This document shows positions 1 to 63,392 of a DNA stretch of 63,392 bases, piece after piece (within the stretch, counting starts at the first letter, position 1; each line of letters starts with the position of its first letter). The notes under the pieces are model-generated. The model had not been told where the DNA came from. It worked only from the letters and a program-made list of their open reading frames with translations, and ran no database searches. Source of the stretch: a bacterium (GTDB taxonomy: Bacteria; Zhuqueibacterota; Zhuqueibacteria; Zhuqueibacterales; Geothermadaptataceae). Position numbers and translations under genes: made by a program. The DNA lies in assembly GCA_024275575.1 (NCBI GenBank), contig JAJRYV010000116.1:1-63392 (forward strand), given 5' to 3'.

Positions 1-602
1 TGGGTTACCACGACTATCGTCATTTTAAAAGCGCGCTGCAGTTTTAAAATAAGCTGATCGATGCCCATGGCGACGACAGGGTCGAGCCCGGCCGAGGGTT
101 CGTCGCAAAACAAAATCTCAGGGTCCATGGCGATGGCGCGCGCCAGCCCGGCGCGTTTCTTCATGCCGCCGGAAAGCTGTGCCGGACTGAAATCTTCAAA
201 ACCACTCAATTCGACTGATTCCAGCTTCATCCGTGTCATGATGCGAATCGTCGACTCCTGCAGTTTCGTATGCTCGCGCAATGGCAGGGCGACATTCTCT
301 CCCACGGTCATCGAATTGAACAGTGCTGCTCCCTGAAAGAGCATGCCGATTTTGCGTAAGGTCGGCACAAGCTCATCCTCGCTCAGGGTGGTGATCTCCT
401 CACCTTTGATTTTAATCGAACCACTGGTGGGTTTCGCTAAGCCGATTAGATGCCGCAGCAACGTGCTTTTGCCACAGCCGGAACGCCCGAGAATTGCGAG
501 AATTTCACCGTGATGCACATGCAGATTAATGCCGTGCAGTACCTTGCGTTTGCCGTAGTGAGTCACTAAATCTTTAACTTCGATGATTGGTGTTTCAGAC
601 AT
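1..602 (-). CDS. MlaF-like ABC transporter ATP-binding protein (partial, runs off the left edge)
   Basis: Reverse-strand translation from ATG at 602 begins MSETPIIEVKDL and continues in frame to the window edge. It shows a Walker A (GRSGCGKST), an ABC signature (LSGGMKKRAGLARA) and a Walker B followed by the D-loop (ILFCDEPSAGLDP). The LSGGMKKR form is characteristic of the MlaF/Mkl branch, which powers phospholipid transport between inner and outer membranes. The MlaE permease gene lies 12 bp upstream on the same strand, supporting one operon. The C-terminus, and probably an MlaD-like MCE gene after it, are outside the window. Confidence 0.93.
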   Translation of the reverse strand, partial: MSETPIIEVKDLVTHYGKRKVLHGINLHVHHGEILAILGRSGCGKSTLLRHLIGLAKPTSGSIKIKGEEITTLSEDELVPTLRKIGMLFQGAALFNSMTVGENVALPLREHTKLQESTIRIMTRMKLESVELSGFEDFSPAQLSGGMKKRAGLARAIAMDPEILFCDEPSAGLDPVVAMGIDQLILKLQRAFKMTIVVVT

Positions 603-614
603 AAATCATCCAAT

Positions 615-1418
615 TTATAGTGTCGAATAAAAAAGTGCTGTAAAAATCACATCCGCGGCGATGATTAAAAAAATGGAAATAACGACGGCGTTAGTGGTGG
701 ATTTTCCCACGCCCTCGGCACCGCCTTTTACGATAAAACCCTGGTAGCAGCCGATGGAGGCGATGATGCCGGCAAAGACGAATGCTTTTATAAATCCCGT
801 GATGAGATCCTTCAAAACCAGCGCATTGGCCACCTGATTGATAAAACGGACGGAATTGATTTCCAGCGCGGTCATCGAGAAAAGATAGGCGCCGAAAATC
901 CCTAAAATATCGGCGATGAGTGACAGGGCCGGCAACATCAACAGCATGGCGAGAAAACGCGGCACCACCAGAAAACCCAGCGGATTGAGACCCATGGTTT
1001 TCAGCGCGTCGATTTCTTCCGAGACTTTCATCGTGCCGATTTCCGCCGCGATGGCGGAGCCGCCGCGCCCGGCGATGATTATCGCTGTCATCATCGGGCC
1101 GAGTTCGCGCGTCAGCGAGACTGAAACAAGGTTGGCCACAAATATTTCCGCACCAAAGGGTTTGAGTTGATCGGCGGCCTGCATCGCCAGAATTAACCCG
1201 ATGGCAAAAGAGATGACGCTGACGATGAGCACCGAATCCCAGCCAAAGCGTACCGATTGTGCCAGAATTGCCCGATAGCGCAGGGGTTTGCCGCGAAACG
1301 GTTCGATAAAAATCCAGCGCAATGTGCCGTTGATCATTTCAGCCAGCCGGTGGAAGTGAATGATAAAATTCACTAACGGCCGTCCCAAATGCGCGAGAAA
1401 TTTATTGATCGCTTCCAT
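615..1418 (-). CDS. mlaE: MlaE family lipid ABC transporter permease
   Basis: Integral inner-membrane permease of the MCE/Mla phospholipid transport system, 267 aa, the usual length for MlaE. Several hydrophobic segments span roughly residues 60-80, 145-180 and 200-265. The family hallmark around residues 117-139 is present (GRGGSAIAAEIG, then MKVSEEIDAL), the cytoplasmic coupling region that contacts MlaF. The start ATG at 1418 directly abuts the stop of the STAS gene (1419), so the two are likely translationally coupled. MlaF follows 12 bp downstream. The family assignment is secure; direction of lipid transport cannot be read from sequence. Confidence 0.95.
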   Translation of the reverse strand: MEAINKFLAHLGRPLVNFIIHFHRLAEMINGTLRWIFIEPFRGKPLRYRAILAQSVRFGWDSVLIVSVISFAIGLILAMQAADQLKPFGAEIFVANLVSVSLTRELGPMMTAIIIAGRGGSAIAAEIGTMKVSEEIDALKTMGLNPLGFLVVPRFLAMLLMLPALSLIADILGIFGAYLFSMTALEINSVRFINQVANALVLKDLITGFIKAFVFAGIIASIGCYQGFIVKGGAEGVGKSTTNAVVISIFLIIAADVIFTALFYSTL

Positions 1419-1757
1419 TTAAGCCAGAGTTCCCAGGGCTTTTTCCTCATTCTCGTAAATCTCGAAAACCTTGTCGAGACGGCTCAGTTCAAAAACTTCA
1501 CGCACGGCAGATTCCAGCCCAAAAAGCTTGAGTTTGCCTTTGTATTTGCCCACTTGCTGCAAACCTTCCACCAGTGTTGCAACGCCCGAGCTGTCCATAT
1601 AGGCCACCTGAGTCAGATCGACCAGAACATTCTCCGTCTTTTTCTTGGTCAAGCCGATGATAATTTTGCGTACTTTTGGGGATGAATATAAATCCACATC
1701 CCCTTTTATCACAACAACGACGGCATTCTTAAGATTGCGTGTTGTAACTTCCAACAT
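1419..1757 (-). CDS. STAS domain protein (anti-sigma factor antagonist or MlaB-like)
   Basis: 112-aa single STAS domain. The phosphorylatable serine motif of SpoIIAA/RsbV proteins is intact: DSSG at residues 55-58, after the LVDLTQVAYM strand. A strong ribosome binding site (AGGAGG, 4-5 nt before ATG) supports the start. Upstream lie an RsbW-like kinase and an RsbU-like phosphatase, the classical partner-switch set; downstream and touching is mlaE. In E. coli the STAS protein MlaB binds MlaF, so this protein could act in a sigma-factor partner switch, as a phospho-controlled Mla subunit, or both. The domain call is firm; the choice between roles is inference. Confidence 0.93.
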   Translation of the reverse strand: MLEVTTRNLKNAVVVVIKGDVDLYSSPKVRKIIIGLTKKKTENVLVDLTQVAYMDSSGVATLVEGLQQVGKYKGKLKLFGLESAVREVFELSRLDKVFEIYENEEKALGTLA

Positions 1758-1765
1758 GTATCCTC

Positions 1766-2278
1766 CTACTTCACATTTTTATATTTAGCCAGGGTGAGTT
1801 TGTTGCCTTTGCGGCTACTCCGTTCATACTTTACCACATCCATCACACTTTGAATCAGATGCACACCGAGTCCGCCGGGGCGAACTTTTTCGAGGTCGCG
1901 TGATTTGATTTCGCTTTTGCGAATATTTTTTCCGAAATCACGAATTGTGATTTGCACACCGTTTGTCAGTAATTTGCAGGTGACGATGATCGGTTGGTCG
2001 TGAGCGCCATCATAGGCATGGCGGATGATATTGGAGCATGCTTCATCAACCGCGAGGGTGGTGCCGTTGCGCTCTTCCGCGGTAAATCCGGCGAGATCGC
2101 ACAAATGTGAAACACTCAAACGGACAATTTTTAAAATTTTTGGATCACTGGGAACCCGAAATTCGATCGCATCCTGCGCTTTGTCGGAGACAGGGGGGTG
2201 TTTTGAAATATCTCCCTTAAGTCCCATTTTGCAACCTGGTTTCCATTTATTAAAAGATAATCTCTCTGGAATATACAC
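1766..2278 (-). CDS. RsbW/SpoIIAB-like serine kinase (HATPase_c anti-sigma factor)
   Basis: 170-aa GHKL-type ATPase. The N box is at about residues 76-89 (LAVDEACSNIIRHAY, with E79 and N83), the G1 box at DFG (114-116) and the G2 box at GGLG (135-138). In the family this enzyme phosphorylates the STAS antagonist, whose gene lies 8 bp downstream. No good ribosome binding site precedes the first ATG. Met18 (ATG at 2227) is an alternative start and would remove a basic leader without homology. It sits directly after the PP2C gene, so the order is phosphatase, kinase, antagonist. Confidence 0.9.
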   Translation of the reverse strand: MYIPERLSFNKWKPGCKMGLKGDISKHPPVSDKAQDAIEFRVPSDPKILKIVRLSVSHLCDLAGFTAEERNGTTLAVDEACSNIIRHAYDGAHDQPIIVTCKLLTNGVQITIRDFGKNIRKSEIKSRDLEKVRPGGLGVHLIQSVMDVVKYERSSRKGNKLTLAKYKNVK

Positions 2279-2306
2279 AGATTTGATTGAATTGCGGCTT
2301 TACTTT

Positions 2307-2993
2307 TTAACGCCATTTGAGCACGACGAGTGTGATGTCATCGTGTTGCCGGGCATCAGCGGCAAATTCGTGGATATTGCTGATCAATTCTTCGACAATT
2401 TTATCTGCCGAATCCCATTGATTTTCTAAAAACGTAACCACTCTTTCCAAACTATATTGTTTGCCTGCGGGGTTTTTTGCCTCGGTGATGCCGTCGGTAA
2501 AAAAGACGAGAAAATCACCGTGCTGCATCTGAATCTCTGTCGAGGGGAAGGCTGCATCCGGTAAAATGCCGAGCGGAATGCCACCATCATCATTTAAAAT
2601 CTCACATTTTTGTGTTTTTGCCCGCAAGCACAACGCCGGCAAATGCCCGCCGGTGATAATCGTTGCACGACCAGTAACGATATCCAAAACCGTGTATTGC
2701 AGGGTGACAAACATACCGCGCCTTCCTCGTTCCACCAGCAAGTTGTTGATGGTTTTTATCGTCTCCTCAGGTTCACGGCTCAGCTGTGTGTGAAAACGGA
2801 AATCGCTGACAAGGCGCGCCATATACAGTGCCGCCGGAATGCCTTTCCCGGAAACATCACCGATGAAAACGCCGAGAGTATCTTCCTCAAATTGGGCAAA
2901 ATCGTAAAAATCACCGCCGATTGCCGTGGCTGCAATACTTTTCGCAGCAACCTCGAAGCGATTTTCTTTTGATGTGGGCGCCGTCTGTGGCAT
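2307..2993 (-). CDS. RsbU/SpoIIE-type PP2C phosphatase domain protein (N-terminally eroded)
   Basis: 228-aa SpoIIE/PP2C catalytic domain with metal-binding motifs visible: GGDFYD, GDVSGKGIPAA, and the closing ADARQHDDITLVVL. It would dephosphorylate the STAS antagonist. The ATG at 2993 has an AGGA about 7 nt upstream. The open frame extends some 16 codons further 5' (NIEQQLDAARIIQESF, the usual linker helix of RsbU phosphatases) but has no start codon there and hits TAA. In relatives this linker is preceded by a full GAF domain. Here only a frameshifted scrap of GAF remains (separate entry), so the protein probably lacks its sensory domain or is non-functional. Confidence 0.85.
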   Translation of the reverse strand: MPQTAPTSKENRFEVAAKSIAATAIGGDFYDFAQFEEDTLGVFIGDVSGKGIPAALYMARLVSDFRFHTQLSREPEETIKTINNLLVERGRRGMFVTLQYTVLDIVTGRATIITGGHLPALCLRAKTQKCEILNDDGGIPLGILPDAAFPSTEIQMQHGDFLVFFTDGITEAKNPAGKQYSLERVVTFLENQWDSADKIVEELISNIHEFAADARQHDDITLVVLKWR

Positions 2994-3040
2994 AAAGCTT
3001 TCCTGTATGATGCGAGCGGCATCGAGTTGTTGCTCGATAT

Positions 3041-3141
3041 TTTAAGAGGAACTGCTAATATTGATCGGGTTTTAAAACCGGTTTCCTCATCCATTTTTTT
3101 TCAAACCGTGAATGACTACCGGGATACTGGTCATTGTGCAC
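3041..3141 (-). pseudogene. GAF-domain remnant 5' of the PP2C gene
   Basis: Between the polA stop and the PP2C start, the minus strand encodes a recognisable GAF segment, MDEETGFKTRSILAVPLK (start at 3094). It is preceded in a different frame by SRFEKK, the sequence normally directly upstream. The break lies in a run of eight A residues (3094-3101 on the complement): one extra A would join the two pieces. After LAVPLK the frame shifts again and jumps straight to the PP2C linker helix, so the second half of GAF is missing. Not expected to be translated as a domain. Confidence 0.7.
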
Positions 3142-3157
3142 ACCGGGTAATTTCCGT

Positions 3158-5884
3158 TTAATGCGCTTCGAGCCAATTCCCGGCAATCCCTAAATCAACC
3201 GCAATGGGAACCTGCAATTCAAGGGCGTTTTCCATCTCTTCTGTGACGATTTTTTGCATGATTTCCAGCTCATGTTGCGGCACTTCGAAAACCAGTTCAT
3301 CGTGTACCTGCATGATCATCATCGCAGCCAGTTTTTCTTCGATGATACGCCGGTGAATTTTGTTCATCGCGATTTTAATCATATCGGCCGCACTGCCCTG
3401 AATCGGCATGTTGACCGCGATGCGCTGGGCAAATTCGCGCAACCGCCGGTTGGTGCTGTGAATTTCCGGCACTTGTCGTCGCCGCCCGAGCATCGTTTCT
3501 GCATAGCCTTTTTCACGGGCCTGTTGCAACGTTTTTTGAATGTAGTCATTCACACCCGGATACTGCAGGAAATATTCGTCGATGATTGTCTGCGCTTCTT
3601 TTTGGGCAATATTCAGCCGCGAACTGAGTCCAAAAGCACCCATGCCATACATGATACCGAAATTAACTTCTTTGGCGCGGCGACGTAAATCGTTGCTTAC
3701 CTCTTCCTTTGATTTGCCGAAAATACGGGCGGCTGTGGCCTGGTGAATATCTTCATTATTGTGAAAAGCTTCTTGTAAGTTTTTATCGCCGGAAAGGTGC
3801 GCCATGAGCCGTAATTCAATCTGCGAATAGTCGGCATCGAGAATGGACCAGCCGGTTTTTTGCGGGATAAAAGCCCGGCGAATGCGCCGCCCCATTTGGG
3901 TGCGGATCGGGATGTTCTGCAAATTGGGATTTGTGGAAGACAGCCTGCCGGTTGCTGTAACGGTTTGATTATACGATGTGTGAATGCGCCCGGTGCGCGG
4001 ATTGATCAGCGCCGGCAAGGCATCGACGTAGGTGTTTTTAAGTTTGCTCACCTCACGGGATGCGACGATTTTTTGCGGCAGTTCATGTAGCAGCGCCAAT
4101 TTTTCCAGCACCGAAGCGTCGGTGCTGGCGCCGGTTTTTGTTTTTTTGAGCACCGGCAACTGAAATTTATCAAAGAGGATGCGGCCGAGTTGTTTGGGTG
4201 AAGAAATATTGAATTCTTCGCCGGCGATGGTGTAAATTTCCGCCTGCAAATTTTCCAGTTCACGCGCCATCTCTTTTGACATATCAGCAAGGAACGGCAG
4301 ATCGAGAGCAACGCCGTTTCTCTCCACCACAATTAATGTTTCGATAAGTGGGATTTCGACATCACAGGCCAGATTCCACATGCCCGAATCACGCAGCCGT
4401 GGTTCGAAAAGCCGGCGCAGGCGTTCGGTGACGTCCGCATCTTCGCAGGCATAACGCGCGACTTTTTCCATCGGCACCTCGCGCATGGTGATCTGTGATT
4501 TGCCGCTGCCGATCAAATCTTTGGTGGGAATTTTTACGATATTAAAATGTTCAAAGGCGAGGGCGTCCAAATTATGTTGCCGCAAGGTCGGGTTCAAAAG
4601 ATAGGAAGCCAGCATGGTGTCGAATGTCAGTCCTTTGACCTCGATGCCGTAATTGTTCAAAACGATGCAGTCATATTTGGAATTTTGTCCGTTTTTTGCG
4701 ATGACTGCATCGGCAAAAAGAGCCAGCAAAGCTGGTTTTAAATCGAATACTTCATCTGCTTCGAGTTCGATCGTGACAAATTCATCTGTAGCGTCACCTG
4801 CAACTTTCACCGGCAGATAAAAAGCCTCGCCTTCCTGAAATGAAAATGATAATCCGACAATCTGCGCCAGCATAGGATCGACAGAGGTCGTTTCCAGATC
4901 AAAAGTAAAATGGCCGGCTGCACGAAGCTGTGAAATCAACATGTCAACTTCAGCGGCTTTGCGAATTATTTTATATTTGCTGCAATCAATTTCAGGAGTT
5001 GCAGATTGATAACGCTCCACGAACGATTTCAACTCCAGCTCGCTGAACAGTGTGATCAATTGTTCGATATGTGGTTCAGCGGGCTGAAATTTCGCAAGAT
5101 CTTTTTCCACCGGTACGGTGAAATCCAGGGTTACCAGTTTTTGTGATAAATCCGCCAGTTCACGGTTTTCCAGCAGGCTGGCTTTGACGGCCTTTTTGCT
5201 GATTTCATCGATATGCGCGTAAATGCCGGGAATATTTTCATACTCATGCAGCAACCCGGCTGCAGTTTTTGCGCCGATTTTTGGTACGCCCGGTATGTTG
5301 TCGGAAGAGTCTCCGACCAGCGCGAGATAATCACGAATCTGGTCGGGCCGCACCCCCATTTTGTTGAGAACAGCCTGGGCATCCATGAGTTCGGTATCAT
5401 CAGCGCTGCGGTGCAAGTTGTAGATTTTTACCGAATCTGAAACCAGTTGCATCAAATCTTTATCACCGGTGACGAGGCAGGTGTCGACACCGTTTTCGCC
5501 GGCGTGCTGTGCCAGTGTCGCCATGATATCGTCTGCCTCCCAGCCGGGGCATTCGAGTAGTGGAATATTGAGCGCAGCGATCACCTCGCGCAGAGCGGGT
5601 AGTTGTTCGCGCAGCTCATCGGGCATTTTTTCCCGCGTCGCTTTGTATTCCTTGTAAGCCTCGTGCCGGAAAGTCGGTTTCGGGGTATCGAAGCAGATGG
5701 CGAGAAAATCAGGTTTTTCCTCATCCTGAATTTTAAACAAAAGGCGCAGGAAACCGAAAATGACACTGGTATTGGTGCCTTTGGAATTGATCAGCGGATT
5801 TCTGATAAAAGCAAAGTGGGAACGGTAGACGACGGCTGATCCATCGATGAGGAACAAACGTTTTTTTTCTGAGTGTTTGGTCAT
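3158..5884 (-). CDS. polA: DNA polymerase I
   Basis: About 908 aa with all three domains. An N-terminal 5'-3' exonuclease is followed by a proofreading domain with its acidic residues kept (DLETTS, NGQNSKYD, YACEDAD), and then the polymerase. The polymerase motifs are motif A (DADYSQIELR), motif B (RRRAKEVNFGIMYG) and motif C (MQVHDELVFEV). The frame extends to an ATG at 5944, but the extra 20 residues resemble nothing in the family; the Met at 5884 (MTKHSEKKRLFLIDG) fits family alignments. Neither start has a strong ribosome binding site. It works in repair and Okazaki fragment maturation. Confidence 0.97.
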   Translation of the reverse strand: MTKHSEKKRLFLIDGSAVVYRSHFAFIRNPLINSKGTNTSVIFGFLRLLFKIQDEEKPDFLAICFDTPKPTFRHEAYKEYKATREKMPDELREQLPALREVIAALNIPLLECPGWEADDIMATLAQHAGENGVDTCLVTGDKDLMQLVSDSVKIYNLHRSADDTELMDAQAVLNKMGVRPDQIRDYLALVGDSSDNIPGVPKIGAKTAAGLLHEYENIPGIYAHIDEISKKAVKASLLENRELADLSQKLVTLDFTVPVEKDLAKFQPAEPHIEQLITLFSELELKSFVERYQSATPEIDCSKYKIIRKAAEVDMLISQLRAAGHFTFDLETTSVDPMLAQIVGLSFSFQEGEAFYLPVKVAGDATDEFVTIELEADEVFDLKPALLALFADAVIAKNGQNSKYDCIVLNNYGIEVKGLTFDTMLASYLLNPTLRQHNLDALAFEHFNIVKIPTKDLIGSGKSQITMREVPMEKVARYACEDADVTERLRRLFEPRLRDSGMWNLACDVEIPLIETLIVVERNGVALDLPFLADMSKEMARELENLQAEIYTIAGEEFNISSPKQLGRILFDKFQLPVLKKTKTGASTDASVLEKLALLHELPQKIVASREVSKLKNTYVDALPALINPRTGRIHTSYNQTVTATGRLSSTNPNLQNIPIRTQMGRRIRRAFIPQKTGWSILDADYSQIELRLMAHLSGDKNLQEAFHNNEDIHQATAARIFGKSKEEVSNDLRRRAKEVNFGIMYGMGAFGLSSRLNIAQKEAQTIIDEYFLQYPGVNDYIQKTLQQAREKGYAETMLGRRRQVPEIHSTNRRLREFAQRIAVNMPIQGSAADMIKIAMNKIHRRIIEEKLAAMMIMQVHDELVFEVPQHELEIMQKIVTEEMENALELQVPIAVDLGIAGNWLEAH

Positions 5885-6355
5885 AAAGCCAATTCTAAAG
5901 TGAGAGTATTGTGTGAATGCCTGAAAGTTGTGTGCCCGAATCATTCCTGACTGTTAAAGCAGGAGGGAGAAAAACATCGTTTTCACAGCATTGGAAATTC
6001 ATCAATAAAAAAACAACCATTTTTCCAGTAAATCAACACAATTCTCAAAACACTGAATGTCCCCCGTTATATAGTTGACCACCGATTTAAAATCATCTGT
6101 TTCACACAAAGCCGCAAAGCGCGCAGAGAAAAACCAGTCTTTCTTTGCGTATCTCAGCGTTTTCGTGTCTTTGCGTGAGAAGAAATCATGGTTTTTTAAA
6201 AGATTAACCATTGTTTTATTGTTTCCGGTTATCATTTTTGGGGAGACGTTTAACAATTTTGCATTGTATCTTTGTCGCGAATTGGTTATCTATTTTTTAA
6301 TAAATGACTCGGGGTGAATTTCCATTTTTAACAGCGCGCGATAAGGAGAGAATAA
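5885..6355. other. Intergenic region with degenerate 'ctttgcgt' repeat
   Basis: No credible gene. At 6099-6181 lies a repeat-like stretch built from variants of 'caaagcgc' and, inverted, 'ctttgcgt', ending 'tttgcgtgagaa'. Similar text recurs at 9995-10030 and 57119-57155, always between genes. The last 100 bp should hold the promoter of the DUF3467 gene, which has a clear aaggagag ribosome binding site. Confidence 0.5.
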
Positions 6356-6673
6356 ATGAAACAAACAGAACAGGGCCGGCAGCAAATCAATATCGAACTG
6401 GGAGAAAAAGAAGCCCAGGGCATCTACTCCAATCTGGCATTGATTACCCATTCGAGCGCCGAATTCGTCATCGATTTTACCCGGTTGGTTCCCGGCGTGC
6501 CCAAATCGAAAGTTTATGCGCGCATTATCATGACGCCGCAGCATGCCAAAGCGCTGATGTTTGCGTTGAAAGAGAATATCGAAAAATTCGAGAGCAAATA
6601 TAAAGAAATCCCATTCATCGGCAATGAAGGCGACAAACAATTCGGTTTTACACCGGTTCCGGACGAAAAATAA
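6356..6673 (+). CDS. DUF3467 domain protein
   Basis: 105-aa soluble protein matching the DUF3467 pattern: an early IYSNLALITHS strand, then EFVIDFTRLVPG, then a conserved segment ARIIMTPQHAKAL followed by a helical end. The ATG is preceded by a good AAGGAG 9-10 nt upstream. The family is widespread in bacteria and uncharacterised, so no role is assigned. An upstream in-frame-looking ATG at 6304 belongs to another frame. It stands alone, 81 bp before the aminotransferase gene, and may share a transcript with it. Confidence 0.85.
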   Translation: MKQTEQGRQQINIELGEKEAQGIYSNLALITHSSAEFVIDFTRLVPGVPKSKVYARIIMTPQHAKALMFALKENIEKFESKYKEIPFIGNEGDKQFGFTPVPDEK

Positions 6674-6754
6674 ACCTGCATTTTTATGCAAAAAACTGTA
6701 TTTTTGTTTTTCAAAACAATCAGGAAAAATTGATCAATCAAACACGGTAAAATC

Positions 6755-7939
6755 ATGAGGGAATTTCAACGCATCGATCGCTTGCCGCCGTATGTATTCG
6801 CCATCGTCAACGATCTGAAAATGGCGGCACGGCACGCAAGGGAAGACGTCATCGACCTCGGCATGGGCAATCCCGATCAGCCAACGCCGCAGCACATCAT
6901 CGATAAACTCATCGAAGCGGCGCAAAAACCGGGGAACCATCGCTACTCGGTTTCCCGCGGTATTTACAAGCTGCGATTGGCAATCTGCGACTGGTACGAA
7001 CGCAATTACGGCGTCTTGCTCGACCCCGATTCTGAAGCGATTGCCACCATCGGTTCGAAAGAGGGGCTGTCCCATCTCATGTTGTCGATCATCAATCCCG
7101 GCGATGTGGTTTTCTGCCCCAACCCGGCTTACCCGATTCACCCCTATGCGGTGATTATCGCAGGTGGTTTGATTCAACACATTCCCATGGGGAAGGATCA
7201 GGATTTTTTTCAAAATTTGATCGATGCTTATAAAAATTCATGGCCGCACCCGAAAGTCATTCTGTTAAATTTTCCCAATAACCCGACAACGGCGACGGTA
7301 GACCTGGAATTTTTCGAAAAAATTATCACTTTTGCCCGGAAACACGAGGTGCTCGTGGTGCATGATTTCGCCTATGCTGAAATCTGCTTCGATGGTTATA
7401 AAGCCAATTCAATTCTGCAAATTGACGGCGCACGCGAGGTTGCGGTTGAGTTTTATAGCTTATCAAAATCATACAACATGGCGGGCTGGCGGGTTGGCTT
7501 TTGTGTCGGCAATAAAAAGATCGTCAGTGCTTTGCAACGCATGAAGAGTTACCTTGATTATGGCATGTTCACGCCGATTCAGGTTGCGGCTACGGTGGCG
7601 CTTAACGGCCCGCAGGAATGCACAGATGAAATCCGCACGATCTACGCAAATCGCCGCGAGACGTTGTGTGAGGGTATGAACCGCATTGGCTGGTCTATCG
7701 AACCGCCTGCAGCAACGATGTTCGTGTGGGCGGAAATACCTGATGAATTTAAGAAAATGGGTTCGCTGAATTTTGCAAAATTTTTGCTAAAAGAAGCAAA
7801 AGTTGCAGTGAGCCCGGGTATCGGTTTCGGCGAATACGGCGACAATTTCGTGCGCCTGAGTTTGATCGAGAATGAACAGCGCATGCGTCAGGCCGTGCGG
7901 GGGTTCAAAAAGGCATTTGGCGGCCCGCAGGAAGCATAG
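6755..7939 (+). CDS. Class I/II aminotransferase, AlaC / LL-DAP aminotransferase-like
   Basis: 394-aa fold-type I PLP enzyme. The PLP lysine is K238 in [14 protein letters not shown]; the cofactor-ring aspartate and tyrosine are in [10 protein letters not shown] (D204, Y207), and the NFPNNPT motif is at 172-178. The N-terminus ([17 protein letters not shown]) and the DLGMGNPD motif are typical of the AlaC (glutamate-pyruvate) branch, close to LL-diaminopimelate aminotransferases. Likely reaction: pyruvate plus glutamate to alanine plus 2-oxoglutarate. Substrate preference is by family resemblance only. The ribosome binding site is weak. Confidence 0.9.
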
Positions 7940-7982
7940 CCCTCAAGTTGAGGTAACACCCCAAAACAACGGTGCAATTATA

Positions 7983-8073
7983 TCCGTTGCGGAATGAATG
8001 CCGCAGTTATTTTAAAAAGAACACGCCCGAAGGCCGCTCAATTAAAGCTCGCTTTAGCGAGCTTCCGGAGTTT
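7983..8073 (+). repeat. Left copy of an imperfect ~90-bp inverted repeat pair
   Basis: The segment beginning 'ttgcggaatgaatgccgcag' and ending with the hairpin 'gctcgctttagcgagc' (8047-8062) matches the reverse complement of 8781-8871 over nearly its full length, at about 80% by eye. The two copies bracket the TPR lipoprotein gene. Each contains small hairpins, as REP/BIME or MITE-type elements do. Confidence 0.8.
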
Positions 8074-8126
8074 GTAAAAAACCGGGTAAGACAATTAATC
8101 TTCAATTTCCGGGCGCCCCGGAAAGG

Positions 8127-8735
8127 ATGATCGAAAAGATGCGATTCTCTTTAAAACTGCTATCTCCTGTTTTCTGCCTGTCCTTGCTCGTTGCCTGCGA
8201 TAATTCATCTAGGCCTGCGCCGGATTTATATCAGCAAGCCCTCGATGACGGCTGGTCAGCTTTTACAGAGAAAAGTTATACCGAGGCTAAAATCTTTTTT
8301 AATGAGGCAAAAAGCCATGATGCCGGACAGGCTGGGGCATTTTCCGGATTGGGATGGGTCTATTTAATGCAGGACAGTCTCAATTTGGCGAATCAGCAGT
8401 TCTCCTCCGGTGCACAACAATCAGGCGCCGACGCCGATTTTTATGCCGGCTGGGCGTTGGTTCTCAATTTGATGAACAACATCGAGGAATCGACGGCACA
8501 GGCGCTGCAAGCCCTCGCCCTCGACGTAAACTGGCAATTGGCCAAAGGCACGACGATCGATACAGCGACGCTCTATTTGTTGCTTGCTGAAAACTATTTT
8601 CTCACAGGGCATTTTTCAGAAAGTCTGAGCTATGTGCAAAAAATCAATCCAGCATTTTCCGTGGATGTTTTTTCAGCCGTCGGCAAGAGTTTACTCTCGC
8701 AGAAAATCGAGCAGCTTTCCAACGATGGCGGGTAA
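8127..8735 (+). CDS. TPR-containing lipoprotein
   Basis: 202-aa protein with a lipoprotein signal peptide: hydrophobic core LLSPVFCLSLLVA, then the lipobox LVAC at about residues 21-24. The mature part is made of TPR-like helices (QALDDGWSAFTEKSYTEAKIF and AFSGLGWVYLMQDSLNLA are recognisable first-repeat helices). Likely anchored in the outer or inner membrane as a scaffold; no specific function is evident. Either Met1 (8127) or Met5 (8139) could be the start; both have a purine-rich stretch upstream. It is flanked on both sides by inverted copies of the same repeat element. Confidence 0.75.
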   Translation: MIEKMRFSLKLLSPVFCLSLLVACDNSSRPAPDLYQQALDDGWSAFTEKSYTEAKIFFNEAKSHDAGQAGAFSGLGWVYLMQDSLNLANQQFSSGAQQSGADADFYAGWALVLNLMNNIEESTAQALQALALDVNWQLAKGTTIDTATLYLLLAENYFLTGHFSESLSYVQKINPAFSVDVFSAVGKSLLSQKIEQLSNDGG

Positions 8736-8780
8736 AAAAGCTTTTATGACGCCCACTGCATATTGAAACATGCAACGATG

Positions 8781-8871
8781 TAAACCTAACCTCGCTGAAG
8801 CGAGTTTGATCATTGAGCCGCCTTCAGGCGGTTTTTATAAAAATAACTGCGGGATTCATTCCGCAACAGAC
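8781..8871 (-). repeat. Right copy of the ~90-bp inverted repeat pair
   Basis: Reverse-complement counterpart of 7983-8073. It contains two short hairpins, 'ctcgctgaagcgag' (8791-8804) and 'gccgccttcaggcggt' (8818-8833), the latter followed by T-rich sequence, so it may also terminate transcription of the lipoprotein gene. A 15-nt core (GAGCCGCCTTCAGGC) recurs at 39376-39390. Confidence 0.8.
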
Positions 8872-8949
8872 GTTTTTTGGCAATTTGATCAGCATAACCC
8901 ATCGTTTTTAAAGCAAATAGTTCCTTGGGCTGTGATGCCCACGACTTGC

Positions 8950-9807
8950 TCAATACAAATACTCTTCATAGATATCTGAACGATCGAAATCGAGCCGCTG
9001 CAATGTTCGAATGGGTTTTTTGTTTTCCGCATCTTTGAATAAATCGATCACTTCCTGAAAATGCGCATCGATGAATTTGTGGGCAGCCTCCAGATCGTGT
9101 TGTCTGTCGAGGGTTTCCTTGAGCATGTCGATAGCTGTTGCCATATATTTTCGTGCCTCTTTTTTTTCATCGGGCAAGATTGAAGTGGCATAGAAAAAAT
9201 AATCTTTCATTTCACGAAATTTCTTATAATTTTCACTATAGATTTCATCGATCAATTCTTCGCGACGGTCCCATCCAGTGTTATATCGTGTAAATTTTCC
9301 TTGCTCCATCACGGCTTTTGCTTTATCAAAATATTTGCTGCCCTCGAGATAGCCGATCTTATCAATCTCGTTGGCGATAGCAAGATAGATATAAAAATCG
9401 ATGATGCCAGACAGGGGATGAAACTGCCCGCCATGTTCAATCTGATCCCCTTTTTTAAATGGAAATACAACACGTTTATCATAATATCGAATATCACCGC
9501 CGGTGACGAGAATCGTGCAGCTATAACGTTCTTCAATGCTCGTAGGCTGTTTTTCCAGGAAAATCTGCACACTGATTTCGACGGTTGGTACGTCTTCTTC
9601 TTCGATCCAGCTAAAATCGTTGATATAGCGTTCAATCAACTTATCAAAATCTTTAAGCTCCTCCTGGTTTTCAATTGGTAGTTTGTCAAGCACAACCTGA
9701 ATATCAGCCTTGAACACCCGGTCATTTTCGACCGCAAAAAGCGACGACCATGCTGCTGTCAGGCCGATGAAAATGATGAATAAAAAAGCGTTTTTTTTTG
9801 CGAACAT
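8950..9807 (-). CDS. DUF4835-like secreted/periplasmic protein
   Basis: About 285 aa with a Sec signal peptide (KKNAFLFIIFIGLTAAW). The mature part resembles DUF4835: an early 'FINDFSW'-type segment (YINDFSWIEEED), a beta region with FPFKKGDQIEH, then a helical part with IDFYIYLAIANEID, a GWDRREELIDEI segment and a C-terminal FIDAHFQEVIDLF. DUF4835 is found mainly in Bacteroidota-related lineages and its role is unknown. Start chosen at 9807 (MFAKKNAF), where GGAG lies 10-13 nt upstream; an in-frame ATG at 9837 lacks a site. It is divergent from the barrel gene that follows. Confidence 0.65.
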   Translation of the reverse strand: MFAKKNAFLFIIFIGLTAAWSSLFAVENDRVFKADIQVVLDKLPIENQEELKDFDKLIERYINDFSWIEEEDVPTVEISVQIFLEKQPTSIEERYSCTILVTGGDIRYYDKRVVFPFKKGDQIEHGGQFHPLSGIIDFYIYLAIANEIDKIGYLEGSKYFDKAKAVMEQGKFTRYNTGWDRREELIDEIYSENYKKFREMKDYFFYATSILPDEKKEARKYMATAIDMLKETLDRQHDLEAAHKFIDAHFQEVIDLFKDAENKKPIRTLQRLDFDRSDIYEEYLY

Positions 9808-10135
9808 CGTTCTCTCACTCCATCCGGTTAAATTCAATATGCTAACTTGAATTATTCATAAAATCATATTTGAATATACTTAACTTATTTATAATAAAAA
9901 CATCGAATGACTATTGTCAAAAATAAAGTTTCTTTAAAAACATCTCACGCCAAGTTGCAGAGCGCGTAAAATTTTGTTTTTATTATTTAAATCTTTTCTT
10001 TGCGTGCTTTGCGACGCGGCGTGAGAATTATGCAGGCTAAATATAAATAATGCTTGATACTGTGTCAAGGGATTAAAAAATGCCGCGATTACCGGCGGCA
10101 CATTCAGGGAAACTGCTTTAACTCGCGGGGGCAAA
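9808..10135. other. Intergenic region between divergent genes
   Basis: AT-rich stretch (9840-9910) likely carrying promoters for the divergent DUF4835 and barrel genes, then a fragment with 'ctttgcgtgctttgcg' and 'gcgtgagaattat' (9995-10031) related to the repeats at 6099-6181 and 57119-57155. No gene seen. Confidence 0.45.
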
Positions 10136-10936
10136 ATGAAGCCGATTGTTTTTCTATTTTTCTGCACGTTATCTCTTAGTGGTCAAACGCTATTACCGGG
10201 AGCAAAATCAAAAGCGTTGCTCGGGCAAAGTGTACTCATCACAGATAATGCCGGCACCGTTTTCATGAATCCAGCATTGCTGCCCGAATTGAGACGCAGC
10301 ACTTTTTGGTGTAATTTCTTTAACCCCTACCAACTCAAAGAAGTTCAAAGTCTCGCAGCCGCTATAAACTATTCCCATCATGATGGTGGTTTTGCCCTCG
10401 GATTTTGGCAGCTGGGGCACAAATTTTATCAGGAGCAATTGCTGAGTGTGGGGGCCGGAAGGCGCAATCTTGCAGGTATTTCCGTCGGTGTTGCTATCAA
10501 ATTCAGGCGGATTGAGATTCAACGCTATGGCGCCGGTGGGCAGGTTTTACTCGATACCGGGTTCATGTTGCCGGTTCAGCGCAATATCACGTTCGGTGCG
10601 CTGATTAAAAATGTTTACGGCTCAAAATTGGGCCGTACTGGAGAAACGCTCAAGCGTGAATTCATATCAGCGTTGCAAATTTCATCGATTGCGCACACGG
10701 ATTTTTTCATCGAAACAGTACAGGTTGAAAACTACGCTCCCGATTTGCGTTTTGCGGCAACTTTTTCACCGCTGGCACAGCTACAGTTCCTGGCAGGAAC
10801 AGGTTTCAATACCAGTGAAAATTTCTCAGCAGGATTCAGCCTGAGCTGGCAATATATCAACATCGATTATGCGCTGAAGAATCATCCCTATCTGGCTCTA
10901 ACCCATCATTTTTCACTTTCACTGGAGTTCAACTGA
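10136..10936 (+). CDS. PorV/PorQ-like outer membrane beta-barrel protein
   Basis: 266 aa with a short signal peptide (IVFLFFCTLSLSGQ). The start of the mature protein shows the PorV/UPF0164-type signature: a small-residue segment (PGAKSKALLGQSVLITDNAGTV) then FMNPALLPEL, followed by alternating amphipathic strands ending in SLSLEFN, an aromatic-terminated last strand. Proteins of this fold serve as T9SS shuttle or FadL-like porins; this copy is short and not clearly PorV itself. A GGGGG site precedes the ATG. Its stop overlaps the next gene (TGATG), so the two are translationally coupled. Confidence 0.65.
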   Translation: MKPIVFLFFCTLSLSGQTLLPGAKSKALLGQSVLITDNAGTVFMNPALLPELRRSTFWCNFFNPYQLKEVQSLAAAINYSHHDGGFALGFWQLGHKFYQEQLLSVGAGRRNLAGISVGVAIKFRRIEIQRYGAGGQVLLDTGFMLPVQRNITFGALIKNVYGSKLGRTGETLKREFISALQISSIAHTDFFIETVQVENYAPDLRFAATFSPLAQLQFLAGTGFNTSENFSAGFSLSWQYINIDYALKNHPYLALTHHFSLSLEFN

Positions 10937-12819
10937 TGATGGTGAAGAGACTTTTGTGCGGTTGCCTCACGCTGTTTTTTTTATCTGCAATTCTTTGTGG
11001 GCAAACTATCAGCGAGTTGCTGGAACTGCAGCAAAACGAGAACCCCATCGATATGGAAACATTGCTGCACACTTATTTCCCCGAACCGATTAAATTACAT
11101 AAATTATCACCGGACAGCGTTACTGCCCTGTGGTTTCTCAATCAGACACAAAGCCGGCAATTGCAGACTATTTTGCTATCAGGGGAGATAACTGATTTAA
11201 GTTATGAAACGCTGGCTGCGCTGCTCAAAATTCCACTCGAGCAGGTCAAAATCATCTTTGAAATTCCGCAAGGCAACCGGACGCAAATCAGCCATCGGCT
11301 ACGTTTTAAATCCGCGTCTGAGGGCGCCACCAAATAACAAAAAATCCATTTTCTCAGGCAGGGTTTCACGATAAACGCCACCGTTGAACAGGATGCCGGG
11401 GAAAAAGATTTTGATGATTTCAAGGCCGGATCTCTACAGGCATCATTTCGCAATGGTACTATCACCGGAATCTTGGGGGACTTCACCATTCAAAATGCAA
11501 CCGGATTGCTCTTTGCCGGCTCTTTTAGTGCGCCTCGCCTCGCCAGCGCCCGTACGGCAATTTATTTTTCACCATTAAAAATGAGACCCTATCGTTCCAT
11601 TGCAGAAAATTTCGCCTTACGCGGAGGCGCCCTGAACTTTAGAAATAAAACCTGGCACGTTCTCTTGTTGCTGTCGCGCGCTAGACGAGATGCAGCTATC
11701 GATTCCAGCGGTTTTGTCATCTCACAGCCCCGACAGGGCACCCATGTTTCTGCTACAGAAATACGCAATAAAGACAGGCTGAGTGAAAGAACCAGCGCTG
11801 TTTTATCAAGTTGGCGATTATATGAAAGTTTGACGCTTGGTGCCAGCTTGCTGCATATTCAATACAGCCATAAATTCCGGCCGGTCGATGGGGAGAGGCA
11901 GCATTTCAACTTTGCCGGAAACGCCAAGCAGTTTCTCTCTTTCAATGCAACGTGTCAGCTACCGGGCGGCAATCTCCGCTTTGTCGCTGAATATGCCCGC
12001 ACCCGGAGCAATCAGCATGCAGAGATTATTGGCTTGAAACAAAACCGCGCCGGTCACAATTTTTCACTGCTGATTTGGAACGCGACAACCGGATTTTTTG
12101 CAGATTACGGCATGCTGCCTGGTAAGCAAATCGGTACGACCAGCAATGTTTCAGGCTATTATCTCGGCGCCTGTTTCTCCGGTAAAGCCGGAAAATATGA
12201 TATCTCAATTCGGCGTGAAAAAACCCCGTGGCGCTCTTACAACATACCGCAACCGATAGAAAAACAGATTGTTACTTTCAATTTTAAAAAACACTTTCTT
12301 AAAAAATATGATTTCGTTGCACAATCAAAATTAACGATAATCCCTAAAAAAGAAGAAATTCTTCCGAATGTTACCCGGATAAACGGTATTATTATAGAAA
12401 ATGCGACGACTGGCAGATATTTCATCAAAACGAGTTGTCGTATTTCAAAAAGTATTGTTTACCTTTTCCGTTTCGATTTCTCACAGTACCGGCAACGGAA
12501 AAAACGAGATTCCTATGGATGGGTACAAACCCATCAAGTAAGGCTCAGGTTGTTGCGGAAAAACCGGATACAGCTGCGCTTTTCGCTTTTTACCATTGAT
12601 GATTATTCGAGTAGAATTTATCACATTGATTATCGTTTTCCTGATTTATTGCAGCCGGTTCCGCTTTCGGGCCGGGGCCGGCGAGTGTGCATTAGTTATG
12701 TGCTGAAGCGCAAATATTTTGATCTTGCTGGATATCTCATTCAGGAATCAAAATCGGAGAGAAAAACCACCATGCGCTGGGGGATTCACTTGTATTTAAA
12801 AAATCAATTCGTTCATTGA
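10936..12819 (+). pseudogene. Helix-hairpin-helix outer membrane barrel protein split by an in-frame TAA
   Basis: Codons 1-133 (10936-11337) encode a signal peptide (CLTLFFLSAILCGQ) and a helical region like that of Bacteroidota/Ignavibacteria 'helix-hairpin-helix' envelope proteins. TAA at 11335-11337 ends this frame. The same frame continues without another stop to 12819. The codons right after the TAA (LRQGFTINATVEQDAGEKDF, then ILGDFTIQNATGLLF) match the conserved start of the barrel of that family, which lies upstream of any start codon in the second half (first ATG 11473). The intact gene would be about 627 codons. Either a nonsense mutation, read-through, or a sequence error. Confidence 0.7.
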
Positions 12820-12958
12820 AATGGTCATTCACTGCAGTCCCTTTCGCGGGATGAAGTCGATAACCAATGATGTAGAATTCATTTTCGATATAATAGTTTT
12901 CTCTTGAATTACAATCCGATAATATTAAATTCAAGCTATTATTGGGATTTTACATTTT

Positions 12959-13579
12959 ATGGCAACGCATTCATCATTTTGGCTGAAAAATATTTTTATG
13001 TTTCAACAACCATTAAAATTTTTATCGAAAATTCTCCTCGGGTGGCGCGCTAAAAAGCGACGGCAAACGGAAATGATCGATGTCACCACACAGTTTACCC
13101 GGATTAAAAACGGTGTTATCCTGCTTCCGGAAAATGCCACCAGCCTTCCTGTCGCCCTTGAAAAATATGATGAATTGCGACGCCTTTTAAAAGAAACTGC
13201 TTTTGAATTTATCTATTTAAAAAATACCTCATTCGATTTCTCTCCGGAAATTGCAAAAAAAATCAAATTTGTTGAAAAGCAGGATGTGACATTTTTCGGC
13301 GCGCCGACGAAAGCTTTCATGCAAACCTATACAGACCGGCCTTTCGACCTGCTCATCGATTTAAATGATGATTTTGAGGTCTTTGCCACTTTTTTTGCCA
13401 GCATTTGTGAGGCAAAACTACGGGTTTGTCTTTCCAACCCACATCGTGAAGCGTTTTATAATTTTCAGGTGAATCCGTTTGGTGCAAAAACGTTGACCAA
13501 TAAATATGACGTGCTGCTTAAATACCTTGCAAAAGCGATATCCCCGGTAAAAAAACCCACAACCTTCCAACCCGTATAA
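12959..13579 (+). CDS. Hypothetical protein (DUF6913-like)
   Basis: 206-aa soluble protein, not firmly recognised. A basic N-terminal region (LLGWRAKKRRQ) is followed by a Rossmann-like alternation of strands and helices. The segment FDLLIDLNDDFEVFATFFAS then AKLRVCLSN resembles a small hypothetical family of Bacteroidota (DUF6913) distantly related to GT9 glycosyltransferase folds. No catalytic motif can be named. Start uncertain: neither 12959 nor Met13 (12995) has a clear ribosome binding site. It follows the split barrel gene after a 139-bp gap. Confidence 0.6.
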   Translation: MATHSSFWLKNIFMFQQPLKFLSKILLGWRAKKRRQTEMIDVTTQFTRIKNGVILLPENATSLPVALEKYDELRRLLKETAFEFIYLKNTSFDFSPEIAKKIKFVEKQDVTFFGAPTKAFMQTYTDRPFDLLIDLNDDFEVFATFFASICEAKLRVCLSNPHREAFYNFQVNPFGAKTLTNKYDVLLKYLAKAISPVKKPTTFQPV

Positions 13580-13806
13580 TCCTGTGGCATGTATATTGCT
13601 AAATACATGCGATAAATATCACGGACACAAAATCGATAACCCTTTTTATCGACTTACATTCCTGAACTTATCTGATTCTAAAAAATACATGATGCACGGC
13701 TGTAAAATATGATTGGTTTAACTCAAAACAATCAATAGAATGGCTGTTTTTGAGTACCTGCATTTTTCTTCCCGGCATCATCACCGGACCATGAATCCCC
13801 TCCAGG

Positions 13807-15063
13807 ATGGGCTGCACAATGAAAAGCTTTCCAATTTCAAAATCGTCAGTGGATGATCAAAAACCGTCTACTTTTAATACAATTCGGTTGAAAAATTTAC
13901 ACCTGTCGCTGGGAAACGGCAGAAAAGCAGCGGACGTCCGGGTAAAAAGAAACTGTAATAAAACTGATTTTCTCAACGATAACTCTGCATCAAAGGCCAC
14001 CCCGCATGCCCTTGATGCAGAGGAATTACTGCAACTCTACTCCCTTTTTTCAGAGTTCAGTGAAAATTTTTCACAGTCTGCGGTGCTCAAAAAAGTCAAG
14101 CATATTTTAATTGACTTTTTAGGGGTTGAGCAATTTTTACTGCTTCTGCAAGATCAGAAATCCGGAGAGTTTACCCCTGCGGCTGCCGGCGGAATCAATA
14201 TTTCTATACTTTTGCGCCAACGGAAACTGATGAAACCAGGCAATGGCTTTGCTTATAGCGGCAATTATTCCGCCCCCGAGACACTCCTTTTTAAAGGAGT
14301 ATTCCCACCATACGGCGATCTGATTATCGAACCTATTGGGGATGAGAAAAACAGGATTGCAGGATATCTGGCGATTTACTGTAAAAGCGGTGATGAATTT
14401 AACGGCAAAAAACGTCATTTTCTTACGAAATTAAATGTGCATCTCAGTCATATTCTGGCCAGAATCAACGACTTCCAACAAATCCAGCAGCAATCGATCA
14501 CTGATTCGTTGACGCAGATTCCTAACCGCCGTTTTTTTGACAGCCAGCTCAAACTTGAAATAGAGCGCTCCTCACGTTACAATCATCCGCTGACGCTTTT
14601 GATGATCGATATCGATCATTTCAAACGATACAATGATCGATATGGCCATCCCATCGGCGATGTGGCATTAAAAAATGTCGTGCGTTGTTTGCGCAGTATT
14701 TTACGGGAAGGTGATTTTCTCGCTCGCTATGGCGGTGAAGAATTCATGGTTATCTTGCCCGAAGCTGATAAAACACAGGGTATGAACGTGGCGGAAAAGT
14801 TACGGCTTGCGGTGCAAGCATTTGCAGAAACTGCAGCGGAACAGCAGGGCAGACAGAAGCTGACCATTTCTATCGGGGTGGCTTCATTACCGGAAAACTC
14901 CACTAACGGCGATGCGCTCATCGAAATGGTTGATCAGGCTTTGTACTGGGCAAAAGCGCAAGGTCGGAATTGTACGGCAGATTATACTTTGATACAGTTT
15001 GAGGGGAAATGCAAAGCGCAGAATGATTCAAATACGGTTGAGCGAGGGGCTGAAATCAGTTGA
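13807..15063 (+). CDS. GAF-like sensor diguanylate cyclase (GGDEF)
   Basis: 418 aa. Residues about 70-220 form a GAF-like sensory domain; residues about 235-400 are a GGDEF domain that makes cyclic di-GMP from GTP. The active-site loop is GGEEF (309-313), with an N-terminal DSLTQIPNRRFF entry motif and MIDIDHFKRYND. An RxxD inhibitory site (REGD, 300-303) lies five residues before GGEEF, so product inhibition is expected. The first 65 residues are low-complexity and polar. Met5 (13819) is an alternative start. The 3' end overlaps the convergent glycosyltransferase gene by 36 bp. Confidence 0.93.
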   Translation: MGCTMKSFPISKSSVDDQKPSTFNTIRLKNLHLSLGNGRKAADVRVKRNCNKTDFLNDNSASKATPHALDAEELLQLYSLFSEFSENFSQSAVLKKVKHILIDFLGVEQFLLLLQDQKSGEFTPAAAGGINISILLRQRKLMKPGNGFAYSGNYSAPETLLFKGVFPPYGDLIIEPIGDEKNRIAGYLAIYCKSGDEFNGKKRHFLTKLNVHLSHILARINDFQQIQQQSITDSLTQIPNRRFFDSQLKLEIERSSRYNHPLTLLMIDIDHFKRYNDRYGHPIGDVALKNVVRCLRSILREGDFLARYGGEEFMVILPEADKTQGMNVAEKLRLAVQAFAETAAEQQGRQKLTISIGVASLPENSTNGDALIEMVDQALYWAKAQGRNCTADYTLIQFEGKCKAQNDSNTVERGAEIS

Positions 15064-15759
15064 CTTGCGTAAAAAACCATATTTAAAAATGGTCCAGAGA
15101 ATTTTATAACCCGCACGAAATGAACCAGCCAAAGTCCCGCTCACTTTTGAGGCACCGATACGTTTTCGATAGCTGACCGGAATCTCCATCACACGTAACC
15201 CCGCGATTAATGCTTTAATTTGCATTTCAACCGTCCAGCCATAGTTGGTATCCAGCATATTCAACTTCATCAGACTCTCCCGGCGAATCGCTCTGAATGG
15301 GCCGAGATCGGAATATTGAAAATGCCAGAAATAATAGATGAGCCGGGAAGCTAGCCAGTTGCCGAAGCGTGCCTGTGGCAACAATGCCCCCTGTTCAAAC
15401 TGACCGCGACTGCGTGAACCGATGACCATATCCGCATCGTCGTTCAGCACTGGCTGCGTCAATTCGACGATTTGCTCGGGGAAATCACTGAAATCACCGT
15501 CGAGAAATACGATGACTGCAGGTGAATACTTCTCTGCGGCAGCGATGCCCGTTAAACAGGCCCGGCCATAACCACGTCTCGGCTCCGATATGACGATTGC
15601 ACCACATTCCGCAGCAACCTTTGCAGTACGGTCAGTGGAGCCGTTATCGACGACGATGGCCTGGCGAAAGCTACTGCGCGGCAGCGCGCGCAAAACTTTG
15701 CCGATGGATTTTTCTTCATTCAGTGCGGGAATAATAACGGTGACAGAATCGTGGTGCAT
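15028..15759 (-). CDS. Family 2 glycosyltransferase (dolichyl/polyprenyl-phosphate sugar synthase-like)
   Basis: 243-aa GT-A fold enzyme. Donor-binding motifs: VTVIIPALNEEKSIG at the start, VVDNGSTDRTA, and the metal-binding region IVFLDGDFSDFPE. The C-terminal half has the SDLGPFRAIRRE acceptor-side motif and MEIPVSYRKRIGASKVSGT typical of polyprenyl-phosphate mannosyl/glucosyl transferases without a GtrA domain. It lies 9 bp downstream of the DUF2064 gene and is probably co-transcribed. This pair is frequently adjacent in bacteria, and a shared envelope- or metabolite-glycosylation step is plausible. Sugar and acceptor unknown. Confidence 0.9.
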   Translation of the reverse strand: MHHDSVTVIIPALNEEKSIGKVLRALPRSSFRQAIVVDNGSTDRTAKVAAECGAIVISEPRRGYGRACLTGIAAAEKYSPAVIVFLDGDFSDFPEQIVELTQPVLNDDADMVIGSRSRGQFEQGALLPQARFGNWLASRLIYYFWHFQYSDLGPFRAIRRESLMKLNMLDTNYGWTVEMQIKALIAGLRVMEIPVSYRKRIGASKVSGTLAGSFRAGYKILWTIFKYGFLRKSTDFSPSLNRI

Positions 15760-15768
15760 TTTTTATTT

Positions 15769-16467
15769 CTAAATTGCTAAAGTTAAATTGAGTTTGTCAT
15801 ATAATTGCAATCTGAATTTTTCCGGGAAGATATCCCTCTCCCCGGTCTGTAGGAGAAAGCGCAGACCGTCAATTTCGTCGATATCGAAGTGTTGCGGAAG
15901 CAAACAAAACGTCATTTCATTCCGTAAAGCAATTGCCAGTGTATCCTGCAATGTTTGATCGCTGCTCCATCGAACGCCACGGAACAAGCTCTCATGGCTT
16001 TTTTTCATCGCAATCAGATAATAACCACCATCCTTCGCCGGGCCGAGAACGAGATCATTTTCTTCGAGCTGTTGAAATGCCTGTTCTATAAATTCGGCAG
16101 CCAGAGCAGGGCTATCGGTGCCAATGATCGCCAGCTTTTTGTAACCATTTTCAAAAACCAATTTTGAGGCGTGTATAAGACGCTGCCCGAGATCGGGAGA
16201 ATGTGCCTGTGCGAAGTATTTTCGTGCTCCTGCAAATTCCCGCTCGAAAGCCGGCAGCTTCTCAGCAGGGGTAACGGCACATAAGGTATCGTATTTTTCA
16301 TCTTGGGCCTGATGTTTGTGGAGAATATGCCGGACGAAATAGCGGTAGGTGGAGGCGGCTAAATCATCACCGATCGATTCACCCAGTCTCGTTTTAACTT
16401 TTCCAGCCTCGGGATATTTTGCAAAAGCGACGAGGGCATTCGACTTTGTTTTGTTTGAGGCCATCAA
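15769..16467 (-). CDS. TIGR04282/DUF2064 family glycosyltransferase-like protein
   Basis: 232 aa with the nucleotidyltransferase-like pattern of the family: ALVAFAKYPEAGKVKTRLG near the N-terminus (the G-x-K-T-R-L loop), LAIIGTDSPAL and LGPAKDGGYYLIAM in the core, and SSDQTLQDT later. It is structurally like MobA/CMP-sugar transferases and pairs with GT2 genes, as here. The product is unknown. Its start ATG (16467) overlaps by 4 bp (ATGA) the stop that ends the reading frame of the anti-sigma C-terminal extension (16464), indicating an operon running from the sigma factor to the GT2 gene. Confidence 0.85.
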   Translation of the reverse strand: MMASNKTKSNALVAFAKYPEAGKVKTRLGESIGDDLAASTYRYFVRHILHKHQAQDEKYDTLCAVTPAEKLPAFEREFAGARKYFAQAHSPDLGQRLIHASKLVFENGYKKLAIIGTDSPALAAEFIEQAFQQLEENDLVLGPAKDGGYYLIAMKKSHESLFRGVRWSSDQTLQDTLAIALRNEMTFCLLPQHFDIDEIDGLRFLLQTGERDIFPEKFRLQLYDKLNLTLAI

Positions 16468-17105
16468 ATTTTTTGAAATTCAACCACGTTGATCGTACGG
16501 CTTCCATCGATCATTTCTCCCTTTACCTGCAATGTCGTGTTCAGGCGCGAGAAATCGTGCAGCAGCTCGCGGCCTTTACCATGGTCGAGAAAACTCCAGA
16601 TGACACCGTTTGTTGTTTTGATGCCGGTGCGATGGAAACGGTTATGTTTTCCCCTGGTGACATTTGCTTTATGCATATATTCGCATTAGACACAAATCAC
16701 TTTTCCTTCAACAATTTGATATTTTCCTCCGTTGAACAAATCTGTGTCGGATCCCATATTTTGCAGCCACGGGAAAGTGACAAGCAGGAGCAGAACCGCA
16801 GCCGCCAGCAAACTCTTGGCTGCATGGAAACGAAAAATATCGGCAAGCAGATTAAAAAAACCGGGCGTCTTTTGTGCATCTTCAAGGCTGCGCCGAATGC
16901 GTGAACGCAGATGAACGGGCGCCCTTTCAAGCACGACGCAATCATGCACAAGATTCTTAACCTGTTTTTGAGCATTAAACCCTTCGCGAAGTTCCGAATC
17001 TTGATCGAGACGCTTTTCTATTTCTGCCCGCTCAGCTCCCATCAATTCATTATCGACAAAAGCTGCCAGTTTTTCTGATGGGATGTTTGTCTCATTTTGC
17101 TTCAT
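16464..17105 (-). pseudogene. Anti-sigma factor with C-terminal Cys/OB-like domain, split by an in-frame TAA
   Basis: Codons 1-139 (17105-16686) encode an anti-sigma factor: a cytoplasmic helical region (LAAFVDNELMGAERAEIEKRL, the zinc-less form of the anti-sigma N-terminus), one transmembrane helix (LLAAAVLLLLVTFPWL) and a short outer segment ending GKVICV. TAA at 16686-16688 follows. The same frame runs on for 73 more codons (CEYMHKANVTRG, then TGIKTTNGVIWSFL and TTLQVKGEMIDGSRTINVVEF) to a TGA overlapping the next ATG. That extension resembles the OB-like C-terminal domain joined to such proteins elsewhere. Read through, the TAA would sit inside a CxxC. The start has a good GAGAGG site. 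Confidence 0.7.
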
Positions 17106-17139
17106 TGTTACCTCTCAAATCTTCAATGAATAATGTAGA

Positions 17140-17733
17140 TCAGTTCGTGCTTCGTTTTTTGATGAATCCTTCTTGCTCTGCGTATTTCAATAGTAGGGTC
17201 TGCAGTTGCTTGCGCCCACGCGATAATCGTGACATAACCGTGCCGATGGGTGCATTAATTATTTTTGAAATCTCTTTATAGGCGAAGCCATGCACATCAC
17301 ACAGCAAGACAACGATGCGAAAATCCTCTGAAATATTCTCCAGTGCATTGTTAATCTTGTCATCAAACAGTTTTTCATAAATTTCGTTGTCGATATGCCG
17401 GATGTTATCCGGTTTGTTTGCCGCCTGTTCGTCAGCATAAAGATATTCAACTTTTTCAAAATCAACCTGCAGCGGCTGTTTAACTTTTTTTCGGTATTTG
17501 TTGATAAAAGTATTCGTCAGAATTTTAAAAATCCATGCCTTGAAATTAGTGCCCTCTTCAAATTTATTAAAAAATCTGTAAGCACGCAAATAAGTATCCT
17601 GCACCAGGTCTTCAGCCTCGACGGGGTCTTTGGTCATCTTCAAGGCGGTGCCGTACAAGATGTCCATGTGTTGATAGGCGATTTTCTCAAATTGACGTCT
17701 CAGTTCCTGCTCGTTTTTTTTACCCCAGATCAT
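17140..17733 (-). CDS. ECF RNA polymerase sigma factor
   Basis: 197 aa with sigma-70 region 2 (KMTKDPVEAEDLVQDTYLRAYRF then GTNFKAWIFKILTNTFINKYRKK, the -10 recognition part) and region 4 (LLCDVHGFAYKEISKIINAPIGTVMSRLSRGR, the -35 helix-turn-helix). GAAGGAG about 5 nt before ATG supports the start. The anti-sigma gene starts 34 bp downstream; the arrangement suggests membrane-sensed control of this sigma. A moderately long, charged linker (residues 85-125) separates the regions. Confidence 0.96.
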   Translation of the reverse strand: MIWGKKNEQELRRQFEKIAYQHMDILYGTALKMTKDPVEAEDLVQDTYLRAYRFFNKFEEGTNFKAWIFKILTNTFINKYRKKVKQPLQVDFEKVEYLYADEQAANKPDNIRHIDNEIYEKLFDDKINNALENISEDFRIVVLLCDVHGFAYKEISKIINAPIGTVMSRLSRGRKQLQTLLLKYAEQEGFIKKRSTN

Positions 17734-18141
17734 AATTCTCCTTCAAATTATCAGATTGTGGGGCACGGCGAAAGCGTATGTCCAATTCGGTCTTTAAACA
17801 AATTTGGGCACAAACAGCAACTTTCAAACAACGAAACAGTGATAAATTTCGTTGTATTCCCACGAAGTAAAATTTATTTAGTGTCCATCCAGCATGAATG
17901 TAAGCGGATTTATAAACAATACTTTATCTATAAAAAAATATAGAAACAACTCTAATAATTGCTCTTTAAGCCCTATATTTAAATTCAACTAAAAATATAA
18001 ATAACAGAAACTTAAAGAGCATAATATGAAATATTTCAAAAACAGATTTCCCTAGATTTGATTGCACACCCAGGGATTTAGAACCTGAACTTTTTGTTAT
18101 TCACCCAGGATTCGCTGTTGTTGTATCCAGGTTAAAAAATA
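17734..18141. other. Intergenic region, AT-rich
   Basis: About 400 bp upstream of the sigma factor gene and downstream of the ClC gene (both minus). Strongly AT-rich between 17,860 and 18,020. It should contain the sigma operon promoter; no clear -35/-10 pair could be chosen and no gene or hairpin stands out. Confidence 0.4.
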
Positions 18142-20214
18142 TCAAAGATTTTTCAATTCATCAATTTTTTTCTCCGGCCCAACAAGCACGAGTTGATCTT
18201 CTGCCTGCAGTTCATCCACCGAGGTTGGCACGATGGCTTCTTCGTTTTTGCCTGCATCCTTCCTTTTGATGAGAATAACCTGCGTTTTATATTCCTGGCG
18301 AAAAGGTAAAACACGCAGGCTTTTGCCGACAAATTTTTGCGGACATTTGATTTCTGCAAGGGCGTAACCGTCAATAAAATCAATCGTTTTTGTCTGTTCA
18401 AGAAGCTTTACCGAATGCGCCAGCTCGGTGGTTACATCGGCGCGATGAATTTCGTTGTTGTAAGCTTCGATCACATCGCGTAGGCGCAATTGGCCGATCA
18501 GTTTTCGCGATTGCATATCTTTGATGACCGGAATCAGATCCACATCATAACGGCCGAAAATCTGCATTGCTTCCGCCAGCGTCGCATCCGCGGCAATGAT
18601 GGGGACTTCGGTATCGACGAGATCGTGCGCCACTACCAAATCCTGCAGAAACTCTTCCTCCTGCAAAATTTGCCGCACACTCGGCAGCGAAATCGCACCG
18701 ATAAACTGTCTGTTTTTATTGACTACCCAAAAATGGCGCAGGCGGGTGCCCAGGGTCTGGTTGATTATATCCTTAAAAGCTGTGTGCTCCGGCATGAGTT
18801 CAATTTTTTTGTCCATAACCGATTGTACGCAAACAGCACGCAAAACATTGGCATCGCGGCCGCGAAAAATATCGATACCCTTGCTCACCAGTTTGATGGT
18901 ATAAATCGATTCACGCATCAACTTGCCGCGGAAAATCGTTGCGATAGTCACCGAGATCAGCAGTGGTAAAATGATGCTGTAATCGTTGGTCATTTCAAAG
19001 ATGATGAGTGTCGCTGTGAGCGGGGCGTGGGTTGTTGCCGCAACGACGGCGCCCATGCCGACGAGGGCGTAGGCACCGGGGCTGGCTGAAATTTCGGGGA
19101 AAAGTGAATGCACGAGCACACCGAAAGCCCCACCGGCGGAAGTCCCTAAAAACAATGACGGTGCGAAAATACCGCCGGAGCCGCCGGAGCCAAGGCTGAT
19201 TGAAGTGGCAATTATTTTGGCAAAAACGAGCAGCAGCAGTGTCTGCCCCAATAAATTTCCACGCAATGCGCTGTCCATTGTATCATAACCAACACCGTAA
19301 ATCTGGGGAATAAAACAGCCCATAATACCGATGATCAGGCCGCCGACCATGGTTTTCAAATAAATCGGATATTTGATGCGTTCAAAAAATTCTTCGGAGC
19401 CGTGTAATGTTTTGATAAAAAGCCAAGCGACAAGGCCGGAAAATATGCCGAGTACAGCGTAAGGAATGAGCTCAAAAGCACTGACAAGCTGGTATTCCGG
19501 CACTTGAAACGCGGTGTGGTCGCCGAGAAACATATGTGAGACGACGGTGGCTGCAACAGGAGAGATGACGATAGGGCTGAATTTCGGCAATGCAAAATCA
19601 CCGAGAATGATTTCCAGACTGAAAAGAGCGCCCGCAATCGGTGCATTAAAAGCCGCAGCGATACCGGCTGCTGCACCACAGGCGACAAAGGTTTTCATGC
19701 GTTGCGGATTGACCTGAAAAAATTGCCCCAGTGCACTGCCGATTGCCGAGCCGATCTGGATGACCGGCCCCTCCCTGCCAACAGATCCACCGCCTCCGAT
19801 GTACAATGATGAAGCGATCAACTTGGCCGTGGCCACCCGTTTGCGGATCACACCGTTGCGCAAGGCAATGGCCTCCATGACTTCCGGTACACCGTGACCT
19901 TTGGCTTCTTTGGCGACGAGGTGAATAATCAGACCGACGACAAATCCCGCGATGGTGGGCATAATTATTTTTATGTACCAGCTCGTTTCGGTAAAATAAG
20001 CAATGTTGGGGTTGGCTATTCCCCAGAACATTTTTTCAAATAGCCGGATGCCGTGATAGATGCCGACCGCACCTAATCCACCGATGATGCCGATGATCAC
20101 CGCAACGAATACGATGAAGGTGTGTTCGGTTGTCTTGAATTTGCGGGCTGCTGTTCTGCTGATTCGCAAGCCGTTTACAATGAGTTTTTTAAGAAATCTT
20201 GTGATTTTCGTCAT
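18142..20214 (-). CDS. ClC-family chloride channel with CBS pair and TrkA-C-like tail
   Basis: 690 aa. The ClC core (residues about 30-450) has the selectivity motifs GHGVP, GREGP (with the gating glutamate) and GGIFAP. Two CBS domains follow (about 455-590), then a RCK-C/TrkA-C-like segment (about 605-690: KCPQKFVGKSLRVLPFR, then EDQLVLVGPEKKIDEL). The proton glutamate of ClC antiporters (second E of the E. coli FIIEE motif) is isoleucine here (FSLEII), as in channel-type members, so passive chloride conduction is more likely than H+/Cl- exchange. The CBS and TrkA-C parts probably gate by nucleotide. A second ClC gene lies 55 bp upstream. Confidence 0.93.
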   Translation of the reverse strand: MTKITRFLKKLIVNGLRISRTAARKFKTTEHTFIVFVAVIIGIIGGLGAVGIYHGIRLFEKMFWGIANPNIAYFTETSWYIKIIMPTIAGFVVGLIIHLVAKEAKGHGVPEVMEAIALRNGVIRKRVATAKLIASSLYIGGGGSVGREGPVIQIGSAIGSALGQFFQVNPQRMKTFVACGAAAGIAAAFNAPIAGALFSLEIILGDFALPKFSPIVISPVAATVVSHMFLGDHTAFQVPEYQLVSAFELIPYAVLGIFSGLVAWLFIKTLHGSEEFFERIKYPIYLKTMVGGLIIGIMGCFIPQIYGVGYDTMDSALRGNLLGQTLLLLVFAKIIATSISLGSGGSGGIFAPSLFLGTSAGGAFGVLVHSLFPEISASPGAYALVGMGAVVAATTHAPLTATLIIFEMTNDYSIILPLLISVTIATIFRGKLMRESIYTIKLVSKGIDIFRGRDANVLRAVCVQSVMDKKIELMPEHTAFKDIINQTLGTRLRHFWVVNKNRQFIGAISLPSVRQILQEEEFLQDLVVAHDLVDTEVPIIAADATLAEAMQIFGRYDVDLIPVIKDMQSRKLIGQLRLRDVIEAYNNEIHRADVTTELAHSVKLLEQTKTIDFIDGYALAEIKCPQKFVGKSLRVLPFRQEYKTQVILIKRKDAGKNEEAIVPTSVDELQAEDQLVLVGPEKKIDELKNL

Positions 20215-20269
20215 TATGCTTTCATCTGCGCTGAAACCGTAAACAGCTTGAATTGGGACAGAGATAACC

Positions 20270-22042
20270 TTAATTTTCCGTCTGCACCCGCAATTCCTTG
20301 CGATAGAGGTCCAGCATTGTCGCTTTAGAGATCAATCCACGAAATTTGCCATCTTCGACTACCGGCAAACTCCATGATTTCGTCATTTCAAATTTATTCT
20401 GAATTTCATTTAAATTATCGGCAAGTGTGATGGTTGTCAGATCGGAATGCATGACTTCCTCAACGAGAATAGTGTTGAGCATTTCCGCATTAAAAATAAA
20501 TTCCTTGAGATCGTTAAAGTAGACCATACCGCAAAAGCGTCCGTCATTTTCATCGACGACCGGGAAGTAATTGCGTTTTGATTTTTTGATCGTCGGAATG
20601 ATATCGCGCAACAACAATACCGGCGGAATGGTAATCAAGTCCTGTTCGAGCAATTCCAGTGGTTTGATATCGGCGAGAATCCGGCCATCCGTTCTCGGCC
20701 GGTGTAAAAATCCTTTTTTGGCCAGCTCATAATGATAGATTGAATGTTTTTCGACGATTTTCACCAGTGCGGAGGTTAAAAACGCCACCAGTAACAACGG
20801 CAGAATTGCATCATAACCACCAGTAATTTCGATGGTTAAAAACATGCCGGTGAGGGGTGCGTTCAGGGTGCCGCTGATAACGCCGGTCATGCCAATGAGG
20901 GCGAAAAGCGCAAGTTCATTGAGCGGGATTTCAGGAAAAAAAAGGTTTATAATAGTACAAAACAAATAACCACTAGCGCTGCCGATGACCAGTGCCGGGG
21001 CAAAAACACCACCGGCGCCGCCGGCACCGAGGGTCACCGAAGTCACAACAATTTTGAGAAAAATAACGAGAAAAATAAATCCGGCACCACTGGCGAAATG
21101 TCCTGAGATGAGTTGCTGGACAAACTCGTAACCCTCACCGCGAATAACCGGAACCTGGAAGGAGATGAGACCGACCAGCAACCCACCGACAGTGGCTTTC
21201 ACAAGAGCGTTTTTAAAATACCGTTCGAGATAAATAGAGCTATTGCGCAGGGTTTTAATAAACAAAATGGAAATGAGAGCACAAACGACGGCAAGTCCGA
21301 TCGTCGCGCCGATATCGTAGACCGAGACAAATTTTAGATGTAGCGCAAATGGAATCTGATTGCCGTTGAGCAGCCGGCTGATTTCCGTTCCGGTTACAGA
21401 AGCGATGGCTACCGGCAACATATAAATGGAAGCCCAGTCGCCGATGATGACTTCCATCGTAAAAATAATACCGGTGATCGGTGCGTTAAAAATCGCGGCG
21501 ATTGCTGCAGCCGCACCGGAACCGGTGACCGCGATTTTGATCTTCTCATCAGCTTTTAAAAAACGGGCGAAGTTGGACCCGATCGCTGCGCCGCTGACAA
21601 CGACAGGCGCTTCCGGCCCTGCTGAACCACCCGTGGAAATCGTGATCAGGCTGCCCAGCAATTTTGAAAACGATGAGCGAAACTTGACGTTGCCCCCTTT
21701 GAGAGTAATGCTATGGATAACTTCCGGCAGGCCGTGCCCGTCAAAATCTCTGATGATATATTTGAGCAAAACAACGGTGGTGAACAGACCGATAACAGGC
21801 AGCAATATTTTCCACTGCATGCTGTCGATTTCGTGAAACAGATGATGGAAATATTTGAGCCCGAAATTGAGACCGATTGCCGCAAGCCCGCTGGTTAACC
21901 CGACGATCAAACCGATCACGGTCAATTTGAAACGTGGATCCGTATTGACAAGAATTTGCCGGCCACCGGCAAGAATTGAGCGAAGTTTTGTCAATTTATT
22001 CTGCGGCACTCTCAATCGTCCTGATATTTTCCAGCAGGACAT
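20270..22042 (-). CDS. ClC-family chloride channel with CBS pair
   Basis: 590 aa. ClC core with GHGLP, GPEAP (gating glutamate kept, first arginine lost) and GGVFAP, followed by two CBS domains (about residues 460-585) and no TrkA-C tail. The antiporter proton glutamate is valine (FTMEVI), like eukaryotic channels. The frame opens at 22042, overlapping the HTH-EIIA gene by 47 bp, but that start has no ribosome binding site; TTG at 21994, just beyond the EIIA stop, is an alternative that removes only a non-membrane leader. Probably co-transcribed with both neighbours. Confidence 0.92.
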   Translation of the reverse strand: MSCWKISGRLRVPQNKLTKLRSILAGGRQILVNTDPRFKLTVIGLIVGLTSGLAAIGLNFGLKYFHHLFHEIDSMQWKILLPVIGLFTTVVLLKYIIRDFDGHGLPEVIHSITLKGGNVKFRSSFSKLLGSLITISTGGSAGPEAPVVVSGAAIGSNFARFLKADEKIKIAVTGSGAAAAIAAIFNAPITGIIFTMEVIIGDWASIYMLPVAIASVTGTEISRLLNGNQIPFALHLKFVSVYDIGATIGLAVVCALISILFIKTLRNSSIYLERYFKNALVKATVGGLLVGLISFQVPVIRGEGYEFVQQLISGHFASGAGFIFLVIFLKIVVTSVTLGAGGAGGVFAPALVIGSASGYLFCTIINLFFPEIPLNELALFALIGMTGVISGTLNAPLTGMFLTIEITGGYDAILPLLLVAFLTSALVKIVEKHSIYHYELAKKGFLHRPRTDGRILADIKPLELLEQDLITIPPVLLLRDIIPTIKKSKRNYFPVVDENDGRFCGMVYFNDLKEFIFNAEMLNTILVEEVMHSDLTTITLADNLNEIQNKFEMTKSWSLPVVEDGKFRGLISKATMLDLYRKELRVQTEN

Positions 22043-22676
22043 CTGCTGGTTTGCGTTGCTGCAAGAGTTCTATAATCATTTGGTTCTGCAGTAAAAAGCT
22101 GATCTTTGACAAAATTTTGAGATGCTCTTTTGTCGTCGTACTGAAAATCATAAATAATGCGAAAACCGGAATTTTATCAATCGACTTATATGCGACCGGC
22201 TCTTCCGGAAAAATCAACGGCAGATGCGCTTCCGGCAAGTTCAAATCGAGGCGGTTACGGCTGTGCGGAATGGCGATGCCTTTGCCGATACCGGTGGACG
22301 CAAGCTCTTCCCTGTTCAAAAGCTCATCGAGCAACACGGTCTTGTCAACATTTTTCAGAAAGAGCAGGCAATTCAGTGAATTTTTTAAAATAGAGTAGAC
22401 ATCACTGCCGGGCATGTGGTAATAAATGCCGCCGCGTGTAATCGCGCGGCTAAGGAAATTCTGGTTTACAATTAATTGCCGGCTCTCCGTCCGGCTGTGC
22501 TGAATTGGAAAATCATGCTCCTTCGCCCATTTAACGATTTCAGTTCTGTTGAAACAGGCTGCATTGTTTATCGTTTTATAGGGAATTTTCCCCTGGTGCT
22601 CCCAACGTTGTACGGTTATCGGGGAAACTCCCAAAAGTTCGGCAATTTCATTCTCGGTATAAAGGCGTTTCTTCAT
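21996..22676 (-). CDS. HTH (MerR/excisionase-type) plus PTS EIIA-like domain protein
   Basis: 226 aa. Residues 1-55 form a MerR/Xis-type helix-turn-helix (YTENEIAELLGVSPITVQRWEHQGKIP in outline, then RTEIVKWAKE). Residues about 70-220 form a PTS EIIA type-2 (PtsN-like) domain with the phosphorylatable histidine H138 in GKGIAIPHSR. Such fusions are regulators that read PTSNtr-type phosphorylation or have lost sugar transport. It lies directly upstream of, and overlapping, the second ClC gene, so a role in ion-homeostasis control is a fair inference. No transport PTS genes are seen. Confidence 0.87.
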   Translation of the reverse strand: MKKRLYTENEIAELLGVSPITVQRWEHQGKIPYKTINNAACFNRTEIVKWAKEHDFPIQHSRTESRQLIVNQNFLSRAITRGGIYYHMPGSDVYSILKNSLNCLLFLKNVDKTVLLDELLNREELASTGIGKGIAIPHSRNRLDLNLPEAHLPLIFPEEPVAYKSIDKIPVFALFMIFSTTTKEHLKILSKISFLLQNQMIIELLQQRKPADVLLENIRTIESAAE

Positions 22677-23248
22677 GTCTGTTCACGGTACATTTATAGT
22701 TTGAACAATTTTAACCTGCATCGTAACTATCAGCCCCAATATGCTCGTCGGGGATTTAAGCCCACGTGCTGCCCCGGCAAGGAATCCCCGATGGAATCCG
22801 ACGACGGAATTCTACGGTTGACGAGCAGGAAGAAAATCCCGCCAAGCGGATATGGCTGAATAGATACATTTTCCCTATGCCGCTGCGACTCGGCGAGAAT
22901 AATAAAGGTTAAAAAGCAATAAATGTACGGAAACGAATATTTAAATGCAACGATTTGCATTGATGACGAATATCGCCCCTTTTTTAACATTCCAAAACTT
23001 GACCATCAAGCTGCCTGCTCTCCGGTTAAATCAGCAAACTATAAAACCCAGCCCCGAAAATGACCGTCAAGCATCTGTTCAGCAAGCTCAATTCCAGAAT
23101 CAATGTCATTAAGTCAAGAAATCCTGAGCCTGTTGAAAGGGCGTCCTCACCGTCGGCAACGCCCAGTGCAGCGCTTTCGTCGTTATTGGGTTTGTTCCCC
23201 AGATCGGCGGCGCGGCTTGCTGAACAGATGCCATTGCCGGTTTTGTGG
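22677..23248. other. Intergenic region holding repeat-A copy 1
   Basis: No supported gene in 570 bp. It holds a dispersed repeat at 22742-22851 (separate entry) and a homology tail to about 22,900. The stretch 23,020-23,248 is open in one minus frame but looks non-coding and abuts the PAP2 stop. Confidence 0.4.
22742..22851 (+). repeat. Dispersed repeat A, copy 1
   Basis: About 110 bp, roughly 85% identical by eye to 46729-46838 and, inverted, to the shorter 56659-56727. Shared landmarks: 'tgctcgtcgggg', 'atttaagcccacgtg', 'ttctacggttgac', 'agcaggaagaaaat', 'ccgccaagcggat'. Internal complementarity (cggggatt against aatccccg, and ccgccaagcgg) predicts a folded element, like REP/MITE-type repeats. 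Confidence 0.8.
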
Positions 23249-24157
23249 CTAAAAAACGAACCTGAGACGGGTAATGAAAGTATTGCCTGCCGGGCTGAGC
23301 AGAATAAATGCCATTCGGTTGGATTTGTCATCGAGGCTTCGGGATGAAATGAAGGCGATAGACCAGCCCAGCATTATTTGCGAAAAATAATGTTTGTTAT
23401 CGTTCATTCTCGACCAGGCTGTGAGTGGTGAGGCGAGATAAAAAATGGATTTCGCCAGCGACGATTCGCTCATTTTAGCGGCAGCCAAAAGCGGCACAGC
23501 GCCCATGAATGCATGTCCGCTGACAGCGTTATCATCGTTAAACGGGCGCCAGCGGGCATCATTTTCAGTCGGCCGCGAGGCGCCTAAAATACGCTGCAAC
23601 AAAACGACCGGCGGCGCTCCGGTGAGAATCATGCGCAGGGACAATTGCGCCCAATTCCCAACCGGTTTCAACCGGCTGTTTTTTTTGAAAAAATAGCCGG
23701 CGGCCGCGGCAGTTAAATAGAGCGGCAGCATTTTTTCGCCACTGCCGAGATGTTTAACCACGGCTGCGATATCGTCAATCGCAGCATTTCGAATGTCGGT
23801 TTGATACCAGCTCTGTATGCGCTGATCGCTTTGCAGGTGGGCCATGAACCCGCCGGCGAGCAATAAGCCTGCACCAAAGAAAAGATTGGATTTTGAATAA
23901 AACTCTCTCTGATCGGTGCAGAACTGGTGTAACTGCCCAGACAGCGTCGGCAAAACGCGCCCTGTGCTTGTTGAATCTGATAAGATGAGAGGGCACTCTC
24001 GCTTAGGCAGACTCAGTATCCGCCTGGCTGACTGAACAGATACGAACTGGTTGATGTTTTCCATTGCAAAAACAGAATTATGCAATATGAAAAAGAAAAA
24101 TACAACCTGCGGGTAGCACAGAAATACTTTTTTTAGCGACGACTTTTTTTTGTCCAT
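23249..24157 (-). CDS. PAP2-family membrane phosphatase-like protein
   Basis: 302 aa with an N-terminal signal/anchor (PQVVFFFFILHNSVFA) and further hydrophobic segments from residue 95. PAP2 motifs: ILGASRPTE (the end of motif 1, with the initial lysine replaced by glutamine), SGHAF (motif 2) and SRMNDNKHYFSQ (motif 3). Motif 3 keeps the nucleophilic histidine but has Gln where the charge-relay aspartate normally stands. The family removes phosphate from lipid phosphates such as undecaprenyl pyrophosphate; given the substitutions, activity may be altered. It ends in an amphipathic, F-terminated strand. Confidence 0.8.
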   Translation of the reverse strand: MDKKKSSLKKVFLCYPQVVFFFFILHNSVFAMENINQFVSVQSARRILSLPKRECPLILSDSTSTGRVLPTLSGQLHQFCTDQREFYSKSNLFFGAGLLLAGGFMAHLQSDQRIQSWYQTDIRNAAIDDIAAVVKHLGSGEKMLPLYLTAAAAGYFFKKNSRLKPVGNWAQLSLRMILTGAPPVVLLQRILGASRPTENDARWRPFNDDNAVSGHAFMGAVPLLAAAKMSESSLAKSIFYLASPLTAWSRMNDNKHYFSQIMLGWSIAFISSRSLDDKSNRMAFILLSPAGNTFITRLRFVF

Positions 24158-24352
24158 TTTTTTTGCATCTTTTTTTGTGAAAATTCATAAACACAAACTT
24201 GCATCCGTGCAAAGTTGGAATTTCAAAAAGACTTTGCAACAAAAATTGTTAATTCGAATCTCTAAACCAAGAGAAAATTAACACCACTTTTCATGAATTA
24301 AAAGCGACTCGCTGAAAATAACCCCAAAACCAATATTAACACAGGGAGAACC

Positions 24353-25693
24353 ATGAAACGCAAACTATTCACAGGATTTTTGCTGCTGTTTTTTTACAGC
24401 GCGGCTTTTGCCGGAGAAAAAATTCTGCCTTATCCGATGCACCAACACAAGTTGGGAAATGGTCTCAATGTCGTGACCGTGCCTTTTGACAGTCCGGGGC
24501 TGGCGGCATTTTACATCGTCGTGCGGGTTGGTGCTCGCAATGAAGTTGAAGATGGCGTCACCGGATTTGCCCATTTTTTCGAACACATGATGTTTCGTGG
24601 TACGGACAAATATCCCAAAGAAAAATACAGCGCCATTCTCAAATCAACCGGCGCAGCGGCAAACGCCAACACCACGCAGGACCGCACCCTCTATCACATG
24701 ACCGGCAACGCGGCCAGGCTGGATATCATGTTCGAGCTTGAAGCCGACCGCTTCCGAAATTTGCACTACAGCGAGCATGGTTTTAAAACCGAAGCCGGTG
24801 CGGTGAAAGGGGAATACACAAAAAACTACGCCAGCCCGTATCAGCAAATTTACGAAAAAATGCTCAACACCGCTTTCGACAAACATACCTACAAACATAC
24901 GACTATGGGGTTTTTCAAAGACATCGTCGATATGCCGAACCAGTATGATTATTCACGTTTGTTTTTCAAGCGTTTTTACAAACCGGAATATTGTACCATC
25001 GTCGTCGTCGGTGATGTGACGCCGGAGAAAGTCAACAAGCTGGCGCAAAAATATTTCGGCGACTGGGAGCAGGGCAATTATGTCGCTTCCGTGCCGGTTG
25101 AACCACCACAAAACGGCACCCGCTACGTGCATTTACAAAATGGCGCCATTCCGGCATACTTGAGTATGAGTTATAAAGGACCGGCTTTCGATGATACCAA
25201 AATCGACATGCCGGCGCTCGATGTGCTATCATCGATCGTTTTTTCGCGCACCTCCGATCTGTTTAAAAAACTGGTTTTTCAGGAACGCAAATTGCGTTTT
25301 CTCGGCGGTGGAGCCGGTGATTCGCACGATCCCAATCTTTTCACTATTCAGGCTTCTTTCGTCGACAAAAATGACATGCAATACGTCAAAGATGAAATTG
25401 TCAAAGCCGTCGAAAAAGTCAAAACCGCCGGCGTCGATGGGGATGTGCTGGCAAAAACGAAATCGAATTTAAAATACAGCTACGCCATGAGTATCGATAA
25501 TCCGGACCGCATCGCCAATTCAATTTGCCATTATATCATGCTCACCGGTGATCCGGAATCACTGCATCGCTTATACGCACTCTACGATCGAGTGACAATC
25601 GATGAGGTAAAAATGGTGGCGAACAAATATTTTATCCCTGAGGCTTTGACGATTGCGACGATTTCAGAAGATGTGGAGGGGGGAGTAAAGTGA
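24353..25693 (+). CDS. M16-family zinc peptidase (catalytic subunit)
   Basis: 446 aa with a signal peptide (LLLFFYSAAFAGEK). Inverted zinc motif HFFEH at residues 74-78, with the distal glutamate in the GAVKGEYTKN segment about 75 residues later, as in pitrilysin/processing-peptidase family members. The C-terminal M16 domain follows from about residue 190. Probably periplasmic. Start supported by GGGAG before the ATG. The stop overlaps the next gene's GTG start (GTGA), indicating a coupled heterodimer with the inactive partner. Confidence 0.93.
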   Translation: MKRKLFTGFLLLFFYSAAFAGEKILPYPMHQHKLGNGLNVVTVPFDSPGLAAFYIVVRVGARNEVEDGVTGFAHFFEHMMFRGTDKYPKEKYSAILKSTGAAANANTTQDRTLYHMTGNAARLDIMFELEADRFRNLHYSEHGFKTEAGAVKGEYTKNYASPYQQIYEKMLNTAFDKHTYKHTTMGFFKDIVDMPNQYDYSRLFFKRFYKPEYCTIVVVGDVTPEKVNKLAQKYFGDWEQGNYVASVPVEPPQNGTRYVHLQNGAIPAYLSMSYKGPAFDDTKIDMPALDVLSSIVFSRTSDLFKKLVFQERKLRFLGGGAGDSHDPNLFTIQASFVDKNDMQYVKDEIVKAVEKVKTAGVDGDVLAKTKSNLKYSYAMSIDNPDRIANSICHYIMLTGDPESLHRLYALYDRVTIDEVKMVANKYFIPEALTIATISEDVEGGVK

Positions 25694-27243
25694 GAAAAAA
25701 AATGAAAATTTCGATATTTGCAGGCCTGCTTGTTTTTGCTGTTTCTGCTGTTTTTGCTCAGGAAGTTGTTGAGCTGAAGATGGCCAATTCGAATAAAATC
25801 GTTGTCAAACTTATGTTCCGCAACGGCTCCATTTGTGATCCGGCAGGCAAAGAGGGATTAACTGTCGCAACCGCGTCTCTGATTTCGCAGGGAGCGGCAG
25901 GTGAGCTGAGTTACAGCGAAATTCAGGATAAGCTCTACCCCTGGGCGGCAAGTTACGGCGCTGGCGTCGATAAGGAAGTCAGCATTTTTACTTTTCAGGT
26001 GCCTGCTGATTTTGCGGAAGATTTCTATCCGGTTCTGCGCGATGTCATGCTCAAACCCGCCTTTTCAGAGAATGATTTCAAGCGTATTATGACCAATCAG
26101 TTGAATTATGTCGAGCAGGGTATTCGTGCTTCCTCGGACGAGGAATACAGCAAAAAAGCGCTGGAAGATTTGCTCTTCCGCGGTACCAATTACCAGCACA
26201 TGAAAGAGGGGAAAACGGCCAGTGTCAAAGCGATCACGCTCGAGGATATCAAACAACATTACGCTGCTTTTTTCACCCGCAATAACGTGATGATCGGCGT
26301 TGTAGGGAATTACAGCGGCAGGTTCCTCAAGCGGCTGAAAAAAGATATTGCACAGCTTTCAGCGACAAAACCCGTTTTGCCCCAGCCCGGAAAAGCGCGC
26401 ACAGCCGAGGGTGTCGAAGTTGAAATCATTGCCAAAGAAGGCGCTTTTGGCTCAGCCATTTTCACCGGTGCTCCACTGTCCATTACCCGTGCCGACGATG
26501 AATTTGCCGCGTTGATGATCGCTAATTCATGGATGGGTGAACACCGCAAATCATATTCCCGGTTGTATCAAAAAATCCGCCAGGCCCGCTCGATGAACTA
26601 CGGCGATTATTCCTACATCGAATGGTATGACCGTGGCGGCAGCTTTCAATTGCCGCCTGCCGGTGTACCGCGCTCGTCCAACTATTTTTCTATCTGGATC
26701 CGCCCGGTACAGATCGCCGCTCAGCTAAAAAAACAATATGCTGAACTCGCCGATATCACCCTCGGGCATGCACATTTTGCCCTGCGCATGGCGATTCGTG
26801 AATTCGACCTGCTCATCAAAAACGGCCTTTCGCAGGAAGATTTTGAGGCGACACGCACGTTTTTGCGCAGTTACACCAAACTTTACGCACAAAACCCGGC
26901 TGCCCAGCTCGGCTGGTTGATGGATTCGCGTTTTTACAACCGAAAAAACTATCTCAAAGAACTGGATGGGTTGCTGGAAAAAGTGACCCTCGACGAGGTG
27001 AACAAGGCCCTGCGCAAACATTGGCAGACAGAAAACATGTTCGTCACTATCGTCACCGATACGAGTGAGGCGGAAGCGCTGGCGAAAAGTTTGCGCGAAA
27101 ATATCAGTTCACCGATGAGCTATTCCAATCTGGTGAAATCGGGTTTGCCGGCAGATATCTTGGCTGAAGATAAAGAAGTCGCTGATTATAAATTAAATAT
27201 TAAATCAGTGAAAATCATCAAATCAGCAGATGCTTTTCAGTAA
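25690..27243 (+). CDS. M16-family peptidase-like protein without zinc site (partner subunit)
   Basis: 517 aa with a signal peptide (ISIFAGLLVFAVSAVFAQ). Same two-domain M16 fold as its neighbour, but the HxxEH position reads ATASLISQGA, so it lacks metal ligands; the C-terminal domain has the RxxxY-type substrate-binding region (SRLYQKIRQARSMNYGDYSY). It therefore likely acts as the non-catalytic half of a heterodimer, as in bacterial M16B pairs. Translation starts at GTG 25690, within the upstream stop, or at ATG 25702. Confidence 0.9.
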   Translation: MRKKMKISIFAGLLVFAVSAVFAQEVVELKMANSNKIVVKLMFRNGSICDPAGKEGLTVATASLISQGAAGELSYSEIQDKLYPWAASYGAGVDKEVSIFTFQVPADFAEDFYPVLRDVMLKPAFSENDFKRIMTNQLNYVEQGIRASSDEEYSKKALEDLLFRGTNYQHMKEGKTASVKAITLEDIKQHYAAFFTRNNVMIGVVGNYSGRFLKRLKKDIAQLSATKPVLPQPGKARTAEGVEVEIIAKEGAFGSAIFTGAPLSITRADDEFAALMIANSWMGEHRKSYSRLYQKIRQARSMNYGDYSYIEWYDRGGSFQLPPAGVPRSSNYFSIWIRPVQIAAQLKKQYAELADITLGHAHFALRMAIREFDLLIKNGLSQEDFEATRTFLRSYTKLYAQNPAAQLGWLMDSRFYNRKNYLKELDGLLEKVTLDEVNKALRKHWQTENMFVTIVTDTSEAEALAKSLRENISSPMSYSNLVKSGLPADILAEDKEVADYKLNIKSVKIIKSADAFQ

Positions 27244-27337
27244 ACAAGTCATGTCGTTTTAGTTTTGTTGGATTAAATTGCGGAGCCAGGACCCAATCGA
27301 TTCGAAATTTTGAACCGATTGCTTAACCGCTGATTGA

Positions 27338-27381
27338 CACAGATCAAACACAGATATTCTGAAATCCGTGTTTGATCTGTG
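27338..27381. terminator. Strong hairpin between convergent genes (possible bidirectional terminator)
   Basis: Two 18-nt arms (27338-27355 and 27364-27381), complementary except for one base, with an 8-nt loop 'attctgaa'. It sits between the M16 pair (plus) and the glycosidase-like gene (minus), which converge here. There is no T-run, so a pure intrinsic terminator is uncertain; it may also be part of a dispersed 'acacagat' repeat. Confidence 0.6.
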
Positions 27382-27464
27382 AATCTTCCCGGCCTCAAAA
27401 ACCTGAGTTCAACAGGGGAAACGATAACCGTTTTAATGAAGATATGTTCTGCAGCAACAGCCCT

Positions 27465-29813
27465 TCACCGTTTAATCAGCCATATATCAGAAATATGTGA
27501 ATACCGGCGCCAGTTCAAATGAGATTCTTCGGGAATATCAAAAGTCACCCGCAAGCGGCCGTCGCGGGTGATATGGCGTGGTACGATAAACTCCTTAAAT
27601 TCACCCAACCCTTTGTTATATAAAACCGGCTCGAGCCGTTCGCCATCGGCACGCAACAACGCCTCACCCTGACCGGCAACGCGGATAAAGTAGCGCCCGT
27701 TGAAATCGAGGTCTTCGTATTGCAGAACCGGACTCGACTGAAAGAGCTGCGATGACAAGCGCGCCCGGCTGTAGCCGCCGTTCCACCAGGCCACATCACA
27801 GGCATCGTACTGTGTCGTCAGCACCCGCGGCCCGGTTTCGATGTTGGATATGTTGTCGTAGTAACTGCCTTGGCCGGGATTTTCCCAGGTGCGAATGATT
27901 TTCAGGCGCCGCAGTTTTTCAGATTTACTCTTCATCACTTTTATTTTTTCAAACTCATCTGCAAGCCACCAGCGATTGTTCAGCGGGTAGTTGACAAATT
28001 GCAAAATACACCCCCGTTGGGCTCCGGCGGCATGGTATTTCAGCATATCCGTCTGCAATCCAATGGAATGAAATAAATCATCGCAGAGCTGCACAATTTT
28101 CGCGTGCAAGTCTTGTGCAACCGGCTCGGTATCTGCCTTGTTAAGCATGACCAACGCACGCTGCATCGCTTTTTCGCTGCCGATTTCAGGCGCCAGCGCG
28201 AGAATAGCGTTGGCTTTTTTCTCCAGCCCTTGCTCGTAAATTTTTCGTCGCCGCTGGTAAGTGTCATAATAAGCCCGCAAGAGCAGCATTTGCCAGCGCC
28301 AGTTTTTTACTAATCGGGGATTGTTTTTTTGTAAATTTTGCCAGAATACAAATGTCGTTTCGATTCCGCCGTTGGCGATCGCGGGACCGCGCCAATTGTT
28401 CTCGAGCGCCAGAATGCCGTTAGCGGCATCTTCGGCTACTGTCGCTGCAAAAAAGAAACGGCAATATTCCACCAATATTTCCCCAATATTTTTGTTTCCA
28501 TCCCAGCCTCGCTGGCTCCAGATAATTTTGTTCACATCGTCATGCGCACCGTCGGAATAGGCGATGAATCCATCGGTGAAAGGCGCGTATTTTTGCTGAA
28601 TTTTGGCGTAAAAACCGGGCATGGGGTTGATGCCCTCGCGGCCGATCGTTAACGCAAAAGCCTGATCCCAATTTTTTACCGGATACTCACAGCATAAATT
28701 GTGGGTGATATCAGGATAGTGGCGGTGTTGATATTGTTGTGGTAAGCGGAATCGTGTTTCAGCGATGGGCGGGCTGCCGGGCCCGGAAACGACTCCTCGC
28801 AGCCAGTCCGGTTTCTTTTCATCGAGATAGTGATAAAAATAATCGATTTCTTCCGCGCTGAATCCCTGTAATGAAATCCAGATTCCCGCATCGGGGTGGT
28901 ATCTTTTCAAGCGAAACGACAGATCACGCAAAAAAGGCATCACCTGCCGCGGGTGATTCTCACCGGGATCGCCACCGGGGAAAAAGACATTATCCAGTCG
29001 CGGACAATTTTTGTAAAATATGCTGTGGGTTGCCAGCATGGCTTGGCGTTTTTGCCTGTCTCGCAGGTCGAAAGCTGCCGGCGTCCAGACCCAGTAATCG
29101 AGGTCATATTTTTCGCAAATCGCACTCATGCGCCGGTGCATCTCTTCGCGGGGAATGGGCATATGTACACTGTCATTACTTTCATCAAAAGGTATATTCT
29201 CGATGGCGTTGGCGCCGAACAGGGCAAGTTCGCGGATATATTTTTCATATTGCCCGGCATCCCAGGCGTCGTAGGAATTAGCAAGGTCGCGATAACCCAA
29301 CTGAAACCCGCGAATGCTTTGTTCCGGTGCGGTGACAATATTCAGTTTTGCCGGCAGATAACATTTCCTGCCCTCAAATTGCACCAAACGCAGGAGGTGG
29401 CCGACGCCGTAAATCATGCCGCGGAAATCCGTCGCAATAATCCAGATGATGGTTTTGCCTTCGTTTTGATTTATGAGAAGTCGGTAGCCTTCGGGTAAAT
29501 TCTCAGGCAGGTTGTTGCCCTGTGTCCCGGGGATATATCGTCCTGCCAGTTTTTTTTCATTCGAAAAAACAATCGCGAGAATCGTTTCATCTTCCAGATC
29601 CCGGTTTTCACCCCGGCGCCACTGCAAGCCTGCGCGACTGCTACTCTCCACCTGTAGAATTTCGATCAGCGTTTCCCGTCGCATCGGTTTTATCTTTTTG
29701 GAAAGTAAAACGGCAGGATTTCTGAGTTCAATCCCGGCTTGCTGTGCCGCCAGTCCTGAGCCGATCAATGGCACCAGTGCGGAAAAGAACCAACCCCATT
29801 GATGAGACTTCAT
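27465..29813 (-). CDS. Large secreted glycoside hydrolase-like protein (GH67/GH20-type architecture)
   Basis: 782 aa with a signal peptide (GWFFSALVPLIGSGLA). Residues about 30-160 look like the N-terminal GH20b/GH67 alpha-beta domain (GYRLLINQNEGKTIIWIIA, then DFRGMIYGVGHLLRL). A TIM-barrel-like region follows (RGFQLGYRDLANSYDAWD, LALFGANAIENIPFD, FFPGGDPGENHPRQ), then helices and a C-terminal beta-sandwich (about 650-782) that may bind carbohydrate. Catalytic residues cannot be assigned with confidence and I cannot place it in one GH family. An excellent AGGAGG site precedes the ATG at 29813. Single gene, divergent from the 30-kb operon. Confidence 0.7.
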   Translation of the reverse strand: MKSHQWGWFFSALVPLIGSGLAAQQAGIELRNPAVLLSKKIKPMRRETLIEILQVESSSRAGLQWRRGENRDLEDETILAIVFSNEKKLAGRYIPGTQGNNLPENLPEGYRLLINQNEGKTIIWIIATDFRGMIYGVGHLLRLVQFEGRKCYLPAKLNIVTAPEQSIRGFQLGYRDLANSYDAWDAGQYEKYIRELALFGANAIENIPFDESNDSVHMPIPREEMHRRMSAICEKYDLDYWVWTPAAFDLRDRQKRQAMLATHSIFYKNCPRLDNVFFPGGDPGENHPRQVMPFLRDLSFRLKRYHPDAGIWISLQGFSAEEIDYFYHYLDEKKPDWLRGVVSGPGSPPIAETRFRLPQQYQHRHYPDITHNLCCEYPVKNWDQAFALTIGREGINPMPGFYAKIQQKYAPFTDGFIAYSDGAHDDVNKIIWSQRGWDGNKNIGEILVEYCRFFFAATVAEDAANGILALENNWRGPAIANGGIETTFVFWQNLQKNNPRLVKNWRWQMLLLRAYYDTYQRRRKIYEQGLEKKANAILALAPEIGSEKAMQRALVMLNKADTEPVAQDLHAKIVQLCDDLFHSIGLQTDMLKYHAAGAQRGCILQFVNYPLNNRWWLADEFEKIKVMKSKSEKLRRLKIIRTWENPGQGSYYDNISNIETGPRVLTTQYDACDVAWWNGGYSRARLSSQLFQSSPVLQYEDLDFNGRYFIRVAGQGEALLRADGERLEPVLYNKGLGEFKEFIVPRHITRDGRLRVTFDIPEESHLNWRRYSHISDIWLIKR

Positions 29814-30146
29814 TTCTTCCTCCTGTTCCTCGATTCAGGCGTTGTTAAAAAACGGGTAATGTGTATACTGTACCGGGTTGGGCGCTATTGCATAAAAATA
29901 TCCGCATGTAGTGTAAAACTTAAAGAGTTGATCATTCAAAGGCAAGGTCATTATAAAACGGATTGCGGCGGTAATTCGATCAGGGATCTGAAGAAATCGA
30001 CCAAATCGCGCAAAATTTGCACATTTTAGAAAATAAAGTGAGAAAATTGCAGCAATTTTTCTGGATTTCGGTGTTAATTGTTTTATATTTATCATTTATT
30101 ATCATGATTAAGATTTGTTCTAATCTGAATTTAAAACAACAGACGC
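29814..30146. other. Divergent promoter region
   Basis: 333 bp between the minus glycosidase-like gene and the plus lipoprotein operon. AT-rich at 30,000-30,140. It presumably carries both promoters; no motif could be fixed and no gene is seen. Confidence 0.4.
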
Positions 30147-31145
30147 ATGATGCCCTGCAAAAAATCGACCTTACTTATATTACAGATTTCGCTCTTCATT
30201 TTTCCGGGATGCCTCAAAGACGTGCCGCACGATAACCCGTTTGATCCGGCCAGCGATAATTATGGCTTCGAAATTCGTGGGTCCATACAGACTTATTATG
30301 ATCCGACCGAACCGATCCCCGGGGCGCTGGTTCTGCTGGATTCGTTAAAAGAAAAAACGTTGACCAATGCTGCAGGTGTATTTTCTTTCCCCGGATTATT
30401 GCCGGGCCAATATACCTTGATCGTTTCGGCAAAGACGTTTGCCACGGAAACAACCCTTGTCGATCTCGCTTTTGATACCCGTAAGGATATCAACCTGGAC
30501 GCCCTTCCCGTGTTTGAGAATATCGAGCTGACAACACATCATGAATCGCGGTACTACCCGATTGGTGATCGTTTCTTTCTGGATATCAAAGCCAATGTCT
30601 ATGATCCGGATGGTGTCAGTGACATCGATAAGGTCAATTTTGCAGTATATAAATTCGGTACAGATTCAATTATCGTGCAGGATACATTATCGGCGAGCAT
30701 CAATCAGGGTGAGTTTACCGCGTTGGTGAATGTGGCTGAGTTGAATGTCGATAATATTCAAAACATCGTCGGCCATGAATTTGTCTTTCATGTAAAAGAC
30801 GATGTCGGCAAAAGCACTTCTTCCCGGAATTATTATATTTCCCGTGTTCTCGATGATACGCTGAAGATCAAGGAAACTGTGATAGCTCCGGATTCCATAT
30901 TCTTTTCATGGCACGAGCTTAATTTGCCGTTTCACATTGAACAGCAAATACAAATCTTTCTGGTGAATGTCGGGGTGCTATCACAATATCGCGCTACAGA
31001 GACCTTTGATCAGAACTTGACGAAATATGCAATTAAAAATGATTTGCCCCTTGGCGAATATGTCTGGCTTTTAATACACCGGGATGATTTTGGTAATACA
31101 AATCGTTCAAAAGAAATTCTTTTCACCATCACCGGGACCCAATGA
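30147..31145 (+). CDS. Carboxypeptidase-regulatory-like domain lipoprotein
   Basis: 332 aa with a lipoprotein signal ending in FPGC (lipobox, about residues 19-22). Directly after the cysteine comes DNPFDPAS, a start common to FCB-group lipoproteins. Residues about 40-115 form a CarboxypepD_reg-like beta-sandwich (PIPGALVLLDS, then TNAAGVFSFPGLLPGQYTL); a second Ig-like region follows with DPDGVSDIDKV. Probably a surface or periplasmic binding protein. First gene of a plus-strand run; the following regulator starts 10 bp after its stop. Confidence 0.75.
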   Translation: MMPCKKSTLLILQISLFIFPGCLKDVPHDNPFDPASDNYGFEIRGSIQTYYDPTEPIPGALVLLDSLKEKTLTNAAGVFSFPGLLPGQYTLIVSAKTFATETTLVDLAFDTRKDINLDALPVFENIELTTHHESRYYPIGDRFFLDIKANVYDPDGVSDIDKVNFAVYKFGTDSIIVQDTLSASINQGEFTALVNVAELNVDNIQNIVGHEFVFHVKDDVGKSTSSRNYYISRVLDDTLKIKETVIAPDSIFFSWHELNLPFHIEQQIQIFLVNVGVLSQYRATETFDQNLTKYAIKNDLPLGEYVWLLIHRDDFGNTNRSKEILFTITGTQ

Positions 31146-31155
31146 TGGAGATGTT

Positions 31156-32631
31156 ATGACGTTGGTCAATCCATTCGAAAAATTGCTGGAAATCAGCGAG
31201 GAAATAAATGCGACGCGGGAAACGAGCAAGCTGTTGAATCGCATCATGGATACAGCGCTGGGTGTGCTCAGCGCCGAGCGCGGTTTTATCATGCTGAAAA
31301 GTCACATTGATGATGAAGATTACCAGATCGTCACGGCACGCAATCTGTCACAGGATGCCATCGATTCCATTCGTGAGCATTCGAGCAGCGTTGTGCATCA
31401 GGTTTTGCAAACCCAGAAATCGCTCATCAGCGTCGATGCTCAGGCGGATGAACGTTTTCAGGGAGCAGAAAGCATTTTAATCCAGGATATTCATTCGGTC
31501 ATCTGTACGCCGCTGATTTACAAAAACCATCTGATGGGCGCAATTTACATGGATCGCCGCATGTCGAAGAAAAATTTTACCGATGACGCGCTGGATTTTT
31601 TACGCGCTTTTTCTGCACAGGCGGCCGTGGCTATTGAAAACGCCCGCCTGTTCGATGATTTGCAGGAAGAAAATAAAGCGTTGAGAGAGCAACTCAACAT
31701 GCTCGACCAATTTTCTGAAATCATCGGGCGCAGCAAACCGATCAAGAAGGTTTTTGAGACAGTGCGCAGTGTTGCCGCTTCCACTGCAACGGTTTTGCTC
31801 GAGGGCGAAAGCGGCACCGGAAAGGAGCTTGTCGCCCGGGCCATTCACAATAATTCGAACAGAAATGAGAAGGCCTTCATCCCCATTTTCTGTGGCAGCC
31901 TTTCCGAAAATCTGCTGGAAAGTGAATTGTTTGGGCATAAGAAAGGCGCTTTTACCGGCGCCAACGAAAATAAAATCGGCCTGTTTGAAGAGGCCGACGG
32001 CGGTACCGTTTTCCTCGATGAAATCAGCGAAGTGGGACTTAATGTGCAAACCAAACTTTTGCGTGTCATTCAGGAAGGTGAGATCAAACGTGTCGGCGAT
32101 TCACAATTGAAAAAAGTCGATGTGCGTATCATTTCTGCAACCAATAAAGAGCTCAGGAAAGAAGTTAAGGATGGGCGATTTCGTGAAGATTTGTTTTACC
32201 GTTTGAATGTGATCAACATAAAAATTCCACCGCTGCGTGAAAGGCAGCAGGATATTCTGCTGCTGGCGGAGCATTTTCTCAAACATTTCATCTATAAAAA
32301 TAGAAAATCATTCAAGGGTTTTACCGCCGATGCAAAAAAATATCTGCTGGAATATGATTGGCCGGGCAACGTTCGCGAACTGGAAAATGCCATCGAGCGG
32401 GCGGTTATTTTATGCCATGAGCCTGAAATTCCGCCGGAAGCATTTCAACTTCAGAATACCGATCCCAAGATGCCGCTTGGCAAAACGTTGAAAGAGATCA
32501 ATAAATATGCAATCATCAAAACCATCGAGATGACCAACGGCAATCGCACCCGTGCTGCGGAAATTCTCGATGTCTCCCGTCGCTGGCTACAGTATCAATT
32601 GAAGGAGTGGGGTATGATTGATGAAAATTAA
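31156..32631 (+). CDS. Sigma-54-dependent transcription activator with GAF domain
   Basis: About 491 aa. GAF sensor (residues about 10-165), AAA+ domain with Walker A GESGTGKE (217-224) and the sigma-54 contact loop GAFTGA (264-269), and a C-terminal Fis-type helix-turn-helix (NRTRAAEILDVSRRWLQYQLKEWG). It needs sigma-54 to open promoters. Start set at 31156: GGAG lies 5 nt upstream, whereas an in-frame ATG at 31084 would overlap the lipoprotein gene. Its end overlaps the kinase gene by 11 bp, so regulator and kinase are coupled. Confidence 0.93.
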   Translation: MTLVNPFEKLLEISEEINATRETSKLLNRIMDTALGVLSAERGFIMLKSHIDDEDYQIVTARNLSQDAIDSIREHSSSVVHQVLQTQKSLISVDAQADERFQGAESILIQDIHSVICTPLIYKNHLMGAIYMDRRMSKKNFTDDALDFLRAFSAQAAVAIENARLFDDLQEENKALREQLNMLDQFSEIIGRSKPIKKVFETVRSVAASTATVLLEGESGTGKELVARAIHNNSNRNEKAFIPIFCGSLSENLLESELFGHKKGAFTGANENKIGLFEEADGGTVFLDEISEVGLNVQTKLLRVIQEGEIKRVGDSQLKKVDVRIISATNKELRKEVKDGRFREDLFYRLNVINIKIPPLRERQQDILLLAEHFLKHFIYKNRKSFKGFTADAKKYLLEYDWPGNVRELENAIERAVILCHEPEIPPEAFQLQNTDPKMPLGKTLKEINKYAIIKTIEMTNGNRTRAAEILDVSRRWLQYQLKEWGMIDEN

Positions 32632-34177
32632 GAATCATCAAATTCTCCATGAAATCAGCCGCGGATCGCTGACGACAGTTTACAAAGCGAAACATTTAAA
32701 TCTCGACCGCTTTGTATTGTTGAAAGTGCTCAACAGCCAGTGGCTGTGTGAAGCGGATTTGCTCGAGCGTTTCCGCCGCGAGGCGCGCATCAGCGCAAAA
32801 ATAGACCACCCGAATATCGTGCGGGTTTACGATTTCGAGGTTTCTTCTGATCTGGTTTATATCTCGCTGGAGTATGTTGAAGGGCAAACCCTACAGCACT
32901 ATCTCGAGCAGGAAAATCCGGTCACGCTGGAAAAAGCAATAGCTGTTTTTAAAGATGTGCTCACAGCGTTGGCATACACCCATGAACGCGGCATCCTGCA
33001 TCGCGATATCAAACCGGCCAATATCATGATCGATGAGCGGGAGCAGGCCCGCCTGACCGATTTCGGTCTCGCCTGCCTCGATGATATTCCTGCCGTCACC
33101 GAGCAGGGCCAGAGCCTGGGCACACCGGCTTACATGGCACCAGAGGTGGTTCAGGGCGCAGCCGGTTCAATTCAAAGCGATTTGTTCAGCGTCGGTGTTA
33201 CGTTTTATGAAGTTCTCGCTGGTAAATCACCATTCCAAAAAGAAAACATGGCCGCAACGCTGCATGCCGTCATCTCCGAGGCAATACCGGATATTTCCAA
33301 ATTGCGCCCAGAGGTGCCTCCGAATATCGTTTATCTGTTGAAAACACTGTTGGCAAAAGCAGCAGAGAAACGCCCTGAGAATGCTACTGAGGTCTTACGT
33401 ATCCTTGCAAACAACACGGCTCCACCGGCTTCACATCAGGCTAAAGCAACCCGCAAAAACAAAACCCGCCGACCGGTATTCGGATTGCTTGCATCACTTC
33501 TGATTGTTCTCGTGATTTATCTCTGGCCGGGACAGAAAGAACTGGAGGAAAAAGCGGGATAAAATCCTCATAAAACAGCTTTGTTTGATAACAAGGCAGG
33601 CCTGAGAGATGTGCGCCGCGATTCCACTTATATATCTGCAATTGCGCTGCAGGAAAAATCACCCGCAGGAGAACCGCATTATAGTGCGGATGATGCGCAG
33701 CCGCGACAAAAGGTTTCGAATAATAAATCGATAAAAACAAGCCGATCGTCGAGTGGTTTTTTTTTCGCGACCTGTACACCCTGGGCGAATATCGTGATCG
33801 ATGGTGATACCGTCGATATTACCCCGCTGGCGGCACCCCTGGAATTGAGCCCAGGGCGGCATCAGGTTGAGTTTGTCAATCCAAATTACAAAAGCCACAA
33901 TGCGAATATAGAAACATTAGCCGGAATTACCGACACGCTGAATATTATACTTGAACCGGCCTATGGTTATCTTATGGTTCGCGTTTCTCCCTGGGCGCAA
34001 GTTTTTATCGATGGCGAGTACAAGGAAGATACTCCACTGACTAAACCTTTCATTTTAACCTCCGGTCTGCATATTTTAAAGGTGATCAACCCGACCTTTG
34101 GAACGTTGAGCGACAGTATTTATGTCGAACTGGATAAAATGCTGGAAAAACACTATACGCTGGGAAATTCAAACTAG
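32621..34177 (+). pseudogene. Ser/Thr protein kinase with PEGA-repeat tail, split by an in-frame TAA
   Basis: Residues 1-265 are a Hanks-type kinase: VLLKVL lysine, HRDIKPANI (catalytic loop, D129), DFGLA (D147), GTPAYMAPE. A transmembrane helix (GLLASLLIVLVIYLW) follows. TAA at 33560-33562 is codon 314. The same frame stays open for 205 more codons to TAG at 34175. They encode a linker and two PEGA repeats (TPWANIVIDGDTVDITPL and SPWAQVFIDGEYKEDTPL), which normally form the extracytoplasmic part of such kinases. The kinase half is complete and may still work inside the cell; the PEGA half has only weak start codons (TTG 33581). Confidence 0.8.
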
Positions 34178-34241
34178 AGCACAAATGAATAAAAGTGGCA
34201 CAAAAGTTGTGATTGCTCGAGGAGAAAAACGGAGCAATATT

Positions 34242-35516
34242 ATGAAAAAAAGAACAATACTGATGACTGTTTTCTTCATTCTTGCACCAGCAAGCCTGTT
34301 TGCTGGTGGTGGAAAACAATGTGCCTCACTGAAAACACCCCGTGCCGGCGCTTCGGCTGTTTTATATGATGGCGCCATCTACGTTTTTGGCGGCAAGTCG
34401 AATAGTAACAAAATTTTAAATACAGTTGAAGTTTACGATATCACGGCTGACACATGGGATTCTACGAGAGTGCCGGAGTTCAAAAACGCACGCTACGATG
34501 CGGCTGCCATCGTATGGAATAATCTGATTTATCTCATTGGAGGGAATACACGCAACGATAAAGTCCTGGAAGAAGTCGAGGTCTATGACCCTGCGCAAAA
34601 TAAGTGGTATGATGCGCATGATTTGCGCAAGGAGCGTGGCGGCCATACGGTTTCCGTTCTCGGCGGGCATATGTTTGCTATCGGCGGCAAAAAGAAAAAC
34701 GGCAACCTTGTCGATGAGATCGAGTGGTACGATGAAGCAGAACAAGAGTGGGAAAAAGCGGAATTCCGCATGATGCACCCGCGGGCAGCACATTTTGCAG
34801 CCGTGTTTAATGATAGTTTTTATATGTTCGGCGGTAGTTCATTTGGTGGCGCGGTGGCAGATGCATATAAAGCAGTCCGTATCCAGAATTCTTCCTCCGG
34901 GCACGGGGATGATTTAAAGTTCCAGTGGCATAAATTGCCTTCAATGCCGATATCGCGATTCTATGGCGCGACCATTCAAATCGGTACGATGATTTATCTC
35001 ATCGGTGGAACTGATGGACAATCGAATTTTAAACGAATTGATATTTTTAACACGACAAGCGAGACTTATGTCGGCACCCTGGAATTACCGTTCGCGCGCA
35101 GTGGCATGGCCGGCGTTGTGGTTGGTAGTGATGTTTTTCTCATCGGTGGGCATAAGGATGGCTGGGCTGCGATCAGCGAGGTCTATGCGATTAAAGATAT
35201 CGGCACAGCGGTGACAGAGTTCGCTACGAAAAAGCTCTCAAGCAAAATTCTGGCGAATGCCTACCCCAATCCATTCAGGACCCAGGTGAAAATCGATTTA
35301 ACAATTCCGTTGAACGGCCAATATAAAATCACTATTTTTAATTTACTCGGCCAAAAAATCAAGTCACTGCTAAACAGACGTCTGGGGGTCGGACAACAAT
35401 CGCTGCTGTGGGATGCCACCGATGATAATCTGCGTCCGGTCGTTGCCGGAATTTACTTCGTTTCAATTCGCAATCAGAACCAGCACAGATTGGTGAAGCT
35501 GATTTATGTCAAATAA
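34242..35516 (+). CDS. Kelch-repeat protein with T9SS C-terminal sorting domain
   Basis: About 424 aa. Signal peptide (LMTVFFILAPASLFAGG), then six or so kelch repeats (recurring GAIYVFGGK, LIYLIGGNT, HMFAIGGKK, SFYMFGGSS, MIYLIGGTD, DVFLIGGHK), which fold into a beta-propeller. The last 85 residues form a type A T9SS sorting domain (AYPNPFRTQVKID, then TIFNLLGQKI, VVAGIYFVSI and a basic end). Expected at the cell surface. Start 34242 chosen from the signal peptide and a GGAG 7 nt upstream rather than the longer frame from 34122. Overlaps the next gene by 11 bp. Confidence 0.9.
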   Translation: MKKRTILMTVFFILAPASLFAGGGKQCASLKTPRAGASAVLYDGAIYVFGGKSNSNKILNTVEVYDITADTWDSTRVPEFKNARYDAAAIVWNNLIYLIGGNTRNDKVLEEVEVYDPAQNKWYDAHDLRKERGGHTVSVLGGHMFAIGGKKKNGNLVDEIEWYDEAEQEWEKAEFRMMHPRAAHFAAVFNDSFYMFGGSSFGGAVADAYKAVRIQNSSSGHGDDLKFQWHKLPSMPISRFYGATIQIGTMIYLIGGTDGQSNFKRIDIFNTTSETYVGTLELPFARSGMAGVVVGSDVFLIGGHKDGWAAISEVYAIKDIGTAVTEFATKKLSSKILANAYPNPFRTQVKIDLTIPLNGQYKITIFNLLGQKIKSLLNRRLGVGQQSLLWDATDDNLRPVVAGIYFVSIRNQNQHRLVKLIYVK

Positions 35517-36285
35517 AGTTTATCCTGTTTTTTTCGTCCTCCTGGGTATATTTTTTTTTCGAGATGCCCATGCGCAAACACAGGATTATGGCGTTTTTCA
35601 GCTTCGCTATTTGTACAATCAGATAAAATTTGAACAGGTTATCAGCAGCGGCAAGCAACTCCTGCAAAACCAGGAGCAGATTTCCGCTGCACATTTGCAG
35701 GAAATCCACAAATATCTGGCGCTGGCTTATTTTAACACCGGAGAACAGGATTCTTCGCGGGCGCATTTTTATACCTTGCTTTCGCTCAATCCTGAATTTG
35801 AACCTGATCCGGTGCAGACCTCCCCGAAAATCCTCGACTTTTTTCATACCATAAAAAATGCATTCAGCAGCGATCAGAAGCAGAAGACCGCTGTTCCCTA
35901 TACCGAATATGTGTTTCTGCCGGATATTCGTCTGCAGGCAGCAGTGCGCTCCGCAGTTTTACCAGGCTGGGGGCAAGTTTATAAAATGCAAAAAAAACGC
36001 GGCCTGGTATTAGGCAGCTTGTTTCTCAGCTCCGCTGCTGCGACTTCCCTCACATATGTACTCGAGAAGAATCGTCGCACTGCGTATCGTGATGAACGCG
36101 ATCCCCAAATAGTCACTGCTAAATATGACGACTATAACAGTATGTCAAAAACCCGGCAGTTCCTGCAATATGTTACCGCCGGCATCTGGCTCACCACGGT
36201 TTTTGATGCATTTCTCACCGATTATCATCCGCAGATACAAATGGAGAAGGATTACCTCGGCCTGGCCTTTCAGGTCGATTATTAA
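35506..36285 (+). CDS. TPR plus DUF5683-like membrane protein
   Basis: 259 aa with a signal peptide (FFVLLGIFFFRDAHAQ). Residues about 30-115 are TPR-like helices (KYLALAYFNTGEQDSSRAHF); residues about 145-250 match the DUF5683 pattern (AAVRSAVLPGWGQVYKMQKKRG), with two hydrophobic segments (LGSLFLSSAAATSLTYV and YVTAGIWLTTVFDAFL). Function unknown; the family is common in FCB bacteria. Overlaps the kelch gene and is last in this operon; the K+ channel gene converges 14 bp away. Confidence 0.78.
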   Translation: MSNKVYPVFFVLLGIFFFRDAHAQTQDYGVFQLRYLYNQIKFEQVISSGKQLLQNQEQISAAHLQEIHKYLALAYFNTGEQDSSRAHFYTLLSLNPEFEPDPVQTSPKILDFFHTIKNAFSSDQKQKTAVPYTEYVFLPDIRLQAAVRSAVLPGWGQVYKMQKKRGLVLGSLFLSSAAATSLTYVLEKNRRTAYRDERDPQIVTAKYDDYNSMSKTRQFLQYVTAGIWLTTVFDAFLTDYHPQIQMEKDYLGLAFQVDY

Positions 36286-36299
36286 CCTTTATTCCCGCA

Positions 36300-37340
36300 T
36301 CACTCCACCGCCCGCACCAAATGCGCATTCAACCGTTCCACTTTATCCCGGTTTCCCAGCACGATGAGCACATCGCCGTGCCCGATTTTCGTACCCGAGC
36401 GCGGGTTGAAGTTGAAACGCGCCTGCCCATCGACGACCTGCTTGATGGCGATGACGATGAGCCCGGTGCGCTGCGGGATTTCGATTTCACGCAGGGTTTT
36501 GCCTTCAAAACTGGTATTGGGCGGCACCGTAACCTCTTCCAGGCGTAATTCCAGATCTTCATCATGCATCATCACATCGAGGAAACCGACGAGATTGGGG
36601 CGCAGAATAGTTGCAGCCATACGCATGCCTTCGGTGAGATTGGGCGAAACGACATGCGTTGCCCCGGCCTTGTACATTTTCCCTGCCGTGTGCTGATCCA
36701 CCGAGCGTGCGATGATGTTGAGCTCAGGGTTGAGATTACGTGCGCTAATGACTACAAACAGATTGTCGCGATCTTCGGAAAGGGTGCTGATCAAACCGTT
36801 TGCATGCTCCACACCGGCTTCGATGAGCACTTCGTCTTTGGTCGCATCGCCGACGATAAACATCATCTGCGGATAATGCTCGGCTAAATCGGTAACCACT
36901 TCCTCATCCTGTTCGAGCACCACGAGCGGCCTGCGGGCAATTTTAAATTCATTGACAATTGTCCTGCCGGTATCTCCCGCCCCACATAAGATCACATGAT
37001 TTTTCTGCCGTTGAATTTTCTTTTTCATTTTTTTTGATTTATAATTGATAATGAGTTCACGCCGGACGAAAATGCTGGTGACGCTGGCTGAGAGCAACGA
37101 AATGAGGATGAGCCCGGAAAGCACGATGAACATGGTGAAAAAACGGCTCATCGGGTGCAGGGGATTGACTTCCTGGAATCCGACTGTAGAGAAAGTAATA
37201 AAAGTCATGTAGAGGGAATCGATCCAGCCCCATCCCTCAAGCATAACATAACCCAACATACCGATTGCCAGCAGGAGGATAAGTCCGAGCAGCACCAGGA
37301 GCAAATTTTTCCAGCCGGAAAGCTGGAGGGGATCATTCAT
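36300..37340 (-). CDS. Two-TM potassium channel with RCK (TrkA-N/TrkA-C) domains
   Basis: 346 aa, MthK-like. Two membrane helices (residues about 10-33 and 67-90) flank a pore loop with filter TFSTVGFQE, differing from the usual TVGYG in its last residues. Then TrkA-N with GAGDTGRTI (nucleotide-binding glycine loop, about 114-122) and a C-terminal TrkA-C (VPPNTSFEGKTLREIE). Likely a ligand-gated K+ channel. The start overlaps the VanZ stop by 8 bp, so it is in an operon with VanZ and the NAD(P)HX repair gene. Confidence 0.9.
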   Translation of the reverse strand: MNDPLQLSGWKNLLLVLLGLILLLAIGMLGYVMLEGWGWIDSLYMTFITFSTVGFQEVNPLHPMSRFFTMFIVLSGLILISLLSASVTSIFVRRELIINYKSKKMKKKIQRQKNHVILCGAGDTGRTIVNEFKIARRPLVVLEQDEEVVTDLAEHYPQMMFIVGDATKDEVLIEAGVEHANGLISTLSEDRDNLFVVISARNLNPELNIIARSVDQHTAGKMYKAGATHVVSPNLTEGMRMAATILRPNLVGFLDVMMHDEDLELRLEEVTVPPNTSFEGKTLREIEIPQRTGLIVIAIKQVVDGQARFNFNPRSGTKIGHGDVLIVLGNRDKVERLNAHLVRAVE

Positions 37341-37740
37341 GTGTCGTAATTTTCACCAGTTGCCGTGAGTATTTTCTGAATAATAAATAGGAAGCACAGC
37401 CGAGGAAAACACCGAAGCCGTCGGCCAAAAGATCAGCTAAGTCAAAGTATCGGCCGGGCACGAAGATTTGATGAATTTCATCACTCAGACCATACAAAAT
37501 TCCCAGCAGACAGGCATGATTCAGGTTGAATTTCAGGAAACGTCCCGGTTTTGTTTCCAGCGCATGCAGAAGGAAAAAACCAAGCGGCATATATATGCCC
37601 AGGTGCATGATTTTATCAGAATTATCAAACGCCATAAAACCGGGCGGTGTGATGTGCGGAATCGATGAAAGTGTAAAAATGAGCAGCGCCCATGCTGCAA
37701 GCAAAGACCAGGCGTAGTTTCCCCGAACGAATTTAACCAT
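37333..37740 (-). CDS. VanZ-like membrane protein
   Basis: About 135 aa starting at ATG 37740, four hydrophobic segments: SLLAAWALLIFTLSS, the region around IYMPLGFFLLHAL, ACLLGILYGLSDEI, and LADGFGVFLGCASYLLF. The motif FDNSDKIMHLGIYMPLGF and YGLSDEIHQIFVPGRYFDLADLLADG are the VanZ family hallmarks. A longer frame from 38067 lies inside the upstream gene and is a shadow. Start overlaps the nnr stop by 8 bp. Role in envelope or antibiotic tolerance is only inferred for this family. Confidence 0.88.
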   Translation of the reverse strand: MVKFVRGNYAWSLLAAWALLIFTLSSIPHITPPGFMAFDNSDKIMHLGIYMPLGFFLLHALETKPGRFLKFNLNHACLLGILYGLSDEIHQIFVPGRYFDLADLLADGFGVFLGCASYLLFRKYSRQLVKITTHE

Positions 37741-39289
37741 GCTGTTTTCTCGTCTCCTCGATTGATTTTGCCAAACAGGACAGGACATCACCCGCAGTGA
37801 GCGCCAGTTGATCGATCTCTTTGGCGGCGAGATCGGCAGCGCGGCTGTGTAGAAACATGCCGAGCAATGCTGCATTTTCCAACGGTATTTGCCCGGCGAG
37901 ACCAGCGATCGTACCGGTGAGCACATCGCCCATGCCGGCGGTTGCCATGCCGGGATTGCCGGCACAGTTGATAAAAACCTGACCATCGGGCAACGCGATG
38001 ATTGAAGGCGCACCTTTGAATAATAAAATAATCCGATTTTCAACTGCGAACCGGCGTGCGACCGCAACCGGCACCGGTGGAATGTCTTCTTTTTTTAAAC
38101 CGCTCAAACGCAAAAACTCACCGGGATGCGGTGTCAGGATTGTACCGCCTTTGCGCCGGTGTAAAATCTCCATTTTACCCTGCAGTAAATTCAAACCGTC
38201 GGCATCGATGACGAGCGGGCCGTGGTAATTCTGCAGCACTTCCTGCAGATAAAAAGCAGCCTGCGACGACTGCCCAAGCCCCGGCCCGATAGCGACGACA
38301 TCAGCCCATTGCAGTCGCTGTCGGAATTTTTCCAGGCTGGTCGTTTGCATCGTCGATTTTTGCCAGTGCAAAGGCTCTTTTACCACTTCAGTCGGATTTG
38401 TCGCCAATTGAGTGGTAATTGCAGTCTCTGCTGCCAAAACGACGAGCCCGGCGCCGGCGCGCAGCGCTGCTGAACTCGTCAAAATTGCCGCCCCGGCCAT
38501 GCCCTCACTGCCGGCAATGATGAATATCTGGCCGCATTTGTTTTTAAAATCTGTCTTTTGCCGCCGCGGCAACAGGTGATACATTTCTTCCCGCGGCAAC
38601 AGGAATGTTTCATTGTTAACCGCAGCGAAGGCTTTTTGCGGGAATCCGATATCGGCAACGTGCAAATTTCCGGCATATTCACAGCCGGGAGAAAAAAGTA
38701 GGCCGGGTTTCGCCGCACCGAAGGTAACGGTGAAATCAGCTTTGACGGCATTATCATCCGCTGTGCCATTGTCAGCGTCAACGCCGGTGGGCAAATCGAC
38801 GGCCACCACACGGGCGCTACTCCTGTTGATAAATTTTGCTGCTTGTGCATATTTTTCGCGCAAGGCGCCGTGCGAACCTGTGCCCAAAAGTGCATCGATG
38901 ATCAGATCGGCGGTGAGAAAATCGGCTTCAGTCATGCTCTCGAACGGAATTATTTTCTGTCCGAGCCGGCGACAAATATCAGCATTGGTTTTGGCGTCAC
39001 CTTTGAGTTTAGCAGTACTGCCCAACAGAATGATCTTGATTTCAACCGCATAAGCGAGCAGGCGCCGTGCGATGACGAATCCGTCGCCGCCATTGTTCCC
39101 GCTGCCGCAAAGCACAAGTGTAGTTGCCGTTGGCGTCAGACACAACTTTTGCCGGCAGAGATCGCTGACCGCTTTGCCTGCCTGTTCCATGAGAACAGCG
39201 CCAGGAATGCCGATTTCTTCAATAGTGTAACGATCGACAGCAGCCATTTCTGCAGCGAGTAAAACCGGTTTTTTTTCAAGAAATTTCAT
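37733..39289 (-). CDS. nnr: Bifunctional NAD(P)HX epimerase / ADP-dependent dehydratase
   Basis: 518 aa. N-terminal YjeF_N epimerase (residues about 1-220: GSGNNGGDGFVIARRL, then VVAVDLPTGVDADNG) and C-terminal carbohydrate-kinase-like dehydratase (about 230-518: FIIAGSEGMAGAAIL, TPHPGEFLRL, NCAGNPGMATAGMGDVLTG). It repairs hydrated NADH/NADPH. AAGGAG lies about 12 nt before ATG 39289. First gene of the minus-strand run with VanZ and the K+ channel. Confidence 0.96.
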   Translation of the reverse strand: MKFLEKKPVLLAAEMAAVDRYTIEEIGIPGAVLMEQAGKAVSDLCRQKLCLTPTATTLVLCGSGNNGGDGFVIARRLLAYAVEIKIILLGSTAKLKGDAKTNADICRRLGQKIIPFESMTEADFLTADLIIDALLGTGSHGALREKYAQAAKFINRSSARVVAVDLPTGVDADNGTADDNAVKADFTVTFGAAKPGLLFSPGCEYAGNLHVADIGFPQKAFAAVNNETFLLPREEMYHLLPRRQKTDFKNKCGQIFIIAGSEGMAGAAILTSSAALRAGAGLVVLAAETAITTQLATNPTEVVKEPLHWQKSTMQTTSLEKFRQRLQWADVVAIGPGLGQSSQAAFYLQEVLQNYHGPLVIDADGLNLLQGKMEILHRRKGGTILTPHPGEFLRLSGLKKEDIPPVPVAVARRFAVENRIILLFKGAPSIIALPDGQVFINCAGNPGMATAGMGDVLTGTIAGLAGQIPLENAALLGMFLHSRAADLAAKEIDQLALTAGDVLSCLAKSIEETRKQHG

Positions 39290-39688
39290 CTTATTTCAGG
39301 CTCCTTCAAATCTGAAAACAAGCGTGTTGTGAATAATTGTGACTCTTTAATCAGCCGCAAAACAGGCTGAAATTTGAGCCGCCTTCAGGCAGGGTTCCAA
39401 AACGTAATTGCAGACTTCAGCCTGAAACGGAACTGGCCGCAACAATGACGAACTATTATTTGAAATTGAACAAAAAAACCACAGATTAGAATTATTGAAG
39501 AGAGGTGACGAACCTCAGGTCAGGATTTTGCATCCTGAAGGCCTTGAAAACCGCTGTGAAATTCTGGATTAGAAGCTGGTAAATTATGTTCAAAATAAGT
39601 ATAATCAGCACAACGACGCAACAATTTTCTCCTTGCTTATTTTTACATTTTCATTTAATTAATCACTTACGCCAAACCGGGTTAATCC
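39290..39688. other. Intergenic region with hairpins and a repeat fragment
   Basis: 400 bp without a credible gene, upstream of both divergent neighbours. 39376-39390 carries the GAGCCGCCTTCAGGC core shared with the repeat at 8781-8871. 39520-39538 forms a 7-bp hairpin (TCAGGAT, loop TTTGC). The AT-rich end (39,585-39,665) probably holds the sigma-factor promoter. Confidence 0.45.
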
Positions 39689-40276
39689 ATGCCATCTGTT
39701 GCGAACAAAAACATCGATTCAACAGTCATCGCCAGCGCCCTTGCCGGAGATCAGGATGCTTATGCACAAATTTTGGCCCGTTACCGGGGGCCACTTTTCC
39801 ACATGTTGCTCAAAATGGTGCACAACAAAGAAGAAGCTGAAGACCTGACCCAGGAAGCGTTTATGAAAGCTTTCCGCGCTCTCGCTTCCTTTAATGAGGA
39901 GTACGCTTTTTCCACCTGGCTCTATAAAATTGCCGCCAATAATTGCATCGATTATCTGCGCAAAAAACGCCTGCAGACCTTTTCCTACAACAAACCCATC
40001 GCTTCCAAAGAAGGCGAGCTGCAAAGGGAATATGCTGATGAAACTGTGGCCACCGACAAACCCATGCTCGACAGCGAAAAAACGCGTATGATCAATCTCG
40101 CCATCGACGACTTGCCGCCGAAATACAAAACTGCCATCGAGCTGCGCCACAAAGAAGAACTCTCCTACGAAGATATTGCCCAAAAACTCAACATTCCCCT
40201 CGGCACCGTAAAAGCGCGCATCTTTCGCGCCCGCGAAATGCTGAAACGCAAACTCAAAGGCAAAATTCTCCCCTGA
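39689..40276 (+). CDS. ECF RNA polymerase sigma factor
   Basis: 195 aa. Region 2 (NKEEAEDLTQEAFMKAFRAL then FSTWLYKIAANNCIDYLRKKR) and region 4 (LPPKYKTAIELRHKEELSYEDIAQKLNIPLGTVKARIFRARE) are complete. The charged linker between them (EGELQREYADETVA) is usual. No anti-sigma gene is adjacent: the next gene is a convergent NUDIX hydrolase. The ribosome binding site before the ATG is weak. Confidence 0.95.
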   Translation: MPSVANKNIDSTVIASALAGDQDAYAQILARYRGPLFHMLLKMVHNKEEAEDLTQEAFMKAFRALASFNEEYAFSTWLYKIAANNCIDYLRKKRLQTFSYNKPIASKEGELQREYADETVATDKPMLDSEKTRMINLAIDDLPPKYKTAIELRHKEELSYEDIAQKLNIPLGTVKARIFRAREMLKRKLKGKILP

Positions 40277-40278
40277 TC

Positions 40279-40842
40279 TCAGACTGAACTTTGCAATTTG
40301 AGCCACTTGCGCACCAAACGCATCATCGATTCATCCCCGTTAAATTCTGCCATTTTTCCGATTTCAACCCACGCCAGATCATGGGATTCATCGGAAATTT
40401 TGAGAGACTCCCCAGCGGCCGCGCGAAAGGCAAATCGCGTATCGAAATGGTAGTGGGCGGCAATCCCCCGGTGCTGCGGGATAAGATGCACATCGATATC
40501 AAAAATCTCCACAGAGATGATTTCTATTGTACGGATCCCCGATTCTTCCTGCGCCTCTCGCCTGGCGACCTGCAAAACATTGGGATTGCCGTCGCAATGG
40601 CCGCCCAACTGGATCCATTTGTTCAATTTTTTATGGTGTGTCAGAATCACCATTTCTCCATGTTCATCCACCACCCAGGCGGAACCGGTGACATGAGCAA
40701 TTGCCAACTCACGCACAAAACAATCCGGATATTCCTCTACAAATTGAATAAAACGGCGGCCGGTTTCTTCTTCTGCGGGATTAACGGCAGCATAACGCTG
40801 TAATTTTTGTAAAAATTGATTTCTGTGCAAGGGCTTCTCCAT
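40279..40842 (-). CDS. NUDIX hydrolase
   Basis: 187 aa. NUDIX box region GGHCDGNPNVLQVARREAQE then ESGI, with the REAQEE metal-binding core. The first loop glutamate is Asn, a variation seen in this GGH-type subfamily. An N-terminal helical part (residues 1-45) precedes the fold. Substrate unknown. Converges with the ECF sigma gene 2 bp away, with no visible terminator between them. Confidence 0.88.
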   Translation of the reverse strand: MEKPLHRNQFLQKLQRYAAVNPAEEETGRRFIQFVEEYPDCFVRELAIAHVTGSAWVVDEHGEMVILTHHKKLNKWIQLGGHCDGNPNVLQVARREAQEESGIRTIEIISVEIFDIDVHLIPQHRGIAAHYHFDTRFAFRAAAGESLKISDESHDLAWVEIGKMAEFNGDESMMRLVRKWLKLQSSV

Positions 40843-41081
40843 TTTTTTATTGCATTTTAGCCGGGATCGAATATACTTCTATGTTTTCATTTTCGCAACA
40901 TTTTCACCGGACATGCGCCTTTAGCCAGAGCACTGCTTCTTCCAGTTGGTTAATATTATTTATTTTATGGTCACAAGGTTCTGCTTTAATGTTAACTGCC
41001 GATCAAATAGATACTTATGCACAAAAAAGGATTCTCATGCGCCCGAAATTCGAATACGGAATGGCAAAAGGAAGATTGGTC

Positions 41082-42317
41082 ATGAAAATAAAAATCATCA
41101 CGCTGATATTTTTCTCTCTCGGCAGCTCCACGCTGGCACAAACTGAAAAAGGCAAATGGGGTTTTGGCGCCGGGGGAACGATGTCCAATATCAGCGCTAC
41201 CGAAGCGGTAAAAAATGCCGCCGGTTTTGGTGGTGAGGGAATTTTCTCCTATTTATTCAACGATAAATTAAGTCTCAATCTCATCACCGGGTTCAATAAA
41301 TTTTCCACAACCCCGGTTGCCGGGGCGGCCGATGCGAGTACCAGCTTGATTTCAAGCGCTCTGACCCTGGAATACGAAATGAGATTGATGCGTTCATTGC
41401 GCCCGTTTTTTGCTTTTGGCATCGGCGGCCACAACTATAGTGTTGGCGGTAGCGACCGGTTTAATGATGGCGAAGGGCTGGCCGGGGCCGGTTTGCGTTG
41501 TTATTTCGGCAAGCGCACTGCGCTGTATCTTGCCGGGCTGTTCAAATACACCACGGGCGACGCCCTCGATGGGCTCGATAAAGGTGGCAGTGATTTTTAT
41601 TACAATCTCAGTGCCGGTCTGCAATTTTTCCGCGGGAAAAAAAGCGGGGAAAATACCAAAACCCCAAAAGTCACGGGAACGCCGTTTGATAACATGCCGC
41701 CAGTAGATTCATTGCTGGTCGAAGAGCTCAGCGAAGATGAAAAAATAAGCGCGGCAAGGCAAGAGTTGGAATTCTCGCTCTCGCTGAAAAAAGATGAATT
41801 GGAAGAAAAACTCGCCAACGCAGAACAGGAAATTAGCCGCTTGCAGCAGGAAATCGCCGAGAAATCATCAAAAATCAACCAACTGCAGGAACAGCAACGG
41901 AAGAACCCTGTGACGGAAAAGACACCACCTTCCGATGTGCGAACCAACTATAAAAAAGCCCTTGAGCTTTTTAATAGCCGGAAATATAAAGCCTCGAATG
42001 AAATTTTACAGGCATTGCTGGAGTCCAACCCGCAACATAAATTGAGAAGTAATTTCATCTATTGGATCGGGGAGAATTATTACGCCCGCAAAAAATATTT
42101 TCAGGCCGCAGCAGAGTTTGAAAAAGTGCTGGGCTATTCCAATTCGGTGAAAAAAGACGATTCTTTGATGATGTTAGGACGAACCTATTTACAGCTCGGC
42201 GATTCGCAAGCGGCAAACAGCAATTTTGAACGGCTTATCTTCGAATTCCCGCTCAGCGAATTTAAAGAAAAAGCGGAAAAATACCTGCAGCCGCTGCGTA
42301 GTGTTCCTGCTGAATAA
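41082..42317 (+). CDS. Outer membrane barrel / coiled-coil / TPR fusion (CpoB/YbgF-like C-terminus)
   Basis: About 411 aa. Signal peptide (ITLIFFSLGSSTLAQ), then an opacity-type eight-strand barrel (residues about 20-185), a long coiled coil (about 220-275, KDELEEKLANAEQEISRLQQ), and a C-terminal TPR region like YbgF/CpoB (YKKALELFNSRKYKASNEI, YWIGENYYARKKYFQAAAEF). The combination suggests a protein anchored in the outer membrane that reaches into the periplasm. Start at 41082 fits the signal peptide; the frame opens upstream at 40881 without signal features. An intrinsic terminator follows. Confidence 0.8.
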   Translation: MKIKIITLIFFSLGSSTLAQTEKGKWGFGAGGTMSNISATEAVKNAAGFGGEGIFSYLFNDKLSLNLITGFNKFSTTPVAGAADASTSLISSALTLEYEMRLMRSLRPFFAFGIGGHNYSVGGSDRFNDGEGLAGAGLRCYFGKRTALYLAGLFKYTTGDALDGLDKGGSDFYYNLSAGLQFFRGKKSGENTKTPKVTGTPFDNMPPVDSLLVEELSEDEKISAARQELEFSLSLKKDELEEKLANAEQEISRLQQEIAEKSSKINQLQEQQRKNPVTEKTPPSDVRTNYKKALELFNSRKYKASNEILQALLESNPQHKLRSNFIYWIGENYYARKKYFQAAAEFEKVLGYSNSVKKDDSLMMLGRTYLQLGDSQAANSNFERLIFEFPLSEFKEKAEKYLQPLRSVPAE

Positions 42318-42343
42318 AAGAAGATTCAAATCAAAGCCTAACG

Positions 42344-42380
42344 AAAAGCGAAATCTCCACACCGGGGTTTCGCTTTTTTG
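42344..42380 (+). terminator. Intrinsic terminator after the barrel-TPR gene
   Basis: Perfect 10-bp stem AAAAGCGAAA (42344-42353) with TTTCGCTTTT (42368-42377), 14-nt loop, T-run continuing to 42379. It lies 27 bp after the stop codon at 42317. Confidence 0.85.
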
Positions 42381-42516
42381 TTTTCAGTCTGGTATCATCG
42401 CATTTGCGGGCGATTCTGTCCTTTTTTTAATTTTTGTTTCTGCAGGCCAACAAGTTTGATCATATTACATTGCAGTAACAGGATTCGTCATATTCAATTA
42501 AAAAGGGCAGGAAGCC

Positions 42517-42705
42517 ATGAATTTTAACGAATTATCCCAGATTATCGACGCGTATCACAGTTTTGCGGGCTATCACGAGCGGATTGAAAACTGCCCCGGA
42601 GAAAAGCGGGAAGACCGCAGCAGGCAATGTACACCCAACCCTGTAATCACCTCCAACCGGCTCTCCTCCATGCACAGCACCTCCGATAAAAGGCGTGAAC
42701 AATAA
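42517..42705 (+). CDS. Possible small protein (62 aa)
   Basis: Small open frame starting MNFNELSQIIDAYHSF with a good AGGAA ribosome binding site 6 nt upstream, ending just before a terminator hairpin. The first 20 residues look like an amphipathic helix; the rest is charged and polar (RIENCPGEKREDRSRQ). No family recognised. The signals on both sides favour a real gene, but the composition of the second half is not strongly protein-like. Confidence 0.4.
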   Translation: MNFNELSQIIDAYHSFAGYHERIENCPGEKREDRSRQCTPNPVITSNRLSSMHSTSDKRREQ

Positions 42706-42736
42706 AAAAAAGCGACCATGAGAGCCGCTTTTTTAT
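42706..42736. terminator. Bidirectional intrinsic terminator
   Basis: Stem AAAAAAGCG (42706-42714) with CGCTTTTTT (42726-42734), loop of 11 nt. A/T runs on both sides allow termination of the small plus ORF and of the DUF3857 gene, whose stop lies at 42753. Confidence 0.8.
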
Positions 42737-42752
42737 CGTTTATTTTCATCGC

Positions 42753-45700
42753 TTATTTCTTCAGTAAAATCTGCCGGTTGTCCTCCGCCATTACGGCATT
42801 GTAAAACTTTTTGAATTCGGCATATTCCTTTATTTCGATGATACCTTTTTTATGAATCAGCGTACGTTTCGCCCGAATAACACCATCGCTGAATTTGAAA
42901 GTCATTTTAAAATCAGCAACTTTGCAATGCAGTGAAATTTTCTCCGGCAGATCGACCGGCGAAAAACCTTGCGGCAATTTCAGCTCTATTTCCTGAATAA
43001 ATTCATCAGCCCAGGGCCAGAATTGATAATCGTAATTGCGGCTGTCATAAGCAAGCCCGCGATCGGTTTTCAACCGGTCTGTCCAGGGGATTTGCATAAA
43101 TTTAAACTGCCCGGCCTCGTTGCAATATTTTGGCACCTCAAAAGTATAGGAGTATTTGACCTCCGGCGTCAATTTCTGAATATCTCCGACCTGCAGCGAG
43201 AGTAATTTTACATCGGGGAAATCACGTGCCAGGGTCGCCGCCATGGATTTTTTCCGTTCTTCCTGGTTTTTCTCCCGGTAGGCGCGGCGAATCGCTGCTG
43301 TGATGCTGCCGGAACGCACCACATCGGTGGTGACGAGAATGCTGTTATCCTGCCGCACGATAACGGTTGATTTTCGTGTCACCCGTTTCGGCAAAAATTT
43401 CTGCGCATCGAGATGTTCCGGTGCGGTCATGCCTTTTTTGATGAGCAGGCTAAAACTGTGCACGTCCATTTCCGGCACTGTGCCAAGGGGATAATTATAC
43501 GCCGTCAAATCGAGATACTTGATACCCTGCTGTGTTTCAACCCCGGCGATACAGTGATTGAAATCAATCGACGGCAGCGGATTTGGTTTTACCCCCTCAT
43601 CCCGCGTATTCACCAGCACATAATTTGCCTTGATCCCCGCTTCTTTCAGCATGGCGATTGCCAATGTCGCAACATCTTTGCAGTCGCCGATTTTTGATAC
43701 CAACACATCGCGGGCTTTCTGTGGAATGAGCCCGGACTGGCGAAAGGGAATGCTGCTGTAGCGAATATTTTCAGTGATATAGTTATAAATCGTGCGAATT
43801 TTTTCTTCTTCGGAGATTTTATCCTGTCCCTGGAAAAGTTCATGCACGGTTTCCCGCACTTCATACGAAATACGTGTTTTCGTGTGCGCCAGGTCGAGGT
43901 ACCAATCGACGAGATACTGCCAGTCGGGAATGCTGGAGATAAAAAGCATTTTTGCCACGTCACGCAGGATCGGCATGCCGTATTCATAACCGATGGAGGC
44001 CTCGTCTGACAGGGACCAGGTATACATCGTGCCATCGGCGGTTTTGCTGACCTGTGGCTTGTCGGGCATGTTTTGCGTGCGGTGCTGAAATTTAAATCCA
44101 TCCGGCACCAGCAGAGAATAGCGGATATGTTTGATCGGGTGAAAACGGTTAAAATAGAACTCATCCCAGAAATGATTGGAAAGTTTACCGCTATAATAAT
44201 TGCGTACGCGCCATTTGATATAAATAAAATCATTCTCTTCCAACGATTTAAAAACGATGAAGTTACCATCGACATCAGCTTTGATGCGTGCACCGCCATC
44301 TTTGATCACCGTCGCCGTTTCAACAATCAGTTTTTCAGAAAAATAGTTGCCGGAGATTTGATACTCCTTATAATCGTCGATACCGGATTTGGTGAACACC
44401 CGCACCAGCAATTCATGCGCCGATTCGGAAGCGCCTTTGTCGTATACCACCCGCCGGTTGTCATCGAGGATGATGACCGCAGCAGCGCCATTGTATTCTT
44501 CAGCCCTCGGCGCCTTCGCAATCCAGGCGTCGATATCCCGTTCGCCAAAATTTTTGAATATATTTTCCCTGCCCTCAAGCTCGCGCAATTTATCCCGTGC
44601 CTCGTAATTTGCCGGCATGAATTTCAACGCCTGACGGTAGGCTTCTTTTGCTGCTGTTTTAACACCCGCGTGGCGATGAATATCCGCTTTCTTTTCCCAG
44701 TATACCGAACTGTTGGGGCAAATTTTGATGGCGCGTTCAATCGCCCGTAAAGCCGCATCGTAATCCTGCATAGTTTCATAGATCGTCGCCATGTTGTGAT
44801 GCTCGCCCGGCGCGGCTTGGGATCGCAGCAGTAGCCTGTTCATCGTTTCCCGCCATTTTTCGACATTTGACGAACGCAAATAAAAATCGGCGAGGGTGCG
44901 GTAGGCCACTTCGATATTGTGCCGCTTGAGAAAATCTTGCACCAGCCGGACGGCTTCATCATAGCTGCGTGTCCGCTGGATCGACATTGCTGCGTTAAAA
45001 TAGGTAAACGACCAATTATCGGGAAATTTTTCCATCGCCTCGACCGCTGTCGTCATCATTGCATTGATCTGGCCGCGTTTGCTGTAAAGTTGCAGACGAT
45101 GGTTGAAAACCAGTTCGGATGCCGGTAGCACCATCTCCAGCTCATCGATGAGATTCTCAACTTTATCCCACTCCTCGTTGCCGGCGGCCTGGGTGATTTT
45201 GTAATCGATAACATCCGGGATATTGCGGTCGATGGTAAACAATTTTTCTATCGTCGTCGAAATTTCGTCATATTTCTCACCGCGCATATAAGCCTCGAGA
45301 ATGTGCGATAGCAGCATGGTATTTTCCGGCGCCAATTTTAAAGCATCGCGCAGCACCAGCTCCGCTTCGATGGCTTTGTCGTTGCGCAAATAACAATCGG
45401 CCAACAACAAGTAGTTTTCCAGATGGTTGGGGAATTCCCTGATTTTATTTTTGAAAAAAACCTCGGCAAAGTTTTCGATAAGAACGGCTTTTTCATTTTT
45501 CCGTTTTTTATACTTTTTCTTTTCGATCGACGTTTTCAAACCTTTGAGCGGATTGCCGGCAGCATCGGTGATGCGCAGCATGAAATTGCAGCGGGTGATT
45601 TCTGAAAAGCCGCATTTGATGAGCACACGGTTCCAGCCTTTTTGCAAAACTGTTTCGACGATGTAGGTATCGAGGTCGTTATTATTTTCATCAAAATACT

Positions 45701-46508
45701 GCATCACCAACTGATCATTCAGAAAAGCTTTCACCGAGCCGGAGGTACCGATGCGCAGTTGCGCTTTTTGTTTTTTCGGAGAATAGACAAAATTATTGGC
45801 ATAAAATATGGATTCGTCAAAAGCAAAATAGCGGCGGAAATCGACCCAGTGATCGCGGCGCAGTTCGGTAACCGGAGACCAGACTGCCGGCACGCCGTTC
45901 TTGCCTGCATAAATTTTATTGGGTTTGAATTCAGTTTCCGGCGGGAATTCTTTTTCGAACCCGGAGGCGGAGATATTATCGAAGGGGCCACAGACCATCC
46001 ACTCGTCAACCGTATGCAAGCGGGCGAATGCCTCTGCCGATTTTTCATAATCACCGCGGTCGAGGTAATATTCGCCGAGCATTTCGTTCGCCATCGCTTT
46101 CAGCACGCCACCCGCATCCGCTTTTTTGCTCAAATCGAGGTAAAGCTCTTCGATACCGAGTTCGGGATTATCACGGTTGCCCTGGAATTTGGCAGTGATC
46201 CATTCGGCAAAAAGATAGGGATACGGGGCCGCGGTACTGTCTTCCATGATGCGCCTGAAAGCGTACCACGCGTCGACATTCTTTTTTTGCAACGTGTAGA
46301 GAAAAGACAACCCCACATGCGCACGAATATTGTGCGGGTTTTGATGGATAGCAGAAAAAAATTTTTGCTCCACCAACGCCTGGTTATTTTCTTGCCACGC
46401 AGCCCAGGCTTCCTCAACCAGTTTCTCGCTTTTTTCCGGTGTCGCAGAAGCAAGCGTTGTTATCGCAAAAAATAATATTAAATTGCATAATTGTCTGAAT
46501 GTGAACAT
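42753..46508 (-). CDS. Giant TPR - DUF3857 - transglutaminase-like protein
   Basis: About 1,251 aa with a signal peptide (LCNLILFFAITTLASA). Residues about 25-170 and 330-650 are TPR-type repeats (YNPHNIRAHVGLSFLY-like, NHLENYLLLADCYLRNDKAIEA, NSSVYWEKKADIHRHAGVKT). A DUF3857 domain lies around 670-850 and a transglutaminase-like core around 880-1010. The core has the Cys-His-Asp triad in KIGDCKDVATLA, DFNHCIAGV and LDLTAYNYP. The C-terminal 200 residues are beta-rich. Start 46508 fits the signal peptide; a longer frame to 46634 has none. Such proteins act in the envelope; substrates unknown. Confidence 0.88.
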   Translation of the reverse strand: MFTFRQLCNLILFFAITTLASATPEKSEKLVEEAWAAWQENNQALVEQKFFSAIHQNPHNIRAHVGLSFLYTLQKKNVDAWYAFRRIMEDSTAAPYPYLFAEWITAKFQGNRDNPELGIEELYLDLSKKADAGGVLKAMANEMLGEYYLDRGDYEKSAEAFARLHTVDEWMVCGPFDNISASGFEKEFPPETEFKPNKIYAGKNGVPAVWSPVTELRRDHWVDFRRYFAFDESIFYANNFVYSPKKQKAQLRIGTSGSVKAFLNDQLVMQYFDENNNDLDTYIVETVLQKGWNRVLIKCGFSEITRCNFMLRITDAAGNPLKGLKTSIEKKKYKKRKNEKAVLIENFAEVFFKNKIREFPNHLENYLLLADCYLRNDKAIEAELVLRDALKLAPENTMLLSHILEAYMRGEKYDEISTTIEKLFTIDRNIPDVIDYKITQAAGNEEWDKVENLIDELEMVLPASELVFNHRLQLYSKRGQINAMMTTAVEAMEKFPDNWSFTYFNAAMSIQRTRSYDEAVRLVQDFLKRHNIEVAYRTLADFYLRSSNVEKWRETMNRLLLRSQAAPGEHHNMATIYETMQDYDAALRAIERAIKICPNSSVYWEKKADIHRHAGVKTAAKEAYRQALKFMPANYEARDKLRELEGRENIFKNFGERDIDAWIAKAPRAEEYNGAAAVIILDDNRRVVYDKGASESAHELLVRVFTKSGIDDYKEYQISGNYFSEKLIVETATVIKDGGARIKADVDGNFIVFKSLEENDFIYIKWRVRNYYSGKLSNHFWDEFYFNRFHPIKHIRYSLLVPDGFKFQHRTQNMPDKPQVSKTADGTMYTWSLSDEASIGYEYGMPILRDVAKMLFISSIPDWQYLVDWYLDLAHTKTRISYEVRETVHELFQGQDKISEEEKIRTIYNYITENIRYSSIPFRQSGLIPQKARDVLVSKIGDCKDVATLAIAMLKEAGIKANYVLVNTRDEGVKPNPLPSIDFNHCIAGVETQQGIKYLDLTAYNYPLGTVPEMDVHSFSLLIKKGMTAPEHLDAQKFLPKRVTRKSTVIVRQDNSILVTTDVVRSGSITAAIRRAYREKNQEERKKSMAATLARDFPDVKLLSLQVGDIQKLTPEVKYSYTFEVPKYCNEAGQFKFMQIPWTDRLKTDRGLAYDSRNYDYQFWPWADEFIQEIELKLPQGFSPVDLPEKISLHCKVADFKMTFKFSDGVIRAKRTLIHKKGIIEIKEYAEFKKFYNAVMAEDNRQILLKK

Positions 46509-46728
46509 GTCTTTTGAAAACTCCTTCGGTTTTAAAGCCCCTCTGCAGCGGCAATTGCGCTCGCTATTATTTTTATCAAAATAATACAAAGCCAAAAGGG
46601 CCGTGGATTTATTCCCCTTTTTAACCTGAATCATTCACAAATATATGTAGAAAAGCGCCTCGTCTCAGGATAAATCCTGCAGCTACAACCAGTTAAACCC
46701 GCATGGCATTAACTGTTCTGTCAGGATG

Positions 46729-46838
46729 TGCTCGTCGGGAATTTAAGCCCACGTGTTGCCCCATCAAGGAATTCCCGACGGGAATCGATGGCACGATTCT
46801 ACGGTTGACAAGCAGGAAGAAAATTCCGCCAAGCGGAT
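46729..46838 (+). repeat. Dispersed repeat A, copy 2
   Basis: About 110 bp matching 22742-22851 with scattered substitutions and small indels, in the same orientation. Similarity appears to extend about 35 bp to the left and, weakly, to the right, so the full element may be near 190 bp. Confidence 0.8.
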
Positions 46839-46879
46839 GGACTCTGTATAGCCTCATTCTCGATAAATAGTGGCGAAAG

Positions 46880-46919
46880 CGTCTCGCCGAGCGTAATAGT
46901 TGTGCCGTTCGGCGAGACG
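46880..46919. repeat. Perfect 11-bp-stem hairpin within/next to repeat A
   Basis: CGTCTCGCCGA (46880-46890) pairs with TCGGCGAGACG (46909-46919), 18-nt loop, flanked by A-rich and T-rich ends. Copy 1 has a degenerate counterpart ('gactcggcgaga' near 22887), so the hairpin is probably part of the repeat element. Confidence 0.65.
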
Positions 46920-47358
46920 TTTTCACTCTATGTTCAAAAATTGTGTAGCTTAAACAGACGCGCCTGAAATGAATTTCTGTTGCTGATAACTTTCATATTT
47001 ACAGAAACGGGCTTGCCACTGTGCAACAATATCTCACATGTGCCAGATTTTCGCAAGTCTTTTTCCGGCTAAAGCATAAAAACGCTTTATTTTTTGGATT
47101 TTATTCTTATAATATTCGAATTGAACCGCGTTCATTTAGAGGGCATCATGCAAAGCTGGTACGAACACGAGAGAAATCATGCGCATTCTTTCGTTATATA
47201 AAAGTTGCATTTCACCCTTGAATTAGCTACAATAAAATTTTTTAATTCACTGTATTTTAGTGGAAATTTCACATGCAAGCGACGCTGTGAAACCCATACA
47301 GGCACTAGACGTTATGCTAACATTTACATGTTAATATAGAAGTTTACCGGAGTTATTG

Positions 47359-48306
47359 ATGATAAAATTTGATTCACACCACTGGGCTGTCATTCTCGGC
47401 GGTTCCAGTGGATTTGGTCTGGCAACCGCGAAAAAGTTGAGCCGGCATGGCATGAATATCTGCATCATTCACCGCGATCGCCGCGGCGCGATGAAAAAAA
47501 TCGAACCCGAGTTTGAAAAAATCCGCGAAACCGCTGTGCAGCTCATCACCTGCAATACAAACGCACTGAGTGAAGCAGGGCGTGAGCAGGTTATCGGGCA
47601 ATTGAAAATGGCGATGGGCGAACAGGGCCGGGTACGCATGCTATTGCATTCCATCGCTTTCGGTAATTTAAAACTGATGGTGCCGGAGCCTGCTTCATTA
47701 CAGGAAAAGCACGAAAATTTGCTGCGAAAGCTCGGCGAAACGCTGGACTTGGAAGCATACGAATTACAGGCCCGCATCGACGCGCTTTTTGCCGCAGGAA
47801 ATGACGAACTCGCCGGCGTTGCGACGCCGCCTGAATACAGCAATACCGAGATGCTCGGCGACGAAGATTTCGCTCTGACGCTATACAGCATGGGCACCAG
47901 TCTGAGCAGTTGGGTACAGGCCATTTTTTCCGAAAAACTATTCGCGAAAGATGCCCGTATTTTCGGACTCACCAGCGAAGGCAATGAAATCGCCTGGAAA
48001 GGATATGCGGCTGTCGCAGCAGCGAAAACTGCGCTCGAGGCTGTTTCCCGCGCCATCGCCAAAGAATATGCGCCCTACGGCATTCGTTCGAACATCATTC
48101 AGGCCGGCGTTACCGACACACCGGCGCTGCGGCTCATCCCAGGCAATGCCCATCTGAAAGCAAGCGCACGCAGACGCAATCCGTTTTCCCGCCTCACGAC
48201 ACCGGAAGATGTTGCGAATTTTATTTTCCTCCTGTGTCAGGATGAAGCCGGCTGGGTGAACGGTAATATTATTCGCGTCGATGGAGGCGAGCATATCAGC
48301 GGCTGA
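47359..48306 (+). CDS. FabI/FabL-like SDR enoyl-ACP reductase
   Basis: About 315 aa. N-terminal nucleotide-binding loop LGGSSGFGLATA; LLHSIAFGNL, the counterpart of VHSIGFA in FabI; catalytic Y and K in YAAVAAAK (YX6K spacing as FabI Y156/K163); and the C-terminal NPFSRLTTPEDVANFIFLLC then VDGGEHISG. The residue equivalent to FabI Y146 is Ser. An insertion of about 50 residues (around 115-180) is longer than in housekeeping FabI. Expected to reduce trans-2-enoyl-ACP with NAD(P)H. GGAG lies 6 nt before ATG 47359. First gene of the cluster. Confidence 0.82.
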   Translation: MIKFDSHHWAVILGGSSGFGLATAKKLSRHGMNICIIHRDRRGAMKKIEPEFEKIRETAVQLITCNTNALSEAGREQVIGQLKMAMGEQGRVRMLLHSIAFGNLKLMVPEPASLQEKHENLLRKLGETLDLEAYELQARIDALFAAGNDELAGVATPPEYSNTEMLGDEDFALTLYSMGTSLSSWVQAIFSEKLFAKDARIFGLTSEGNEIAWKGYAAVAAAKTALEAVSRAIAKEYAPYGIRSNIIQAGVTDTPALRLIPGNAHLKASARRRNPFSRLTTPEDVANFIFLLCQDEAGWVNGNIIRVDGGEHISG

Positions 48307-48520
48307 AAACAGGCTCACTGAGTGGCGACCGAAATGAGCGGACACGGATCCGGGTTCACCCAATAAAAACCGAAATTAGCAGACAACAAAAACGAGAATA
48401 AAATGTCTTTATATATTTCAGAACAGCCTGAAAACCGGCAGCACAATTCTGTATTGAATAACCGGAACGCATTAATTCCTATAAATCAAAAATAGACACA
48501 AAAATAGTGAGTCAATCAAA

Positions 48521-49516
48521 ATGATATACATTCACGGCATCGGCCATTTCCATCCTGAAAACGTGATCGACAACGCTTTTCTCGAAAGCCTCGATATCGG
48601 CACCAACGATGACTGGATTATTGAACGTGTGGGAATTGTATCACGACGCACGGTTTTGCCGCTCGATTATATCCGCGAGACCCTTAATAAGGATTTTCGT
48701 GCGGCCTACGAAGCATCACTCTACTCCAATGCGCAAAGCGGCGCGTTGGCGGCGGAAAAAGCCATCACCGCGGCAGGCATCACCAAAGAGGATATCGGTT
48801 TGGTGATCGCCGGCGGCTGCACCCCGGAATATGCCACCCCCGCTGAAGCGGCCACTATCGCCTGCGAGCTCGGTATCGAGAAACCCTGCTACGATATCAA
48901 TTCCGCCTGCAGCTCTTTTGGCGCGCAAATCAACAACATTTCCAGTATGCGGCCGGAGGCGCTGCCGGACTATGTTTTGCTGGTCATCGTGGAAAACAGT
49001 ACACGTTCGGTCGACTATTCCGACCGAAATGGCGCTGTGCTCTGGGGCGACGGCACCTGCGCCGTCGTCATTTCGACCAAAGTGCCGGGGCCGGCACAAA
49101 TCAATTTCAGCACTTTCACCTCCAGCCCTGCAGGTTGGAGAAAGGTCATTGTACCCCGAATCGCCCATTTTTCACAGGAAGGGAAAACCGTACAAACTTT
49201 TGCCATCAAACGCACCATTCGCCTGTACCGTGAAATCGTTGAAAAATTTGCCGGCGAGTTTGAAAATATTTATTTCATATCACATCAGGCAAACCTGCGC
49301 ATGCTGGAATCAGTGTGCAACCGTTGTGAAATTGCCGATGAATTACATTTGTATAATGTTGATAAATTCGGCAATACCGGCGCTGCTGGTGCCCCGACGG
49401 TTTTGAACCAAAACTGGACCAAATTTAAACCCGGTGACGGGGTTGCACTCATCGTTGTTGGCGCCGGACTTTCGTGGTCGAGCATGTTAGTTGAATTTAA
49501 TGAGCTAAAAAAATAA
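48521..49516 (+). CDS. KAS III-like 3-oxoacyl-ACP synthase
   Basis: 331 aa thiolase-fold enzyme. Catalytic triad as in FabH: C130 (NSACSSFG), H255 (SHQANLRM) and N285 (FGNTGAAG). It starts IYIHGIGHFHPENVIDN and carries WIIERVGIVSRRT, so it belongs to the FabH/KAS III group, though divergent from housekeeping FabH. In this cluster it probably primes or condenses the special chain. It lies 214 bp after the reductase gene. Confidence 0.88.
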   Translation: MIYIHGIGHFHPENVIDNAFLESLDIGTNDDWIIERVGIVSRRTVLPLDYIRETLNKDFRAAYEASLYSNAQSGALAAEKAITAAGITKEDIGLVIAGGCTPEYATPAEAATIACELGIEKPCYDINSACSSFGAQINNISSMRPEALPDYVLLVIVENSTRSVDYSDRNGAVLWGDGTCAVVISTKVPGPAQINFSTFTSSPAGWRKVIVPRIAHFSQEGKTVQTFAIKRTIRLYREIVEKFAGEFENIYFISHQANLRMLESVCNRCEIADELHLYNVDKFGNTGAAGAPTVLNQNWTKFKPGDGVALIVVGAGLSWSSMLVEFNELKK

Positions 49517-49618
49517 TAGATACGGAGTGCAGACGCTTTATCAGCTGTGATTTTAATCATCGCCACATTTATATTGTATAAAGGCAATGCTCTTCAGGAA
49601 CTGAATGACAGGTCAAAA

Positions 49619-50212
49619 TTGAAATATAGCGAATTTTTACAACGCGATCATTATACCAAAGAAGAGCTCGTAGCCTTTGCCTATGGCCGCCTGGTGGATG
49701 ATCCTCCGGCAGAATTTTCCCGTCTGCCGGCGCCGCCTTTTCTGATGATGGACCGCATTATCGAGCTTGAAAGACGCGGCCGGCGCGGCCGCATGGTTGC
49801 CGAGCAGGATATTCAGCTCGACGCCTGGTTTTTTCAGTGTCATTTCGATGGCGATCCGGTACAGCCCGGCTGCCTCGGTGTCGATGCCGTCTGGCAGTTA
49901 TTGGGATTTTACTGCGTCTGCAGCGGCAGCATCGGCAATGGACGGGCGCTGGGCTGTAAAGAAATCGCCTTTGACGGCCAAATCCGGCCGCATAACGGCG
50001 TCGTTCGCTACGAAATCGAGGTGCGGCGCTACAGCGTTTTACAGGGCGGCAAAACCTCGCTGGTGATCGGCAACGGTCAGGTGTTTGTCGATGATGAGCA
50101 TATTTACACGATCAGCGATGCCAAAGTCGGTATTTTCACCGGCATCGCCTATGCCGATTACCCGGCAAAATCGAAAAACGCGATCGGCGGCATCATCAAA
50201 CGGGATATTTAA
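49619..50212 (+). CDS. fabA: FabA-type 3-hydroxyacyl-ACP dehydratase/isomerase
   Basis: About 197 aa. The E. coli FabA signature is plain: WFFQCHFDGDPVQPG, CLGVDAVWQLLGF, ALGCKEIAFDGQI. Catalytic H75 and D89 (spacing 14, as in E. coli H70/D84). FabA dehydrates and can isomerise the C10 trans-2 to cis-3 bond, opening a route to unsaturated chains. Start: TTG at 49619 has an AGG upstream and yields a family-sized N-terminus; the frame is open from GTG 49547. Its stop overlaps the FabZ start (TAATG). Confidence 0.9.
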   Translation: MKYSEFLQRDHYTKEELVAFAYGRLVDDPPAEFSRLPAPPFLMMDRIIELERRGRRGRMVAEQDIQLDAWFFQCHFDGDPVQPGCLGVDAVWQLLGFYCVCSGSIGNGRALGCKEIAFDGQIRPHNGVVRYEIEVRRYSVLQGGKTSLVIGNGQVFVDDEHIYTISDAKVGIFTGIAYADYPAKSKNAIGGIIKRDI

Positions 50213-50676
50213 TGGCATTCAGCAAAGAAGAAATACTGGCGCTGGTACCGCAGCAAAGTCCTTTTCGTTTCATCGATGAAATTCTCGAGCTCGATGATGA
50301 TGGCATCGTGGCGACTTATACTTTTAAAAAAGATGAATCGTTTTACGCCGGCCATTTCCCGGGCAATCCGATCACGCCGGGAGTCATCCTGCTGGAAACT
50401 ATGGCGCAAACCGGGGTTGTAGCTTTCGGTTTATTTCTCGCTTCGCAAACGATGTCGCTCGCAGAAATCCGCAAAACCCTGACGGTTTTCACCGAAGCCG
50501 AAGTTGAATTTACCGGCATGGTACGGCCGGGTGATAAAGTGATCATTAAAGCAAAAAAGAAATTCTTCCGCCGGTTAAAGCTCAAAGCCGAAGCCTCGAT
50601 CGAACTGGAAAACGGCGAGGTGGTTTGCAGCGGCAGTATCGCGGGAATAGGAGTGAAATCTGATGCAGGAAAATAG
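50212..50676 (+). CDS. fabZ: FabZ-type 3-hydroxyacyl-ACP dehydratase
   Basis: 154-aa hot-dog dehydratase. GHFPGNPITPGVILLETMAQ carries catalytic H48 and E62 (spacing as in FabZ). It begins with the family-typical IVPQQSPFRFIDEI-like segment (LVPQQSPFRFIDEILEL). It dehydrates 3-hydroxyacyl-ACP. Having FabA and FabZ side by side is unusual for a housekeeping set and suggests two dehydration modes. One-base overlap with fabA and 14-bp overlap with the KAS gene point to coupled translation. Confidence 0.9.
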   Translation: MAFSKEEILALVPQQSPFRFIDEILELDDDGIVATYTFKKDESFYAGHFPGNPITPGVILLETMAQTGVVAFGLFLASQTMSLAEIRKTLTVFTEAEVEFTGMVRPGDKVIIKAKKKFFRRLKLKAEASIELENGEVVCSGSIAGIGVKSDAGK

Positions 50677-51940
50677 AGTTGTAATTACCGGTTTGGGCAT
50701 CGTCGCACCCAACGGTAACGGGCTGGCCGCTTTTGAAAAAGCGCTGCGTGCCGGGAAATCCGGTATCCGTGCCGTACCGGCGCTTGCAGAATACAAATTT
50801 GGCTGCCAGGTTGGCGGCATACCACAGGGCATTAAAGCGTTAAGCGCTGAATACTTTACCGAAGAGCAGCTTCTCGCTATGAATTCAGGCATCACCTACG
50901 GTGGTATCGCTGCGATCGATGCCTGGCGCGACGCCGGTTTTGAAAAGCCGGCAGAAGACAGCGACAGCGTCGATTGGGACACCGGCGCCATCGTCGGTAC
51001 CGGCATCGGCGGCGTCGATACCACGGGTGAGCGTATCGTACCATTTACCGACGCCAAAAAAGTGCGGCGTCTCGGCAGCACGGCTGTCGAACAAGCCATG
51101 GCCAGCGGTATTTCGGCCAAAATCAGCGGATGGCTGGCGCTGGGAAATCAGGTGACCACCAATAGTAGCGCTTGCAGCACCGGCACCGAGGCGATCATCG
51201 ATTCCTACTACCGTATTCGCAACGGCCTGGCCAAACGCATGCTGGCCGGCGGTGCTGAAGGCAGCTCACCTTATTGCTGGGCTGGATTTGACGCCATGCG
51301 CGTTTTAAACCGCACAAAGAACGACGAACCGGAGAAAGCTTCGCGACCGATGAGCGCCTCGGCCGCCGGATTTATTCCGGGCTCAGGCGCTGGTATTATC
51401 ATGCTGGAAAGCCTGGAAAGCGCACAGGAGCGCGGGGCGAAAATATACGCAGAAATCATCGGCGGTGCGATCAATTGCGGCGGCCATCGCATGGGCGGCA
51501 GTATGACGGCACCCAATCCCACCGGCGTGCAGCGTTGCATTCGCAGCGCCCTGGCTGCTGCCGGCATTTCCGGCAGCGAGGTCGATGCCATCAACGGTCA
51601 TTTAACCGCGACTTTTGCCGATCCATACGAGATTAAAAACTGGCAACAAGCACTGCAAGTCGAACCCGAAAACCTGCCGTTGGTAAATTCAACAAAATCA
51701 TTGATCGGCCATGGGCTCGGCGCTGCCGGCGGTCTTGAAGCCGTCGCCTGTATTTTGCAAATAACCGGAGGATTTGTACACGGTTCGGTCAATTGCGAAG
51801 ACCTGCACCCGGATATCGAACCCTATAGTCGCAGTATCGTGCATGAAACAAAAGATATGGAAATCGATATTCTCGCTAAAGCCAGCTTCGGTTTCGGCGA
51901 TGTCAACGCTTGCACAATTTATAAAAAATGGCGTGCATAA
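50663..51940 (+). CDS. KAS I/II-like 3-oxoacyl-ACP synthase
   Basis: 425 aa. Active-site C171 in SSACSTGTEA, first histidine H313 in NGHLTATFADPYE (housekeeping enzymes have NAHGTSTP), K345 and H350 in STKSLIGHGLGAAG. The Leu in HLTAT departs from the usual HGT, so this is a divergent KAS, closer to secondary-metabolism enzymes. It performs chain extension with malonyl-ACP. Ribosome site ATAGGAG about 10 nt upstream; overlaps fabZ. Confidence 0.88.
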   Translation: MQENRVVITGLGIVAPNGNGLAAFEKALRAGKSGIRAVPALAEYKFGCQVGGIPQGIKALSAEYFTEEQLLAMNSGITYGGIAAIDAWRDAGFEKPAEDSDSVDWDTGAIVGTGIGGVDTTGERIVPFTDAKKVRRLGSTAVEQAMASGISAKISGWLALGNQVTTNSSACSTGTEAIIDSYYRIRNGLAKRMLAGGAEGSSPYCWAGFDAMRVLNRTKNDEPEKASRPMSASAAGFIPGSGAGIIMLESLESAQERGAKIYAEIIGGAINCGGHRMGGSMTAPNPTGVQRCIRSALAAAGISGSEVDAINGHLTATFADPYEIKNWQQALQVEPENLPLVNSTKSLIGHGLGAAGGLEAVACILQITGGFVHGSVNCEDLHPDIEPYSRSIVHETKDMEIDILAKASFGFGDVNACTIYKKWRA

Positions 51941-52010
51941 TTGAGCAATTTTTATTACCTTTAATAAAACAATTAATGCAATTTGAAATACCTTTTGAAA
52001 GGAGTGGTCA

Positions 52011-52256
52011 ATGACGCAAGAAGAAGTTTTGGGGAAAGTCGTCGAGATTTTGCAAAAATACAGCAAAGCCGGTCTGGCCGATGGCGATATCAATATGGAA
52101 ACAACTATTCTCGATGATTTAAAAGTCAATTCAGCACGTCTTGTCGATATCGTGCTCGATTTCGAAGACGCATTTGATATTGAAGTTGAAGATGACGATG
52201 CCGATAAAGTCCGTACAGTCGGTGATGGTGTTGAACTCATTTTAGCGAAAATTTAG
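52011..52256 (+). CDS. Acyl carrier protein (cluster-specific)
   Basis: 81 aa four-helix ACP. The phosphopantetheine serine is S41 in LKVNSARLVDIVLDFED, where the usual DSL reads NSA. The body is acidic (FDIEVEDDDADKV), as in ACPs. AAGGAG precedes the ATG. Its place between the KAS and the PlsC genes argues that the chain made here is carried on this ACP and passed on to the acyltransferase. Confidence 0.88.
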   Translation: MTQEEVLGKVVEILQKYSKAGLADGDINMETTILDDLKVNSARLVDIVLDFEDAFDIEVEDDDADKVRTVGDGVELILAKI

Positions 52257-52262
52257 GAAATT

Positions 52263-53036
52263 ATGGAAAAAGAAAAGAAGAAGTTGTTGAGCAGAAAAGA
52301 CCGTTTTTTTCTTTTTACGCAGCGATTTGTGGGTTGGGCGACACTGCCTTTCTGGAATAATACTGCAGTATTTCTCATGCGTTTCTGGGCGAAATACCAT
52401 GTGCCTGACCTGCGTGAAATTCGCAAACAGTTCAAAAAGGTGCTCAAGGAAGCCGATGGGCCGATCATCGTCTGTGCAAATCATCTGACGAAAATCGATT
52501 CCGTACTTATCAACTGGAGCCTTGCTTCATGGTGGACGTATATGAAAAGCTATCGCAGCTTTTCCTGGAATATGCCCGAGCGTGCCAATTTCTACAAAAA
52601 TCCCTTTTTACGCTCCATCTGCTACCTCGCGAGCTGCATTCCTGTCGATCGCGGTGGTGACAGAGACGTGGTGAAGCGCTCCATCGATAAAATCACCCAC
52701 ATGATGCATAAAGGGCATACGGTGACGATTTTCCCGGAAGGCAAACGCAGTCGCATCGGTAAAATCGATGCTGAGGATTATTCTTATGGTGTCGGCCGCC
52801 TGGTGAAAGCCGTGCAGGACTGCAAAGTACTCTGCATTTATTTACGCGGCGAAGCGCAGGAAACCTTCAGCAATATTCCCAAACGCGGGCAGAAGTTCTA
52901 CCTTGAGATGAAACTGATCAAACCGGAAAGCTCATTCAAAGGAGTGCGTGCGACGAAAGATATCGCCGCCCAGATCATCGATCAATTAACCGAAATGGAA
53001 GAACGGTATTTTTCTCTTCTGCGCCAACCGGCATAA
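52263..53036 (+). CDS. PlsC-like 1-acylglycerol-3-phosphate acyltransferase
   Basis: 257 aa. NHLTKID (H74xxxxD79) and FPEGKRS (residues 157-163) are the catalytic and glycerol-phosphate-binding motifs of the PlsC/LPLAT family. A hydrophobic/aromatic N-terminal region would sit on the membrane. AGGA before the ATG, 6 bp after the ACP stop. Its position suggests it transfers the cluster's acyl chain to a lysolipid or other polar head. Terminator follows at 53055. Confidence 0.88.
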   Translation: MEKEKKKLLSRKDRFFLFTQRFVGWATLPFWNNTAVFLMRFWAKYHVPDLREIRKQFKKVLKEADGPIIVCANHLTKIDSVLINWSLASWWTYMKSYRSFSWNMPERANFYKNPFLRSICYLASCIPVDRGGDRDVVKRSIDKITHMMHKGHTVTIFPEGKRSRIGKIDAEDYSYGVGRLVKAVQDCKVLCIYLRGEAQETFSNIPKRGQKFYLEMKLIKPESSFKGVRATKDIAAQIIDQLTEMEERYFSLLRQPA

Positions 53037-53054
53037 TTTCGTATAATTTAGACT

Positions 53055-53082
53055 AAAAAGCGGGTTCACAATCCGCTTTTTC
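53055..53082 (+). terminator. Intrinsic terminator after plsC-like gene
   Basis: Perfect 9-bp stem AAAAAGCGG (53055-53063) with CCGCTTTTT (53073-53081), 9-nt loop, T-rich tail 'ctttt'. Marks the end of the main cluster transcript. Confidence 0.87.
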
Positions 53083-53394
53083 TTTTAGAACCCGTTTGCA
53101 TTTACATGCCCTGAACCCGAAATTTGCACACCAATCTACACGCAAAATCACCACTCTGAAAATATAATCAAAAGACAGGGCTTCAGCCGGGCGCATTTTA
53201 TAGCTAAACAGGGTTCGACTCTTCTCTTTTCATCCCCGGATCGATGATATTTTGGCCATAAAACTCAATTTTTTCGATAAAATTGAAGAGGGTTCCTATA
53301 GCATGACTGCGTTCACTATTTTGTATCCCGGCCTGGGGATGCGTTCATTTGACTGCAATCCGGTAAAATCGCCTAAAAATCAGGTAGAGAAATC
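53083..53394. other. Intergenic region
   Basis: About 310 bp between the terminator and the hexapeptide-repeat gene. No gene, repeat or hairpin recognised. A promoter for the next gene is expected. Confidence 0.35.
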
Positions 53395-54231
53395 ATGAAA
53401 AGAGAATCTGCAAAAACAGAGAAAAACGGAAAATACGAAAATGTCGATGCAACTTCATCGAGCCGCAGCGGTTTTGCCGGATTGCTGGAAACCGCTCTGC
53501 GACGTTTTCGCATCGGTACCTACCTCATCGCGCTGATTCCGGTCTATTTCCTCACTATTCTGGCCATGAGCATCTCGCTTATTCCCGGCCTGTTTTTAGT
53601 GAAATATGCACTGATACATTTCAGTGATTTGCCGGAAATTCTGTATCTTGGTGTAATTGCCTTCAGTATCATCAGCGCCTATTTTCTCTATGGCTTCACC
53701 CTTATTTTCGTGGTGCCGCTTTTCAATTTTCTCATGCCGTTTCGCCTGAAACCGTTTCGCGGTGGGTTTTATTCGCTGGCCTCAGTACCGTGGTATATTC
53801 ATAATGCATTTACCTACATCGTGCGTTACACTTTCCTGGAATTCATCACACCAACACCTCTTAACATCTTGTTTTTTCGGATGATGGGCATGAAAATAGG
53901 TAAAGGTGCGCACATCAACACCACCAATATTTCCGATCCTGGTCTCATTGAAATTGAGGACAAAGTGACCATCGGCGGATCGGTGCATATTCTGGCGCAT
54001 TATGCAGCGAAAGGTTATCTGATCGTCAAACCTGTAAAAATTCACAAAGGCGCAACAATCGGCCTGAAAGCCACGATCATGGGCGATGTTGAAATCGGTG
54101 AAAATGCCACCATCGCACCGCATGAAGCAATTCTGCCGAAATCGCGCATACCTGCAGGGCGCAAGCCTTTTATCAACGAGGAGCAGGAACGCCTCAACAA
54201 GCTGAAGCAGCCATCACAGGATTTTGTCTGA
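53395..54231 (+). CDS. Membrane protein with left-handed beta-helix (hexapeptide acyltransferase-like) domain
   Basis: 278 aa. Four hydrophobic segments in the first half (TYLIALIPVYFLTILAMS, SLIPGLFLVKYAL, LYLGVIAFSIISAYFLYG, and LIFVVPLFNFLMPF). The second half (residues about 160-262) is a hexapeptide-repeat helix (GMKIGKGAHINTTNI, IEDKVTIGGSVHI, VKIHKGATIGLKATIMG, VEIGENATIAPHEAI). It resembles membrane acyltransferase-like proteins linked to non-ribosomal or lipid pathways. It may finish or position the product of the fatty-acid-type cluster; a separate transcript is likely because a terminator precedes it. Confidence 0.75.
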   Translation: MKRESAKTEKNGKYENVDATSSSRSGFAGLLETALRRFRIGTYLIALIPVYFLTILAMSISLIPGLFLVKYALIHFSDLPEILYLGVIAFSIISAYFLYGFTLIFVVPLFNFLMPFRLKPFRGGFYSLASVPWYIHNAFTYIVRYTFLEFITPTPLNILFFRMMGMKIGKGAHINTTNISDPGLIEIEDKVTIGGSVHILAHYAAKGYLIVKPVKIHKGATIGLKATIMGDVEIGENATIAPHEAILPKSRIPAGRKPFINEEQERLNKLKQPSQDFV

Positions 54232-54396
54232 ACCGGACAATAATCCATATTCCTCCCCCCGATCCGTATTATTGCCGAACATTGAAACAAGATAATTCCT
54301 GCGATAAATCTTGCCATTTGTGCTCATGTTAAGTATTTTTCCCGTTCATTAATTTTACCACATAAATCCAAAAAACTAATGATGGAGTGCAATGTT

Positions 54397-54846
54397 ATGA
54401 AAATAAAAATCATCAGCTCAACACTTGTTTTACTTGTCGTTTTATTTTCCTGCGATAATCATCATGAAAAATCCAATAAAGGAGAGGACGAACATCATGA
54501 AAAACATGCGATAACAGAATTAAAACTGAACGACGGAAAAAAATGGCCCATGGATGACCACACCCGTCAGTCGATTCAGGATATAAACTCTCTTCTCGCA
54601 GAAAAAGAACAACCGGGCACAATCGCAGATTTCCAGAACCTGGGCACTACTCTCGACGCCGTAATAAAGAGCCTCATCAAAGGCTGCACGATGCAAGGCG
54701 CGGCGCATGATCAACTGCATCTTTTTCTAACCAGTTTCATCCCCAAAGTTGCGGCGTTAAAAGAAGGAACATCGCTGGAAGATGCGCAGAAAAATCACCA
54801 GGAGATAATCGAGCTGCTTGCTTTATATGATAAAACTTTCGAATAA
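54397..54846 (+). CDS. Small histidine-rich lipoprotein
   Basis: About 149 aa. Lipoprotein signal (ISSTLVLLVVLFSC, lipobox LFSC), then a His/Glu-rich stretch (DNHHEKSNKGEDEHHEKHA) that could bind metal, then LNDGKKWPMDDHTRQSI and a helical body. The LNDGKKW segment recurs in small hypothetical lipoproteins of the Bacteroidota group. Start 54397 with GGAG 9 nt upstream; an in-frame ATG at 54379 is less likely. Function unknown. Confidence 0.72.
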   Translation: MKIKIISSTLVLLVVLFSCDNHHEKSNKGEDEHHEKHAITELKLNDGKKWPMDDHTRQSIQDINSLLAEKEQPGTIADFQNLGTTLDAVIKSLIKGCTMQGAAHDQLHLFLTSFIPKVAALKEGTSLEDAQKNHQEIIELLALYDKTFE

Positions 54847-55136
54847 GCTGAGTGATTAAACCAACAGCTAATCGCTCAATTTGGGTTTTACAGATTGCCA
54901 TAGATAATAGCTGATATTAATTTTTCTTGACAAATAGAAATCAAGGCTCTATTATCTAATTCATAGACGCTGTCCGACGAATTCAACCTGTTTATTAAAT
55001 AAGCAGATATATCAGATTGCAAGCAGCCTGCTTTACAAGTAAAAACAATCTAATAACGATCTCCGGCCGGCCGTACATTTTTTCCCTGTCTCAAAACAAA
55101 CAAGAACATTTTGATGAAAATTCAGGAGATATCCCC

Positions 55137-56591
55137 ATGAAATACAGCGAAATAAAAAATTTTATTGCAGGCCGGTTTGTCGAGACTAATGCGGCAAAAA
55201 TGGAGGTCATCAGCCCACTCAACGGCGAGAAAATATCAAGCGTACCGCTGTCTAAAAAAGCAGATCTCGACCGCGCAGTAGAAGCTGCCAAAGAAGCCTG
55301 GCCGGCCTGGGCAGGCATGACCATCAAAGAGCGGGTACAGATTTTTTACCGCTACAAAACTTTGTTGGAACAAAATCTCGAAGAACTGGCCACAATCGTG
55401 CGCGAAGAAAACGGTAAAACCACGGATGAAGCGATCGCCGAAGTGGCCAAAAGCGCTGAGCTCACCGAATTCGCCTGTTCTCTGCCGCAATTAGTGCAGG
55501 GTGAAATCCTCGAGGTAAGCCGCGGCGTTGAATGCCGCGTTGAATACAAACCTGTGGGCATCGTCGCTTCTATCGCGCCTTTTAATTTTCCCCACATGGT
55601 GCCGCACTGGACCCTGCCCAATGCTCTCGCTCTCGGCAACTGCATGATTCTCAAACCCTCGGAACTCGTTCCCCTCACGGCTATTCGCATCGCTGAAATG
55701 CTCAAAGAAGCCGGTTTGCCCGACGGCGTTTTTAACATCGTCAACGGGGCGCAGGAGATCGTCGAGGGGATTTGCGATCATCCTGAAATTCCTGCGGTCT
55801 CGTTTGTCGGCTCCACTAAAGTTGCCAAAATCGTTTATAAAAGAGCCACTTCCAATCTCAAACGCTGTACTGCCCTCGGCGGCGCCAAAAATCACTTGAT
55901 TGTGCTGCCCGACGCCAACCCGGAAATGACCGCCAAAGACGCCGCTGCCTCCATGTCCGGTTGCGCCGGACAGCGGTGCATGGCTTCTTCCGCGATGGTG
56001 GCGGTGGGCGAGGTTGATCATATCATCGAAAAACTCTGTGATGAAGCGCGTAAAATCGTACCCGGGCAAAATTTGGGTTCGGTCATTTCGCAAGCCGCAA
56101 AAGAACGCATCGAAGGTTACATCACCGCGGCGGAAAACGCCGGAGCGAAAGTGCTCGTCGACGGCCGCAACGCCGGTGTACAAGGATGCGAAAACGGATT
56201 TTATGTCGGCCCGACGGTGATCGATAATGTCACCCCGGACATGCCCATCGCCAAAGAGGAAGTCTTCGGCCCGGTGCTGGTGATCATGCGGGCAAAAACC
56301 CTCGATGAAGCCATCGCCATCGAAAACAGCTCCAATTATGGCAACGCAGCCGGCGTCTACACCCAGAGCGGCGGTTTGGCGCGGGAAGTTATGGAGCGTG
56401 CCGGCGCCGGCATGATCGGCGTCAATATCGGCGTGCCGGTGCCGCGTGAGCCTTTCTCCTTTGCCGGTTGGAATGAATCTAAATTCGGCGTTAACGACAT
56501 CACCGGAAAAAGCTCCATCGCTTTCTGGACGCAACTGAAAAAGACTTCGACTAAGTGGAACCCTGAAGCCGGGATTAATTGGATGAGTTGA
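55137..56591 (+). CDS. mmsA: CoA-acylating (methyl)malonate-semialdehyde dehydrogenase
   Basis: About 484 aa aldehyde dehydrogenase superfamily. NAD site FVGSTKVAKIVYKRA; catalytic C281 in CAGQRCMASS; ALGGAKNHLIVLPDA is the MmsA-specific form. The usual catalytic glutamate of other ALDHs is absent, as in this CoA-dependent branch. Reaction: (methyl)malonate semialdehyde plus CoA and NAD+ to acetyl- or propionyl-CoA. In this cluster it would oxidise malonate semialdehyde formed from beta-alanine. AGGAG 8 nt before ATG 55137; a longer frame from 55017 lacks support. Confidence 0.92.
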   Translation: MKYSEIKNFIAGRFVETNAAKMEVISPLNGEKISSVPLSKKADLDRAVEAAKEAWPAWAGMTIKERVQIFYRYKTLLEQNLEELATIVREENGKTTDEAIAEVAKSAELTEFACSLPQLVQGEILEVSRGVECRVEYKPVGIVASIAPFNFPHMVPHWTLPNALALGNCMILKPSELVPLTAIRIAEMLKEAGLPDGVFNIVNGAQEIVEGICDHPEIPAVSFVGSTKVAKIVYKRATSNLKRCTALGGAKNHLIVLPDANPEMTAKDAAASMSGCAGQRCMASSAMVAVGEVDHIIEKLCDEARKIVPGQNLGSVISQAAKERIEGYITAAENAGAKVLVDGRNAGVQGCENGFYVGPTVIDNVTPDMPIAKEEVFGPVLVIMRAKTLDEAIAIENSSNYGNAAGVYTQSGGLAREVMERAGAGMIGVNIGVPVPREPFSFAGWNESKFGVNDITGKSSIAFWTQLKKTSTKWNPEAGINWMS

Positions 56592-56658
56592 ATTCCCTAT
56601 AAAGCTTTTGGCTGTTAGCTATTGGCTTTTAGTTAAAAATAAAAGTAACTGTTAATTC

Positions 56659-56727
56659 ATATCCGCTTGGCGGGATTTTCTTCTTGCTCGTCAATCACAG
56701 AATTCCGTCGGGGATTCCTTGATTGGG
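56659..56727 (-). repeat. Dispersed repeat A, copy 3 (partial, inverted)
   Basis: 69 bp matching the reverse complement of 22742-22851: 'tatccgcttggcgggatttt', then 'ttgctcgtcaa', 'agaattccgtc' and 'ggggattccttg', with a 12-bp deletion. It ends exactly where similarity to a DUF3800 gene begins, so it marks a rearrangement junction. Confidence 0.75.
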
Positions 56728-56987
56728 ATAAAGGAACGGACTATCTCAGCCCAAAACGGTTTCAAGATGTACTGACCAGTAAGCAATTAAAAGTTAAATC
56801 AAAGGCAAACAACATCTCTGGTCTGCAACTGGCTGATCTTATTGCACATCCAAGCCGTAATGAAATTCTCATGGAAAACGATCTATTGACAGGAAAGATT
56901 GCACCCTTTGCGGAAAAAATAATTCACCTTTTGCAAGACAAATATTACCAAGAAGATAGTAGAATCTTTGGAAAGAAGTTTATATAA
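56728..56987 (+). pseudogene. DUF3800 family protein, C-terminal fragment
   Basis: The frame encodes TDYLSPKRFQDVLTSKQL, then NNISGLQLADLIAHPSRNEI, which is the C-terminal part of DUF3800 proteins (the GLQLADL motif). The N-terminal two-thirds, including the catalytic-looking DES start, is missing and replaced by repeat A sequence. An open frame from 56667 runs through the repeat into this fragment but is unlikely to be a natural protein. Confidence 0.7.
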
Positions 56988-56993
56988 AAAAAG

Positions 56994-57007
56994 GCCCGAA
57001 AGGGCCC
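56994..57007 (-). terminator. Terminator-like hairpin (minus direction)
   Basis: GGCCC (56994-56998), loop GAAA, GGGCC (57003-57007); read on the minus strand it is followed by a run of seven T (56987-56993). A second palindrome, gatggcttaagccatc, lies at 57009-57024. No minus-strand gene is seen to its right, so it may be a leftover of the rearranged region. Confidence 0.5.
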
Positions 57008-57024
57008 GATGGCTTAAGCCATCC

Positions 57025-57220
57025 ACATCCAGATATCCGGATTAGTTAAACATATAAAATCAAGCAGTCAAAGTCAATTAATTATTTACAGATACTACTG
57101 ATCAATTTCTTCGTCGAAACCTTTGCGTTTTTGCGTCTCTGTGTGAGAATTATTCAAACCTGTGATTTATACCCAGGATTTTCAACCGCATGAAACACCG
57201 AACGAGGAGCGAGGAGCCGT
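57025..57220. other. Leader region of the permease-dihydropyrimidinase genes
   Basis: Just under 200 bp. Contains the 'ctttgcgtttttgcgtctct...gtgagaattat' repeat fragment (57119-57155). The permease ATG is preceded by 'gaggagcgaggag', which gives a strong ribosome binding site. Confidence 0.4.
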
Positions 57221-58975
57221 ATGAAAGATGAGATTACTGCAGTAAACGAACAATTTTTAGATTCACGCTTGTATAGCGAGCATTTGGCGCCAGTGCCGCA
57301 CACAAAGCGTACCTGGAATTTGTGGAACCTCGCCGCCATCTGGATCGGCATGGCGGTGTGCATTCCCACCTATATTCTCGCTTCTTATATGATCAAATCC
57401 GGGCTGAGCTGGCAAGCCTCGCTCATCATCATCTGCCTCGCCAACCTGATCATCACCGTGCCGATGGTTTTGAACGGCCATGCCGGGGTGAAATACGGCA
57501 TTCCTTTTCCGGTGCTGGGGCGGGCTTCTTTTGGAATCAATGGAATTCACATCGCCGCTATTCTGCGCGCTATCGTCGCTTGCGGCTGGTTTGGTGTGCA
57601 AACGTGGATTGGCGGGCTGGCTTTTTATGCCATCTGGAATGCCCTCACCGGCAGCGATGGCTCCCTGGGACTGGATGTGGGAAAATTCATCGGCTTTGGT
57701 CTGTTCTGGCTGGTTAATCTCTATTTTATCTGGCACGGCACCGAAAGCATAAAATGGCTGGAAAGTTTTGCCGCCCCCATCCTTGTCATCATCGGGTTTT
57801 TGTTGATTGTTTGGGGCAGTTACGGCGCCGGCGGTTTTGCAACTGTACTGGAGCAGGGAAAACAACTTAAAAACCCAACGGCAGTTTTGTCGAACCACGA
57901 TGGTATTTTGAAAGTGCAGTTAACCCCGTTGCAGGATGTGCAGGGGAATTTTAAAGCTGCTGAATACCAACTCACCATTCCCACCCTTTCGGGTGAAACG
58001 CAACAATTGGGCTGGAACCAGCTCAACCCGGAAGGTTTGATCTTGCCCATTACTGACGCAAACCTTGCACGCGAAGCCCTGCTCAACCGCGAAAAAGCGA
58101 TCGATGTGCAGTTTCGCAAAACCCTGGGAAACACAACGATTGAATCAAGCGTTGTCAGTCTCACTTTTCCGCAGAAAACAGCCGCCGGCCCGATGGTGGA
58201 AATATGGGGCTACCTGCTCTGGCTCACGGCGATGGTTGGATTTTGGGCGACCATGTCTTTGAGTATTGCCGATATTACCCGCTATGCCCGCACCCAAAAA
58301 GAGCAGGTACTCGGCCAGTTTATCGGCCTGCCGGGAACCATGGTTCTCTATTCATTCATCGGTATTTTCGTCACGTTTGCAGCGCTAGCCAACTTCGACG
58401 ATATCCTGATTTCTCAGGACGCGCCCTGGGACCCGGTTTCCCTGCTTGCCCGGTTTGACAGCCCGACTGTGGTTGTCATCTCGCAGATTTTTATGATTAT
58501 TGCCACCTTGAGCACAAACATAGCGGCCAACGTCATCGCGCCGGCCAATGCTTTTGCCAACCTTTTCCCGAAGAAAATCGATTTCAAACGCGGTGGTCTG
58601 ATCACCGGCGTCATCGGCATCATCATCTGTCCGTGGTGGCTGCTCGATGAAATCAGTGGTATTCTGATTTTCGTCAGCGGTCTGCTGGGGCCGGTTTTGG
58701 GTATCCTGCTCTGTGATTATTTTGTCATTCGCAAAAAAGAGCTCAACCTGCCGGCGCTTTACCAAACCGATGGAGAATATGCTTACAAAGCCGGTTTTAA
58801 TCCTGCGGCGATAATCGCACTGATCGTTGGTATTTTATCAGCTCTGATCGGCTACTGGATTCCGGCGCTGAGCTTTTTTTACAGCCTTTCCTGGTTCACC
58901 GGTTTTCTGATTTCTTTTGTCTTGTATTATTTCATTTTCACTACATTGAGTAAAAAACCTGTACCTGCTTTATAA
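57221..58975 (+). CDS. NCS1-family nucleobase/hydantoin permease with an extra soluble insertion
   Basis: 584 aa. NCS1 core: N-terminal RTWNLWNLAAIWIGMAVCIPTY, helix-3 motif GIPFPVLGRASFG, substrate-site region VACGWFGVQTWIGG, and the GFWATMSLSIADITRYARTQ motif. Family members are near 480-500 aa; the excess is residues about 212-322, inserted between two membrane helices. The insertion reads as beta-rich soluble sequence (ILKVQLTPLQDVQGNFKAAE, IESSVVSLTFPQ). It likely imports uracil, hydantoin or allantoin, feeding the enzymes next door. Dihydropyrimidinase starts 17 bp downstream. Confidence 0.88.
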   Translation: MKDEITAVNEQFLDSRLYSEHLAPVPHTKRTWNLWNLAAIWIGMAVCIPTYILASYMIKSGLSWQASLIIICLANLIITVPMVLNGHAGVKYGIPFPVLGRASFGINGIHIAAILRAIVACGWFGVQTWIGGLAFYAIWNALTGSDGSLGLDVGKFIGFGLFWLVNLYFIWHGTESIKWLESFAAPILVIIGFLLIVWGSYGAGGFATVLEQGKQLKNPTAVLSNHDGILKVQLTPLQDVQGNFKAAEYQLTIPTLSGETQQLGWNQLNPEGLILPITDANLAREALLNREKAIDVQFRKTLGNTTIESSVVSLTFPQKTAAGPMVEIWGYLLWLTAMVGFWATMSLSIADITRYARTQKEQVLGQFIGLPGTMVLYSFIGIFVTFAALANFDDILISQDAPWDPVSLLARFDSPTVVVISQIFMIIATLSTNIAANVIAPANAFANLFPKKIDFKRGGLITGVIGIIICPWWLLDEISGILIFVSGLLGPVLGILLCDYFVIRKKELNLPALYQTDGEYAYKAGFNPAAIIALIVGILSALIGYWIPALSFFYSLSWFTGFLISFVLYYFIFTTLSKKPVPAL

Positions 58976-58992
58976 ATTTCAAGGAGTAATCC

Positions 58993-60375
58993 ATGTCAGT
59001 TTTAATAAAAAACGGACGAATTGTAACCGCCGCCGCCGATTATATCGCTGATATTTTTATAGAGGGAGAAACCATCTCCACGATCGGCAAAGATTTAAAA
59101 GTATCTGCAGACAAAACCATCGACGCCGGCGGCAAGCTGGTTTTCCCCGGCGGCATCGATCCGCACACTCATCTCGACCTGCCGTTCATGGGTACGTATT
59201 CAAGCGATAATTTTGAGACCGGAACCCGGGCTGCGCTTTTTGGCGGCACCACCTCGGTCATCGATTTTGTCATCCAGAGCCAGGGCAAACCGATGCAGGC
59301 CGCCGTGGAAGAATGGCATAAAAAAGCCGACGGCAACGCTTTCGGCGATTACGGTTTTCACATTGCGGTGACCGACTTCAATCCCGATTCATGCGCTGAA
59401 ATAAAGGATTTGATCGAATACGGCATCACCTCATTCAAGGTTTTTATGGCCTACAAAGGCGCGCTGATGATCGATGACGAACAGATGATCGGCATCATGA
59501 ACGAAGTGCGCAAGCACAACGGCCTGGTTTCGGTGCACGCCACCAACGGTGATATGATCGATTTTCTCGTCAAAAAACATCGGGCAGAAGGCAAACTGGA
59601 ACCGCTGTACCACTACCTGTCGCAACCGGAAATCACCGAGATCGAAGCCTCCGGTCGTTTTATCGATATCGCCAATTACACCGGTGTGGCCTGCCTCATC
59701 GTGCACATGGCCAGCGGCGGCGCATTGGACAAAGTGCGCGAAGCGACAAAACGCAACCAGCGTATTTTTGTCGAGACCTGCCCGCAGTACTTGCTGTTAG
59801 ACGCCTCGGTTTATGAAAAAGAAAATTTTGAAGCAGCAAAATGGGTGATGTCGCCGCCGATACGCGAGAAAAAAGATCAGGCGACTTTGTGGGCCGGATT
59901 GAATCAGGGATTGGTCAATTTCGTCGGCACCGACCATTGTCCGTTTTTTATGAAGCAGAAAAGAATGGGCGAAAAAGATTTCACCAAAATTCCCAACGGC
60001 GCGCCGGGCATTGAGCACCGCATCGAACTGCTGTACAGCGAGGGTGTGCGCAAGGGACGCATTAGTTTAAACAAATTTGTCGAAATCACCTCCACCAATG
60101 CGGCGAAAGTGTTCGGCATGTTTCCGCGCAAAGGTTGCATCGCTATCGGCGCCGATGCGGATCTCATTATTTTTGACCCCGACGAAAAGCACACGATTTC
60201 TGCAAAAACACACCACCACAATTGCGATTATTCCAGCTACGAGGGCTGGCAAGTGACCGGCAAATGTAAAACCGTACTCATGCGCGGCCAGGTGGCCATC
60301 GAAAATGATGAAATAAAAATCGACAAAGGTTACGGGCAGTTTGTCAAACGCGGGCCATCGTCGCTGGTGATATAA
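58993..60375 (+). CDS. hydA: Dihydropyrimidinase (D-hydantoinase family)
   Basis: 460 aa amidohydrolase. Metal ligands: H58 and H60 (DPHTHLDL), carboxylated K155 (FMAYKG), H182 (SVHATNGD), H238 (IVHMASGG) and D314 (GTDHCPF), all as in dihydropyrimidinases. It opens dihydrouracil or hydantoin rings to N-carbamoyl-beta-amino acids. AAGGAG 7 nt before ATG. Directly follows the permease. The metal set is complete and length normal, so it is expected to be active. Confidence 0.96.
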   Translation: MSVLIKNGRIVTAAADYIADIFIEGETISTIGKDLKVSADKTIDAGGKLVFPGGIDPHTHLDLPFMGTYSSDNFETGTRAALFGGTTSVIDFVIQSQGKPMQAAVEEWHKKADGNAFGDYGFHIAVTDFNPDSCAEIKDLIEYGITSFKVFMAYKGALMIDDEQMIGIMNEVRKHNGLVSVHATNGDMIDFLVKKHRAEGKLEPLYHYLSQPEITEIEASGRFIDIANYTGVACLIVHMASGGALDKVREATKRNQRIFVETCPQYLLLDASVYEKENFEAAKWVMSPPIREKKDQATLWAGLNQGLVNFVGTDHCPFFMKQKRMGEKDFTKIPNGAPGIEHRIELLYSEGVRKGRISLNKFVEITSTNAAKVFGMFPRKGCIAIGADADLIIFDPDEKHTISAKTHHHNCDYSSYEGWQVTGKCKTVLMRGQVAIENDEIKIDKGYGQFVKRGPSSLVI

Positions 60376-60470
60376 AACCGGATTAATGGATGGTTCGATT
60401 GTAACGCAGGCATTCCTGCCTGCAAGCCAAAAGGCGTGGTCTAAACATATACTTAGCGCCTGAACGAAAA

Positions 60471-60773
60471 ATGCGACAAACGGATTGTGTAAACACCAAA
60501 GAGGCTTTTCGTTTGATCCAATCCATCCCATCTAAAAAAGCCGAGCCCTTTAAACGCTGGCTGGCACAGGTTGGGCAAGACCGGCTGGATGAAATCGAAA
60601 ACCCTGAATTGGCGCAGCAGCGGATGAAAGAAATCTACGAGAAAAAGGGCTATCCGCAGGACTGGATCGACAAAAGATTACGGGGCATCGCCATCCGGCA
60701 AAACCTGACCGACGAATGGCGGGAGCGCGGCATTGTGGAACAAAAAAATATAAATGCTAAAACTAAAAATTAA
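60471..60773 (+). pseudogene. BRO/antirepressor-family fragment
   Basis: 100 aa matching the middle of Bro-N/antirepressor-type proteins: FRLIQSIPSKKAEPFKRWLA, then QRMKEIYEKKGYPQDWID and KRLRGIAIRQNLTDEWRERG. Both ends are missing: relatives begin with a full Bro-N domain and go on for another 100 or more residues. No good ribosome site. Overlaps the next gene by 20 bp. A relic of a mobile or phage-related gene. Confidence 0.7.
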
Positions 60774-61866
60774 ATCTCTCATAAAAAACGGTGATTTCGA
60801 CATAACCAACAATACGAATCTGGTAAGCGCGCTCAATATTCGTAAACAAACGCGGTTTTCGGAAAACACGGTTTTTCCTTTTGTTACTTTAGCTGAATTC
60901 AGGAGTGATTTAATTCTGCGCTGCCGAAAGATTGCCGTTACTCAACGACAAAACCATCCCTGGGCAGTTATGACCGATGAAGAGCTGTTAAAAAGCGCCC
61001 GGTTGTTTCAAAAGGATTGGCAGGCTGGAAAAGAAGGCTTTACACTGGCGGCCATATTGCTTTTGGGCAAAGATGAGGTGATACTTTCGACGGTTCCCCA
61101 TCATCGCACAGACGCTATTTTACGCAGAGTCAATACAGTCCGCTATGATGATCGTGATTTTATTGCCACGAATCTTATTGAAAGTTATGAGAGATTGATG
61201 GCATTTACCGAAAAACATCTTCCCGATCCGTTTTACCTGGAAGGGGATCAGCGCATCAGCATCCGGTATCATATCTTTCGGGAAATCATTGTTAATTCTC
61301 TGATTCACCGGGAATATTCAAGCCACTTTCCCGCAAGGTTTGTTATAGAAAGCAATAAAGTGTTTTTTGAAAATTCAAACAAACCGCATCAGTCTGGAAT
61401 AATTAAGATGTCCGACTTCACGCCATTCCCCAAAAATCCGATCATTTCATCCTTTTTCAGACAAATACATTATGCGGAAGAATTGGGGTCGGGATTTAAA
61501 AAAATTGCACAATACGCTCAAGCGTATTTTGGAGCAGAACCACGGATTCATGAAAAAGATGTTTTTAGATTTGAAGCCCGATTTGGTACGAAACTGTTGA
61601 ATATTTTGGATGCATCAGTCTCAGGGGTTAGAGATGAGCCGCTAAATGAGCCGCTAAATTTGAGTAAAATTCAAAATTCGATTTTTAAAGAAATTGATAA
61701 AAATCCACACATAACCAAAGCTCAATTAGCGATCCTTTGCCATAAATCAAGAGCGACAATAACAAGGAATTTAGCCGCATTGAAAAAACGAAACCTTATC
61801 CATCGCGTTGGCTCTGATAAAACTGGTTATTGGGAAATACTAAAAGCTAGGAAAGCGTATAAATGA
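60754..61866 (+). CDS. AlbA_2/RecG-like (COG2865) protein, N-terminally truncated
   Basis: 370 aa. The part TVPHHRTDAILRRVN, then DRDFIATNLIESYERLMAF, DQRISIRYHIFREIIVNSLIHREY and EELGSGFKKIAQYA matches the GHKL-like C-terminal region of COG2865 'ATP-dependent helicase RecG-like' proteins; the end has a winged-helix region (ITKAQLAILCHKSRATITRNLAALKKRN). The usual N-terminal AlbA_2 nucleic-acid domain is present only in its last part, suggesting truncation by rearrangement. It may be a former regulator or defence-associated gene. Whether it is expressed is unknown. Confidence 0.7.
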   Translation: MLKLKIKSLIKNGDFDITNNTNLVSALNIRKQTRFSENTVFPFVTLAEFRSDLILRCRKIAVTQRQNHPWAVMTDEELLKSARLFQKDWQAGKEGFTLAAILLLGKDEVILSTVPHHRTDAILRRVNTVRYDDRDFIATNLIESYERLMAFTEKHLPDPFYLEGDQRISIRYHIFREIIVNSLIHREYSSHFPARFVIESNKVFFENSNKPHQSGIIKMSDFTPFPKNPIISSFFRQIHYAEELGSGFKKIAQYAQAYFGAEPRIHEKDVFRFEARFGTKLLNILDASVSGVRDEPLNEPLNLSKIQNSIFKEIDKNPHITKAQLAILCHKSRATITRNLAALKKRNLIHRVGSDKTGYWEILKARKAYK

Positions 61867-61990
61867 CGCGGAAACCAGAGTCGATTTGAGTGAGCTCATA
61901 TAAAAAGACAGTGGTTGGAGTGCAATTGAAGACAGCAAAATTGTGAATAAAAATCCAGTAATCCAAAAATCCATTTTTCCGGAGGAACCC

Positions 61991-62857
61991 ATGCCGCGAA
62001 TAATAAAATCCGGCCTGATACAAATGAGCATCCCAAAATCCGAAGGTGACGGCACCATCGAAGAAATCATGCAGGCCATAGAGGCCAAACACATCCCGTA
62101 CATCGAAGACGCCGGCAAACAAGGTGTGCAGATTTTGTGCTTGCAGGAGATTTTCAACACACCCTATTTCTGTCCCGGACAAGACGCAAAATGGTATGCT
62201 TCTGCTGAATCCGTCCCCGGCCCCACAACCGAACGCATGGCGAAATATGCCAAAAAATACGGCATGGCGATGATCGTTCCCATATTTGAAAAAGAGCAGG
62301 CCGGATTTTTATACAACACCGCCGCGGTCATCGATGCGGATGGTTCCTATCTGGGCAAATATCGCAAAAATCATATCCCCCACACCTCCGGCTTTTGGGA
62401 AAAATTCTTTTTCAAACCCGGCAACCTGGGTTATCCCGTTTTCCAAACGAAGTTTGCGAAAATCGGCGTTTACATTTGCTACGATCGCCACTTCCCCGAC
62501 GGCGCCCGCGTCTTGGGTTTGAACGGCGCTGAAATCGTTTATAATCCTTCGGCAACTGTGGCCGGATTATCGCAATATTTATGGAAGCTGGAACAACCGG
62601 CGCACGCTGCGGCGAACGGTTATTATATGGGCTGCATAAACCGGGTGGGCGAAGAAAAACCCTGGAACCTGGGTAAATTCTACGGCTCTTCCTATTTTGT
62701 CGATCCACGTGGCCAGATTTTCGCCCAGGCGTCGGAAGACAAAGACGAGCTGCTGGTCGCCGAGTTCGATCTCGACGTTATCGAAGAAGTGCGCTCCGTG
62801 TGGCAATTCTACCGCGACCGCCGGCCGGAGACGTATGGGAAGTTGGTTGAACTTTAA
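61991..62857 (+). CDS. N-carbamoyl-beta-alanine amidohydrolase / beta-ureidopropionase (nitrilase family)
   Basis: About 288 aa nitrilase-superfamily enzyme. Triad E53 (LQEIFNTPYF), K126 (KYRKNHIPH) and C163 (VYICYDRHFP), each in the form typical of beta-ureidopropionase. It hydrolyses N-carbamoyl-beta-alanine to beta-alanine, CO2 and ammonia, the step after dihydropyrimidinase. GGAGG 5 nt before ATG 61991 fixes the start; a frame from 61943 is longer without a site. It is separated from hydA by the two truncated genes. Confidence 0.94.
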   Translation: MPRIIKSGLIQMSIPKSEGDGTIEEIMQAIEAKHIPYIEDAGKQGVQILCLQEIFNTPYFCPGQDAKWYASAESVPGPTTERMAKYAKKYGMAMIVPIFEKEQAGFLYNTAAVIDADGSYLGKYRKNHIPHTSGFWEKFFFKPGNLGYPVFQTKFAKIGVYICYDRHFPDGARVLGLNGAEIVYNPSATVAGLSQYLWKLEQPAHAAANGYYMGCINRVGEEKPWNLGKFYGSSYFVDPRGQIFAQASEDKDELLVAEFDLDVIEEVRSVWQFYRDRRPETYGKLVEL

Positions 62858-62865
62858 AACGGCTG

Positions 62866-62901
62866 TTAGCTGTTGGCTATTTGCTTTTGGCTAACAGCTA
62901 A
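62866..62901. repeat. Hairpin-forming 'gctgttagct' repeat
   Basis: TTAGCTGTT (62866-62874) pairs with AACAGCTAA (62893-62901), 18-nt loop. Related text lies at 56601-56635 ('ggctgttagctattggcttttagtt'), also just after a gene of the same cluster. A dispersed intergenic repeat, possibly acting as a terminator. Confidence 0.6.
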
Positions 62902-62931
62902 AAACTCAATTTGATCAATGGGGCGAGTTCA

Positions 62932-63309
62932 ATGAGAAATTTCAGGACTTTAAATGTTTGGCAAGAAGGGATAGCGATCGTTAAGCGTGTTTATTCATTG
63001 GCACAATCTCTTCCCGACACAGAAAAATATGGCTTAAGAAGTCAAATTACACGATGCGCCGTATCGATCCCTTCAAATATTGCTGAAGGATGCAGCCGCA
63101 GCAGCCAGGCAGATTTTAGGCGTTTCCTTGAAATAGCTTTGGGTTCAGCATTTGAATTAGAAACGCAATTAATCATCATCGAAGAGCTATCCATCATTTC
63201 AACTGGAGATATGAAAGAAATTAAGGAGCAGCTAAATATTGAACAAAAAATGATAAATAACCTTATCAACAATGTATTGCTTCACAAGCTTTGGTACTTT
63301 TTTGACTAA
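62932..63309 (+). CDS. Four-helix-bundle protein (23S rRNA intervening-sequence family)
   Basis: About 125 aa. Family hallmark FRTLNVWQEGIAIVKRVYSL at the start, SLPDTEKYGLRSQITRCAVS, IPSNIAEGCSRSSQADFRRF and LGSAFELETQLIIIEEL. These S23-type proteins are common in environmental genomes and their function is not settled. Start at ATG 62932 rather than 62911 because family members begin with a short leader before F-x-x-L-x-V-W. Confidence 0.9.
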   Translation: MRNFRTLNVWQEGIAIVKRVYSLAQSLPDTEKYGLRSQITRCAVSIPSNIAEGCSRSSQADFRRFLEIALGSAFELETQLIIIEELSIISTGDMKEIKEQLNIEQKMINNLINNVLLHKLWYFFD

Positions 63310-63383
63310 TTTTACTTAACACATTGCGCAGCATCTTCTCATGTATTACCTTTTTACGTTTCGCAAGACAAGAGGGTAAGTCC

Positions 63384-63392
63384 ATGAGCAAA
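63384..63392 (+). CDS. Start of the next gene (partial)
   Basis: ATGAGCAAA at the window edge, preceded by AGAGGG about 6 nt upstream. Only three codons are visible, so the product cannot be named. Confidence 0.4.

Follow-up and report, generated by a model that had tools for sequence, protein, structure and literature searches.

This locus raises the question of whether a run of fatty-acid synthesis genes, lying in a window of 63,392 nucleotides (the whole stretch of DNA analysed), is the only fatty-acid set of its genome or a second, dedicated synthase, and, if a second, how it might be kept apart from the first. The eight open reading frames named in a preliminary description were all found in place and belong to the families it had proposed; together with an intrinsic terminator they are arranged as follows:

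47359..48306, + strand: enoyl reductase, SDR/FabL-like, 315 aa; helical insertion, Y-x6-K kept, Ser at the FabI Tyr146 position
48521..49516, + strand: KAS III (FabH-like), chain starter; Pfam ACP_syn_III and _C, Cys-His-Asn triad kept
49619..50212, + strand: 3-hydroxyacyl-ACP dehydratase of FabA type, potentially also an isomerase; probable TTG start, NCBIfam PRK05174
50212..50676, + strand: FabZ-type dehydratase, the block's own copy; Glu/Asp where E. coli has Arg100
50663..51940, + strand: KAS II belonging to a clade of its own; motifs HLTAT and GFGDVN, complete Cys-His-His triad, FabF Lys65 position occupied by Glu68
52011..52256, + strand: private acyl carrier protein; helix II reads N40-S41-A42-R43, or N35 S36 A37 R38 when numbered as in E. 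coli
52263..53036, + strand: membrane acyltransferase of PlsC type (PF01553) with the motifs NHLTKID and FPEGKRSR
53055..53085, + strand: intrinsic terminator closing the block; stem AAAAAGCGG...CCGCTTTTT, -15.8 kcal/mol, z -3.7
53395..54231, + strand: membrane hexapeptide protein, a neighbour outside the system, 3' of the terminator

We found that the block comprises seven genes (47359-53036): enoyl reductase, KAS III, FabA, FabZ, KAS II, ACP and PlsC. The gene overlaps from which tight coupling had been read were confirmed, at 1 base between FabA and FabZ and 14 between FabZ and KAS II, and the gap between ACP and PlsC is 6. The start of FabA is most likely the TTG at 49619, which agrees with the N-termini of FabA relatives. 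The terminator that had been thought to close all eight genes does exist, but it is located directly 3' of PlsC and before the hexapeptide gene; it was spotted by eye and then folded, the consensus scan having not listed it, and promoter and terminator scans gave counts at chance level. Because the terminator precedes the hexapeptide gene, and because outside the genus of the window that gene is not kept beside the block, the block ends at 53036 and not at 54231, and the hexapeptide protein was ruled out as a component of the system, of which it had been counted a member. FabD and FabG are indeed missing from the window's copy of the block; since the operon includes the two of them in other phyla, their absence is a feature of the lineage.

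When the housekeeping genes of the window's genome were located family by family, a plsX-fabH-fabD-fabG-acpP-fabF cluster was found on contig C57, an LpxC-FabZ fusion on contig C77 and FabI on C116. A full housekeeping set is thus present elsewhere, and the genome without any other KAS, ACP or FabI, in which this block would have been the housekeeping set, is not what we found. The block is not the sole fatty-acid set of its genome, and its KAS is missing from 71 of 82 genomes of the phylum. The separate housekeeping set supports the earlier reading of a second, dedicated synthase with a private ACP.

Related genomes carry the identical seven genes in identical order, and variants of the block occur at 77 further loci in at least 11 phyla, with most loci of the other phyla keeping the matching order; therefore the arrangement is beyond chance. 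The full form seen elsewhere is FabD - reductase - KAS III - FabA - FabG - FabZ - KAS II - ACP - PlsC - PPTase, and only FAS-type families, ACAD and PPTase recur in more than 9 loci. In Syntrophales an acyl-CoA dehydrogenase takes the place of the reductase, and the cultured Marinicella gelatinilytica S6413 carries the block together with FabD and PPTase. The PPTase of the window's genome lies on contig C84, unlinked to the block, as in the window's family; it matches 76 cluster PPTases, whereas the other PPTase of this genome does not. This dedicated PPTase is present in exactly the same 11 of the 82 phylum genomes as the cluster KAS (0 of the 71 others), and FabA-type proteins and second copies of FabZ are distributed over these genomes with the same bimodality. 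A plasmid-borne origin was rejected, the cluster KAS having no match in 72,556 plasmids. No characterised cluster with such a gene set was found in the literature examined, in keeping with the preliminary remark that no described pathway came to mind.

The catalytic residues of the cluster enzymes are all kept in the alignments, and the departures that had been pointed out in the KAS and ACP motifs hold across the loci. The KAS II is 31-33% identical to FabF/FabB, and its clade, set off by a long stem, has a support of 100. Of the HLTAT motif, the H, the L and both T residues are present in 88/88 sequences and the A in 82 (G in 6), a conservation that is partly by construction since one of the two patterns used in the search was NGHLTATF. 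In the private ACP (23% identical to E. coli AcpP), Ser36 and Ala or Ser37 are found in 86/86, and Asn35 and Arg38 in 85/86 each, both at positions where the housekeeping ACP has Asp. Position 65 of the KAS II, which is Lys in FabF, is Glu or Asp in 81/88; apart from the changes at ACP 38 and KAS 65, neither protein has a conserved charge reversal. Previous work showed that AcpP Glu13/Gln14/Asp35/Asp38 are contacted by FabF Lys65/Arg68/Lys69 and that crosslinking is weakened by FabF K65E (PMC7138838). A crude estimate gives a chance of about 0.01 that the swap would land on the facing patch. At seven paired loci KAS 65 is other than Glu/Asp and ACP 38 is still basic; the swap represents one ancestral change fixed in the clade, with no repeated covariation. 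Since region 2 of the ACP-KAS interface keeps its conventional character, any insulation may be partial; FabD and FabG have no matching charge reversal. The preliminary description had not anticipated this swap (ACP D38R / KAS K65E), the PPTase or the breadth of distribution.

The insertion noted in the reductase amounts to about 45 extra residues, predicted helical, between aa 101 and 163. FabI Tyr146 is absent, as had been stated, but this is not odd, since FabL, the nearest solved relative, also lacks it by sequence. The protein has the SDR fold and the Y-x6-K motif (Tyr156/Lys163 kept in 52/52), its best solved relative by profile is B. subtilis FabL (E 2e-28), and its model (AF2 pLDDT 93) has FabL 3oid as top Foldseek match; with 106 bits against a cut-off of 328 for the NCBIfam FabL equivalog model, it is a FabL relative and not an equivalog. 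In the KAS III, C112/H244/N274, W32, R36 and R151 are conserved, and F87 is mostly T/I/S/C/L, being Thr in the window's protein; in other FabH enzymes, a Thr replacing Phe87 goes with larger primers. The FabA scores 206 bits with PRK05174 (cut-off 124) and 165 with the stricter TIGR01749, under its cut-off of 238, and its active-site His70/Asp84 are kept in 77/77. The FabZ keeps H54/E68 in 86/86 and has R100 replaced by E/D in 86/86, its sole conserved charge reversal, at a residue that a published FabZ study does not describe as a contact. Further reversals were observed in FabA (Arg128/Arg153 to Glu) and in the reductase; these and the FabZ change were considered as possible additional swaps at ACP contacts. 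The PlsC-type protein scores 52.5 bits with PF01553 (cut-off 23) and 35 with the AGPAT subfamily model TIGR00530 (cut-off 103); it has the PF01553 fold with invariant HX4D and FPEGxR motif residues, and its model (AF2 pLDDT 91.5) matches GPAT1 and PatA in Foldseek.

From the gene set, its order and breadth, the intact active sites, the PPTase co-occurrence and the charge changes, all read from sequence, we propose, with a probability of roughly two in three, that the block encodes a dedicated parallel type II FAS, orthogonal by charge swap and feeding a PlsC-type acyltransferase. The private ACP would be activated by the dedicated PPTase encoded on contig C84 and loaded with malonate by FabD, presumably the housekeeping FabD here and the cluster copy elsewhere. 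The chain would be started from acyl-CoA by KAS III, and elongated and reduced by KAS II, FabZ/FabA, the FabL-like reductase and FabG (presumably the housekeeping enzyme here), so that the window's system would have to borrow both FabD and FabG. A cis double bond could in principle be left by FabA; such unsaturation is plausible, although a few clusters have no FabA. The PlsC-type enzyme would then take the finished chain off the private ACP and attach it to a putative glycerolipid acceptor. Cross-talk would be blocked at least partly by the reciprocal swap, in which ACP Asp38 becomes Arg and the facing KAS Lys65 becomes Glu.

Alternatively, the block could be the anaerobic unsaturated-fatty-acid route of the organism, feeding ordinary phospholipids alongside the housekeeping FAS as in the E. 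coli FabA/FabB pathway, with which it shares a FabA with an intact His/Asp site (46% identical to E. coli FabA). By genome searches this FabA is the only FabA-type protein of the window's genome, and no PF00487 desaturase was detected there (G000). However, the E. coli pathway works on the housekeeping AcpP, without a carrier, PPTase or acyltransferase of its own; a private ACP, KAS III, FabZ, reductase and PPTase are unnecessary for FabA/FabB, it is precisely in the recognition helix that the ACP differs, FabA is missing from L052, L053, L094, L095 and L117, and a desaturase accompanies the cluster in all six f4 genomes that bear it, which makes this reading unlikely. Lower still is the probability of a system like the AcpXL-FabZXL-FabF2XL-FabF1XL-AdhXL-LpxXL cluster of Rhizobiales, which makes the very-long-chain acid of lipid A and likewise sets a dedicated ACP, condensing enzymes, a dehydratase and an acyltransferase beside the housekeeping FAS (PMC11901934); a very long chain destined for lipid A or some other lipid of the envelope would fit this shared logic, the Thr for Phe87 in KAS III, and the LpxC-FabZ fusion and an LpxA (recognised by eye) in the genome. 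Identity with AcpXL was rejected, since the acyltransferase is of PF01553 (PlsC) type and not LpxL/HtrB type and the conserved block has no alcohol dehydrogenase; moreover, it has one KAS II and not two, adds KAS III, FabA and the FabL-like enoyl reductase, with FabD/FabG/PPTase in the full form, and has a far wider taxonomic range.

The least probable reading is a type II (dissociated) synthase of polyunsaturated acids or polyenes, in which FabA, FabZ and KAS II would make several double bonds, a task that Pfa synthases carry out with fused domains. The activities present (KS, MAT, ACP, KR, FabA-type DH, second DH, ER, accessory PPTase and acyltransferase) mirror those of Pfa synthases (PMC3098273), and a secondary lipid role is shared with Pfa and the other secondary lipid synthases (Shulse and Allen types); but there is no chain-length factor, the KAS is FabF-like with only 31 bits to PfaA, and the enoyl reductase, together with the loss of FabA in some members, argues for mostly saturated or monounsaturated chains. 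Pfa identity itself was rejected, as all proteins are discrete and single-function by Pfam in place of a multidomain KS-MAT-ACP(n)-KR with CLF. A separate Pfa/PKS-like cluster is located on contig C137 of the window's genome. Kuenenia and Desulfotalea have FAS II clusters for ladderanes/polyunsaturated hydrocarbons in which a divergent KAS/ACP set is likewise present in addition to the housekeeping FAS, and these clusters hold radical SAM and phytoene-desaturase-like proteins, Kuenenia being without FabA (PMC2649909); this identity was rejected because neither family is recurrent in the conserved block.

The dedicated parallel FAS that we favour bears on a real question of FAS/PKS biology and engineering, namely how two synthases built of similar parts are kept from mixing. 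The family offers a natural, broadly conserved candidate for an orthogonal ACP-ketosynthase pair with a specific putative cause (ACP residue 38, KAS residue 65) and a dedicated PPTase whose co-occurrence within the sampled phylum is perfect. The broader proposition, that this is a widespread, previously undescribed FAS II, insulated by charge swap and making a membrane acyl chain in at least eleven phyla, is offered tentatively, at somewhat less than even odds. Its lipid product, not yet assigned to any pathway, would concern many environmental lineages, and since the window's genome encodes no FabA-type protein besides that of the block, and no desaturase was detected in it, the system may explain the source of unsaturated or otherwise unusual acyl chains in some carriers.

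The block occupies 47359-53036, where seven same-strand genes encode an SDR-type enoyl reductase, KAS III, FabA, FabZ, KAS II, ACP and a PlsC-type acyltransferase. The FabA and FabZ genes overlap by 1 base and FabZ and KAS II by 14 bases, the gap from ACP to PlsC is 6 bases, and a strong intrinsic terminator (53055-53085, -15.8 kcal/mol, z -3.7) lies downstream of PlsC. The preliminary description had counted one further gene in the cluster:

53395-54231, membrane hexapeptide gene, beyond the terminator

We excluded this gene, which is a neighbour only within the genus; it and the outer flanks are common only to genus members. Further downstream (55137-60375), aldehyde dehydrogenase, nucleobase permease-like and dihydropyrimidinase-like genes resemble by eye a pyrimidine-degradation set and are unrelated to the block.

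The window corresponds to C95, one of the 144 contigs of a 4.96-Mb genome, and a separate housekeeping set was found on other contigs (names partly by eye from translations): plsX-fabH-fabD-fabG-acpP-fabF-rnc on C57, FabZ fused to LpxC on C77, and FabI with SYIG and Y-x6-K on C116. The cluster KAS shares only 31-33% identity with the genome's own FabF copies and with E. coli FabF/FabB. Therefore the block is a second system, as had been proposed from the sequence. A further lipid/polyketide cluster on C137 (L042:4863-19378), with an acyl-CoA dehydrogenase, a KS-AT protein, a KS_C-ACPx3-KR-DH protein and a biotin carboxylase-type protein, brings the acyl-chain systems of the genome to three, and a second stand-alone FabF is located on C142 (L041:5711-6955), outside any recognisable FAS cluster.

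The cluster KAS was present in 11 of 82 phylum genomes at 72-85% identity over nearly full length, including the same-genus genome G069 (85%), and was not found at that level in the remaining 71. The seven-gene order is unchanged in relatives with enough flank. A species-genome scan with the patterns NGHLTATF and AKASFGFG gave at least 559 relatives, and the best 80 of these (three repeat genomes already in the sample) were labelled Calditrichota/KSB1, Omnitrophota, Spirochaetota, Myxococcota, Thermodesulfobacteriota, Bdellovibrionota, Pseudomonadota, Gemmatimonadota, Acidobacteriota, Armatimonadota, Bipolaricaulota and Fraserbacteria, most being MAGs, so that individual assignments could be in error. 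The KAS of the cluster formed one clade (support 100, stem 0.77 changes per site) in a quick tree without bootstrap; the tree program flagged long branches where the outgroup attaches.

When flanking ORFs were clustered, no families other than those of FAS type, a PPTase and an acyl-CoA dehydrogenase recurred in more than 9 loci, and the consensus order was FabD - reductase - KAS III - FabA - FabG - FabZ - KAS II - ACP - PlsC - PPTase. FabD and FabG are indeed missing from the window copy, as first described, and this absence is lineage-specific: because both belong to the consensus order elsewhere, they were lost, or never joined, in the window's lineage. Some clusters have no FabA, and L096 is rearranged, with ACP, PlsC and PPTase preceding the reductase rather than following KAS II. 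At 21 loci, chiefly from Syntrophales and their relatives, the exact slot of the enoyl reductase is occupied, in place of the SDR, by an acyl-CoA dehydrogenase-like protein that retains the catalytic Glu (IYEG) (L063, L066-L068, L071, L075-L077, L081, L084, L087, L090, L094, L095, L101, L103, L106, L108, L111, L117, L120); 49 loci have the reductase only and two have both, with the dehydrogenase about 8 kb away. This exchange requires just two changes on the tree.

Active-site residues are conserved in KAS II (Cys163/His303/His340), KAS III (Cys112/His244/Asn274), FabA (His70/Asp84), FabZ (His54/Glu68), the reductase (Tyr156/Lys163), FabD (Ser92/His201) and FabG (Ser138/Tyr151/Lys155). Profile (E 2e-28) and fold comparisons both give B. 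subtilis FabL as the nearest solved relative of the reductase, and the PlsC fold resembles GPAT1 and PatA with only moderate TM-scores. In FabZ (window 50212-50676), E. coli Arg100 is replaced by Glu/Asp at all cluster loci (86/86); this residue may be an ACP contact or an active-site neighbour.

Cluster ACPs have Asn at position 35 (85/86), Ala or Ser at 37 (86/86) and Arg at 38 (85/86, one Lys), where E. coli ACP and the genome's housekeeping ACP have Asp-Ser-Leu-Asp at positions 35-38. Previous work showed that FabF Lys65, Arg68 and Lys69 face AcpP Glu13, Gln14, Asp35 and Asp38, and that FabF K65E weakens AcpP crosslinking (PMC7138838). The position matching Lys65 carries Glu or Asp in 81 of the 88 cluster KAS, the remaining seven loci breaking the pattern on the KAS side, and the Arg68 and Lys69 counterparts are hydrophobic or small. 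Asp38 to Arg and Lys65 to Glu/Asp are the sole conserved charge reversals in the ACP and KAS, respectively, and neither site is inside the search patterns; a rough estimate for both landing on the facing patch by chance is 0.01. The second contact region is unswapped (basic Arg127, Lys128, Arg206 against acidic Glu47, Glu48, Asp56). We infer a reciprocal swap, a single ancestral change, that would make the cluster ACP-KAS pair orthogonal to the housekeeping pair.

A 247-aa PPTase, absent from the window block, is encoded on C84 and matches 76 cluster PPTases, best at 38% identity to those of family f4, another cluster-bearing family of the phylum; the genome's other PPTase gave three marginal matches. 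The C84 type was present in exactly the 11 cluster-bearing phylum genomes and in 0 of the 71 without the cluster. Such co-occurrence despite the lack of linkage is strong evidence that the PPTase and the cluster act together, although the 11 genomes represent just two families and hence few independent events. The PPTase adjoins PlsC in f4 and is unlinked in the window's family. In genome G030, the cluster-adjacent copy (C2:32769-33448) is split into two frames and a full-length copy lies elsewhere (C111:6623-7333), possibly a snapshot of unlinking.

The window KAS III carries Thr at position 87, which is Phe in E. coli FabH; across the family T, I, S, C or L predominate there. In FabH enzymes such a replacement permits primers larger than acetyl. 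The genome encodes no FabA-type protein besides that of the block; cluster-bearing genomes of the phylum have extra PF07977 matches at the cluster, and nearly all others a single housekeeping one. No PF00487 desaturase was found in the window's genome, but f4 carriers have one, which means that the cluster does not simply stand in for a desaturase. A final step of PlsC type points to a glycerolipid as the acceptor.

Pfa-type secondary lipid synthases, ladderane/PUHC clusters and the AcpXL system do not have this gene set, and no described system with it was found in the openly licensed literature, where absence is no proof of novelty. Secondary FAS with a private ACP is already a known type, of which the block's gene set is a variant. 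The block is real and conserved, and the reading that accounts for it best is a second, insulated FAS II that has a carrier protein and an acyltransferase of its own.
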